The position numbers were made by a program, and so were the translations under genes. The notes beneath the pieces were generated by a model. The model was not told the DNA's origin and made no database searches. It saw only the letters and a program-made list of their open reading frames with translations. From Antedon bifida (taxonomy: Eukaryota > Echinodermata > Crinoidea > Comatulida > Antedonidae), in NCBI GenBank assembly GCA_963402885.1, contig OY727103.1, positions 14,720,085 through 14,784,084 of the forward strand: DNA of 64,000 nucleotides, read 5' to 3'. Positions 1 through 64,000 of the stretch are shown here, piece by piece. Within the stretch, counting starts at the first letter, position 1, and each line of letters opens with the position of its first letter.

Positions 1-2281
1 CATGAACATGAAACTGTTGACAGTATAATTAGTAAAAGTATCAAGGCATATATATTCTTAAACCAGAGGTCATTTATTTAAAAAATGTGGAAAAGTTGGG
101 TTTATTGGTTAACTATTTAAAGTTAGAGTCCCCATACTTTATTTGCTTTGTGTTTTATTTAATAGTTTTAAATTTACTTTATTAATTGTCATGAACTAAA
201 GAGAAATTATAATGTCTATTTTAATAGTAATGAAAAAAGCTAAGACTAAGCTAAGATGTATTTAGTTTAAATAAATGTTGAGAGTTCTTGTCAAAGATAA
301 TATGTGTATTAGTCGATAAACATCACACGGTTAATTGTTTTGCGGTTTTGTGCAATTGGTAAAAATCACAAACAACCTGTGTGTGTGTGTCACCGATATA
401 GGTCAGTAAATTTGCACATTGTCAAGATTTTTCGTTTCTTTCATTGAGTTTTTTCCCTCAAGTTATGTACAGTCTGATTTCATTACTCATCATGTTTATT
501 AGTTTGTACTTTATCCTCGTATTGACTAATGTCGGGGATTCCCCTTTTGTCAGAATCACATGTTAGAGTGTGTGAAGAATATAACATTTTATATGCCGTT
601 TTGGGGATTCCCTTCACATTTCTGCTGTGTTCAATTTCCATATAATCTTATGTTCATTTTAATGACAGAACGGTTTGAGAATTTCCCTTTCGATTTGTTT
701 TTTCAATTAGAATTCTTATTCTTCTAAAGTAACCATCTTTTGGTAGTCATTGACTTGCTGTTAGCAAGTTTTCCGTCATTCAGACATTACGCTTTCCATG
801 ATTTGTTTCTATACTTATGTTTTTGGGCAGGATGGTTTGTTATTGTTTTTTTTTATTTGGTTTTTCCTGTTATCTTTTGGTATTCCTGTTATTTTGACTT
901 TCTTGTTTTGTATCATCCGGTAGTCTAATGTGTCCATACCATTTTAATCTTCTTAGAGATATACTATGAAATTAAACCGGTAACCAGACAAATGTATATA
1001 TTTTTTTAATATATAAAATATAAATGGCATATGATAAATAAATGCTGATTCAAAATAAGCGGGCCTTCGAGTTGTTAATGAAGGCTTGTCTGACCATTCA
1101 AACATTATCTAGAACTTGTTTGAATAATGTGTTCGTAATGTGTTGGAGCATTTGTCATCTTGGAAGAATAGCTTTTTCGTCATCCGATCATTATCGGATC
1201 TAATGCATTTCAATTGTGTGTGAAATTAATATTTGTTATGTTTGTATATGAATGAATTAAATTTGATAGTGAAATGAGAAGATAACAATCAGTTTAATTA
1301 CTAAAAATTATTTATGCTTGTTTAAAGATTTGTATAGCTTAGGATATTGTGAAAAAGGATGTAATTTCTTAAAATATATGGGTTTATTTGCGGGTATTGC
1401 TGATATATCCTAATAAAGTTTCCTAGACCAGTTATTGCCAATGCATATGTCATATATACTATATTAATTTCAGTGCAATAGGAGTCCAACTCCCAAAGGA
1501 TTTTGAAAGTCACAACTCGTTGTTTTTCACTTAAAATTTGCTGAATCATTTGTCAGTGTTTCTTTAAATAGATCAAGCAACTACCGATTCCTAATAGAAA
1601 GTGTGTATTTGATGGACGTGGTTTGTAAGAGAATTTCCTATTTCCAATCAACTTTAGGGTTGAGAATGCAATTACTAATTAACATAGTAGACAGCCTCTC
1701 GTTTAAAAAAAAAGAAAAATGAAAGTGTCACAGCAAATTCAATGTCAATCAGAGAACATTAATGTATCGATCTAAATTTAGATTTTTGTTTTTTGGTTGT
1801 GAAGCTCGATTTGTTTTGCTTTGGTAAAATTATACATACAATAGATACATTATACACCATTAAAGACATGTGGGAGTACTGTATTTGAATGTTTTATATC
1901 ATACTAATTACTACTAAAACCATTAAACCATTGCATTGCTTATATAATAAAATCATCATGTATTCTTTATATATATAGTAAATTTTGTAATTTATTATTT
2001 TATGTATTTGATGTATGTACGGCGCTCTGGTCAATTTTTTAGGAGGGTGCCAATATAAAGAACATATATTATTATTATAAATTTAAATGTATAATAATGT
2101 TATTTCCCCAAAAAATGCTGTTCAAATTGAAATTTAGATTATATCTTTTAAATGAGATAAGAAGTCTTTAGAATACTTTATTATGTTCATTACTATGTTT
2201 GTAACTTCTATAGTTTTAATGTACTGTACCAATTAATTTAAAATAAAATAATTAACATTTTAAAATGCTTTCTCATTTAAG
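1..2281. other. Synapsin upstream intron, no gene seen
   Basis: AT-rich sequence upstream of the first visible synapsin exon, ending in a weak AG acceptor at 2280-2281. I see no coding exon, tRNA or clear transposon. Short open frames here (for example 740-928 and 1322-1549) are AT-rich and low complexity and resemble no protein. Most likely this is intron of the synapsin gene, whose earlier exons lie left of the window. Confidence 0.5.
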
Positions 2282-5200
2282 GAGAACATCGGTATCTGGT
2301 AACTGGAAAGCTAACACAGGTTCATCAGCTGTAGAACAGATCGCCATGACAGAACAGTAAGTATACAAGAGCAAGAATGTGTGTACAGTCCATGTAACTG
2401 CCATAAAATGAATGAGTCCAACACTCAAGGTGCTCCTTTATTCCTGTTTCTTGAGGTGGTTTCCCGATTGATCGTAAAATCAAAACGGAACTGGGTATGA
2501 TCAACTAGCGTTCTTGTCACCAACTAGTCATCCATTCATAGAAGTACTGATGTAGTAGCCTATCTGTACGGTGACCATAGAATGTGACCCGAGACATGAC
2601 TAACTACGACTTTTAGTTGATAGAAGATTGAAAAAATTTTGTTAAGAAGAGTTACTGAAAACAAAAAACAACAACAACCACTTATAAATGCATGTTTTAG
2701 CAATAATTGTGACCCCTTGAGCGTTAAACTGAAATGTTTTGTATTTAAGTTAAAACCATTTGTTGTGCCTAGGAGATTTAAGATCATAACAAAGAATTCT
2801 ATATTGTTTTTGACCACATATCAAATGTTATAATGGCGTCGTCGTTAACATGGGGCTCAGTATAGCCACCACAGCGAAAGGACAGACTTCCACAGTATTC
2901 GCGAGACAAGGCATTTTATGACATACTACTTTTCTGCAAATCTATGTGGTACAGAAATCCGAGTGTACACCAAGTCTGCTATGAGAATGCCAGGATCCGA
3001 AACATCGCTGGAGGAACTTTCCACATCTTAGGAGAGACAATCTTTACTGCGGAGGAGAGACCCTAGATGAGTTACTTTGCAACTGACGCCGACTATTGTC
3101 TGAACTTTATAGATGTTGTCTCAGTCTCTTGGCAAAACTACAACTATCCTTGGGTGGACAATCCCCATCGTATTTCAACATTCGCTACATGTTCTTCCCC
3201 TAAAGGCCAATTTACACAGACGCAGTAACGGTAATAAAAATATAGAATCTATGTTATTCCTTATGACCATTTACACACAATGCGGAGTGGACAGGCTTGT
3301 CCCTTCTACAAGGGACAACCTACTCGGTTTTCCGCTTACCGTTACCGCTCATCTGTGTAATTGGCCTTTAGACTGTAAAAGACCTTTGAACTTTCATGCT
3401 TACATGGCTTCCGTGTAATCACAGCCCTTGTAATCACTTTTGCACTGAAGAATTTTGGTCCATATGCAGAGTATCAACCTTCCTGTCCTCTGCTAGCCGA
3501 TAACAGATATCTGTTAGACACCATGCCGCAAAGCTCCTGAATGCACTGATGCCAATTGCCAGGTATGTTCCTTTGTCCAGCGCTCTGAGGAGTCGGTTGT
3601 ACATAGAATCGCATCTAACGATTTCATCACAGGACAATCCAAGTTGCCCTTCTCAAGCAGGTCCACCTGGCTTTCACTACAATCTGAATGCCCAGACTTA
3701 CATAGAGTACACGCCCACCTAATCCAGGTGCTTCAAAAAAGGTTACCAAAGAGAGAGATGTCAAACGATACCTCTCGATCATGAACCACTTGCACCTCCA
3801 TGTCACGAATGGATGATAGTTACTTGCATGGCCAGCTTACTGCCTAACACATCTGGTTATACCACCCAACTTTTCACCAGCTCAAACAAATAGCACATCG
3901 ATATTGTTATACCCTCAACATGGATGGATGTATCGATGGTGACATCAAACGATTTTCCAATGCGCTTGTCTATAGTAAAGTACTGCTGTTAATCAAACCA
4001 ACATGCTCTTTGAACTCTGTGTCTTTAACTGCGGCCCTCAATAGAATGCTGCGAATCAACTGTTATATTTTTTGACAACAAAACATACCCATGTAGAAAT
4101 CATATACGCAGTCTGATTATTCTATTGACATGTCTGCGTCGAGGATTAATTGACAAGAAGATATTGCTGAACAATTAGTTTTAATTTCTTCACAATCGGA
4201 CTACAAATAGTTCACTTTCTTGCAATTGTAATTTTAAGTAGTTGGTAATATTAATAAAATATGCAATTTTTATATTTTAATTATCATACTGTCCTGCAAC
4301 CTACTGAAATTAAAAATGACGTTAATCTATAGAATATTAAATTATGCATTTGACCATGTATGTCGTTACCATGTGTACTGGCGTGCAGTAAAATAAATGT
4401 GTTTTTAATATATGGCTAAGCAGTGTTTTTTTCTTGAATATCCTTAATTATCAATGTGATTATATTTATATTGTAGTGCCTGGTGATTGGCTAGTGGTTA
4501 TGTCACCACCGGGCCTGTTCGTCGCATATTGTTTTTTGTCGCCATAGCGCTAAAATTTGAAATCATGCCAATAGCAAATCTATATTATTTCCTCCTTGTA
4601 CTAACATTTAATTCTGCCATTTTCTTGAAGTTAGGCTTGTGAATGAAACACTGCGCCAATGGCTATGATGCATGTTGTCGTTGACGTACATCAGACAGCT
4701 TAATGGTGCATGAGCCTTTTGTTTATTTTGTAACATTGTGAGCGGTCTGCACTCTGTCGGCAAGAGACATGTAAGCTTTGATCTCAAACTGATGCATATC
4801 CGTCTATTCATTAATTCACGGACGATCGAAGTCTCAACCAATGCGCCACACTATGCCAAATTCCTAAGGCCTCTATCAAACGGTCTCTCTATCAACCCAC
4901 CAGAAACTGGGGGATTTACATTCGCTGCAGATATCAATCATATCAATCCATACCGATAGTGAGAGAAGCAGTAACATAGTTTACAGTCACATGTTTTCTT
5001 GACAATAAACAGCGTAACACACTACGTGACGCCCATATCCAAATGTGCATTGAGCTCAATCCCCTTGATGTGCCATAACTCGAGCTGACGTCATCAACTC
5101 GGTTCCAAGCACTTGTTAATGACTCATTTCTAAAGCAAGAACGCATCTCTATTGAATTGTTCATGATATTGATCCGCACAACGTCCAGATTCGGGATGAG

Positions 5201-6829
5201 CCAGCTTCCCTGTCATGCTTACGACCTTGACTTTTCACCACCTACCAAACTGACAGCCAGTAATGCAGCTACCAGATCAGCACTCTGGGATACAATCCCC
5301 TACTCTTTGAACTGGACCCACGGCAGCCAGTAATGCAGCAACTACCAGATCAGCACACTGGGATACAATCCCCTACTCTTTGTGAATAGTTCTTTAATGT
5401 GCACTATGTACATAGATAGGCTTGAACCCATGGCTATCACATGCTAGTCCGATATTATCAATACACCATCACTCTACGGTATATACAGCACCAGCTGCGA
5501 TTCCAGACAGTCATCCAGAATTCAACCGGGCCCAACATTGCTAATTACCTTGAATTTAAATGTACTTGTTACAGTATGCCTATCAGGATGATAAGTCGTT
5601 TTCGCCATTTACTTTTATTGCAAAGTAAAACCTTGCATTATGTCCAATTGTTCAACAAAGTTAACATTATTTTAATGCTTAGAAATTGTTGTACTTTCTG
5701 CATCCAGTCATCTGCATTATCAATTCAAAACATGTCTACTGTTTATAAGCATTGTTTAAAGACATAAAAATTGTATTCTTTTTTACACAGATTCAAGCTG
5801 TGGGTAGATGAATGCAGTGAGCTTTTCGGTGGCCTAGATATCGTATCTGTGGAAGCTATACATGGCAAAGATAGCAAGAATTATATCATAGAGGTAGTAT
5901 CACACTCCCATTAATGATATTAATTAGTAACAAAAAAATAGTTATTAGCAATTTCTCTGTAACTCAAGCGTAACTGAAAATTAATTTTGTTGAGTAAACG
6001 CCCAAAACTTTTTTTTAATTGCAAATTAAGTTAAATTCCCAGGTTAGCCCTTATCCTGAATTCCCAGGTCAGTCGCTCATTCCTGTTTATTTTGAATGAA
6101 TAATCCTGCTCAGTAACACATACAGTATAATGCCGGATGATCATTTCTTGTTGGCTAATTTGAATAATTATGTACTGATTTAATTATAACCATTGTATTT
6201 CCTTTCTTTATTGCGGCTTTTTTTAAGGTCAATGATTCGTCGATGCAGCTGATTGGTGAGAATCAAGAAGAAGACCGAAAACATATCGCAGAGTTGGTCT
6301 TGCAAAAGATGAATGCTTGTGTTATGCAGTAAGTCATGTGACCATTGACATTTTAAGTAACTGGTTAATTTCCATATGATGTATACAGTATAAGGACATA
6401 AATTTTACAATGTCACAGTTTGTATTTGAATTTAAATGGATTCAAAAGAATTTAGATTTAATGATTTTAAAATGTCTTTGGATATTGCTCTGTTAATTTT
6501 TTATCCAGTCAACTCTCCCAATACCGGTATTGGAAGAGTTGACTTTACTAACACAATTTTGTTTTGTTTATTCTATCAGCAGAACTGGATCTGCCACAAT
6601 GCTAACCAGCGCATCAAGCCTACCAAATCTGCAACGTACTTCACAAAGCAACAGCCCCAACACATCAAAAGTAGGAACACCAACATCCAATCAGAAACCA
6701 GCACTTTCCGGTACACCAACAAAAACGCAGTCGAACCCACCACCCCTGCCTACTCTGGACCTTCACGATGAAGAGGACACGCTTACAAACTTGAAAAAAA
6801 CATTTGCTACCATTTTTGGTGATATATAA
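2282..6829 (+). CDS. SYN: Synapsin, C-terminal part (5' end outside window)
   Basis: Synapsins coat synaptic vesicles, bind ATP and actin and control the reserve vesicle pool. Visible coding exons are 2282-2356, 5791-5893, 6228-6328 and 6580-6829; reading frame is kept across all three GT-AG junctions. The first three encode the end of the central C domain (ATP-grasp fold): a stretch with SGNWKANTG, then [30 protein letters not shown] and [14 protein letters not shown], all very close to vertebrate synapsin. The last exon encodes a Ser/Pro/Thr/Gln-rich linker and ends with [15 protein letters not shown], which matches the conserved synapsin domain E peptide (Arg/Lys-x-Phe-Ala-x-x-Phe-x-Asp). 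The linker is short compared with mammalian synapsin I. The next gene, FBXO7, converges on it with its stop about 1.9 kb away. The earlier exons (domains A/B and most of C) are not in this window. Confidence 0.94.
3200..3371. mobile_element. 172-bp MITE-like inverted-repeat element
   Basis: The left end reads CTAAAGGCCAATTTACACAG and the right end is its imperfect reverse complement (TGTGTAATTGGCCTTTAG). Both arms continue inward to GTAACGGTAA at the left and TTACCGTTACC at the right, giving arms of about 33 nt with a few mismatches and indels. There is no coding capacity in between, so this fits a non-autonomous DNA transposon. I could not define a convincing target-site duplication, so the superfamily is open. 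Confidence 0.6.
5254..5382. repeat. Local direct duplication, two copies of about 57 bp
   Basis: Copy 1 (5254-5309) and copy 2 (5324-5382) both begin CAGCCAGTAATGCAGC, continue through ACCAGATCAGCAC and end ACAATCCCCTACTCTTTG. They differ by a 3-bp insertion and a substitution, with 14 bp between them. It lies within the synapsin intron and has no coding sense. Confidence 0.85.
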
Positions 6830-7719
6830 TTATCTGCTATTAAATGTAGTTCTGAGAGAGAGCCTTAAGTTTTAAAAAACAGATTTTGACCTTTAATTCA
6901 ATCATATGCGCCATGCTTGAGAATGTCCCTCTTATAGAGCCAAAATTTAGACTGAAAGCAACAATGATAAAATACTTTGTACTGGCTTGTGGTTAGCATG
7001 TTCCTTGGCAAGAGAAACAATTCTTTCTCTTCACGCAGATTATTCCCTTTAGCTTGCCATCAGCTCCCAAACATTCAGAATCCTTAATACGTTGCCGTTT
7101 GGCGCAGTAAAACAAATAAGTAGTATTGTACTATAAATGAATATCTGCAGTTATCACTAGTAATGAGGCCTCTTTTATGTAATATTTGTATTTAAATTAC
7201 TTATTATATAGCGTAATAATGACCAGCAAAGACAATAATAAGCAATAGAAGGTTTTGTAGTTGGGTAACATTTTAGTTGTGTTTTTTAAATACATTGTGT
7301 GTAAAAGATTGTGGCATATGTAGAGTTTTAAAACAGGAGAAGAAAAAGTATTTTATGAAAGTATATTATGTTTGAAATGGTTGACTTTGGCAACATTTCT
7401 GTAACTGTTTGCGTTGTAAAGGCATATGTTATTGTGACATCACAGTGAGACTCAGTGGTCTGTGTACATAACATTATGATCGTCTGTTCTTTTCCATTAC
7501 TACTGGGTTTTTCTAGAATGTTTAGATTAAAAAAGGTTAACAAATATACTTGTGTAAACTAATTGTGTTTAAATAGATTTTTTGTTGCTAAAAATGATAT
7601 AACTGTTAATGGTAGAAAATGCAATATAAATAATCAATGTTGATTATCGGTTTAATGTTTCTTTCAGTTAAAACATTATTTTATTGTTATGTTGGGATGT
7701 ATCTTGAGCAAAGCTCTGT

Positions 7720-7940
7720 CTACACTAGTGTGACGCGGTATCCTTAGGCAAGATACTTTACTAGTACGTTTGCCTATCTCCACCCAGATGTATAAATGGG
7801 AACCCGGTTAGATCTAGACACAGCTTTGCACTAATTACAGCTGCATTATGGGAGCACGTTTCCATACATGTTTGATCAGGAAAAACATTCACAACATTAG
7901 GCGCTATACAAATCCAGGATGTTATTATTATTATTTGTGA
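7720..7940 (+). mobile_element. SINE-like dispersed element
   Basis: The sequence CCTTAGGCAAGATACTTTAC, a segment with CTCCACCCAGATGTATAAAT, and a tail GGCGCTATACAAATCCAGGA followed by (TTA)n resemble short interspersed elements that are very common in marine deuterostome genomes. A microsatellite tail of TTATTATTATT at about 7921-7935 supports retroposition on the plus strand. The 5' edge is approximate. It has no protein-coding content. Confidence 0.5.
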
Positions 7941-8564
7941 TGTGTACCATATATGGACATAGTGAAGTTATATCACTACCATATTTTGGGATATGACTAC
8001 CATATTTGTGCAAATCACATTTATTTTGTCAAACTAGTTTGATAGGGTAGAAATATTCATTATTTTGTTTTATGTAATATCTAAGTAGAATCAGATTGAA
8101 TGAACTGAAATACAAATAGATTTGATACGGACAAGCTCTTACTCAGTTTATGAGTAATTTGTATGTATGTTCATTAAGATTCATATTCACCTTATGTGTG
8201 TGGTTAATTATATAATAGATTTAAAGACAAAATTTCCCCGACGGGACTCGTGTGACAAACGAAGTAATTTGCTATTAAAATAATAGTTATTTAATATAGT
8301 TTTAGTGCAATACATAGTTTGTAAGTTATTTTTGAATGTGGAGAAAGTCTTATCAATTCAAAATATGTGTAATTTTTTTTACTATGCAAAAAAAGAACAA
8401 TACCCAAATTTGTCAAGATTGTAGTAGACATAGAATAATCATAGTATAAATAAAGTATGTATTGTATCTTATTAGTGTTATTTATGGGACTGGAACACAC
8501 CTACTGTAGCCTGGCGTTCATGACGACATCATCTGGTTGTATAAACAACACAGCATCCAAGAGG

Positions 8565-8655
8565 GCAGAGGTCAAAGTTCAAGGGTTATGGGTCAAAGGT
8601 CAAAGTTCAAGGGTTATGGGGTCGGAGGTTAAAGGTCAAAGTTCAAAGGTCAAAT
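8565..8655 (+). repeat. AGGTCA/AGTTCA short tandem array
   Basis: The hexamers AGGTCA and AGTTCA recur about eight times in 90 bp, several directly adjacent with one-base spacing (for example GGTCAAAGGTCAAAGTTCA), interrupted by copies of AGGGTTATGGG. It reads as an imperfect 22-24-bp minisatellite. The words equal nuclear-receptor half-sites in DR1 spacing, but nothing here shows that they are used. Confidence 0.6.
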
Positions 8656-8730
8656 GGACTTTAAAACACATCATTTTTACACTCATTATTGTTTATTTTA
8701 CTTTCTAGTTACTTGCTAGTAGTCGAACAG

Positions 8731-11700
8731 TCACAAAAACCCACCCCCAAAGTTCAACCGATTATGGTAGTTATCGCGGTGTCCACCACCTATTCCGGGT
8801 CTGTTAGATGGATCTCGAGATGGATCTCTAAATGGATTTAATGGGTCAAATCTTGCACCAGGTAGAGGTCCTGAATTTGGTAAACTTCCGATACCTCGTG
8901 GGTTGAACAAACTGGTTGGCGATTGTGAAAATGGATCTAGATCATAGTCTCCTCCTCTGAAAATAAAAGAAAAAAAACTTAGTGTGGTACATTCAAAAAC
9001 ATGATAATACACATTTATAATAACTCGACATTCCTGGGGTCGACCCAGAATTTCATTAATAGGGACTTTACAAAACATGTCGGGATAATCTATATATACA
9101 GTTCAAATTACACTTCTAATTTAATTGTTTAATTGTTAGAAGCGGCATTTGATTGCGAGGACCCTAGCAAGGAAGGTATCACCAGAACCAAGCAATTCAG
9201 AAGGGCCCTGCGTCATGAGACAGGGGAGGGTGCGTAACTAATAATTAGTTTTGGGGGTAGCGCACGATAATAAACACTTGCGATAATACAGAACAAAAAA
9301 CACCTATTTTAAAAATGTGTGTGGCCATATGATGATGTTAAAACTCTCGTCAAACAAAATTTTTGCATGAATTCATATTTACAACTCATCAGCTCCTTAA
9401 TAAGTAAAAAAAATAAATGGTCACCAGCCAGGAGATATGATAGATTCAAAATAAGCATGTTTTTAAAGTTTAACGTGCACATGGGTCTTTCTAAACTATT
9501 TACGCATTTGGAGGTGCTAAAAATCTCATGAAACATGTAGAAAGTTGATTAGAAATTAATTTTGCGTATTTTAAATGCACATGCGCATGTAAATTTGATG
9601 TCACAACATCCGATCTACCAAACTTTCAATAATAAATTGTAATTGTAATTACTACACTGGAAGGGCGTGGCTTAGATATTTACAACAACTTTACGTTTAA
9701 TGCTCTTGTAGGCTAAGGTCAGGAAGGTTATGTACCAGCAGAGGATAATTACTGACTAATTAATGTTGAAGTATGATGAATACTGTAATAAGCAGGATCT
9801 GATAATGACGTTACGAGCACAATATTGGCAATATGAACTACCCGGAGGTTAGGGTCTGGATGAGTTTGTGAATGACTTAAGAACAATGGCGGTTAGTTGT
9901 AAATTTGTGGATCAAGACGGTACGGTTCATGACAAGCTTTTCTTTAGTGTAACAAATTAAGATGTGCGATGATGGCAACGCTACACTTGATACTGTGATA
10001 CATCGAATGAGAACTTCTGAGAGTTCTAGACGCGAGCTTGAAATGGCCGGTGTTGCAAATGACTGTAAGCTGAAGGTTCATGCATTGAGCAAAACCAAAT
10101 TGCATAAGCATAAGCCGAGTGTTGGTGGTCAACAGAATCATCAGTTTGCGGATGCAGCCAAATTAAATGTAGCAGGTGGAGTTCTTAAAATCTACCTCTT
10201 CATGCTACGATGAATCATTTTCAATCTGTGTGCACCAAACGGTTTTTCCGAGGACGCAGCCGTGGACGTGGAAGAGCTGTACATACAATGGATGAACACT
10301 ATATTGTTGTCGAAGGTGTAAGTGATCCTAATGACTTATACATTGTCGAAGATAAAAATGAGTACTTTTATATTGACATTCTAAAAGATAACAGTAATAA
10401 GAACACTTGGTTCTATGATGTGTTAAAGATGAAGCTTGACACAGGAGCAGGTGCTAACTGCACACCTCTCGAAACATTTAGACAGCTACCAGGACATGAG
10501 AACATTAAAGTATATCTAAAACTAACCTATATCATAGTTATAATGATGAAATAAACATATTACTCTAAATGTCAAAGTTGATAACATCCAAAATGATTAT
10601 GATGTTGATGGTCTCCCCATACTTGGGTTGAAAACATGTAGTGAACTTGGTCTGATCAAACGTGGTAACAATATGGTGTTTCTCAAGTAGTCCATCTACC
10701 CCGCAGGGTGCCGCTTAGCCTGCATACCAAACTGAAAGAGAAACTGGATGATATGGAGAAGAGGGGTGTGATTAGACGGACAGACAAACCAACGGAGTGG
10801 GTCAACAGCCTAGTGATAGTTGAGGAACAAATGGATCCTTAAAGTGTGTTTAGAGTCAGCTGTCAGGTAATACACTTTCACTGAATTTGACCAGAAATAT
10901 GTGTACTGGCAAGTTCCTCTTATCAACGCTAGCGCAGATATATGTACATTCAATACTCCCTTCAGACGTACAGTTTTCTAAAAACGTCATTTGGTATCTG
11001 CAGTGCTAGTGAGGTGTTACAGAAACGATCCTTAACACCAAGTTGATAGATGGTGTTTCTCCAGTAGTCCATTCACCCCGCAGGTTGCCGCTTAGTGCTA
11101 GTGGGGTGTTACAGAAACGAAACCAGCAAATATTTGGTCATATACCTACTGTAATGTACACATAATATCTGATGATATGATTATTGCTAGGAATTTTCCT
11201 TTGTTGGTGTTTGGTTGTGACTAGACGGGTGCTGAATGACTAAAGATTGTCTCCAGTTGAGGTCGCCGATGGGTACTGTCAAGCCAAGGTTGTCAACAAA
11301 TGATGAGCGGAGCTGTACACATCTAGAATGTTGTTCGTGGAGCAGTGAAAGTGATTGGTAAAACATAAATGAGCAGAGCTGTACACGTCTAGTCTGTGAT
11401 TCATTTATTGGAAAGCGAGTGGTAGATCAAAGACAGATGAGCGGAGAAGTACGCTTCTAGCCTACAATGTTTGTGGTGCAGTGAAAGCGATTGGTAAAAG
11501 ATAGATGAGCAGAGCTGTACACGTCTAGTCTGTGATTCATTTATTTGAAAGCGAGTGGTAGATCAAAGACAGATGAGCGGAGAAGTACGCTTCTAGCCTA
11601 CAATGTTTGTGGTGCAGTGAAAGCGATTGGTAAAAGATAGATGAGCAGAGCTGTACACGTCTAGTCTGTGATTCATTTATTTGAAAGCGAGTGGTAGATC

Positions 11701-14700
11701 AAAGACAGATGAGCGGAGCTGTACGCTTCTACCCTACAATGTTTGTGGTGCAGTGACAGCGATTGGTAAAAGATAGATGAGCAGAGCTGTACACGTCTAG
11801 TCTGTGATTCATTTATTGGAAAGCGAGTGGTAGATCAAAGACAGATGAGCGGAGAAGTACGCTTCTAGCCTACAATGTTTGTGGTGCAGTGAAAGTGATT
11901 GGTAAAAGATAAATGAGTGGTAGATCAAAGACAGATGAGCGGAGCTGTACGCGTCTATAGTTATTTATTTATACTCACAAACTTTTGTTTATTTATATGT
12001 ATTGTGCCATGGATGGCCATGTTCTAGTTTTGTAAAGTTATAAGATTGTATATTGATAGTTGACAAACAAGTATTTATGTAATTCATTGATATGCCCAGA
12101 ACGAGTTGTTACTCGTAGTAGATATATTGAGAATTTATATTCAGATGTGGGGCTTAAATGAATAAATACTTGGATATACACTTATATTGTTTATGCGTAT
12201 TTCATTTGTTTCACGTGTTTAACTCGCAGGCACAGGTAGAAAAGGCTCGCACTAGATTATCGTGATCGTATATGTACACAGCTGATGCTTTCAGCAGAGC
12301 ATATTCTGATACGGTTGATTGTGATGCCCAAACCCTAGACGTAATATTGTCCATAAGTAAAGCAAAGATTGAAGAAGCAATACTAGCTACACAGGCAGAT
12401 ATATATGCATTCGCTGGCAGATACCATCTTATTGTAGTTGACTATTTTTCTAAATATCCTGAAGTACTGTAGTTACACTCCATAGCAAAACGGCTGGATC
12501 AATCATCAAGAAATTGAAATCCATATACTCAAGAATATTGTCGAATAAGCTAGATGACACTGTACCAATTCAACTTCGATGAAGAACAAACTCTTACCAA
12601 GTTTCCAGTCCAGGTTGTGGAATCCATTAGAAATGTTGAGCCATGTGACTGTTCACTATAAAACACCGTGTCAAACTGGACTTGGCTGGTTCACCGAATC
12701 GCATACTGTCGTCAATTCATTTTGAAAAACTGATTGAAAACCCTCTTGACTGCCTATGAATTATAAAAGACTGAATATGCACTCTTCTATGCTTCTCAGT
12801 GCGCCGGGAACGATCGTTTAGATGCTTAGAGTACGACGACGAGAGTGGTATTATAAGAGTTGAAGGAAGCTTCATATGCCTGAACAACAAAAGCGGCCAA
12901 TTCTTCTTCGTATAGAACAACTAGAGGCAATCATCTGCATAGAAATGTAGACGTGTTTGCGAATGATGTCACCAAGGGGAAGTGTATAAATGGAAAACTG
13001 GCCAGGCCCAATTACTGACCCCTATTCCAGGCAAGCTTCATCTGAGAATGCATCATTGATACAGACCAGTTGACCTCTTCCTGTAAGATATGACTGGAAC
13101 CAGTTAAGAGCAACACCATTTATGCCAATGTGATTTTTCAGACGGGTTATCAGTCTTCAGTGAACTGTATCGAACGCTGCTGACAAATCCAATAACACCA
13201 ATAGCGTTATTTTCCCATCATTCATTCCTTGTAACAAATCATTCTGTACCTTTAAAAGGGAACTCTCCGTGCTATGACATGCACGATATGCTGACTGGTC
13301 TTTCTACAACAACGGGTGGTAATTTTTCAGCGTGTTATGATCCAAGTTTTGCTTTTTTATTAAAGGACGAACGTGAGCAATTTCCAGTTCATGTGGCACT
13401 ATGCCTATTAAGATAATGGTTAATGATTTCCGTTATTATTGGGCCGACTGCACCTACACACTTCTTCAGTATAGAAGTAGGAACTGGGACTAACCTGCAT
13501 GATTTTTTGGTGATTTCATCAGAATGTTGCAGATTTCATCTTGAGATGCTGGTGTAAAAGTTGTGAGTTGCTGATGAACAGCTGTCACAGGCTCATCAAA
13601 TGACATGTCATCAGTCTTGAAGTCATCTGTGAAAAACTGACAGAACCTGTTCGCAAGATCTAAGTCAGAATGACTAACTGGGAGAGGTGATGCCTGATGA
13701 TGATGAAGGAGTTGGTTAACAATTTTAAAAAGTCCTTTTTGATCTGCTGCATGTTCTTCATACAAGCCAATGTAGTAGTTAATTTTGGCCTTTCTTGCCA
13801 TAGAATTTTTCTGTGCAATGTAAGCTTGAAGATCTATATCCAGATTCTACATTTCTTTTTAAGCTTACGCTTTGTTCTTTTCTCAGCATAGACATCATTG
13901 TTATACCAACTAGTGTTTGGCCGGACCTCTAATGTTCTCTTTTTCGGTGGTATGTGTTTGTCAAGAAGTTCGCTCAAATGGTGGCATATAGTCATATTTT
14001 ACTTGATAAATTAAGATTTGAGAGCGACATTCCGAGATCAGACTGTGTGATATCCTTACATAATGTTTTAAAACAGGAGGATCAGATGAACGAGTGATCA
14101 GCAAGTCTAATGTATGACCATGTCGGTGTGTAGGATAAAAGAAAGGCCTGTACATAAGCTATGTTTACAACTGTGGGAGAACTTAAGCATGGGTTTTCTT
14201 CTAAATAAGAATGCTTTGATTACTGTACGTAACTGTCTATTTAACTTGTGAAAATTTATCACTGTATTATAATTAAGATTCACTTTTGTTGGGGTTATTA
14301 TTTTCGAAATATTTTGTCACGAGGCTGGAGTGTTTCGGATTTCGAACATTGATGTTGGGGGCGTGAATGTTTAGTTTTGGTTTGTTAAGAATCATTTGCG
14401 TGAAATCACGCTTATTATCTAATAGTGGATAGCTTTCTAATTCGTGACAGTGATATGTGGAAATACTACGTACGTTGTTATAACAATTAAGTAGTGTTAC
14501 TGTTCTAGACTATTTGGATGTCATTTTGAACGTAGTAGTTTGCAGATGTGCTGTCTTTTGCAAGTTTTCTTGCTTGTTTTGATTGAGTTTTCAGACTTTA
14601 CCAAAGAATAAAGCATGGTTAAAGTATCTACCACAAGTTTGTGTATCATTGTCCAGACTAATAATTACAGAAAAAAAAGAGGAAGATGATTCCAGACAAT

Positions 14701-17700
14701 CACAAGGAGGTAATCCGCCAAGGTGCAGATAACTAATAATACAGAAGAAAAAAATATGATCACATGAATACCCAGTTTAAGAAGTTGATAATATCTAAAA
14801 AAGTGGAAATGTTTGTTTACCTGATTCCTGGAAAAGCATTAGGAAAAGGCTGTGGATATTGCGGCACCAAACCAAAACTAGGAGGTATCACTTGCACTGG
14901 GTAATCTTGATGCAATTTCATTCGTCTTCTCCTCTCCATTTCAAGTTTGTACCGATAATTTTGAATATAGACCTAAATTTGAAGGTAAACATAATCATAT
15001 TTATTTATAATATATACTTTTTTAGTAAATGTTTTAGTGGTCAATTATAATTTATAATTCTATTTACCTTTTTCCAATTTGTGTCCTTGTTTTTTCTCAA
15101 ACTGAAGTCTTTTATGGCTAATCTTCTCCAGAGGGCGCTATCATTGGAAAGACTATGCAGGTGTTTGCAGACAGAAGATAATGACATCAGATCACGTACA
15201 TTGAGAAAACTGAGAATCTTGAGCTGTTGATAAACATAAAAAAAAAACATTAACAAAATAAAAAAAACAAAATAAACATTATAAAATCAGCATTAAAAAT
15301 TACAATTGCGACGATCAAGGCACAAGTAAGGTCTTGTTAATTTATTGTACACATTCATTCCTCATTTTTGTTATTTTTTAGGTCCACATAACGACAGATG
15401 ATACATCAAAGCTCCCATCTATTTTATTTAGGCTTTCAATTCAAATGGGTCTACTAGGACAACTACACCCCGGACAACTACCCTCTTAAGACAACTTTCC
15501 CCAGGTAGCTGCTTTTGTTAATGCCAATTCTAAATCAAATTGTGTGTGAGGAGTGGACTACATGGGCGGTGTACCACACTTTACATTTTACAATATTTGA
15601 CGTATGTAACTAACATCTAGTCTATTTTGTAATAACTATAGCAATATTTATTTTTAAAAAAACTTCTGGGACAGACAATGGCACATAGTTAGCTATGTTT
15701 TTATAATAGGAAGACTAAGAAATTGATGAACCTGTAGAACGATAGAGAGAGATTGATTTTCATATCGTCTAATGTAATAATATATTATAAAAATATAATA
15801 TTGTATAGGCATTTTTTTTAATCTAAAGTAAAATTAGGAGGTTCTTAGCTGTAAAATATGAATTGGAATAAACTAAAATAAGTAGAAATGTTCATGTTAG
15901 ACATAAACACATCATGGGTATAATTATTATTTCAGTCCTAAAAACGTTTATTATTTAAAATAAAATTCAATTAAAGTTCCTCTATGAAGTAGGAACAGCC
16001 AAACCAATATTCCATATTACTGGACTTGCAGTAAACGTATAATGTCATTAACAGCATGGCATAAGCTCTTACGGCAAATCATTTATTTGAAAGAGAGAAA
16101 AAATTGGGCAAAGTTTATCGATACTAAGGGGCTGAAAATAATAACTTTTTTTTTTCAATTGACTGCTGTATGTTCCTAGATTTCGATATAACACCTTCAT
16201 GTCACGCAGGAATAAATATGTTTTAAGATAATTTTGAGCGTTATCGATTCTCGTTTAATGTCAAATAACTGCTGACAAATATGCATATTAAAAGATTCAA
16301 AAGCTTTCATAAGATCAATATCTCTCCCTATGTTTTCAATTCAATTCAATTAAAACTTTATTGAAGATCAGTAAGTTTTACAAGATCATAATCAAAGTGT
16401 AATGTAATTTATTATTAGAAAAAAGGCAGAATAAATGAAAAGCCTAAGGTGTAGGTGTCATGATATTAGTTATTCTAGGTGTGGTTGTCCAGAGGGTGTT
16501 GTTGTCTTAGGGGGTAGTTGTACTAGGGGGTAGTTGTCCTAGTTGGTAGTTGTCCTAGGGGATAGTTGTCCGGGTGGTAGTTGTCCTAAGGGGGTAGTTG
16601 TCCTAGAGGGTATTTGTTCTAGGGGATAATTGTCTGGGTGGTAGTTGTCCTAGCGGAGTAGTTGTCCAGGTGGTAGTTGTCTGGGTGGTAGTTGTCCAGG
16701 TGATAATTGTCCAAAGGGTAGTTGTCCGAATACGAATTCAAACATTGAAAGTGCAACATTTTCACTTTATTGAATTGTAACCTTTTCAAGAAATTACCAA
16801 TTTTGATTACCTGTATCTCGGGCATAAGGGCAAGAAATCCGTATAACACTGGTAAGTTAAGGTCTAAAAAAAAAACAATAGTATGTCAATAATACAAAAA
16901 CATCTTGTGTTTTTAGAATCGAAAACAGGGCTTTTAGTATATAGAAATGTTGTTCAAATTACATCCTATCTTACTTATTGTGAGTTTTCTATATGCCTTG
17001 GACTTTTTATATGTTTTTATTGATACTCTGTTTTATAACCAGCAACCAATTTTGTTTTTATACCTGTGTGTGAAAACACAATAAAGATAACTTTAACTTA
17101 CTTTGTCTCATAGCAGCTAAAATCGGCAGAGCAAAATTATCCTTAAAAATCTGGGATAGTGATGATAGATGTTTCCATGTGGAGGGATACCCTATAGTTG
17201 AAAAGGAGAGAATAAAACAATAGTTTTAAAACAATACTATTTTGCGAGTTCTCGGGGTGGGCAGCTTGCACAAAACCTGTTGGACTGGTTTGCTGGTTTT
17301 TATTCTGTTCTTTTTGCTGGTTTTTATTCTGTTCTTTTTATATGAATCTTGTTGTTTGCAAATCTCCTGTAATTTCTTCTGTTTGGAGATAATAAAGTCA
17401 TCATATGAATCAGTTAATAGGGAGGTTTCGCAATCTTACGAATACGATAACGAAAACGGATACGTCACGCACACGTATTCGTTTTTCGTAAGCCAGTAAA
17501 AATCTGTTTCGCATGGCAACGAAATATGACTGCGGTAAATTTGAGCGAAGCGCAGGTACGTGTTGCTTGGTGCTTGGCTACCTAGGCCTAGCGTAACATC
17601 AAAGCGATTGAGGACTTTAAAAACTGCTATTTATCAAAATTGACCTGGCATTTTAGTAAATTACTTTAGTAAATTACTTTCAATAAATCTATAATTATAT

Positions 17701-20700
17701 TATAATAATGAATCATTCCTGATTCAAATGCAAAATGTGCAAAATAGATCAAAAACTATACTCGTTTTGTAGTTACGAATATGACTGGTGATATTCATCA
17801 ACACGAATACGCTTTACGAATATGAAATGGGGATCAGCTCAAAAGTTTCACAAATGTGTGACGTATCCGTTTTCGTTATCGTATTCGTAAGGTTGCGAAA
17901 CCTCCCTAATGTAATTGCTATTTTATATGAATGTTCTTTTTGGTAAACGCTTCTTTATGTCAATTATTTATAAAAAACACCAAATTTACCTTGTACAACA
18001 TTTCCGATGTAATCAGTAAACTGCAGTTGTAGAGGTGAAACAGCACCACTCGTACCCGTCAATTTAGCTAAACAAATTTAAGAATAAAAAAAAGTGGTAT
18101 ACTTTAAAATGAGAGGGGACGAATGAGAACCTTGTCATTGCTATTGCTACTTTTATTTCGGATACGTACGTCCATAGTTACAAAATTAATTGCATCACAT
18201 TAGAAAAAACAAGTTTAAATAAAAAGGCAAACACACACACACACACACACACAAAAAGACACCTGTATCAGATCATCTCCGGATCTCCATCATTTTGTAT
18301 TGGAGCCTGGATGATTCAAATGATGATACCTTAATACATTCTATCATTTCATTTTTGCTAGCAGACACTCTCTCTAACATTAACAATGAAAAGACAGATT
18401 ATTCTGTACTTAATGAATAGGCTTTTAAGTAAGTTATATAAGTTTACTTACCATGTGCAACCAACATGCTGGACATTGGGACAAACACTATGGTCACTGT
18501 GGATTGCTCACAATAATCATGAGAATATGTAAGACTGTAAGATCCTTTGTTCCTTGTCTCCAGTAATGAAGGGTCGTCATTCCCTGTATCACCTTTAACC
18601 TTAGAACGAGAAAGACAAATTTGAATAAGATCATACTAAACGTACCGTGCAATAAAGTTGCAGGAACACATGTATAATTGTGCTACAATGAGTGTGTGGC
18701 TGAGCGGTTAAGACAGTGGAACCGTAAAGTAGCCATAACATTGGCAGGGTTTCGAGGCTGACTCACTCCATGGTTCTGGTAGTAGAACGAGTCTTCTTGG
18801 ATAAGGACTATACACACATCTAGCTCATGTGCACTTTAACCAACCTAGTACATCTTTCGAGACGAGTAGGGGGTTACCCCGGTGTATTAGTACATCACAA
18901 CCACTGATCATAACTGGGCCCTCTGGGAGGTCAGTCAGTATAAATAAAATATTTCAATTCAATTCAACTATAATCAGGGTACCTTGCGATCTTGCCAGGT
19001 ATGCTACAATAATGGGTTTTAGAATGTTGTTGCAAAGGCCTCGATATTGTAGTGCCAGCCTCATGTTTATGGAATGTAGAATTCCTTCTTTTTATGAATT
19101 TAAGAAAATCATGGCCTGATGTGTTGATTCAATTCAAGTGCAAATGTTTTAGTCTGAACAATTATAGACAACTTCTTATATAAGTCAAAGATGCTCGATC
19201 TCAAGGTGCAATGCCATCCTGAGATGAGTAGTAGTAGATTAGTACAGTTTAGTGTTTATTTTTAATTAATTAATTAATTAATTATTCTTTATACTGGGTA
19301 GCCTCTTCAGTCTAAGACTGTTCGTCCCAGAGGGCCCAGTGTATATATATGATGAGTATGCGACAGTGACTGTGTGTGAACTAGTACAGCGGCGTAACCC
19401 CCAAGTCGTCTCGAAAGAAAGAAATAAAAGATTGAAAGAATGAATGAATACTTGGATGTTGTTCTAATGAAAATGAGTGTTCTAATGAAATATTCTGAAG
19501 AAAAAAAAATTCTGAAAGTGGAGCTTGAGATGGATTGATGAGACATTTTTTCTCAAGAAAAGAAGCAATGTCTAAGGTAATCTGATAATAACTTACTTTG
19601 ATATTAAAACCAGTTTCAAGGAGCAGAATGTGGCAAATCAATATTAGAACTTCTTGTTCATCTCGCGGCATCTCTTTCTCCAGAAGAGTTCTCAACCTTA
19701 GTGGTATTTTATCATCTGTAGAGTCTCTTATCACCATTGGCTCTGAGGAAATGCATTCAAATTGTTCTTCAGCTTTTACTGGTCGTTCAGCCTGTTGTTT
19801 ATCATTGGACAGTCGTCCTGCTGTTGCCGTGCCCGAAGTGGATGCAAGTTCTGATTCTGAATTTGAAGGTTTAGATGATTTTGATGCTGGTTCTTTTTGA
19901 CTCATTGCTTTGGATTTTTCAGGTTTTTCTTTCTCTCTTTTCCTTTTGTCTCTTTCAATCACAAATATTCTATCTCCTGACACGATGTCAAATGATGACA
20001 GTGGGGCATTGTCAGACCCTCTGAGTTCATCTTTTCTGTTAAGACTTACAAAGAATGTCCCGGTTTGCAACCTTTAAGAAAATATTCAATTATTTAATTA
20101 TTTTTCCTGGCTAAATTTAGTAACTAATCATTTCAGTCGTCAGGGCAGAGCCACGATTTCTGAAATGGAGCATAGTAGACTAGGCATATATTATAATAAA
20201 TACAGTTTTCTTTCGTAATATGAAATAAATGATCATTTTCAAACTTGGTGTAACTTTTGTACTGTCAGGTCCAAAATTTAAAATGAAGTATATAACATAT
20301 GTAATATTTGTACTAAAAATGTAACCTTTTGGAGCTTAATTACTTTAGAATTTTCATGTCATATCTTTAAAACTACCTATTGTCCGAGTTTGGTAATCAC
20401 ATTAAATGATTAAACATTTTATGAATTTTATATTGAATTGAGCTTTCCCTCAAAGAAAAAAGTAACTCTGTTTAACAACCAGCAATGTCAATTTGCAAAA
20501 CAATTTACATGGTGCAAATTATAAATTACTAGGTGGTTCTCGAATACACAGTAATTTCAGCATAAAAAAAGTGGCGATTTCAACGTACCACAGGACTATA
20601 ATAATACATGTCGTCAACTAAAATTAGCACTCTGGAAATTACTTCCGAAAGAGAAACTTGTCACAAATTTAAACAATTAAACCCAATGTGTGTTTGGATT

Positions 20701-23700
20701 TAACATTAGGGTTGAAGGATTGTGATGAGGATGGGTGCAAAGAGGAACAATTTTTAAGTATACTCTTTATCCACTCAGTAACAAAATATTTGTTTTCATG
20801 TTTTATAAATAATATACCACTAAACACAGTAAAACATTTGCGATTTAATCGCAAAACACATTGAGGCCTAACAGTTTATTGGTTATACAATGATACTTTG
20901 TTTTCATGTTTTATAAATACAAAAAAACAACACAGTAAAACATTTGCGATTTATTACTTTGTTGAAACTGTCTGTCATAGTCGATTTAAATATTACATGT
21001 AACGATACAACACTACGACGTTTATATTTGTTTGTAATTATTATTAATAAAACAATTATTGTAGAAGGAGATAAGGTAAATAGGTAAATTCAAAGCATCC
21101 TCGTATTATTGTGTGCGGGTATTTTTCATCATCGACATCCATTAGACAGTGTATACCACGACCGGAAAATATCCCTATTTGGGGCAAATCGTTGAGCATA
21201 AATTTGTTTTAATTGTCAATAACTAATTATCTAACTCAACTTAAAGGACAACTTGACCGAGGACCATATTTTTACAACGTATTGGGGATGTACATGATTT
21301 CAGAACAATCGTGAGATTAAAATTTAAATAGTTTGAAAAAATATTGAGGCCTAACAGTTTATTGGTTATACAATGATACTTATATGAGGCCTGGCATCAC
21401 AAAAGCGGCGCAGAGTCGCAACCCGAACTTTTGAGATATTTAGCCTTGAAGTTCAGAATGTGAAAATGGCCTAACCTACCCATTTTAAAATTTCAATAAA
21501 AAACGATACTATACTATAAATACTTATCTTTAACATATCAAACTCTTTTTCATGAAAAAATTAATTATAAAAGTATGTGTATTTTGCAATTATTTAAGTC
21601 GTTTCCATTGAAAATCTATTAGGAAATTGTACTTTTGTTCAAGAAAAATCAACTTTTTTTACGGCGCTTTTGTAAACAAACCGCTAACCCGAATGACGTC
21701 ATGTTAGGTACCTATCTGTTCGAAAATATATCAGCTACCATAATTTTTTTAACAAGCTATGGGATTTTTTTTAATCTAGCCAATGGAAATTGGTTTTATT
21801 AAGGTGTTAGGTTGCTAACCCAAAATCCTTGGAAAAGAACATGACAAAAAGTCATGTGAAATCAGAGCCATAGAGATCAGAAGGAGGGGCACAAAGACAC
21901 TCAACAGAGAGGAGGGCACCTATCTTCTAAGTCACGTTTACGATCCTCTTTTAACACCCTTTTCCAAGAAATCTACGACTGCGAAAGAGTCTACAGATTT
22001 ACGTCATAGTGGATCGATTTCTCGGAAAAGAAGATTGGATGGTCATTCTGACGAAGTCTCCCGAAGTGTTGAGACGAAATATTAATCAATCGTGAGTAAA
22101 CAATTTGGTTTTGACAAACTAATATTACTTCTCTGGATTTCAACCAAACCTGATGAATCTATTCTCTGAAGTATTTAACTATGTATAAAGTGGTCAACAT
22201 AATCCAACACCCAATACTGTTTTGGGAGGCCCAGTGCTACGAGTAGAAGGGGAAAACAACATACAGTTGGACTTTATATTATAATATCGTTGTCCGACGC
22301 AAAGCCCACAAAGTCAACCAGTCTTTGAAAGGCTGAAGCAGAGGGAGCTAAACAGAACCATCAGATCATCTGCATAACATGAATGATTAAAACATGCATT
22401 ATTAAAATGACATCCATATCTACATCCCAATGAAAATACTGGGAGTGTCAACATAGATATAGATATTGTATAATATGGGGGAAAAAACACCTTCTTGTCT
22501 AACACCATTTGTAACTTGGAAACTATCAGATATACAGTTACCCCATCTGATGAGAAAATGTTGTTGATTATATCCAAGAAACAAGGACCCTGATCACAAC
22601 CAAAGGCATGTTTCTCTCAATAAGTCTTCTGAACAACATCTAGTGATCAAAGGCTTTGCTTGAGTCAAGGAAACAAGCATAAACTGGGCTAGCACAATGG
22701 TTTAGAAATCAATTATTTGTTTTACAACAAAAATTCATCAGTTGAATGCTGAGGTTTAAAGGCAAATTGATGGTCATTTGTATTTAATTAAGCGCATTAT
22801 TACAAAAATTGATAAGAAGCATTTCAAAAACTTTGGATAACGTACTGTAGTGGCTAAGGTAATGGGTCTATATAATTATCTTTAGACGTAATGTCACCAT
22901 TCTTGCTTTAACAATAGGCACAAGTATGACATTTACGAAGAAAATCTCTTAGTAAGCTTATTTATACAATCAGTATTATATCTTAAACTGTAATACAGTT
23001 ATAACAATTACCTTTCTATCATTATCAATACACTTATCAAGAGTATCACTAACAAATTCTTTATGATTATCATTATTTACACAATTAAAAAGAGCTTTGT
23101 AGTGTTGAGCCCATACAGTAGACCACAGACATTAAAATCTCTAACATCATCAATAACAGTGTTTGGCTGAGCTTTATTAAAACGCCGAACCTGGTCCCAG
23201 AATTGTTCATAAGTATTATTACTATTCTAATGGAATTAGCCATTGAATTATATATTAGCCCTGATTTGCTGTTCATATTGTTACCTTCGAAACAGGTTTT
23301 TCCAGTTAAAGGCATATACTGTATTTCTAAAGTTGTATTCTTAAATCTCTAAATAAAAAAGTAAAAATATATTTTAAAATTCAATTAGACAAATAATGTA
23401 TTAATATTGAGATTAAAAATTATTTATTGGTTATTAAAATAGAGTAAATCGTATTAAACCTGTTTCAGAGATTACATTTGTTTCGGAGGTTTTACATGTT
23501 AACAGAAAGTTAAAAATACTGTATCTCTAAAGCAAACACAAAAGAGAGATGGGAGATGGTGCCAAAGGAAGTCAGAGAAAGAGAAGATGAAGTTAGAAAG
23601 TCAAGGGCTGTTGAGCAGGGAGCATAGGGTTCGTTGACCAAATTTATGGGAATTACCACACAGGAATGTCACTTGGTCCGAAATATGGAGAATGGAGCCA

Positions 23701-25691
23701 TTCCGCATTTCATTTTTATTGCGATCCATCTATGACTGCCTGCTCCAACAAACCTGTATCTCTATAGTCTGGCGGAAGACCCATGCTGCAAGTTGTGTGG
23801 AGAGACGCGTTCACTTGCGCATATCTTATCAGGATGCAAGTCAACATTAACTCAAGGATGGTACAGGTGGAGACACAATAAAGTACTTCTGGAGGTCGCA
23901 CATATAATTGAGAAAGAACGGGTCAAGGAACAATCATGCAAGTCTAACCAATCATCTTCAATAATATTTATCAAGAAGGGTGAGAAAGCACCAACCACAA
24001 ATGTTACTAAAATAAATCTACTACAATCATGGCAGTTTGAAGCTGACGTTGTTCAAACTACACTGAGACCTGAGTGTTATAGTCAGAGGAATCAAAGAAA
24101 ATGAATAATTGAGTCCCATGGGAGAATTGTGAGATGGCATTTGAAAGAAAGTATTCAAAGTACCAGGACTTACTGAATAGCTGCAAGGAGAAGGGATGGT
24201 AGGCATGGTTGTATCCTATAGAGGTGGGCTGCAGAGAATTCCCAGAACATTCAGTGTGGAAACTATTGACTTCTATAGGACTTACAGGAAGGGAGAGAAA
24301 ATGAGCAGCAGCATCCTGCTGGCTATGGAAAAAAGAGGGGACATAAACTGACCAGGATCCCAGAAGTAGTGTTGGGCCGACACTGCTGAGCCACCAACAA
24401 GGAAGCGTTATGGTTCGGGGTTGAAACGCTGCATGTTTGTTGGACACCGTCTGATGATCTCAATCGTGGAGGATCTCTCCAGTTATAGAAGAGTTTGGAG
24501 TAATAAGATGATGTTGAAGAAATATATGAAGACCATGAAACTCTGATAGCATTGATTTCTACTATTTTTTGCGAAGCTGAGTGATGAGGTGGAATAAAGA
24601 GGAGGAGCCTCAATCTGTTAATTTCATTTTTTGTGCATTTTGATGAATATATTAAATTGGTTAAACAAATATTTATACAATAAACCGTAATAAACCTGTT
24701 TCAGAGGTTACACATGTTAATGGAAAGTTTTTTTTTGATAGATTTTAACAACTTGTGCCTAAAATGTATGCAGCAGCTTCTTAATAATACATTTTAAAAG
24801 CTTTACTGTAAAGTTACTGTTATTTCATTGAAAGTTAACGCAATTAACAGATTGTGTCGGAGGTGATGGAAAAGTTTCTAACATTTAATATTAAAGTTTT
24901 ACAAATTCCTGAATAATCTATAAATCAAGATGACTTTGCCACCAAATCATATTAGTAATTTACTAAAAAAAAATATATGAAATTATATAAAATGTATACG
25001 GTAATATACTGGCTTTTGGGAAAAATTATGTTTTTTGTACAGTACACCAGATGAGTCAAATTTTAGACAAATGACACTGCTATGCTATCCGCAAAATGAA
25101 TCGGTGAAACTTTGTTATGCTACCCAAGGTAGGCCCTACCTGGGATAGGCCTAGTATTATAAAAAAAAATCTAAGAATTCTGTTTCAGAATTACATATCA
25201 AAAAGGGCAAGATTGCCAGTTACAACACTGATAGTGAAAATGACTAAATGCATATTTGGCGCTCCATACACAATTACCTAATTTTACATTCCATAAAAAA
25301 ATACGTCGCAAATAAATACTTAATATAAAATATGATTTGTAGGATACTACTACTACTACTAGCTACTTACTACTATAATAAGCATAGCTAGGCTCATCAT
25401 ATACTATATAGTTGCTAAAAAACCTAGGCTTAGCTAGGCTGAACCTCACCTGCCTGCTGCTGACATTTACAAGCACAGACGTGACCTGATCGAGGCGTAC
25501 TGGAAGTGGTACAACCACCACACATAGGCCTAGCGATCCTGGAATTTAAATTGGTTATATCATTATATAGAATTGTTCACATACCTAAAACAGTTTGCTG
25601 CCGCATCAATTAATGATTTTAATGTTTCATTTTCACTCCCATTTAGCTCAACCCGTTCAATATTTTTCTCAAATCTTAGTTGTAATTTCAT
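8731..25691 (-). CDS. FBXO7: F-box only protein 7 (FBXO7), SCF subunit
   Basis: Substrate receptor of an SCF ubiquitin ligase that also binds the proteasome regulator PI31. Nine coding exons (transcript order): 25585-25691, 19597-20071, 18452-18599, 17990-18067, 17102-17191, 16811-16863, 15068-15223, 14821-14972, 8731-8956. They join in frame into about 494 residues (human about 522). Residues 1-80: ubiquitin-like fold starting [10 protein letters not shown], ending [12 protein letters not shown]. About 85-150: low-complexity Lys/Glu/Ser linker. About 165-310: Fbxo7/PI31 (FP) dimerisation domain, with [19 protein letters not shown] and [20 protein letters not shown]. About 312-357: F-box ([17 protein letters not shown], then WRRLAIKDF). 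C-terminus: Pro/Gly-rich, with PGIRGGDYD and [10 protein letters not shown], like the regulatory tail of FBXO7 and PI31. No frameshifts. Presence of Ubl, FP, F-box and tail together excludes PI31 itself. The large introns have collected transposons. Confidence 0.95.
9745..12560 (+). mobile_element. Decayed Ty3/Gypsy-like LTR retrotransposon relic
   Basis: In the last FBXO7 intron, opposite strand. Fragments appear in the order of a Gypsy gag-pol: gag-like text at 9820-10200 ([12 protein letters not shown], then [19 protein letters not shown]), an aspartic-protease motif [10 protein letters not shown] near 10431-10460, start of reverse transcriptase near 10615-10850 ([35 protein letters not shown]), KYVYWQVPL near 10895, the post-RNase H motif TADAFSRA near 12275 and integrase pieces near 12425-12535 ([27 protein letters not shown]). 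Stops and frameshifts interrupt every segment, and most of reverse transcriptase and RNase H is missing, its place taken by a minisatellite (11302-11957). It cannot be functional. LTR borders were not resolved. Confidence 0.8.
11302..11957 (+). repeat. Higher-order tandem repeat, 136-bp dimer of 68-bp monomers
   Basis: Two related 68-bp monomers alternate. Type A begins GATGAGCAGAGCTGTACACG; type B begins GATGAGCGGAGAAGTACGCT. GAGCAGAGCTG of type A recurs at 11371, 11507, 11643 and 11779, exactly 136 bp apart. About nine and a half monomers are present, the first and last more diverged. Type B contains a perfect short hairpin, AGAAG-TACG-CTTCT. The array interrupts the Gypsy-like relic. No reading frame spans it. 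Confidence 0.9.
12960..14160 (-). mobile_element. CR1/L2-like non-LTR retrotransposon fragment
   Basis: Read on the minus strand it starts in the end of an endonuclease domain ([19 protein letters not shown] near 14105-14150), passes a linker with ITYYIGLY-like and [13 protein letters not shown] text (about 13690-13800), and continues into reverse transcriptase: [20 protein letters not shown] near 13230-13290, [15 protein letters not shown] near 13155-13200 and [12 protein letters not shown] near 13070-13115. It breaks off before the YADD box. At least two in-frame stops and one frameshift show a dead 5'- and 3'-truncated copy. It lies in the last FBXO7 intron, in the same orientation as the gene. 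Confidence 0.85.
14295..14650 (+). mobile_element. Possible solo LTR
   Basis: About 350 bp with GT-rich composition beginning TGTTGGGGTTATTATT and ending with AATAAAGCATGG followed by a T-rich stretch and TATCATTGTCCA. This is the layout of a short LTR (TG...CA ends, late AATAAA). No second copy is seen nearby and no target-site duplication is obvious, so this is only a suggestion. Confidence 0.25.
15224..16810. other. FBXO7 intron with minisatellite
   Basis: Intron between coding exons 16811-16863 and 15068-15223. It contains the TAGTTGTCC minisatellite (16481-16722), a short reverse-oriented piece of the same repeat (about 15450-15505), and an A/T-rich stretch near 16330-16400 with CAATTCAATTAAAACTTTAT, which looks like a retroposon tail. 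No gene is seen. Confidence 0.5.
16481..16722 (+). repeat. GGTAGTTGTCC minisatellite (about 17-22-bp units)
   Basis: About a dozen degenerate copies of a unit such as GGGGGTAGTTGTCCTAG, with variants GGTGGTAGTTGTCCGG and GGGGATAGTTGTCC. The unit length varies between about 15 and 22 bp. The core (T/C)AGTTGTCC is the constant part. The reverse strand gives an open frame of [14 protein letters not shown]-type repeats, which is an artefact of the period. Confidence 0.85.
17419..17907. mobile_element. 489-bp MITE with 50-bp terminal inverted repeats
   Basis: The left arm 17419-17468 (starting AGGGAGGTTTCGCAA) is the reverse complement of 17858-17907 (ending TTGCGAAACCTCCCT) over 50 bp with one mismatch. 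The 390-bp core has no coding frame. The element sits in the FBXO7 intron between exons 17102-17191 and 17990-18067. The flanks allow either a TA duplication (element ends GGGAGG) or AAT (ends AGGGAGG), so the parent superfamily is unsettled; TA would suit Tc1/mariner. The near-identical arms suggest recent insertion. Confidence 0.88.
18228..18254. repeat. (AC)n microsatellite
   Basis: Uninterrupted AC dinucleotide run of about 13 units in the FBXO7 intron. Confidence 0.9.
18690..18968 (+). mobile_element. tRNA-derived SINE
   Basis: The head has an internal pol III promoter: a box A-like TGGCTGAGCGGTTAAGAC, as in Leu/Ser tRNAs, and a box B-like GGGTTTCGAGGCTG about 55 bp further on. The body includes TTTCGAGACGAGTAGGGGGT and GGGCCCTCTGGGAGGTCAGT, and the tail is (ATAAA)/TTCAATTCAATTC. 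A second copy of the body lies at 19285-19420 in reverse orientation, which confirms a repeat family. It is in the FBXO7 intron between exons 18452-18599 and 19597-20071. Confidence 0.8.
19285..19420 (-). mobile_element. SINE 3' half, reverse copy
   Basis: Reverse complement carries TTTCGAGACGACTTGGGGGT, then CACTGGGCCCTCTGGGACGA and a tail CCCAGTATAAAGAATAATTA, matching the 3' body of the SINE at 18690-18968. The tRNA-like head is absent, so the copy is 5'-truncated, as usual for retroposition. It adjoins a (TTAA)n run at about 19263-19285. Confidence 0.7.
20785..21383. repeat. Short duplicated blocks
   Basis: Block A (GTTTTCATGTTTTATAAATA, then ACACAGTAAAACATTTGCGA) occurs at 20790-20848 and again at 20899-20956. 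Block B (TTGAGGCCTAACAGTTTATT, then GGTTATACAATGATACT) follows the first block A at 20860-20897 and recurs at 21344-21381. These are local segmental duplications of unknown origin in an intron. Confidence 0.85.
21845..22085 (+). mobile_element. Penelope-like element C-terminal fragment (tentative)
   Basis: An 80-codon frame reads [20 protein letters not shown] then [10 protein letters not shown], and ends [15 protein letters not shown] at a stop near 22084. The pattern (Arg-rich, N-R-E/D-E-G-x-Y-x-L-S-H-x-(Y/W)-D-x-L-L) is the C-terminal tail I associate with GIY-YIG-containing reverse-transcriptase proteins of marine invertebrates, probably Penelope-like elements. The assignment is from memory and the catalytic parts are not present here. 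Confidence 0.45.
22310..23330 (-). mobile_element. Decayed non-LTR retrotransposon (RT fragment)
   Basis: On the minus strand a YADDLMV box, the reverse-transcriptase catalytic motif with both aspartates, lies at about 22359-22380. Just upstream are NGVRQ-like and GVFFP-like text around 22470-22520, and further upstream [20 protein letters not shown] near 23145-23205. Frameshifts separate the pieces. The clade is uncertain. Confidence 0.65.
23530..24560 (+). mobile_element. Retroelement fragment with zinc-binding RT C-terminus
   Basis: A frame at about 23735-24104 contains CLPAPTNL-like text, then [20 protein letters not shown] and [19 protein letters not shown]. The C-x2-C...H-x4-C spacing and the HILS-C context match the zinc-binding region at the C-terminus of reverse transcriptases (zf-RVT type). 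Downstream, broken frames give [20 protein letters not shown] near 24210-24270, which belongs to the same protein family. Several stops interrupt it, so this is a dead copy. Confidence 0.65.
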
Positions 25692-26245
25692 TACGTTTAT
25701 TGTTTGTTTACGTCGTGTGCACTGTAGTTTTTTTAAAATCAATTATTAACATTAAAAAGCGCCCTCAAACGGTAGATAATGACAATAGCAGCAAGTAACA
25801 TCAACAAAAATATTTTAATGGGCAACCTTGTTTGTTACAATCATGCCTTTCTGTAGTCGAATCTCCTTATGCAACTATTTATTTGTATTATTATATGTAT
25901 TACTGCTTTTTTCTCTTGATATGGATTTGTCCAAAATAAACATTTAATTGAATTGATTGAAAGGAAAGGGTAAGACATTGGAATGAAAATGTAATAAAAA
26001 GGAACATTCTTTTAAAATTAATAATAAGTATTTATTAACATCACCGATATTTTTAAAAGTTACAATATAAATAATACTTTGCATGATAATAACAAAATAA
26101 ACAGTTGTTTATTAAGATTAATCAGAATTATCACAAATTATTTGACAATAGTAAATCTAATATAATTAATTCAAGTGTCATATTTAACACTTTAGTTTAA
26201 ATTTTATAAGCATAACAATCTAATTCATTTTCGAGTTTAGATTAT
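25692..26245. other. Region between homeobox gene and FBXO7
   Basis: 554 bp between the FBXO7 start codon (25691) and the homeobox stop (26246), both on the minus strand. It must contain the FBXO7 5'UTR and promoter and the 3'UTR of the homeobox gene. It is AT-rich, and I see no TATA box or CpG-rich core that I would call. Confidence 0.4.
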
Positions 26246-27720
26246 CTAATTACACCACGGTCTGCAGAATTGTGATTGCTGTATGTCTAAGCTAATGGGT
26301 GGGTCAGCGGTTCTTCGATGATGAGGCTCCAGTGGCCAAGCAGGTAGAGCTGATGGTACGATTGGTAGGTGCACACACTGAGGTAAGCGCCTTCTCTGTA
26401 CACGATAGTACACAGGATAAGTTACAAAAGGTACTGGAACATTAGGATAGATATATGATGGCACTGAAGGGCGTTGCTCGTGAACGGATGACCTCAATTT
26501 TCCGGGTAATTCAGACTTCAAAACCAATGGTGGTGGAATTTGCTTTGAGGGTTTGCATACAGAAGTAGGTAGATAATGAAGGCTTCGTTTGGTTGCTACG
26601 TGTGGTGCCACTGGCGGGAATGGAAAAGCTGTCTTTGGTTCCATTGTTGGTTTCTCAGGAGATGATGACCGTGGTTGTTGAGGAGATGGTTGTTCTTGTT
26701 TTGGTTTCTGAATCTTGGTAGCATCTTCGTTTGAAGTGGGCAAGATTTGACGAACATAGTTTCGAACTTTGGTGCGTTCACGTCTTCGTCGATGTTGGAA
26801 CCACGTCTAAGAAAAAAATAAATGCATAAGTAATTAGTAATTCAATTATTAATAAACTTATGTGAGCGAATAGTCTACAGCTTTTCCAATGTTGTCACTG
26901 ACGCAGGAGAGGACGACATGAACATTATTTCTACACTAGCAGTGTAGTAAAAAGATTGAAAAAGATTTTTAAAACAACAAACATTTTGTCGGCAACAAGC
27001 GGCCAAAACAGTATCTGTAACACAATCGGACCAGTCACTTTATAATGTTATTGCTTTAAATTTAATTTTAAAAAGGATATCATCAAAAGATAATATTCAT
27101 ACCTGTATTCTAGATTCGTTGATTTTAATAACGCCAGAAATGGTTTCTCTGACGGTAATGTCAGGATAACGATTAGTCTTGAAGACACTTTCCAGAAGAC
27201 GCACCTCTTGGTCACTGTACACAGTTCGTTTACGACGAAGTCTTTTAAGTGGTGGGCCATCAAATACTCCTTCAGGAATTACTGAAAATGAAAGAAATAT
27301 ATTTTAGATACAATTATCGCCAATTTGTTTAAAACAATCCGGAACAAAAGGTTGCGCTGCGCAGACATTAACACCCAACTATGATACCCAATTACGCCAC
27401 AAATTGGTGGGGCTAAAATAGTCAGTTTATATAATATAAATCAAAAATGTTCGTTTTTATTGCAAAATGCATCATATAATGTATAGTAGCCCGAAGGCTA
27501 AAACCACAATATTTACATAACTGATGGGGCATTATAAAAATATATCAAACATCAAAATAAGAAACCATATACCATACAATAAAATATTAATATCATACAC
27601 AAACAGACTGCCTGCTGCAACCAACAAAATGGTTATTTAGTTCAAAAACTTACCATATTTTGGTTGAGATTGTAGGCCTACATCAAACGAGATGGCTTCA
27701 AGTTTACTCTGGTTCTCCAT
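26246..27720 (-). CDS. PRD-type homeodomain protein with His at position 51
   Basis: Presumed DNA-binding transcription factor, 268 residues, three coding exons: 27654-27720, 27103-27281, 26246-26806, all in frame. The homeodomain is about residues 37-96: LRRKRTVYSDQEVRLLESVF, YPDITVRE, then RIQTWFQHRRRRER. Core residues Arg5, Leu16, Phe20, Trp48, Phe49, Gln50 and Arg53 are in place, and Tyr25-Pro26-Asp27 is typical of the PRD class. The intron falls between homeodomain codons 46 and 47, the classic PRD-class position. The oddity is His at 51 (residue 87) where nearly all homeodomains have Asn. There is no paired domain. The C-terminal 170 residues are Pro/Ser/Gln-rich with a PSYIYPNVPVPFVTYPVYY stretch and no recognised motif. 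It is transcribed head-to-tail upstream of FBXO7. I cannot assign a named family; a fast-evolving PRD-like gene is the best description. Confidence 0.85.
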
Positions 27721-28934
27721 GGCGTTTAACTTCGGAATGATACGAATAAATTTAGCTCTCTGTTGGTTGTGATGTGCAGGACAAGTTTGATGCAATATGT
27801 AAAAAATGTTGTGATTTATATTCTGTTACTCCCTCAGCCAGATCCTGCTATTGGACAGCAAGTAACAATGATGTTTAGGTGGTCCTGACTGCATGCACTA
27901 CGCCCTGTAAACATCATAAGAAGCGCGGTACCACAATGCTGAACAATAGTTTATGTAGTGGAAGCGTTGCCGACTACATACAAGGCGGTGGGGCGGGATG
28001 ACCAGGATGGCGGGATGTTTGAATTACAACAATAGCACGAGTATTAGGAAACACCCTATACGCTGTTGATTATTAGTAAACTATTGACAAAATGTGCTAA
28101 AAAAAATACATTCGAATCTAAACTTAATCCCTGGCAAGAAATATCTATTTAAATTGCTAATTCAGTTCAACATAAACATTATAATAAAATTGTAATTCAA
28201 ATACTTTTCGTATTTTTATTATTTTGTATCTTGTTTTATTGTATCTTGTTAAATTTGTTTTAATAACAGCACCGTACACAATAATGAATATCATAAAATG
28301 ATTGCGAAATTGGTATATACATTATACATTTCTTTCTTTTATATGGCATAAATCATTTTAAGTTCAACTTTATTCAGAAAAGCACAGATTCTTCCTTTTG
28401 GCTATGCACATACAAAATATAAATAATACACATATTAATATATACAATATTTAACATCTGACAAAATATACAATAAAGGGGAAAGAGGCATACTTATTTT
28501 TAAAATAGAACATATTGAAATATTACGCCTGATGGTAGTATATGACCATTTTCACCGGGCTAAATACCTTTTCATAAAAACTGTATTTTGTACTCATGTT
28601 AGCTGTCTTCTTCATGTTCTTATCTGATCGAATGTTTTAAAAATGAATTCAAATAATAACCATAACGTCCATAATCTTATTTGCACATGTGCAAAGCATT
28701 GTTACATTTTAAGTAAATACATGAAAGTCTAATATTCAATTTGTTGCTAATTTCAAGTGATTTGTATAACGATGAGTTTGTTATCTACGTAATGGGATTA
28801 GATAATACTAGGCCAAAAAATCATTATATAGGCACAGATTGCTGTTGATGCGCTGATTCGCCGTGTAGAGAGGTAGCTAATTCTGTCTACAATGAAGTAC
28901 TCCATATTGTATTTTAAAAGTATAAAGGTGAGGA
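27721..28934. other. Divergent intergenic region, no gene seen
   Basis: 1.2 kb between the start codons of the homeobox gene (minus) and the first PLC-X-like gene (plus), so promoters of both should lie here. The homeobox-proximal part (27840-28020) is less AT-rich than the rest. A T-rich stretch with TTCAACTTTATTCAG near 28360 resembles a retroposon tail. No coding exon is recognised. Confidence 0.45.
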
Positions 28935-31900
28935 ATGAAATATTTATTATTTATTATTGTGGTTTCTGTTACTGTTGTGGTATACTCAATCAGGTTATAT
29001 CTATTTTTTTTTATTTCACCATCAATTTCAACCAGCAGCCAGTATGGGCTGATTTTATGAGGCACTCAAAAAGACGACAATCATGATAAAGAAGTATACA
29101 ATATAAAAATATAAAGAAGATATACAATTAAAACTATAATAGCGATTACAATTTTTTTTAATGTATAGGCCTAAAGGTATAGAGTTTCGATCCATTTCGT
29201 CATGGTGAATAAACCAATAAAGTAAAACGATCTATATTTTCACTCCGAAATTTATGATGATGCCTAATTATTTTCATACTTTTGTTTACAAGTTATGCCT
29301 GCTTTTAGCAACAACAAGGGTATACTCATCCACATCAAGCGTACCGCCTATGGAACCATGCGATCCACTCAGTGCTGCTACTGGGTGTAACCAGGTACCG
29401 TAGTCTTTATTCAAACAATGCTTAGGCCTAGGCCTATTGTTAAAATAATCAGTATCAGTTTACCATTGTTATCTGTTGTGTCGGCAAGATTATGAAGCAA
29501 CAATACACAGTTCTTAAATAATAGCGGTAACTTTCTAAAGCATTCATTTCTAAAATAACAAATATTTTGGGCTGACCCATATACAGTTTCTAGGCAGTTT
29601 TGTTGTAGGCTACTAGAAAATTAAATGTGCAAATATTTTACTCCAATTCCAAGTCCTAACTCATATTTTGATGTTGTAAAATAATATATACAGTGTGTAT
29701 TGTGGACAAATAAAAATATCTTGACAGATGATAGTGTCTTCTGAGTCTGAGTAGGCCTAGCAACATTTCAAAATCTTACTTTCACCACCTTCCTTCAAAT
29801 AACATGTATGTAATAAAAATGTAATTCTAAGTCATTCAATAAATTGTTTTACTATTTTAATGATAGTGTACCGAGCGTGAACCATGTCTACCGGATTCAT
29901 ATCCATTTCAACCTGGCGTTTACAATGGCACTCTTACGTGTACCCGTGGTGGACACTGCGTCAGAGGGTCAGTTCCGATTGACCCCTGGCTTGCATTTGC
30001 CCTGAAGACCCAAAGAGAAGTTCAGGTAGGCAATGTGTTAGTAGAAGGTACATATTCGATTCTCACACTGTATCATAAACAGATTCGGCGATGATTTAAA
30101 TTTTTCGTAAAAGTAGGCCTAATTATTACACTGTATTTTTCCAGATAGATGAACCGTTAACGATGCTACAAATACTTGACGTAAGTTTAAAGTGTTTGTC
30201 CATGGAGCTATAAATATAGCTCCATGGTTTGTCCTTTTTGTTTATGCATGCATGTTAATAAACCAAAAACAGTAATTTATATATTTGAAAAGTTCCTGAA
30301 TAGAAATAAATATTTTATAATTCAAGCTTTCCAAATTGTGTTTGTTTTTTATATTGAAAACATAATTCATTAAATATGACAAATATCTATTATTTTCATT
30401 TTTACATTAGGGACATAATGCATTCAGTACGAGAGCAGATGGATATGGTGGTGAGTATCAAATAATTATGAATAATACAAGAAAAAAAAGTACAGTATTT
30501 ATAAAATGGTCGGTGTATATGGTACCAAAGCTGTTCAGTCTCCAGTGATAAGACCATCACAAAGATCATGGAATATTATCATTCTAGGCCTAACATATTT
30601 ACTTGTTTTTCTTAGACTATGACACATGCGAGTGGCCACCCCCTTACGACCCACTGTGCTTAGGTGTGGCTAACCAGGAATTTACGTTCACGGATATGTT
30701 GAACATGGGCGTGCGTGGATTTGAGATTGATCTTTGGTGGTGCTACGACGAGGTAAGCGGATTGTTTAGAGAGATTTATTTTAATTAGTTCAATTATGCT
30801 CCATACATTTTGGAAGGTAGAAAACTATCTCCATACTTTAACTTAGTTACATACAAAAGAACAATTGATAATGATTCTATACACTTTTTTCTTTGTTAAA
30901 AATACAGTATTTTTTTATAATTTTCTTTCTCATTTGGAGTAGTTGAGGATGGCTCATCTTAATCTTGAAGCTGCTCTGTTATGCCTACCGACAAACCGAC
31001 CATTTCGAGACGGACTACAGGAGATCGAAGATTGGCTCAATATTCCTGGAAACGAACATGAAATTATACGCATAATGATTGATGTTAGTATGAATCATTC
31101 ATGTTTCAATGCATGCGCATAACAATTAAAACAAGTTGAGGTGGATAATATACTTGTACTTTCGACCAATCAGTAGCTAAAAAATGACGTCATCAATAAT
31201 CATCTTTGTGTTTGTTGATAGATATACCTATATAAAAACTCACTTTATTAAAAACATACTTTTCTTTCCAGGAAGATTATATTCAAACGACCGATGCAGT
31301 AGTAAACGAAATAATCCAATCAACTATTGGGGATCGAGTTTTAACACCAGACTATCTGCAAAATGAGTTCAATGGTGAATGGCCTACCATGAGACGCATG
31401 AGAGAGGTAGTAACACATGCCATATAATGCTTCTGCTCTTTAACTTGACATAATTAAATAAATACAAATCTTTTAAATTGACAACAATTTCACAAGTCAA
31501 TATTTTCGAAAACCATTTTTTTTTCCAGACTGGAAAAACAATTGTAATAAATGGAAATGGCGCTTTTTTGCATGGCGAAGTTTACATGCATCCTGCATAT
31601 TGGGACGGTAGAAATATGAAAAGCGTAAGTAAACATAATATGTTTACTAAATTTTTTTATGAATCTAATATTATTAGATTCATAAAAAAATTTGAAATTT
31701 GCTACGAAAATTATAATATATGTTCTGATTTGTTTTTTTTGCAATTCATAGTTTAAAAACTATCCCGACTGTGGTGGACGGTACTACAGAAACACTACTT
31801 TACGTTTCTATGGTGACGCAACTAAATTTGGGTAATATTAATAGTTGCTTTGCTTCATTGTAAAATGTAGTACTAAAACACAACCGCATGATTGTGTTGT

Positions 31901-32784
31901 TGATAACGTTTTACCATTGTATTACAGACCATTCTATTCAGGTCCGCGCTCCACCGGTATCATCACTGATTTCAGCGAGCTTGTGCGTTGCGGCGTTCAA
32001 ATATCGTCGGCAGATATGCTCAACCCGTCACTCATGCGCACTGCCGTTTCCACGTGGGCCGAAAATGAACCAAGTATCAAAATGACGTCACAATCATGTG
32101 TATATATTCGGTAAGGATAGCAACTAATTTAAAATTATGAGCATGACTAGACATTCTTAACTTCATATACAAAGACTTAAATACCAAATTCTTTTTTTTT
32201 CCAATTTATAGCCCCGCTCCAATTAAAATAATTTTTCGGTATAACAAAGTGGATGGTAGATAAAAAAAACTTCACCTAATATAGACCAGTAAAACATCCT
32301 AAAAAGCACATAGTTGTCATTATTTGATATTTTATCCAAATTTTAGACTATCCACCAGACGCTGGCACGCAACAGACGAATGTGAACGAAATTTGACAAG
32401 TGCTTGCCAGAGTAGGACTGACCCAGACGACTGGACACTAAGTGGAGCTTATGACAGTAATGAGTGCCAAGAAGGTTATGAATACAGCATTCCTAAGAAC
32501 GGGTTCCAACAAGAAATGGTAAAGAAAATGAATAAGACATTGCAAAATTAAACGATAGAAATAATTCCTCCGTGATCAAATATTAAAATTCAGATACCTT
32601 CTATTTCTAGATACTAGAAAAGATGGAATCATCTTCATCTGATGAGGTATGGATCAACTATGAACCGTGGCTGTCTAACGATACCGATCCTGGTTCTGGA
32701 GCAACATCACTTACTAAGATTGGGCAAAAACGACTTATACAAGTTACTATTGGCCTAGGAATAGTGTTATTACTATGCTCTTAA
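28935..32784 (+). CDS. Secreted, GPI-anchored PLC-X-like protein (copy A)
   Basis: Probable extracellular phosphodiesterase-like protein of about 495 residues. Exons: 28935-28993, 29319-29394, 29867-30025, 30145-30180, 30411-30450, 30616-30752, 30943-31083, 31272-31406, 31529-31624, 31752-31831, 31928-32110, 32347-32518, 32611-32784. Signal peptide MKYLLFIIVVSVTVVVYS; the join to exon 2 (acceptor after CAACAACAAG at 29318) is the least certain. The PLC-X-like core has GHNAF (His112), then GVRGFEIDLWW (Arg157, Glu160, Asp162) and RMAH (His174), lining up with the two catalytic His and the Ca-binding E-x-D of PLC-X domains, followed by FRDGLQEIEDWL. The remainder is Cys-rich with no named domain. 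A small-residue region and hydrophobic tail (VTIGLGIVLLLCS) at the end suggest a GPI signal. The next gene is a paralogue with the same intron positions. Substrate unknown. Confidence 0.82.
30194..30233. repeat. 26-bp palindrome with 7-bp flanking direct repeats
   Basis: 30201-30226 begins CATGGAGCTATA and ends TATAGCTCCATG, two perfect 12-bp arms around AA. It is flanked by GTTTGTC on both sides (30194-30200 and 30227-30233). It lies in an intron of PLC-X-like gene A. Similar structures are at 52551-52597 and 53671-53708. Confidence 0.85.
31649..31693. repeat. Perfect 45-bp palindrome
   Basis: Arms of 22 bp (31649-31670, starting AAATTTTTTTATGAATC, and 31672-31693) are exact reverse complements around a single T. 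It lies just inside the intron after exon 31529-31624 of PLC-X-like gene A. No flanking direct repeat is seen. It generates matching spurious open frames on both strands. Confidence 0.95.
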
Positions 32785-33190
32785 ACTTCAAGATACCTTA
32801 TATCTATTTACCGTTACTGCTATACTTCATATCATGAGAAATAAAATTGCAAGCCTATGTATTGCTATACAACTATAAGCTTAGACTTAAGTTTGTTTAA
32901 CAACAGAAAAGAAAAACAATAGTATTATTAAAGATCTACCCAAGATAATTATAATAAATTGATTAACTTTCTAAGTTATTCAAAAACGAAATTCATAAAT
33001 AAAGTAGTTCACTGTTACGTTGTTGCTTTATTTATTGTTAAACTTGACACTTTTAGTTAATCATTGAAAGACTGATTTTGAACTTTGATTACTAATGTAT
33101 TTATTTAGAGCTTCTGTCCAATGTATATACATTTATATTAATTGTTTTCAAATTGAAATGAACATCATGTGATAGAGTTACGTTACCACC

Positions 33191-36100
33191 ATGAAATCAT
33201 CCATAGCATTACTGGTAACAATTGTTGTCATTTTCACCTTCGAAATTGTAAGTATTAGAAAACTATTACCAATAATATTGTAGGCCTCTCTATATTCTGA
33301 TGTACAACTCCGGATATCATAATTAATATACTGATGGGGACAAATAAAGTTCGATATATAGAATAAGAATCACATGCCTCACTCTGTTTTATATCACTTC
33401 AAACGTATTGATGTTTCTATCCATTTGTAGTAGGCAGATATTTTTTCGTTGTGTATTTTATTGAGGGAGGGGGGGGGGGAATTTTAATAATATTATACTG
33501 CAGAATCTAAACATTAATCTGGTCTGGAAAATATCTCTATAGGCCTATTATGTCGAATATTATTCAACGCTAAAAATATAATTATATGATTCTGTCTATT
33601 GGTGCTTTTAAGAAAATGACACGGATGAAAAAAAATCATATAATGGTATAGAAACTATTTAACATCGATTAACGTTTATCAAATAGATACGGTTCTATTA
33701 TTAGCATTACGTTTATATAGTAGGGTACTTACTGAACGCACAGTACAAATAATTAAAGAATACCAAAATGTATATTTGATAATTGTACTATTTGTTACAG
33801 TTCGTAGACGCCGACACATGCAAGAAGGACAGTATTAGCGAGACTGTTGGATGTGAGGTAACAAAAGTGTTCTAATATATACATTAATCACAAGTTATGC
33901 GCATAAGCATAGATTAATCGACGCTGTGATAGCGTACATGACTACGCCAAATTAAATCAATGTTACTGGTTGTTTTACAGTGTAATGAAGCCGGTTATTG
34001 TAGAAAGGGTACAGTTCCTGTGGACCCGTGGATGGCGTTTGCTCTCAAAACACAAAGAGACATACAGGTGTGGATAAACTTGAACTCTGTACCCTCATTT
34101 TCTGAGGATTAGTTAACATTGTGACGTCATCGAATGTTGCAATAATATCATTCAAAACGCCTTGAACATATAACATTTTAAAATAACACATTTATTTATT
34201 TATTATTATTTTCAGATTGATGAACCATTAGATCACCTTCAAATGTTTGACGTAAGATTTATTTTTTAAACTAAACTATCAACCATTTAATTTCATCGTG
34301 TTAATCAAAATGTGCTGCCCAACAATTATTTGTTCCTTCTTTCAGGCTCATAATGCGTACAACAGCAGAGCCTCTGGCTATGGAGGTAATAACACACAAT
34401 GAACTGATATTGTTGAAATAAATAAGGATACACATAGAGTAGCTATCCAAAACCCGAGATTACAATATTGCATTGCATTGTAATCTCAGCCAAAACTAGG
34501 CCTACTATTATGGAACCTATTATGCGTAATACGTGCAGTGTCTACAGTCACCAAGTGAATATATAACAGGAACACGAAACAAGGAAAGAAGAAAAGAAAA
34601 ATGAATGTACCATTACCACAAAACATGATTAAAGTATTGGCCTACATAAATAATGTGATCTAAATCATTTGACTTATTACAGAAAATGACAGCTGTATCT
34701 GGCCACCGCCCTATACTAGGTATTGTACCAACTTGGCCAATCAGGAGTTTACATTCACAGATATGCTCAACTTGGGTGTTAGGGGACTAGAGATTGACAA
34801 CTGGTTCTGTTACAATGTGGTAAGTTAATCCAAGGAAATCTAACAGGACACTGAGCTCGCCTTGCCAAGATAGGAACTCGTAACAGTCCTTTGATCTTAT
34901 GTCTGGCTGCGACAAATATTATACCAAAATACCTTTGTACATATTCTCCGCGCGGCGCGCAGTGTCAGTTAAGGGGCGTGGAACTGATCGTGTCGCAGTC
35001 TCCGGAGCTCAGCATCTTCTTGTTTGATTGCATTAGTTAATCGGAGTTGTACAGAAGATGCAACTCGTATGCGAGAACACAAAACCTATAAAATCAATGT
35101 TTTGATAGTTATATCCATGGTAAACACAATGCATATCAAGCCAAATACTTAGGCTCTCACAGTTAACTGTTAAACAATCTTTTTGAGTACAGATGAGAAT
35201 GGCGCATTCGTCATCTGAGTTATCTCTTTCCTGTCTTCCAATCCACCGAACGTTCCGAGATGGCCTGCAGGAAATTGGACAGTGGCTGTCTCGAAAAGAA
35301 AACGAAAACGAGATAATACGGATCTATCTAAACGTTAGTAAAAACAAACATTTTCTGGTAATAAGTGGGAAAAAATTGTTTGCTCAAAGAGTCGGAATGA
35401 AAGACATCTTTTTGATTTAACAGGAAAAATTCAACCAATCACATGACTTTGAAATGAATGAGGCACTTTCGGATTTTCTCGGAACACGCATGTTATCACC
35501 ATCTGATCTCAAAGAAAAGTACAATGGAGTTTGGCCAACTGCTAGACAAATGATACAGGTAAGACGTCAATTCGTATTCATAAGATTTAATGGAGGAAGG
35601 AACTAGGAGGTTGTGTTTCCTAGTCTGGGGGTTTGTATCCAGATGGAACGGTTGTATAGTTACGATGCTTGGTATGATTTGATTTGGTTTCGTTTAGGAT
35701 GGTAAAACAGTTGTTGTAGCAGCCAGTTCAACAGCAGGCAGTGGTCTTGTCTATACACACGGAGACGTGTATATCCATCCATCATACTGGCAAGATAAAC
35801 GACGTCATTATGTAAGTATACTTAGTATTCAGGGAAGAGTGAAGTAATATGATAAAGAACAATGTATCCATAACCTGAACAAAATGACGAAAGGACCAAT
35901 AGACAATCTATATCGGAAACATCTTGAACTGAAATTTTGAAAAATCAACTGAACTGACTCTATTTACTGGCGGAATATAATACAAAAAAAAACATAAACT
36001 TGAAATTAAAACACTGTATGTTTTTTTTTCAGTTTACAGATTATCCCGATTGTGGGGGTAAAAATAGTACAAATGCATTTAGGTTTTACAGCGACAGCAC

Positions 36101-37054
36101 TCACTATCGGTAAGTATCAATTTACTTCCATTGTAAAATAATGTAATCAAATTTGTAGGATTTTTCATCTCGGACCCTGGTAAGTTGGTTTCTACTCACC
36201 ACCGCCAAAGTTGCGATAATTGCACCCATGAAACCAACTTTCCTGGGTAAATAACTAAGGGACCATTAGTGAATATATTTCATCTAATTTAAATACAGAA
36301 TAGCTTACGATGGACCTACACAAGTCGGTACGACGCTAGATTTGTCGGAGTTCGTCAAATGTCGAATCCAGTTTCCAGCCGTCGATCCAATAACGCCCCA
36401 AGTAATGGAAACTGCCGTATTCACATGGGCAAGTGGGCAACCAAGTCGACCACTTACGGAAGGAACATGTGTCTATCTAAAGTAAGTAAAACAAATGACA
36501 AGTATTATGGTCGCATGTGTTTTTTGGAGTTGGAAAGGTCAAAAGGGTCAAAATTATAGGACTGTATATTTGGGCAAATAAGACTAGCTTTTATAGAAAT
36601 TAATGTATTTTTCAATTTGTAACCTAGCACTTCTGTCGGAAGGTGGTTCACACCAGAAGACTGTGAAACCGAACTGCCGTACGCTTGTCAAAGCACCACG
36701 GATCGTGATGAATGGATTATCAGTGATGAGGTTGGCCCATACAGAGACAGCTCATGCAAAGATGGCTACGTCTTTAGTATACCACAAACAGGCTACAGGC
36801 AACAAAAGGTAAAGTTTCCACCAATTTTGATTCAATTTCGAACATCTTCAGGAACAAATTACACATATTTCAATGTTTACATTTTTGTTCATTAGGTCCT
36901 GGAAGCGGTCGGCTTACACGAGAAAGTTTGGATAAATTACAACCCGTGGATAAAGACAACAATCAGTACTACACCATCCTCAGTCGCAAATACACTGACG
37001 TCATCGATACTAAAATGTATTTTGTTAATAGCATTAAGCATCATAGTTAGCTAG
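33191..37054 (+). CDS. Secreted, GPI-anchored PLC-X-like protein (copy B)
   Basis: Tandem paralogue of the preceding gene, 406 bp downstream, 467 residues. Exons: 33191-33247, 33801-33857, 33981-34067, 34216-34251, 34346-34385, 34683-34819, 35193-35333, 35424-35558, 35698-35811, 36033-36109, 36299-36481, 36628-36808, 36896-37054; all phases fit. Signal peptide MKSSIALLVTIVVIFTFEI is its own first exon. Core residues correspond to copy A: AHNAY (His81), GVRGLEIDNWF (Glu129, Asp131), RMAH (His143), FRDGLQEIGQWL. Shared downstream motifs include YPDCGG and a Cys-rich C-terminal part. The end (SSVANTLTSS, then CILLIALSIIVS) fits a GPI-attachment signal. Exons 4 to 8 have the same lengths as in copy A, and both use the unusual donor GTTAGT after the RMAH exon. 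Compared with copy A the N-terminal Cys-rich segment is shorter. Active enzyme or binding protein cannot be decided. Confidence 0.88.
34456..34487. repeat. Short hairpin in intron
   Basis: GAGATTACAAT (34456-34466) and ATTGTAATCTC (34477-34487) are perfect 11-bp arms around a 10-nt loop, in an intron of PLC-X-like gene B. Confidence 0.8.
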
Positions 37055-37961
37055 TCGGCGGGGATGCAACTTATGCAATATAGGCTACTGTATACACACT
37101 ATATTTTAGGTCTACTGTATTTCTTATTTTAAATAATTAAATACAGTACAGAAAATGAATCGCTGCATTCAATGGTATTTTTTTTTCTAATCTAGGGTAT
37201 AGGCACATTAATAACAATGTACACTTCTGAAATTTGTAAAATGTTAATCATAGATTATAATAAATAATAGTTTGCAGGCTAAATAAAAATCGAGTTTGGA
37301 TCCTCAATTAAACAAGGGTTCCGGGTCTAAATTTTGTATTGTTTATGATAAAATATAAAGCTTTACACCAACATTCATAACAGCCCAACTTAATTTTCAG
37401 CAGCGGTTAAGGTTTAACAGAGTTCACAATAATTAAAAAATAGAAATTGTAAACTCGGAACTACCCTTTATGTAACTTGAAATTAAAGATCTGTTTTTTC
37501 TCGTAAATTGAGGGCGGTGCACATCAACAAATCCGTAGAGTGAGTGTACGTCGTAAGTATTGTTGTTAATTAGTATTTTTGTTGGTTAATTTACCACTTA
37601 TTTTAAAGCTATATAAATAAAATAATGAGGGGAACCTTCGAGGAGATACACACAGAAATAATCAATGTAATTTAATGTATAATGTATTTGTGAAATAAGA
37701 ATAAATGTATACAATAATCGAGGCCTATAGCTAGGCCACCACCTAGCTAGCTAGGCTGCTCTAAGCTAAATTACTAGCCGGGTAGATGGGCCCGGCCCTG
37801 CGACGTGTAGTTCTCGTGTAAAGCCAAACAGCTGCTTCCTTCTGCCTGGGCGAGTTTAGTAATTTTATAATATTATTTAGCTTACATCTGATGTGCATAC
37901 TTGAAGTAACCTATCTGCTTATTTTATTTGTATTTCTCAGCAGAAAAAATAAAAAACAGAA
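37055..37961. other. Intergenic, with probable 5'UTR exon end of THAP gene
   Basis: 900 bp between PLC-X-like gene B and the THAP gene. TTTCTCAG at 37933-37940 just before the THAP start looks like a 3' splice site, so the THAP gene probably has an upstream non-coding exon here, perhaps near 37500-37850. No other gene is seen. Confidence 0.45.
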
Positions 37962-39221
37962 ATGCCATACACTTGTAAGGTTGTTGGGTGCCAAAATAGA
38001 GGAGGAGGAGGAGGAAAGGGTGGACAAAATGTGAGTTATTATCGGATTCCAGTCGAAAAACAACGTAGAAAGTTATGGATAGATGCTCTGAAGGTGAATG
38101 ACCTGCCAGTAGCAAGTCTTGCACGCGTTAGAGTTTGTAGTGAACATTTCATTTCTGGTAAGTCACTGAAATTTTATTAAATACCCCAATCTATAAATGG
38201 TACAGTCTATGTATGCACTACATTCCCAGCTTATCAATGTTTGCAATGCTAATAATATTTTTTATATATTTTCGCAGGCAAGGCATCTTACGACCCTAAA
38301 AACCCGGACTATGTTCCAAACGTGTTCCGTGGCCAAATTAAACAAAACACTGAAAGCAAAACAATAAAAAAATACATGCAACGAAAAAGGACTGCTTCAT
38401 CATCTGATAATGAAGAAGATGGTGCAACAAGCGACGTTGAGTTGGTATCTGTTGGTACAGATGACATAGAGAAAGATAATGAAGGAACATGGATTGAAGC
38501 GTCCGCTTTGGAACAATTGGTTGAGGTTGCTGAAATGGATAAAAGGACGAGGGAGTCTGAAGAAATAGAAATTATCAGTAATAAAAAAATGCGTGCAGGT
38601 AGAAGTTCAGGTAAACAAAGATCACGTCTCCAATCCTAATTGATTTTTGACACCTCCACCTGAATATGCAAATATTATTACGATAAAATACAACATTCTT
38701 TATTATTTTCAGACTTAAATTTGCCTGAATCAACAAAATCAACGAAACCGCTACCAAAAATTTTACCGAAAGGTGCAAGTGCGAACGATTGGACAACTGC
38801 AGCGGCAAACGTCAACGTGTATCTTGTACAGTTATATTGCTGCAAGTTATGTAACAAATTTGGCACAATGAGTCAGCCAGACATGATAACACACATGAAA
38901 GAATCTCACCCAAATATGTGGTATAAAGCCCAATGCTCATCAAGCCTACAAACTAAACAACGCAGTAAAAAAAAGAAAATCTTAAAATCTGCTTTGAACG
39001 AAGCCTGTACTAAAGCTAAAAATGTGACGAGTGTTCCGCAGCCAGTATATAAATCTATTCCTAAACAAGAAACAACTTTTCCTACTTTAAGTTTCAAGCA
39101 CGGTTTAACGATCGTCAATAAGCTTCCAAATCGAAATGTTGAGAAAACAATGCAAGTACAGGGAGATGGACAGACGGTGACGACCTACAGATTGGGGTCA
39201 TCAATGTCAAAAAACAATTAA
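37962..39221 (+). CDS. THAP-domain protein with extra zinc-finger-linked domain
   Basis: Probable DNA-binding nuclear protein, 345 residues, exons 37962-38157, 38278-38610, 38713-39221. Residues 1-85 form a THAP domain: C5 and C10 (C-x4-C), Trp39, Cys59 and His62 (RVCSEHF), and the trailing NPDYVPNVF, which corresponds to the conserved A/D-x-V-P-T-I-F end. A Gly-rich insert (GGGGGKGG) lies at 14-21. Residues 90-175 are acidic and Lys-rich with a bipartite-like basic start. Residues about 192-262 hold ILPKGASANDWTTAAAN, VQLYCCKLCN and ITHMKESH, a single C2H2-like finger preceded by a D-W-x2-A motif. The same arrangement begins the neighbouring 13-finger protein, whose stop faces this one 448 bp away. 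The C-terminus is basic and unrecognised. Probably not a transposase, since no catalytic part follows the THAP domain. Confidence 0.88.
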
Positions 39222-39669
39222 CAGATATTTTGTAATTAAAAAAGTCGGAAAATGATTGTAATCGGTATTTATAATATAACAGGTAGTAAAAACTTTAAAA
39301 TGTTTTCAACTGAATAAAGTTCAGTACCTGTACTCTGTAAAATATTTATTGCTCCCGTAATTTGTAAATTGTTTTAGTATGCATGTATAGAGATTGGTCA
39401 CACAAAAAACAACAGTTTTCTGAAACAATTTTAATATTGCAAATAAAGTTAATAACTATTTAACTGTAACAATTTGTTTTGTTCTACTTTTTGAACTCAA
39501 ATCTATTGCGCATGCACAGAACCAATTTTAAACATTTCAACGCTTAAACTTCACGTAACATAAGCCCCTTTAGTCTAGTGACGTGCCACGAACATGAAAG
39601 GTCACTAACTGCTCAAACTAGTTGCATCAACAGGCCAAGCATTTTATATTCGTTATAGAAACCTTTTCT

Positions 39670-41796
39670 TTAAACTTCAAATACTTGTGCTACTATAATA
39701 TCATCTGTGTATATACTTTCCTCTGGCTCCGATATTTCAACAGTTGTAAAGTTGTGCCCGACATGTTTTTCTTTGAGATGTCTGGTGAGCCCATGTTTAT
39801 GTTTGTAGCTTAACCCACAATGGTGACAACAGAAGAGTTTGTCATCCGAATGCTTATGTTTATGTCGTGCAAGCTCATTGCTCCGACGGCCAGTCCAAGA
39901 GCACTGATTGCATTTAAATTTCATCTCATCTTTAGTGATATGCACCTTCTTATGACTGTACAGACTGAACCGTGTGTGTCCTACATAGTCGCATTTATCG
40001 CATGGGTACGGTATGTCTTTGTTGTGGGTCTCTTGATGGCACTTCAATGCTGATGCCAACTTAAATGATTTGCCACAAGTCTCACAAATATAGTTCTTTG
40101 TCTCAAGATGAGTATACTTAACATGAGCCTTTAAAGCTTGTGAATCTTTCGTTTTGTATGGACAAATTGAACATGAATGGTATGGTAGATTTTCACTGAA
40201 ATGTTTCAGTTCTTTATGTTTTTTAATACTATCAATCCAGAAAGAGTCAAAATCGCAGAGGTCGCAGGAATGTTTTATTCCTTTGTGCACCACCATATGT
40301 TGCCGAAGTGATCTCTTTGTTTTGAAAGCTTTGTCACACTCCTTACATTTTTGTTTTCGTTCCTCAAAGTGAGAGGTATAATGGTCGCGATATACTGATT
40401 TTTTTCTGAACATTTTGTTGCAAAGGTCACAGACAATTTCTGGTTGTGATGTTGGTGGTGGACAAGATTTTCTTTTGTAAGGAGTTTTTGATTTAACTCC
40501 CTTTGGACGACCTCTTTTTTTGCCACATCTTCCATTCTTATGATGTCTGCGTAGTGATTTGCTTGAATTAAATCTGGCATTACAACCAGGACAATACACA
40601 ATCTTTATTTCTTTTGGTTTCTCTTTGTGCTGCATCCCTATATGGATATTTAAAGAATGTCTGGTGTTTGTCGTGAAGTTGCAGAGTGCACAACTAATTG
40701 TTAGTGAGACTCCATTTCGCTGTGGTACCCGACATTCTGGTGTTGATTCCTGATGCTGATGTAGCTTACCATATCTAGCAAAGCTGACTTTGCATGTCTG
40801 GCATTGATATCGTATTTTTTCAGTGGTTGGTAGATGCTCGTGCGAGTGAGACCAGTGTTCATTCCAGCTAGAACACTTAAAGCCACACTGCTTACAAAAA
40901 ATCTCCTTATCTTTTGCTGGTGAACAGTCTTGAGGTAGGTCTAAATTTTTGCCATCTGTAGAAACTAAGTTCAAATTAATCACAGGTTGTTCAAGAGTGA
41001 GGCAAGGTTGTTCCTGAGTAATGCCAGGTTGCCTAAGCACTATTGCAGACTGCCCAAGCGTGACTGCAGGTTGCACAAGCGTGACTGCAGGTTGCCCAAG
41101 AGTAACAGCAGGTTGTCCAATAGTGACAACAGGTTGTTCTAAAGTGACAGTAGGCTGGTTAATATGTGTCACATAGGTAACACCATTTTGAACACTTAAA
41201 ATAGCTGGCGGCATAGTTGTATTGCTAAACAATGGTCCTACAGAACCAGTATTAACTGATACAGAGTCAATTGTTGTTTTGTCTGTAGCATTACTTTTGC
41301 TAATGTATGATTTTGTTATATCAATCTTTTTATTCTGTGGTTCATCTTCTGATCTGGGTTCTGCAGACCTTTTCCATGTTTTCTTTGCACTAGTGGGGCG
41401 AGGTACCATATCACTGTCAAGTATAATCCGTGTGTGTAAACTTTTTGGTGGAGACGATAAATTAGTTTTTGTTGTAGAATACTGTTTGCATAAATTATCG
41501 ATAACTTCTTGTTGTTCACTTGATATATTTTTGATGATTTCTTGTTGTTTACTGCTTGTATTATCTACCAGGCTTTTGTTATTTTTTAAATCTTTGACCT
41601 TCTCACAAGCTGCCTTCCATTCTGATTCATGAACTCCAATCATATGAGCAATTACAACAGACCGACTTAATGAGCTAAACTTGTTATTGCATAATTTACA
41701 GCGATAAAACTGAATAAGTACAATGTCTAGGTTTTCTTCAGCAGCTGACCAGTCTTTACTGCTAACTGAATTCGGAAGAATCACCGGATTAACCAT
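39670..41796 (-). CDS. 13-finger C2H2 zinc-finger protein
   Basis: Probable sequence-specific DNA-binding protein, 708 residues in one coding exon. ATG at 41796 is preceded by TCTTCCTGCAG (41818-41828 region), a 3' splice site in the 5'UTR. An N-terminal segment has ILPNSVSSKDWSAAEEN, then IQFYRCKLCN and a first finger (about 31-57), matching the neighbouring THAP protein. Residues about 75-210 are low-complexity with a basic patch. Residues 213-272 are a Q-P-x-V-T-L-x heptad repeat (about nine copies). About 295-690 hold twelve further fingers, two of them C2HC (ending CRVP and GRC), one basic stretch KKRGRPKGVKSKTPYKRK resembling an AT-hook/NLS, and canonical FKC/YIC-type fingers. The linkers are mostly not TGEKP. 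The end is acidic (EISEPEESIYTDDIIVA). It is not a KRAB, SCAN or BTB protein. Orthology not recognised. Confidence 0.92.
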   Translation of the reverse strand: MVNPVILPNSVSSKDWSAAEENLDIVLIQFYRCKLCNNKFSSLSRSVVIAHMIGVHESEWKAACEKVKDLKNNKSLVDNTSSKQQEIIKNISSEQQEVIDNLCKQYSTTKTNLSSPPKSLHTRIILDSDMVPRPTSAKKTWKRSAEPRSEDEPQNKKIDITKSYISKSNATDKTTIDSVSVNTGSVGPLFSNTTMPPAILSVQNGVTYVTHINQPTVTLEQPVVTIGQPAVTLGQPAVTLVQPAVTLGQSAIVLRQPGITQEQPCLTLEQPVINLNLVSTDGKNLDLPQDCSPAKDKEIFCKQCGFKCSSWNEHWSHSHEHLPTTEKIRYQCQTCKVSFARYGKLHQHQESTPECRVPQRNGVSLTISCALCNFTTNTRHSLNIHIGMQHKEKPKEIKIVYCPGCNARFNSSKSLRRHHKNGRCGKKRGRPKGVKSKTPYKRKSCPPPTSQPEIVCDLCNKMFRKKSVYRDHYTSHFEERKQKCKECDKAFKTKRSLRQHMVVHKGIKHSCDLCDFDSFWIDSIKKHKELKHFSENLPYHSCSICPYKTKDSQALKAHVKYTHLETKNYICETCGKSFKLASALKCHQETHNKDIPYPCDKCDYVGHTRFSLYSHKKVHITKDEMKFKCNQCSWTGRRSNELARHKHKHSDDKLFCCHHCGLSYKHKHGLTRHLKEKHVGHNFTTVEISEPEESIYTDDIIVAQVFEV
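40980..41160 (-). repeat. 21-bp coding tandem repeat in zinc-finger gene
   Basis: About eight and a half copies of a 21-bp unit (plus-strand form AGGTTGCCCAAGCGTGACTGC) encode the QPAVTLG heptads at residues 213-272. Neighbouring central units are almost identical and the edge units more diverged, the usual pattern of unequal exchange or slippage. Confidence 0.9.
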
Positions 41797-41817
41797 AATG
41801 TGAAATTGCTATGAAAT

Positions 41818-44006
41818 CTGCAGGAAGAGAAAGAGTAGAATAGAGAGATTAGAAAATTAATTAGAAAGTAGTGATACTTGGTTCTCGAATCAGTTGCAAC
41901 TTCTACTGATTACAATGAATCCATATAGAGAAAGAAATAGCACTGGCATACTTTTAGAATAGGAAATAAAATTAGGAGAAAATAGGAAATTTGTAAAAAT
42001 AACAACCCATAACTTTTTAATTTATCAACAATATTGAGTGTTTTTAAATTTATAGCTCCACCAAAGTCCTCTTTTTTTTAAATACAAGAATCGAACCACA
42101 ACCTTTGGCTTTCTAACCACATCATTACGCCAACAACAAGCTGATGTTGTGTTTTATTTCTTTCTTTTTCAATTTTTTTTTACCCGAACAATCAGCTGAC
42201 GTTCTCTTCGCTATCACAGCTAGTTCACCAGTTAGCTAGCCAGGCCTACCTTTCTAATAAGACTAGGCCTCTACGTAGCTAGGCCTTACTAGAGCAAAGC
42301 TTGTTGTAGGCCTAGATAGACCATGCACATGTATGTACCTGACCTGTGTCTGCGACTCGTGCCTCATCATCCTTCATCGTACTAGCCTAACTAGCTAGGC
42401 CTACACTACACATCATTTACTACTACTACTAGGTAGGCCTCCTAGTACTACTATTTATTCATACGCAAGGTCTAACCTAGCTTTAATTGGGTATTTTATA
42501 TGCTTAGTTATATTAGGAAACAATTTTAAACAAATATTTACGCACTTGAAACTTGAAATACTTGAAAGAAATTCTCGACAGGCTCTCCCCTCTTCATTTG
42601 TTTGTTGTGTTTTGTTATTTACAAACATAGCGCCCTCAATATTTAAATGATCCGCAGAGAGCTAGAAAGCAAATAGATCTTTGTCCGCATCTAAAAGTGA
42701 CCATCGTGTTGCATTCAAATTCAAATGGCATAACAAAAAATACAGTAAAGTACTGATTAAAATTTGTTAGAAATTCAAATTTGGTTGTTCCGCTTCGGAT
42801 ATATTTTGCCCACTATTTTTCTTTTTTATTCTCAATATTTGCGCATAATTTCAAATTAAATAAAATGAAAAAAATATGTTTATATTTGAGTTCAGCTAAA
42901 CAAGAAATAAAGGGTAAAAATGAAGAAAAAATATGTATGCTGAATGAAAAAAAATGAAGATTAAATCAACAATAAATTTGAATTAGTAATAATAAAACAC
43001 ACCATCAAAAAGAATATGTGCAATCAATAGATATTAATTATTAGATATTGAATTATGAGTTGTTTTATTCATTGCGCTCTTTTGGCCATGCTAATATAAG
43101 TTTTGTACTTGTTCATTGGTTCTGCTTCTGCCTTGTACCCAATATTAATATCTTGTACTTTGTTATACTTCAGTTGGAAGCAATTAAGCTTTTTAAAGAA
43201 AGAGAACAACTTTTTATACTCAAGTACAGTTTTAATAAAAGAATTGCTTGAAGTTAACATTAACTTTGGCAAGAATAAAACCATAAAATACACCGTTACC
43301 CGTTGCCTACCTACTTTATTTAAGTAAAAGTAATGCTAAAATTTAGCATAAGACAGTTTGTTCTTAAATCATTAAAATGTGCAGTCTGACCTACTTTTAA
43401 AATTTATCCCTGAAGTAAAAAATACCGGTTCGGTTTTCACATAGAGCTAGTTGAGTATTTGGCAAATATTCGGACAATATTTTTAGGCCCTATATACAGT
43501 ATTAGGGAGAGCTGTATGTTCAAGTGGTTAAGTTAACTGTAGGCCTAATATTTAATATTCAAACAAAATATCAGGACATGTTTATAGGTATGGCCTTTCG
43601 TTTAAGACAAGGGAAAGGAGGAGGGTTAGTCCTCAAGTTTCTGCCTTCTCTCTCCCCAACTCCTTTCTCCCAAACTGCAACCGTCATTTGGTGTACATCA
43701 AGAAACACATTTTATCTTGACTTTTTATGGTAGTCCTCCAGATAACATAAGCACACGGTTTTAAATATAAAATACATTAAGTAATAATTTATAATCTCAG
43801 CACATATTGAGTTGTAAATATATTGTACTGAGCATCTATATTTGAAGTGTTTTTGAAGTTTATCAGACTAAATAACAATGAGTTCCAAAGACAAGTCAGA
43901 ATAATGTTTAACCAAAAAAAAAAATTTACATACAGAGAAAACAATACAGTATTATTACAAGACCCTGTTTTTGTAGTACTTTTGTACTTTTAAGTATGCA
44001 CTCCTT
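41818..44006. other. Intergenic, zinc-finger gene promoter side
   Basis: 2.2 kb between the zinc-finger gene 5' end and the 3' end of the SLC7 gene, both on the minus strand. The stretch 42180-42660 is richer in G+C and in AGGCCTA words than its surroundings and probably holds the non-coding first exon and promoter of the zinc-finger gene. The rest is AT-rich; a short purine/pyrimidine stretch with TCTCCCCAACTCC at 43640-43670 has no recognised function. Confidence 0.4.
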
Positions 44007-47000
44007 TCAGATTCTCTTTTCATCTTCTTCTCCCTTTTTCACTACGGCATCTTCACCAACTACCCGAAGAAGTTTTTGCAAGAAATGAGTTGTTTTCTCT
44101 GAAATAACAAAGATAAATTGATGTTTATTTCCGATTTGTGTTCCTGGAAAAACCTGAGATTGTTATATAAACCCACCCGAGAGAAAAATTACTAAAATCA
44201 TGTTTGGTCTTACAATATACATTACTATAAAACAAGGAATATCCAAAACTTACTAGATAAATTTGAGATGCATTCAATGCGTGGTTTTCTGTAGATCGTG
44301 AGATAGTAGATAGGCAATCCACTCAATGTAATAATGACCCCAATTAATGTGTCCAATGGATCTGATATTGTTCCGAGTATAAGCAAGCCGATAGACGCCA
44401 AAACAAAAATGATTGGTATAGCCAAGTTGATCTGAAAATATATATATATACACATTGCAACTTTGTTTGATGGAAGTATCCTTGAAATTACAATATAAAC
44501 TATATATTCAGTAGAACCCCTATAAAGGGATACCTTCGGAACCCAACATGTCCTCAAGTATTCATATTTACAAGCGTCTTTGTGTAAGTGAATTGTAACC
44601 TACTGTGTAAGGCTTAGCAATATCAGGACGTTTCCATCTGAGGTACAAAAGGGATGCAACGGCCAAACCACTGGCACTCCACTCAACAAAACTGAAGAAG
44701 TTTATCAACATCCAAACATCATCAACAAAAACGTAGATTAGGGTGGTAACACACTGTAGAGAAATGAAACATGTACATAATGAATGGTAGAAGTCACGAT
44801 AAATGCTCAGACTACTTTCAAAAGGATTTAATAAAAAACATCCTTCAATATACAATATATACCGTGATTAGGAGAGATGGAAGAGGGGTCTTGAATCTTA
44901 GGTTCACCATTGCAATTATACTAGGAAGCATACCATCTCTGGCACCGGCAAAATATAATCTGAAAAATAAAACTTAACATTACTGTATGAAACTGGATGC
45001 CCCTAAACAAGATATTGATGATGAAAATTACCATTAAAAAAGTGAACTTCTTTTTATCTTCAGTTCAAACAAATGTATAAATTATAACAGATTATTATTC
45101 AGTATATCACCAGGCGGGTTAAAAATTTGCCTGTAAATGATTATAACCAGACAAATAATAACAAAAATCTAAATTATAATAGTTAAAGTCTTGTTTGGAT
45201 AACTGTTTTCCATCTCACATATTTTTTTTCATCTTTTCATATACTTGTTTTAATATGCCTTTATCACTTCTAGGGTTTAATTTCCTGTGAACCTACTCTA
45301 TTGATTTTCGCGCACAAACTCTCATAACATTCAACCTAGTAATAATAACCTAAAGGTTGGGAACAACAAAGAATGGCAATTATAATACTGTACTCTATTG
45401 AAAATGAAATCATCCAGAATGCTGTGATTGGCTAACGTACAATCTGTGCTAAATTAAACTATTGTGGTGTAATCATTAAACCATAGTTTGTTTAGATAAT
45501 AATTAATCATTCACATACTGTAGTACCATATTGCTTTTTGAAGTTTTAATTTATTTTGAGAGCACATTGAACCAGTAGCGTTGTTTTGTACTGTAGATTA
45601 AAAACATTCCTTAAACAAAATGTGTTTTTTGGATCTCAAGGCCTTACAAAGAGATACAACCTATCAAATAATATGGATCCAATATAATAACACTTAGGAA
45701 GAAGTTCCTAGAAGTTAAGTAATCCTTACGGAGAACCTAGATTCCTTCAATTGAATTGATATATACCTGGAGATGGCCAATAGACTACCATTGATGGAGC
45801 CAAGGGTCGATAGAGCCACAGATACCGGAATGATCCATGCAAACTTTCCAAGTGCTTTCTCACCAAATGTCTATCATACAAAACAAAACAAGTAAATACA
45901 AATTGAAAGTTAATGGTACAATGCATATCTAGTATATAGTATATTTGTTTAAATGTTCATGTGTAATTTAAAGTAAGAAAACAATTTCAATGCCTTCTTA
46001 CCACAGCCACAGCATTTGATATCATTATTTCATCAGTTGTGAGGATAGAGAAATAAGCGACATTTGTTAACACATAGATGACGACACAAAGGAACAATCC
46101 AGCAACAATTGCTTTTGGCAAGTCCCTGTTATAAAAAAATACGTACTGTCAAGTTATTAATACTGAGTACAGGAGAGGCACTCATACCTCTAAATTGATT
46201 GATTTTTTCAAATTATATTTTAATAATTGAAGAAGAAAATAGAAATGTTTTTAAATTGTTTTACAAACCTTTTGGGATTTTTCATTTCTTCTGTCATAAA
46301 GTTTAAGCAGTTCCTATAATAAAAAGATACATTTCCATAACAAATACATTTAAAATACATTGACATAAGAAACATAGAAACGATTAGTCAGGTGGGGTAC
46401 CAATAGGTTGCTTCTATGCCTCCTGTATTACTGAGCATCTTCGAGTTTCTCTACATAAGGAAACAACTGCAGTTTTTGCAGTCTGAAGGGGTGAAAATAT
46501 TGTACTATTCTACGGGTTATATGCATTTTCTATTTGTTTGTTATTAGATTATTGTTGAAACCAATCAATCAGTTCCATATGGAGCATAATCACTAAACAG
46601 TTGGTAAATATTATATATTTCATAGCCTCCTGATATATTGATACACCAATAATAATAATAATAAATATCATATTTATATTCCACTGCTTTAAAGGTCATG
46701 AATAATAATTTATTAATATATTCTGTATTTGTTTTTATGGTTATAAAATACTCTACAATATTGTTACAGTAATAATTAATCTGTCATGGATTATCAGTAC
46801 CTGCAGAATTGTTTAGAATAATAATAATTAACTTTATATTTTGTCTTTTATTGTAGTTACAGTAATAGAGTAAAAAAAAAAAATTACTGTAGTATTGGAG
46901 ACAGAGTAATGGACAATGCTGGATTTTCTAAAATTCAATATTCACTAGTACATACATACAAACAAAGTAAACGGAATCAATTCCATAAAATTAATTGAGA

Positions 47001-50000
47001 TCAAATGGTCGATCAGCATGCTTCAATATGCCGTAGGATTTGAATATGATACAGAGAATTGTTTTCACATATGCACATTACATTTAATCAAATCTCACTG
47101 TTGACACCACGGGACAATAGTAAAAGCTTTCCTAACGCATTAGCAACCATCGTGTACTGTGTGTGTCTGTGTACTAAACCAAATTTTTATTAACATTAGG
47201 CCTATAGAGTGGAGTTGTATATTGGTTTCAGGTTGTAGATTCAAATCTTGTCTGCTAGGATATCTTATGAGAAACAACTTCACTCACACAAAGACTAAGA
47301 TAGTGTCTAATAATGTATGTCACAGGCTCTGATACAGTGTGGTCTGTATACTGTAGTAGACTCTATAAAATTCATTCATTCTCCAGTTAGGCAAATTGCC
47401 AAGAATGGTCATAATGTCATAATTTGTAAGGTCATTTAAAGTGCTTCTCAAACGTGGCAAACTAAACAACACACACAAGATTCTCTACATGAACTAAGTT
47501 GTATAAGAAGTCTTTTGGAGTGGAGTTTTTTTGTGACATATGACATTGATTCAGATTTGAACCCATGACTAACCATCCTGAGTAAGACCAGAGTCCAGAG
47601 TAGAATGCTGCTCCTAAACCTGTCCACTGGATGTTGGTAAAAGAATTATCAAATGATCCCACTCCACCATCTGAAAAACAAAATAATCAAAATTCAATAA
47701 ACATTTGAAAGTTACATACTGGTACCAAATTAGTATTGGAAAACTTTTGTTTTATATTAATTTCATTTTATTTGAAATTGAAATACTTGAAATTGAAATA
47801 AAATTAATAACAGGGATGAAATTCCACATTAAGAAAAACTAACTCTATGTTCGTAATTGTCATAATTACGGAGTTTGAATTAATTTCTCGTGTATAGTAC
47901 TAACATGTATCATACCGTTAATGATTTAGAAATTCGGCTAAACACACTTTGTCACACTTGCATATCAATATATTAACACTACATAAGGTCAACAAGGAAT
48001 ACAAAATTTAGATTTTGAAGATTCAGTGTGTCATCAATGGTTTAATCACAAACATTCTTGAAAAATTAAGATCAATTGAATTCTGCTGTACACATTGCTC
48101 TGAAATTGAACACTAAATAAGTAATTTTATACAAACCGCAATAGGTTCATGCTGTTTGAACTTGGCCTTAAAAAGAAAAGGCTAACAAATTTGGACAACA
48201 TACTTTTACCGTACTGTAGCAATGTAACATTAAAAAACCAAAAATGTTGTCAAGCTAAACTCTTTTTTAAATATATAATAATTTTGACTTGTTGAGTTTA
48301 CAAACATGTTAAAAGTTGGTAGATTCACATTTATTGTAAATCTTCAGGCTGACGTACACTATACCCATAATTGAGCATTTCTGGTGTGTAGAAAAAAGAT
48401 ACCAATGTAAATAAATTGCTAGACTATGACAGTTTCACCTTATCATAGACTTTCAAAGATTTGAATACAGTGGATTGTAAATCTTTTTAGGGTGTGAATA
48501 AGAAAACATTTAATTTCACAAAATACCAGCCTTTGTTGAAAGCTTTTTTAATAATATAAATTCATTGAATCTCTACAACTAAACAAAATCTGCTAACATC
48601 AAGAAATGTTTTAAAAGGGTTTCAAGGTTATAACATTGTAATTAATAATCTTTACTACAGTAGTTACTGTAGTACTGTACAACAATAAGTTTGGAAATAA
48701 AACCTTTCATATTAGAATTGACAACCAAACAATTCAAAGTACTTTCAGAAGTATTATAAAATACATACAAAAAAACTGTATGCAACTCAGTAAAGATACA
48801 GGTTTTATTCCAGCCAACAAAAAAATTGTATTTATGTTAACTGTTTTTATTACATATTGCAGGATTGATACTATTTGGTTAAAAAAAAAAACTGAAATAG
48901 GCCATGTAGTTGAAACAATGTGGGGGGGGGGGGGGGCAGGGTCTTTATGATAAGACGTTAGAGATAGACCTACAGGAATTGTTAACCGGTAAACCTTCTC
49001 TGGAGCAAGAAACAAAAATCTCCTGTGTGAACATAATTCAATAATAAATGGCTGAATGGTAATTACAATATTTTTTCATGTCCTATTCATACATATATAG
49101 GTTATCTAGTAATCTTTACGTAAGTAAGGCTTTTACGAAATTCTAACCATTTGATAGAGAGTAATAAATGTCAAATTGTTTGGCCCGGTCAATTTTTAGA
49201 CCAAAAATGAACCAATAAAAATTAATCGATAAATTGCCTGTGAAAATAGTGGTTTAACTGATTCCACTGAAGAAAAATTAACCGATAATTATCTCATTCA
49301 AATCGAATAAATTTTAAAATTTAAACTTATAATGTGATGTATTTCACAGATTTTACATACATATTGTGTTAATAATCTGATGGTAAAGTGCATAAGATAC
49401 AGTAATATCATTATTACTCAATTCTAATTCCCTAAAGAAGTTCAATCATACATCAAATAATTTCAAAATCTTCCTGGAAGGGTCATCAGTTTAAAGCACT
49501 TTCTCCATGACAATATTCTTAATAAATCTATCAGAATTTTTTAAAATGTATTTATTCTTAAGAATGATTACCATAATCTTGACAGAACTGAATTACTGTA
49601 TGACCCAGCTGAGACCAAATTTAAAAAACTTTTGCAATAGTACATTCAATATATTTTAAAACCAATTGTTCTGATTAATTCCCTCCAGTAAAACAAATCA
49701 TTTTTAGTTCTTTCAACCTTTAACTGATGGAATTCATCTTATAGATTTCCTTCATGCACCATTTCAAACTATATTGTAACTGTAATTAACCGTAAATTAA
49801 TAATTAAAAATATTTGCTTGGTTGGAAACAAAAATTACCATAATCTATATTCCATCCAGTTTTAATACTAAATGGTAATATATAACTCAATTGTACTTCG
49901 AAGTTTTAGAAAAATTCTTGTTTTTAACAAACTATCTTTAAAATATTTGAACCATAAAAATTATCATAATGGATTCGCCAGCTTACCTAATGGAATGGAT

Positions 50001-52139
50001 TATAATAAACTTGAGTTTTAGGTCAAATTTGTGACGCATCATTTAAAACTACAGTACTGTATTCTGTAAAGTATTAAAAATGTCTGCATGGTTGGAAATC
50101 AATTCAAAACTACAGTTGGTCCTCAAAAGTGAATAGCAATATGGTCCAATGAAAAGGAAACAGAACTAAGTCTAAAATTTGACCAAACCTACCCATGGGC
50201 ATCAATGGAAGTTATGGCATGGAAGATTAGATATTCAGTAAAGGTGTTTTGTTGCAATTATTTAAGGCAATTATTGTCTGCAGTACTGTTTTTTCAACAA
50301 TTAAATAACTTTTTTAACAGGTTATTACTGTAGATCATACATGCAATTTTATGCTAGTATACAGATATACATACAGTAGTTTTTATGGTGACAAGTTAGA
50401 TATTGAGTTTTTTTTCCATGAGAAAAAATCATGACAAGTGGGTTTATTATTAATATCATTATTATTATAATAAAGTCTGGATGTTTTACTTCTTACTTTA
50501 AAAATAATATGTTACTATAACTTACGTTTGAATAGGCCTACAAAACCTGTTATGATGATTATAATGAGCGCAAGAACTTTAGCTACTGTCAAGGAATCTT
50601 GTATTCGAGTTGCAGAACGAACACTCACACAGTTTACGTAGGTCATTGACACTAAGAAAATAAAAGTTTATATTATAATACAAATAGTACAATTATTTAT
50701 GTACATTATTAATAATATAAGATATTAAATATTGGATAAGAAAATAGTTTAAAAAAAAGATTTTTTTTTAAAGTATTCTCGCAAAAACATTAATATACTA
50801 ACTGTAAGTGTAGAGGTGTTTTATTTTTATGGGGAAACACCATACTTCATATATAATATCAATATAATACAATCTTGTTTGATCTGCAGTATCTCTCTGA
50901 TGAAGGTCAGACAATTTGTCTGGACATTCTCAAACAACCTGTGATTGGTCAGTTTTTAAACAGACGCTTACTCTAGTATTTCTGAACAAAACAACTACAG
51001 TATATATTTTATTCTCAAACAAACAGAATAACATATCAATATAAAAATTCAATATATCATACGATGTGAAAATAATTATTTATTATAATATATTTATTTA
51101 TTATAATTATATGGACGACTTCCCAAAACATGTAGATCATCACACGTGACGTCTGGCTCATTATTTGTAATCATGTAATTTATTCTTCAATTCAGATTTT
51201 ATCATCAGAAATACTTTACTTTAAAGTCCTATATTAATACCGTATATGCTTTTACGCACAATAAGAGGTTTATAGTTTGTTTATAAACTTTTAAACACAG
51301 GCAACAAATTACTGTACTGTACAAAGTACCCTCTCTTCTAATAAGAATTTTATTACACATATACATACATCAAACAAACATGTACGGAGGCATTTGCGCT
51401 AAATAAACAATTTTATTGATTAATATTTGTTTTGATTGCCTCGGCTGTCGTTTATTGATAATCTTAACTTGAATGTAAATGTCCGTATGCACACGTCAGG
51501 AGGAAGCAATAGTCTAAGATTTAATCATGCTTTTCCCTTTTTCCTGCAGGACAGTCAATGTGTTTTCCATATGGAATTTTAGATATATGTATTCCTAGCC
51601 AAACAAAGTAAAAGTTAGCTTTTAATTTTTATAAAGTGGGGTTTCACCAATCAAAACATAACAAAAGAAAATATAAAAAAGAACTTACTGACACCAACGA
51701 GGGCTAACAATCGAATACAAACTGATGGTATTGGACACACATTTAAAAAGAAAGGCTCCAAAACGTATTCTGCAAAAGTTAGCGCAATAATAGCTATAGA
51801 AGTAGGTATATTAATTACGATCATTGTCCACTGAAAAAGAAAAGCTAAAACGTCTCCAAACGCTTCGCGAATATAAACATATGTTCCACCGTATCGTGGG
51901 ATTGCTAGGCCCAGCTCTGCGAAGCACAGGGCTCCCATCGTGGAAAAAAGACCACACAGCACCCATATGATCAGTGACATACCAACGGAACCAATACTAT
52001 CCAGAATTCCTTTTGGTGAAAGGAAAATACCAGATCCAATAATGACTCCAACATTCACACATATTCCACTGAAAAGTCCTAATTCTGGCTTGATCCTTAC
52101 TGAAGACTGAGATCCCGTGTTTTCAACAGACCCCGACAT
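44007..52139 (-). CDS. SLC7 light-chain amino-acid transporter (LAT/xCT-like)
   Basis: Twelve-helix plasma-membrane amino-acid exchanger of the APC superfamily, 487 residues. Exons: 51689-52139, 50526-50651, 47574-47670, 46269-46313, 46002-46125, 45767-45870, 44863-44959, 44604-44753, 44254-44431, 44007-44098; all phases fit. The N-terminus is cytosolic, then TM1 has the substrate-binding GVIIGSGIF, followed by [19 protein letters not shown] and [18 protein letters not shown]. In the extracellular loop between TM3 and TM4 the sequence FFLNVCPIP has Cys135 where LAT-family light chains make a disulfide to an SLC3 heavy chain. Later motifs: [38 protein letters not shown], and a C-terminal [16 protein letters not shown]. 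By eye it is closest to SLC7A11 (xCT) and other LATs, but I cannot name an orthologue. The GTTAGT donor after the third exon is weak. It is divergently placed to the next gene. Confidence 0.93.
47671..50525. other. SLC7 introns, AT-rich, no gene seen
   Basis: 2.9-kb intron between the second and third SLC7 coding exons. It holds a poly-G run at about 48922-48936, a small direct duplication (TTGAAATTGAAAT twice at about 47770-47800), and many copies of the words TACTGTA and ACAGTA. No exon or recognised transposon. The neighbouring intron 46314-47573 is similar, with ATA/AATAATAAT simple repeats near 46650. Confidence 0.5.
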
Positions 52140-52550
52140 TGTTTACTATACTCGTGGCTAGTTCCAAAACATGTGCTTTCTCTCCTCCAAAACTACAGTC
52201 CCCGCGCGCTGCGTCGATATCCGACCAATAATGTAACACTTTATTAGCCCACATTGTATATATCGTTGAATATTCATTAATTGTGCAATGAACCGTGTAC
52301 AGCACAATATACTTCCGGTGCAGCGATAGCAGAAGCCGGATATGACGTAAAAATAGTTTTTAAATAAATATTATTAATTAATTAATGTTTATTAGCTGCT
52401 AAAAACACGTGGACAATTTCATTTACAATAATAATCGTTTATTGGCTAATTTAATTTATATATTTATTTAGCAAATTTTACAGTCCCTTCAAATTATCAA
52501 CTTTTATACTGTGATAATGGGGTGAAATGTAGGCCTACCTTTTAAGGTTC

Positions 52551-52597
52551 GGTGACCCATGGAGTAAAGAATATTATTCTTTACTCCATGGGTGACC
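52551..52597. repeat. 33-bp palindrome with 7-bp flanking direct repeats
   Basis: 52558-52590 begins CATGGAGTAAAGAATA and ends TATTCTTTACTCCATG, two perfect 16-bp arms around one T. It is flanked by GGTGACC on both sides (52551-52557 and 52591-52597). Same end sequence and same flank length as the palindrome at 30194-30233. Confidence 0.9.
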
Positions 52598-53372
52598 GAG
52601 GCCTAGCCCTAAGATTCTCATTTTTTAAAAAGTACTTTATCATTTAAAATAAATATTTTAGTGAGGCTAAAAGTAAGATACATCAGTACCGGTAATCTGT
52701 ATGTTTTAAGAATATACGAAGGCCCAGAATAAGGCAAAACAATTCTCTCCGTGGAAGTCAACAAAAAACTAATTTATTCCCAGTCAGTTATTTTATCATT
52801 ATCAATTCAGTCTGATGAATTAAACTGATTAAAGTTTCGGTTATTGCCCGAGTGTTCTTTGTACTTAAACCGTTTAAACTTAGTATTAATCATTTATGAC
52901 AAATGAAACGTCTCTTTGATTAAACTTAAAAGTTTACAGCCACCGGTGCCTACAAGTTAAAAACATCTCAATCATTTGAATTTACAATTGACATATGTTT
53001 AGAATTACTGTAACGAAGTTGTGGGGTTGGAATCAAAAGTAACGGAGATTGTATGGCCAGCGGCGTTGATTGTATTTTATCAGTGGCCCTAATAAGTAAT
53101 TAATTAATTAGCGGAAAATTGGATGAATTAATTCACCAGCTGACCACATTATAGTAGTGGACTTCTTGTAAACAACGTTTAGGCGCGCATGTGGAGGTAA
53201 TACCCCCAATGTTTTTTTTCTCCTGCAACAAAAATTATCAGCAGATTTTAATTTCCTAGTCATCATTTCATACCTCGGATATTATACCTTCACCTCCCTG
53301 ATTATACTTTTAGTCTTGTAGTACATTTTACGAGTGACTCATTTCAATCAACACACAGCCGACGTAATGTGT

Positions 53373-53403
53373 TTTGCCGTGCCCAGTGTATGGGCACGGC
53401 AAA
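53373..53403. repeat. 13-bp stem hairpin
   Basis: TTTGCCGTGCCCA and TGGGCACGGCAAA are perfect arms around GTGTA, a GC-rich stem in AT-rich surroundings. It does not match the histone 3' stem-loop consensus. No run of T follows, so nothing points to a terminator. Confidence 0.85.
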
Positions 53404-53543
53404 TGAATATTCAATTTTTTTCATTTATTTCAGAAAAATAATAAATGATTCACACAAAGAATTACATTACAAATTACGGTAATGCTAATTCTCGGTATCA
53501 AAAAACAATTTAGATGAGGTACTCTACTTTCACTAAGACATTA

Positions 53544-53630
53544 CCCCTTCTACAGTTTAACATTTTGTTGTAAAACAGTTAAAACTGTAGAGGGGGTATT
53601 TTTTTGTAAAGAAAATACCCCCTCTACAGT
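53544..53630. repeat. Three alternating inverted-repeat arms
   Basis: Arm 2 (53584-53602, ACTGTAGAGGGGGTATTTT) pairs perfectly with arm 3 (53612-53630) around a 9-nt loop, and less perfectly with arm 1 upstream (TACCCCTTCTACAGTTTAAC, about 53543-53562). The sequence can therefore fold as either of two competing hairpins. It lies in the region upstream of two divergent genes. Confidence 0.85.
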
Positions 53631-53670
53631 CTAAGATTTTGTATAGTAGATCTTTGTAAAGTACTGCATA

Positions 53671-53708
53671 CTGTATCCATGGACCTATACATAGATCCAT
53701 GGTATATC
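53671..53708. repeat. 24-bp palindrome with imperfect 7-bp flanking repeats
   Basis: 53678-53701 reads CATGGACCTAT, AC, then ATAGATCCATG, with one mismatch between the arms. The flanks are CTGTATC (53671-53677) and GTATATC (53702-53708), five of seven positions equal. It is the third and most decayed member of the CATGGA...TCCATG set. Confidence 0.65.
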
Positions 53709-54283
53709 TATGGAAATTGACTGTAAACTTTATTTGAACATTTTTAATAAGCGGTACAAGTTCTGACGATTCCTTCTAACAATTACAAAAAAACAAAATG
53801 ACAAAAATAATATAATTATTAAGAAATTCAGAGATACACAAATCTAGACCTCGAGAATGCACTATGTCTTGCGAAGTTTGCAAAAGTAGACAAACATTAT
53901 TTTAAAAAGCGCCATCATTTACCAGATGAAAAGATACACGAAGGTCAGTAATCACTAACAACAAAAGACAGAAGATTAGCAGCGTAGCTTAAATCATCCG
54001 CATTGACAACAAAACAACAAGTTAATCAAACAAAGAGCCAGCCAATTGTCACGCAAAATAGCCGATACTGTAGGGATTTGAAATGGGGCCTAAGGAAACA
54101 AACACACGCATGCATAGACACAGTAGACACACGCACTAGGTCTGAGAATGTCAGAAGTTTCATATATTTATTGCGCCTAATAACGCTCGGAAAGATTTAA
54201 ACATAACTTTTCACGATGCAGTCGTCGGAAATTAAATTCGAAATGATATATCTTTAGGGGGATTTTTATTTAATTTGGAAACT

Positions 54284-57200
54284 ATGGGTGATCAGATGTT
54301 TCCACCTCTTTTCAACAAGAATGGAATAGGAGGAGGAACTAAAGGAATAGGAGGAGGAAGTAATGGAATAGGAGGAGGAACTAATGGAATAGGAGGAACT
54401 AAAGGAATAGGAGGAGGAAGTAATGGAATAGGAGGAGGAACTAAAGGAATAGGAGGAGGAAGTAATGGAATAGGAGGAGGAAGTATTGGAATGGGAGGAG
54501 GAAGTATTTCAAATTCCACGGTGATGCTACTTCAACCGGAAATGTTAGAATGCGCACCTGAACTACCCGATGTATTCGGTACGTAAAATCATTTAAAAAT
54601 AGTGTTAATTTAACATTTTTTTCTTTAAAGTATTATGCCCTACTATAAGACTGTCGTGTGTGAATAATTTCTTGGATGCATGGCTCTCCGAGCAATTTTT
54701 TATCTCTATTATAATCAATTTCGTACTAAATATCAAGAACATTATATTTTCATCGTTCAGCAACAATGTTATCACAGGAGCATCCTTTACACTACGATTC
54801 TACAACTATCTTTGGCCAACAATAAATAAATAAACTGTGGTTTCGATAGGAAATGAAACAGGTGTCTTTATTTATTTAAACTGCCATTTAATCAAATTAA
54901 TTAAAGCACTATTAAAGTAAATATAAAATGTTGTTATTAACGATTATTTAGAATATTCATTAGTGCTTTCATTAGTTTTGTAACTTATATTTGAACCACA
55001 ATTATTGACCGGACAGTTAGATTAATAAGTGTTATGTTAATTGGAAACGCCAGTATGGAAAGAAAACAAAAACCAATGTTTGAATTTAAATCAAAATAGA
55101 ATCGACTCTATTTTTAATACTTCACGCATTTTCACAAAATTCCTAATGTGAGTTTATTTATAGTTCAAAATGATATAATAATTTAATTATTTAATCTAGA
55201 TGTAATGAACATCGGAGTTTCAAGACTTGATATAGCCGAAATGATTTGTCGGACGTCACTTGATGACGTAGAACGACTTCCAGCAATACATCCCTCTGTA
55301 ACGGTAAGTCAAAAGTTCGAAATCCTTCCATTTTTCATTTGTCTATAATATGGTTTTTAAAAAATACAAACATTCTCAGAAAACTAAAATCTTAAAACTT
55401 CAAAACACGAATGCTATACACTGTTCTTTTCTTAAAGATTACCGAAGCTTCAATTATACAAATATTTACAATGAACTAGCGTCCTACAACATTGGACACT
55501 AAGCATGCAATTAAAAACTGTGCTAATTAGATTAAAACTTAACTTTTTGTTAACAAAACATGAAGGGAAACCCGCAAATAGAGAGTAGTGTCGCCTTTGT
55601 TTGTCTACAACGGTAACAATTGGTAACGCTACAAGTTATTCCTAGGCCTGATTACGGATTTAAAATACCGTATTTTCAAAGACTCTTGCCAGGGTCTATT
55701 AAAAAAAAAACCCGATTTTTAGTACGGTTTTAAAAACATGATTGATTCCGGTCTCGATCATTAAACATCAGTTTTAAAAACGGTTTCCTTGGAGTAATTT
55801 TTAGCTGCAGCGCGATCTTTTTTATAAACCGTACAATACAAACACTTGAATAAAAATTTATCAAAAGACATTAACATTATTTCATCGCAAAATACACATG
55901 ACCATGTATATCTACACTTGTCCTTTCGAGGATGTCCCACATATCTGTTTAGTTCTGTTTAGAGTTCTTATATTTTAAGGTGTTGAGTGCCACGGTGTAA
56001 ATGGAGTATACAAATAAATATTATTGTCATTATAAAAGTTATTGATAATAACAAAGATGTAATGGTTTAAATACACCGAGGAAGTTATATCTATTTATGG
56101 TGGTATCGCTTCACCTGTTCTCAATCTATCATAATGTATTGTTTACATGTTCGAGTGTGTTATATTAATGTTAACACATGTGACACATTAATGTTAACAT
56201 GTGACATCTATTACTTGGTCGTCATGACAAAACGTGGGGGGTCATTTTCCTTGACCTGTAATGATTCCTCTCGAGGACCCCGCGTGTGAAAGATCATGTT
56301 GCTCACCTCCTATTGTAGTGACGATCACATAAAGGTAAATACACCAATGCACAATGTTTACATAACTACAATGCATATATAGTATTGATGATATATTAGC
56401 TCTCGCTATACATTTTGAAATTCTTGCAACGAGTAATAATAATATTACATATGAGAAATTGATTTACTGTTCTTATGTTTACAGTCACAGTGAATACTTT
56501 TTAATGCTAAAGACTATAAGAAATACAATGTTGCTTATGATTGTTTTTATTTCTTTATTTATATTTTAGAGTTCTCGTGGAGAACAGGTAACACGCTATA
56601 TTAGCTTTGTGTCGTCTCCACCAATAGAAACAAGAGCGCCAAGAGACAGACCACGGTTTGAAAAGAAAAAGAGCGTAAGGATGTTTTTTATGCAATTCAC
56701 AATTCGTGTAAATATGATCAATATGACAATAGTGAACACACTAGGCCAAACAATGTATCCGAACAACGGCGGCGATGGGACTGACGACGTCAAGAAACAA
56801 GACGAGAACGCCATTTGTATATTATTTTTGACGACGTCGACAAAGCCATAGGTTATACATTATAATATAGACACGACGACGAGTAACTTGGGTACATGCC
56901 AATGTAACATAAATCAATATCAGCTAGAATCGATCTAATCATTGTACTCTAACAGCCATCGCTATTTACACTTAAACTTTTTTTTTCAAACAGAGCCTTG
57001 GTCCAGACGACTGTTTCCGATGCCAACTTAAAACTGATCATTCAGCATGTGAAAGGGTGAATAGATACAATTGTATAAATGGTTAAGGATAAATAGACAA
57101 TGTATTACATTAATATTCATATATCAGCATTTTAACACAATTTCAAATGCGAAAGAATTGTTTAATATTCTCCAAACCGTAGCGTGAAACGTGTAGATGT

Positions 57201-60200
57201 AGACCTACGCAGTAAAATAAGCTTTTGAAGTAACACCAAAAAACAAAAATGTGTATATTTGCTTACATTAAGATAGTATTGACATTTACTGCTTTAAGTA
57301 AATTATATTGTCCATCATTTCTATTGTTCTTTTTCACCCGAACATCGGTTATGTACACAGTGGTGATTTGGGGAATTAGTGCTCCAGATTTAATCATGTT
57401 TTCAAACTCGTAAACAAGTATTACGGATATTAAGATAAAGTGTACTAGGCCCCCACAGGGACAGTTTTGCTTGTTAAAAATTCACAATCTGATTGGTAGT
57501 TACCTGACCAGGGACTTCTCTAAACATCTTATTACATTCGAATCATACAAATACAGTCGATTTTTAATTTCTTTGTTTGGTTTTGACATTTAGTAATTAT
57601 GTTGGGATAACAATCAAATTTGAGGAGTACATAATTGTTTCAACAAGGTCAACACTATGACAATAGCCACGCGCTTTGTTTTCATCTTAATAGGCCTACT
57701 AACTAGCCTAATTTGTATGTCCTCCGTAAATTGTTATTTTAATCGATATTGACCGGCCTGGATTACAACAACATCTAGGCCTAACTTGTTTTGGAAAGAG
57801 CATATTGTACCATTTTATTAATATTTGCAACGGTAAAATGTGGTATTTTTGGTTCAAATTTGCAAACTAAACGTATTGTTACATTTCTTCTAGCATAAAT
57901 TTGTGCGTGTTGGAGGTGGATTCAGACACAGTTTTTCATATATTAAACAAATCTTAGATGTCATCGAAGATGTAAGTATTTGATTTACGATTTAACATTT
58001 AATATTAATATATTTGAATACATTCAATTCCCGAACTTTGGACACGGATCAAAGCCAAGTTAATTATGTGACATTAAGATTGATTAAATGAGATACTAAA
58101 TCAATAAAAAAAATCATTTACACGCTGTGTCGGAAAGCACTTATAAAATTGTCTTGTAATGTGCAAATCCTTTTGTATTTTTAAACCGAAGTTTAAGGAT
58201 ATTTATTTTTTGCTTTTAGAAATCGAAACAACAAGCGGTTGTGACAGCAAAGAGGCTAGCAAAACTAAGAGAGGAAGAAGAACACAAGGCGTTCCTTCGA
58301 GCAACACAACGTAAGATTACATTTCATACGAAATCAAATTGGGCCACTGCCAGTATTATAAAACGCTTTAAAAACGAAATAAACAAGAAATATTTCTTAC
58401 AAAAAACGCTGCTCGCTTATTGTTATTGCTAAGGTCAAGTCTGGGGGTCACTTCATCACGCCCAGATACTTCAAGTGTGAAGAATCCTATTACAAACAAA
58501 AACTTTAATGGACTGTTTTGATAATAATTCAATGATTATCTGACTCATAAATACCAGAAAAGCTTTGGGATTTGTCGTTAGACTCTTTTCCCAGACGTTT
58601 TTTGGGTCCAGCAGCTGGTACCTATAAATTATAGTCGAGAATCCTTTTTCGCAAAAATGTCAGTATCTAGTACTATAACTGCTGCTTGCTTTATATCTAA
58701 ATGATTTATCTCTTGTGACGTAGCGGGCTAGAGCAGCAGCAGCGTGAAAAATCTTTACATGGAACTACATGTAATATGCCTACACATAACAGTGATATTA
58801 GGACGTCATCAGTTCACCCACTAACGAGTTTTAATAAGAAACCCATTTTCTCTTACTTATTATAATATAGATTGAAAACATTAGAGGGTCTATTTACACT
58901 GAAATAATACTAATTTTAACGTGTTACTACCGTCAAAATTATTGTTTCAACAGTTTAAACTACTGTAATCAATTCTAGTTAATCATTAATTTAAAAATGA
59001 TCTTAAACGAACTGATAATTAAAATTCTTATACTTGTAGAAAAAAGAAAAGTGAAGACGTACGTACGAACAAAGAGCGGGAAATTAACCAAACAGTACGT
59101 GTACGTAACAGAGAACGAGTACCAAGAAATGAAAACAGATGACGTAGCAGCCAGACGAATACTAGGTCTCAGCGCAGACGAGAAACTTGAAGATTTTGTT
59201 AGCTCAAAGAAGAAATATGTTGTGAACGAAGATGGTGCATATGTCGAAGGTAAAGAGTATTATTTATATTGGTTATAGAATAGCACAACTTTAAGTAGCC
59301 ACATTCAATTGCTAGTCCGTGGGGAATGAATAAACTATAGATACAAGCCTCGATAATAGGCCCTACCAATGTGTGCGGTATTTCTCTATCCTTATTATTA
59401 TTATATTGAAACAACATTCACATTTGATGCAAAATGGCAATGAAGTTGAATTTTAACCGTTATTTAATTATGCTTCAACAGTTCATAAAATTCGAAACGA
59501 CAGTGCGTACCAAGAGAGTTTAGAGAGTGTCAGGCAAGGTCAAGTTGTCGGCGGGAAAGGAGGCAGACGACGTAGACAGAGAAGAAGGTAATTACATTTC
59601 ACGATGAAAGGAACCAGAGTTTGTGTGACGATATAGAGGGGCACTGTACAATAGTAGCCTGATATAGAGGGGGAACTATACGCCGTGTAATCATTTAGGA
59701 CTTTTAAATAACAAATAATGTCTGACTTTTCAAAATGATGGTTTCGCGTTCAAATTTTATGTTATCACTACAACCATACAAAATACAAACTATCAAAACC
59801 CCGATTTTTCTAAACTTCATAGGGATGATGGGAAAGGAGCAGACGATAGTGACAATGAAAGCGGTGTTGAAAGTGTTGGAGGCGGCAGTAGACGCCGTCG
59901 TCGTCGGCGACACCGTCGTCGTGATCGAAGTTCCTCATTTTCCGAAGAGTCATACGTCAGTGCTGGAGGAACAACGCACGTCAAAAAGACTCGTAGACGG
60001 CGTCGTAGGAGTAGAGATGGTAAGCTAAATGTTTATCTTGCTGCATTCTTACCAACAATGTTTTTATGGTATTTTCGATGTATGTGTTAATAGTATTTTA
60101 ATTTAATTTATTTTTTAGATGGAAAAACCCGACGAAGGCGGCGTCGGTCATACTCTAGCAGTTACAGTGAAAGCGAAAATGAAGACGGAGAGGTCAACAA

Positions 60201-63200
60201 ACACCGACGTCGTCGACGTCATGGTAAGCACGGTCGCAGAAGACGAAGAAGCTACTCTAGTGATTACAGTGATGATGATAATGATAGTAGTAGTGGAAAA
60301 AAACGTAGGAATAGACGTCGACGACGCCGGAGTTACAGTGATGATTCGAGTGGTTCAGAACAATCAAGAAAAGGTAATAGGCGGCGCAGACGAAGACGAC
60401 GGCGAAGTGGGTATGCATTTTTGTTTTAATTTACTGTTTTTGGTTTAGCTAAAAACGTAATTTCAATCTCCAACCTTTTCAATCAAATACAACTGAATAT
60501 GGTTTTACTTCTTTAATCTATATTATTCCAGATCGCAAGGAAGTGTTAGTGGAAGTGATGTAACAGATGGGAGCCATCATAGACGTCGTCGTCGACGGCA
60601 CCGAAGACACCATTCGAACGACTCTAATTCATATTCAGATGAAAGTAGTTACGACAGTACAGATTCAAGTAAGTCTAATGATGCACTATTAATTATTCAC
60701 ACACACAGATGACGGCTCTGACGTCATACCTACTTTAGCATTAAAGAAAGATAAACTTTCTTGGTTACCAAAATACCAACCATGCCAAAACAAATTTAAA
60801 AAACTACATAAATAATAATATTTCTAAAAAATAACATCATACAGTTGTATGAAACTGTTTTTTATTAAACATCCTTCAGATTCGTCGCCGCTTTAACTTT
60901 TTTGGATGGTTTGTATTTTGTAACTGATCGTGATAAAATTTCTTCACAATTAATTATTTTCTGATTGCACAAGTTGTAATAACACGTTGTCACTGCCATA
61001 ATGGTTCTTTCCACTTGTGGAAGTCCGGGAACATGATCATGTTTAATACTTAAATAAGGGCGTGGTAGAAGAAACCGGAGGCACAAAAGGGACGGTGACC
61101 ATCGAGACGACGACGGTAGTTACAGTTCTGGTAGTGTATCTGAAGTTGGCGAGGACGGCGAACGTAGAAGACGTCGCAGGAATCGGAGAAGTCGAGACTG
61201 TAGTCATTCTAGTGATTACTCAACGTTGTCAAATGAGGACGAACATGATGAGAAAAAAGACAGAAGAAAAAAGAGAAGGGGACGAAAAGGAAGAAAATCA
61301 AAACATAGCGATAATGACGGATCGGACCAATCAGCATCGTATTCAGTAAGCTTTCTAATTTCTGTTTCTGGCAAATGATTCTCTTTATCTAATAGTTAAT
61401 TTTTACACACAAACAATATCATGTAATTGCGACATACATTGACACAAATCTTGCTACTGTTATATTCCCATCTACGTAGGATGAGGAAGGTGAACTAGAC
61501 GAAGACGGCAAACCAAAACGGCGGCGTCGTCGACATCGTAAACATGAACACAACAGCGACGACGAGTCTTCTTCCTCCAACACAGACAGCGCCGAAAAAT
61601 CTCTTGACTCAGACGGTGAACCAAAAAAACGACGGAAGAAAAAAGGTCGTAAAGGAAAACGAGCGCAAAAGACCGGTGACGAAAGTGATTCGACAGAAGA
61701 TTCGACTATATCACACGGTAATCACGGAAAACGTCGACGCCATAAAAAGTGGGGTCGACGTCGTAATGAAGATGACGGGGATAATAGTTCCCTTTCTAGC
61801 GATTCTTTATCTATCACCAAACCTTCGGATAAGTCAAAAGCACAACACACTGTTTCAAGCAAAAAGCTTCGCTTTCACGGTATGTCAGGTATAGATGGTA
61901 CACCGCACAAATAGATGGTTTTTGCACATGGTGGTTGTATGGTTTGACACTTTTTGAGACGTTATGCACTTTGTTTGTCTATTGCTTTCTTTTTCTTCTA
62001 TCAAACTTGACCTTTTCTTAAATCAACTATTAAATTCATCGAATACATTTTCTATAAAAATTATATAATATATATACTTTTATTTCATAGGTTCTGGAGG
62101 ATACGACAGCGACTCTTCTTATGAGTCCAGTTCCGACGGGTAAGTTTTAATATTTAACATTAGCAATCAACGTTTAACGTTAATATACAATGTCTATCTT
62201 TAAAACTCGTGAATAGAGAAATTGCATCGCAAGATATACGCGCAACGCACTAAATGTTATCAACCACAGGCGACAGATCATACAAACCTTCATTTTGTGA
62301 TGATTGCGTTGTAACGAAACTAAAATAGGTCTATGAGAAAATAAACAAGGACAGTTATATCAATAAAGTTTTCTGTTTACTATATTACAGTTCATCAATG
62401 TACAGCCCTTCGAGTAGCTCGGCTGTTAGCAGTGCCAGTTGTGTTAGTAGTGTCGATAGTAGTGATCTCTCAAGTATTGAAGGCGACTATACAAAAGAAG
62501 AATTAAAACAACTAAAACAAGAAAAGAAAGCAAAGAAAAAACAAGAGAAACAGGCGGCAAAGCAAGAACAGAAGGAAGGAGTAAGAAAGAAAGCTCGAGA
62601 AGAAAAGAGGGAAACAAAAAGAATTGAAAAACAAGAGAAGATCAAGGAGAAGAAGAAAAAGAAAGAAGAGAAGAAAAAACAAAGACGAAAGTAGGTTCTG
62701 ATTTTATTACTTTGAATTATAAATAAATAAATAACTTTCTTATATTCAATATTTGCAATCAACAAATTATGTTAATACTTTGATAGAAATAGAGGCAAGA
62801 TGAGCCCGGTAAGTAGCGTTGGTGACGTCAGCAGTGTAGCTAGTGACGAAATATCTGACGTAGACAGTAAATTAGGAGATGAGGAGAGGAAAGTTTTAAT
62901 AGCAGAAAAGAAGTTTCAGAAAAAGGAAGCAAAGAAAGCGAAGAGATTTGAGGAGAAAACTGAGAAGAAGAAAGAAGAATGGAAAGCCAAAAAGAAAGAA
63001 AAAGAAAAACGGAGGTATGAATGAACACATTGCTTGAAACTAAGTTAATAAAATGGAATAGGTTGGGTACAGTTGCTTTGGTTCAAACTCTGAAAATTCA
63101 TTGAATAACATAAATGATAGATATTATATAATTATATTTAACGACAAGAAGAGCATTACTAATACTTATTCGTTTTCATAGGCATGTGGTTGAACTGAAA

Positions 63201-64000
63201 AAAGAGATGGAACGAATGAGCTCCGCTAGTTCAATCGAAAGTGTTAACAGCGACGAAATTAGTGGTATAGACAGTGATCTAAGTGAAGGAGAAAAGAAGA
63301 GAGTCAAAGAGAAGAAGAAAAAGAAATTAAAGGACGAGAGACAATTATCAAAGAATATTCTGAAAGCAAAAACCCGATTAAAAGATAAAAGGTAACTGCT
63401 AAATCAGTCAAATGGATGATGAATTATAATGCAATGATGCAAACTCCATATTATTGTATGTAAATCATTTATTTTAATATTCCTATATTTTTAATAGACG
63501 AAAGGCTGGACACGGGTCGGGTAGTGACGAAGACGAAGTAGATATTGATGAAATGGGAGACGAAGAAATTAAAAAAGCAATCAAGAAGTTAAAAGAAGGC
63601 AAAAAGAAGAAAGGTGGTAGAAAAGGAAAAGGCGACGAATCCGATGATAGTTCGGACGATGAAGTGTAAGTAAAATATACACTGAATTTTAAGCATCATA
63701 CACTGGAAAAAAATAACTGAATAAATGTATCTTTGTATCTACTTTTGCATTTACAGGTTTGGAAATAAAGACAAACCTCGCAAGGGAAAAAGCAAAAAAG
63801 ACAAAGCAAAAAGTGAGTCATATGTTTAGGTGTCAGAGGTTTAAAATATCATATCATAACGGGCATTACTGTTAACAACATATTGCAATTTTAGTTTGAG
63901 ATGAAGTAATAAGAAAAGCATGGCCGTCTCGCAGCTACAATAATAGCGTAACAATTTTCTAACTGTTTTACGATATTTATAATAGGTGAAATGCTGGAAC
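54284..64000 (+). CDS. Unknown Gly-repeat, Arg/Ser/Asp-rich protein (3' end outside)
   Basis: Function not recognised. Exons: 54284-54578, 55200-55303, 56570-56674, 56994-57056, 57894-57971, 58220-58310, 59040-59249, 59482-59587, 59823-60019, 60119-60410, 60532-60668, 61059-61345, 61480-61879, 62091-62139, 62391-62690, 62787-63014, 63182-63391, 63498-63665, 63757-63812, 63986-beyond 64000. Every junction is GT-AG and in phase, giving about 1,130 residues so far. Residues 14-77 are GIGGGSN-type repeats. About 99-330 look non-repetitive: SRLDIAEMICRTSLDDVERL, then a Cys-bearing DDCFRCQ, a helical KRLAKLREEEEHKAF, and KTYVRTKSGKLTKQYVYVTE. From about 360 on, blocks of 5-8 Arg alternate with Ser/Asp/Tyr blocks (SYSSDYSDDDNDSSS); later Lys/Glu coiled-coil-like segments (exons 62391-63391) each follow a Ser-rich start. 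Composition suggests a nuclear or cytoskeletal polyelectrolyte protein, resembling SR-repetitive-matrix types only in composition. Acceptor at 61057-61058 is weak. Confidence 0.78.
54320..54512 (+). repeat. 21-bp coding repeat (GIGGG units)
   Basis: About nine units of GGAATAGGAGGAGGAA(C/G)TAA(A/T), mostly 21 bp with one shortened unit, encode GIGGGTK / GIGGGSN in the first exon of the unknown gene. Nearly identical units suggest recent expansion. The reverse strand gives a spurious LPPPIP frame. Confidence 0.92.

What the first reader, a model, noticed from the sequence alone, without database searches (positions are those of the whole stretch)
26246..27720. Homeodomain with His replacing Asn51
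Seen: the homeodomain reads WFQHRRRRER; the codon at position 51 is CAT in an otherwise intact gene with correct phases, ordered core residues and the PRD-class intron between codons 46 and 47. Known: Asn51 makes the bidentate contact to adenine in TAAT and is almost never replaced in functional homeodomains. Inference: the protein has either changed DNA specificity, lost specific binding (for example a dominant-negative or protein-binding role) or is a lineage-specific fast-evolving PRD gene.
Basis: partly seen in the sequence, partly recalled or inferred. Interest (0 to 1): 0.75.

Follow-up and report, generated by a model that had tools for sequence, protein, structure and literature searches.

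The report
Feather-star homeobox gene lacking Asn51
This is an intact, fast-evolving control gene in an echinoderm (probably a feather star) whose DNA-reading part carries histidine where nearly all its kin have a key DNA-contacting asparagine, so it may read DNA differently or work through partner proteins; which of these is true is untested.

Summary
A three-exon minus-strand gene (27720-26246, 268 codons) encodes one homeodomain with GT-AG introns, a phase-0 intron between codons 46 and 47, and CAT (His) at position 51. It passes Pfam's homeodomain cut-off (57.1 against 22.9 bits) and is PRD-class by intron and residues. Of 20 PRD-type loci fetched, 16 showed their exon 3, and all 16 have Asn51; WF(Q/K)N-type sites number 65 in the genome (reversed control 4); of 5 WFQH sites (control 3) only this one sits in a recognisable homeodomain. 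Positions 47 (Thr) and 54 (Arg) also differ from all 16, while Arg5, Tyr25, Arg31, Trp48, Phe49, Gln50 and Arg53 are kept; the clustering at base-reading positions is not significant (p = 0.15). It has the longest branch of 28 rows (2.84, median 0.26) and no resolved place. COX1 fits the echinoderm code; the Hox set fits a crinoid. Most likely: a lineage-specific PRD factor with altered or partner-dependent DNA recognition. Loss of DNA binding (as in HOPX) is the main rival. No orthologue, transcript or read was available.

The parts
27654..27720 (-). exon 1 (coding part): ATG to the first base of codon 23, donor GTAAGT
27103..27281 (-). exon 2: homeodomain N-terminal arm, helices 1-2 and start of helix 3, up to Gln46; AG acceptor, GT donor
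26807..27102 (-). intron 2, phase 0, between homeodomain codons 46 and 47 (PRD-type position)
26246..26806 (-). exon 3: rest of helix 3 (TWFQHRRRRER) and a proline-rich C-terminal tail, TAG stop
26792..26794 (-). codon 51 of the homeodomain, CAT (His)
26108..26113 (-). first AATAAA after the stop (132 nt on), a candidate polyadenylation signal; consensus match only, several others follow

Best explanation
An intact, single-copy, lineage-specific PRD-class (Gln50, paired-like) homeobox gene of an echinoderm, probably a comatulid crinoid, whose recognition helix has been rewritten. SHOWN: the reading frame, splice sites and homeodomain scaffold are intact; Arg5, Tyr25, Arg31, Trp48, Phe49, Gln50, Arg52 and Arg53 are kept; positions 47 (Thr), 51 (His) and 54 (Arg) are outside the repertoire of the 16 other PRD genes of this genome that could be read there. 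INFERRED: the protein still docks on DNA through the N-terminal arm in the minor groove and the backbone contacts, but the two-bond Asn51 contact with the third base of TAAT is gone, so the core is read differently or loosely; His51 and the added Arg54/Arg55 could favour another base step, and useful target choice then probably leans on partners or on the proline-rich tail.
For: Gene model and phases. Pfam homeodomain 57.1 bits. 13 of 18 positions invariant in the own-genome PRD rows are kept; the five lost are 8 (F to Y), 12 (Q to E), 51, 54 and 55 (K to R) (table). Drifting this coding sequence without selection to 26 of 57 identical homeodomain residues left 0 of 2000 simulated copies open and 0 of 2000 with all 13 kept scaffold residues (mean 5.9), so the protein was under coding constraint for most of its divergence (substitutions only, and started from this gene, not an ancestor). 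No close paralogue: the next-best match by E-value is 33% identical over 60 residues.
Against: No binding data, orthologue or transcript. Position-51 changes in other homeodomains are damaging: NKX2-5 N188K was among the variants most damaging to binding of its target site (passages of the preprint PMC12191230; position 51 by my numbering), and HOXA13 N372H is listed among mutations found in hand-foot-genital syndrome (passage of PMC5725892; position 51 by my numbering). The concentration of changes at base-reading positions is not significant (p = 0.15; for 51 and 54 among the 18 invariant positions p = 0.065). In the divergent mammalian ETCHbox genes helix 3 is the most conserved stretch (passages of PMC4904359), unlike here. 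The simulation does not speak to the time since His51 arose.
Confidence: 0.48

Rival explanations
1. The homeodomain no longer binds DNA specifically and works through proteins, as a tethered cofactor or a dominant-negative partner of another PRD protein. HOPX is the precedent.
For: [quoted passage not shown] NKX2-5 N188K loses target-site binding yet keeps protein interactions and gains a strong HAND1 interaction (passages of PMC12191230). Ubx N51A still co-precipitates with Pho (figure legend in PMC6513553). Asn51 is the adenine-contacting residue (passage of PMC11832328).
Against: Arm and backbone-contact residues (R5, Y25, R31, W48, R53) and Gln50 are kept, and positions 52-55 are all arginine, where the 16 paralogues have Ala at 54 and Lys at 55; not expected if DNA contact had been abandoned long ago. 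No insertion between helices 1 and 2 as HOPX has; the protein is 268 aa.
Confidence: 0.25
2. The gene is under relaxed constraint: an orphan drifting towards loss, with His51 one of several slightly damaging changes.
For: Longest branch of the tree (2.84 against a median of 0.26) and no close relative in the genome.
Against: No stop, frameshift or splice defect in 268 codons; neutral drift to this divergence never left an open frame (0 of 2000). Recent relaxation is not excluded.
Confidence: 0.2
3. His51 is a sequencing or assembly error, or a rare allele; CAT is one transversion from an Asn codon.
For: A single base separates the two; reads were not available.
Against: Recognition residues 47 and 54 are also changed, so the helix is divergent apart from codon 51; the genome is assembled into 27 contigs, which suggests accurate long reads (inference).
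Confidence: 0.05

Closest known systems
PRD-class (paired-like) homeodomain factors such as Prrx, Otx, Gsc, Pitx (names of the own-genome rows are my reading)
   Same: 46/47 intron, Y25-P26-D27, R31, E42, R44, W48-F49, R53; 33-46% identity to the 21 own-genome PRD rows
   Different: His51, Thr47, Arg54, Arg55, Glu56; no paired domain; no OAR or eh1 motif by simple pattern
DUX4 homeodomains (best PDB matches)
   Same: 39-42% identity; similar entry to helix 3 (ESRIQ in the second DUX4 domain)
   Different: DUX4 chains have two homeodomains and Asn51; the tree does not join them; the PDB holds few PRD homeodomains, so 'best' means little
HOPX
   Same: PRD class, 46/47 intron, very divergent homeodomain (passage of PMC2211742)
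   Different: HOPX is 73 aa with an insertion between helices 1 and 2; here 268 aa and no insertion
pmar1/phb genes of echinoderms
   Same: Paired-type homeobox genes of echinoderms; phbA and phbB are called pmar1-related (passages)
   Different: A phbA primer printed in PMC8505446, turned over and translated, reads VQVWFQ followed by a cut codon AA-, so Asn or Lys, not His. The thirty P. lividus hbox12/pmar1 genes have two exons (passage of PMC5370098), here three. Relationship untested

Membership tests
Homeodomain superfamily | Pfam PF00046 above the curated cut-off | tested here: met
   57.1 against 22.9 bits, profile 1-56 of 57
Homeodomain superfamily | Asn at position 51 (near-universal base contact) | tested here: not met
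   CAT, His. Not an absolute criterion: the PROSITE pattern as recalled admits H, and the protein matches it
PRD class | intron between codons 46 and 47 | tested here: met
PRD class | class-typical residues (Y25, P26, D27, R31, E32, E42, R44) | tested here: met
   per-position table
PRD class | phylogenetic placement in a PRD family | tested here: inconclusive
   end branch of 2.84 in an unresolved part of the tree; the bootstrap had not settled
PRD class | paired domain, OAR or eh1 motif (present in only part of the class) | tested here: not met
   only PF00046 above cut-off (PF05920 13.6 bits, cut-off 24); eh1 and OAR patterns absent
Hopx family | one-residue insertion between helices 1 and 2, about 73 aa | tested here: not met
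   57 ungapped homeodomain columns, 268 aa
Hopx family | no DNA binding | not testable with these tools
   needs PBM, SELEX or EMSA
Dux family | two homeodomains in one protein | tested here: not met
   one homeodomain stretch
pmar1/phb | sequence orthology to echinoderm pmar1/phb | not testable with these tools
   no echinoderm protein set held; Yamazaki 2020 not held

The most novel reading that the evidence does not exclude
A crinoid PRD-class factor in which the base-reading set except Gln50 (47, 51, 54) was replaced under selection, giving a homeodomain that recognises a non-TAAT core through His51 plus Arg54/Arg55: a natural case of re-specification through the supposedly untouchable position 51.
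Probability: 0.2. Interest if true: 0.7.

Novelty: new variant of a known kind. Interest (0 to 1): 0.42.

Why it matters
Asn51 is the residue that homeodomain recognition models treat as fixed; large surveys sample reference alleles and so cannot see what happens when a highly conserved position changes (a point made in the discussion of PMC11006913, passage). A natural, intact gene with His51 and changed 47 and 54 makes it directly testable whether position 51 can be re-specified or only lost. In evolutionary terms it would add an echinoderm case to the known fast, asymmetric evolution of divergent PRD genes such as the mammalian ETCHbox genes (passages of PMC4904359).

Tried and rejected
A second, canonical exon 3 used by alternative splicing: none in the window (0 matches), and the only WF(Q/K)N-type site on contig C16 found lies near base 210000. 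Other His51 genes: the 4 other WFQH sites in the genome lie in frames interrupted by stops, with no homeodomain-like sequence around; the reversed-pattern control gives 3, so they look like chance. One of the four (L079) does follow an AG, but its frame stops 14 codons on and one search lists no homeodomain near it. A recent duplicate of a known PRD gene: no close paralogue. Family assignment by tree: failed through the long branch. PDB neighbours as a guide to the family: not informative. Review PMC4901127 was searched for position-51 wording: N51, Asn51, asparagine and position 51 had 0 occurrences; PMC11006913 likewise for N51, Asn51, position 51 and His51. Papers naming a natural His51 homeodomain: none recognised in the listings (open-licence full texts only; most listed papers were not opened; of those opened, passages only). 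Three more opened at the end speak of Asn51 as conserved (PMC5575656 and PMC5626728) or of Ubx N51A (PMC6513553). A genome paper for the suspected species: 0 papers. The bacterial-type promoter scan and the Rfam scan (0 matches) say nothing about this gene. Structure prediction was not run: the spliced protein is not found letter for letter in the DNA, which that tool requires.

Full report
OBSERVATION. The sequence at 27720-26246 on the minus strand reads as described. The coding sequence is ATG at 27720, exon 1 of 67 nt, exon 2 of 179 nt, exon 3 of 561 nt with a TAG stop ending at 26246; both introns are GT-AG, and the joined frame gives 268 residues. The homeodomain runs RRKRTVYSDQEVRLLESVFKTNRYPDITVRETISGVIKINESRIQ | TWFQHRRRRER, the bar marking a phase-0 intron between codons 46 and 47. 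Counting Trp as 48, residue 51 is His, codon CAT, at 26794-26792 (from the match position). Pfam scores the homeodomain at 57.1 bits against a cut-off of 22.9.

NOT CHANCE. Exon 3 is 561 nt without an internal stop in a window of 34% G+C; 7 of 20000 order-1 Markov sequences with its own composition, and 0 of 5000 with the window's, stay open. The WFQH DNA motif by itself would not be evidence: in the whole genome the pattern occurs 5 times against 3 for the reversed control, and the other four lie in frames with stops and no homeodomain. What makes it real is its place in a spliced homeodomain.

ORGANISM. The window lies in a 315.6 Mb assembly of 27 contigs. Contig C27 carries COX1 and I take it as mitochondrial. 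Read with the echinoderm code (table 9) COX1 scores 811.9 bits against the best PDB chain, and 787.0 with the invertebrate code (table 5); all 4 AAA codons fall where that chain has Asn. Table 9 also serves some flatworms (recalled). The Hox cluster on C1 has twelve Hox homeodomains (7263754 to 7643584) plus an Evx-like one (gene labels are my reading), including Hox4-like, Hox6-like and three Hox11/13-like genes. The passages of PMC4066700 give Hox4 as absent in echinoids and holothuroids, Hox2 as absent in asteroids and ophiuroids, three Hox11/13 genes as an ambulacrarian trait, 11 or 12 genes as likely for crinoids with Hox6 undecided, and 12 for hemichordates too. The Hox set alone would thus also fit a hemichordate; with the mitochondrial code I infer an echinoderm, most likely a comatulid crinoid.

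RELATIVES IN THE SAME GENOME. The domain query finds itself and then only distant homeodomains, the next by E-value at 33% over 60 residues. Of 98 homeodomain matches I fetched 20 of PRD type with downstream sequence and found the exon carrying codon 47 onward in 16 of 20; all 16 have Asn51. For the other 4, and for one more PRD-type exon in a short locus (L075), a WF(Q/K)N-type site lies further downstream on the same strand, splicing not checked. Some weak or partial matches were never read. Over the genome this site type occurs 65 times, with 4 in the reversed control. In the per-position table the gene keeps 13 of 18 positions that are invariant among the own-genome PRD rows (3, 5, 6, 17, 20, 25, 26, 31, 42, 48, 49, 52, 53) and loses 8 (F to Y), 12 (Q to E), 51 (N to H), 54 (A to R) and 55 (K to R). 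At position 47, Val or Ile in all 16 that could be read, it has Thr. Of the base-reading positions 47, 50, 51 and 54, three are outside the paralogue repertoire; of the other 53 positions, 19 are (one-sided p = 0.15). That is a leaning, not a proof. In a 28-row tree (21 own-genome PRD rows, 4 other own-genome homeodomains, 2 DUX4 domains and this gene) it has the longest end branch, 2.84 against a median of 0.26, and is unplaced; the bootstrap had not settled and the tool warns about long branches.

IS IT A LIVING GENE? Drifting the actual coding sequence without selection until its homeodomain falls to 26 of 57 identical residues (the identity to its nearest own-genome relative, L040) left 0 of 2000 copies without a stop, and 0 of 2000 with all 13 scaffold residues, mean 5.9. 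The model has substitutions only, starts from this gene, and the 13 residues were chosen because this gene keeps them. Most of the divergence therefore happened under coding constraint. This does not date His51 and does not exclude recent relaxation.

HOW IT PROBABLY WORKS. Structural work puts Asn51 in a pair of hydrogen bonds with adenine 3 of TAAT, with residue 47 touching the neighbouring bases and 50 the flank (passage of PMC11832328); 47, 50 and 54 are the primary specificity positions (passage of PMC11006913). This protein keeps the arm arginine, the backbone contacts and Gln50, but changes 47, 51 and 54 together. I take the likeliest reading to be a DNA-associated factor with altered or loosened core reading, helped by partners. 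The strongest contrary facts are that known position-51 changes are harmful: NKX2-5 N188K (position 51 by my numbering) strongly loses target-site affinity while keeping protein contacts and gaining HAND1 interaction (passages of the preprint PMC12191230), and HOXA13 N372H (position 51 by my numbering) is listed among mutations in hand-foot-genital syndrome (passage of PMC5725892). Ubx N51A still binds the Pho protein (figure legend, PMC6513553). HOPX shows that a PRD-class gene with the same intron can lack DNA binding (passage of PMC2211742). In divergent mammalian PRD genes helix 3 is the best-conserved part (passages of PMC4904359), which is not so here. Protein-only action is therefore the main rival.

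COMPARISON AND NOVELTY. It is a homeodomain protein of the PRD class by intron and residue signature; it fits no named family that I could test. It is not Hopx (no insertion, much longer) and not Dux (one domain). Relationship to the echinoderm pmar1/phb genes could not be tested: no sequences are held, Yamazaki 2020 is not in the library, and a phbA primer shows only VQVWFQ followed by a cut codon AA-, Asn or Lys. His51 as such may not be unprecedented: the PROSITE homeobox pattern as I remember it lists H at this column, and the protein matches that pattern. I therefore call it a new variant of a known kind, with moderate interest that would rise if His51 proves conserved among crinoids or the domain shows a new motif.

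Noticed in passing
own genome C1:7229929-7643748 (loci L002-L005, L007, L008, L083-L089): A compact cluster of twelve Hox-type homeodomains beside an Evx-like one, in posterior-to-anterior order with one posterior gene inverted. If the genome is a crinoid's, this speaks against the translocation of anterior Hox genes that a 2014 review (PMC4066700, passages) proposed for all echinoderms; later work may already say so (not searched).
   Followed up: partly
own genome C27 (locus L090): Contig whose COX1 fits the echinoderm mitochondrial code better than the invertebrate one (811.9 against 787.0 bits; AAA at Asn positions).
   Followed up: yes
44228-52142, minus strand: Exons of an amino-acid permease-like transporter (PF13520: 57.5 bits in 51654-52142; 20.7 bits, below the cut-off of 27, in 44571-44867).
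   Followed up: partly
39673-41808, minus strand: A 712-codon open frame with C2H2 zinc fingers, with short 21-bp tandem repeats inside.
   Followed up: no
11332-11917: Tandem array of a 136-bp unit, 4.3 copies, 96% matches; a 68-bp period also fits at 65% matches.
   Followed up: no
own genome C13:14069236-14071734 (locus L024 covers part): Four homeodomain matches in one 3043-codon open frame (Zfhx-like by my reading).
   Followed up: no
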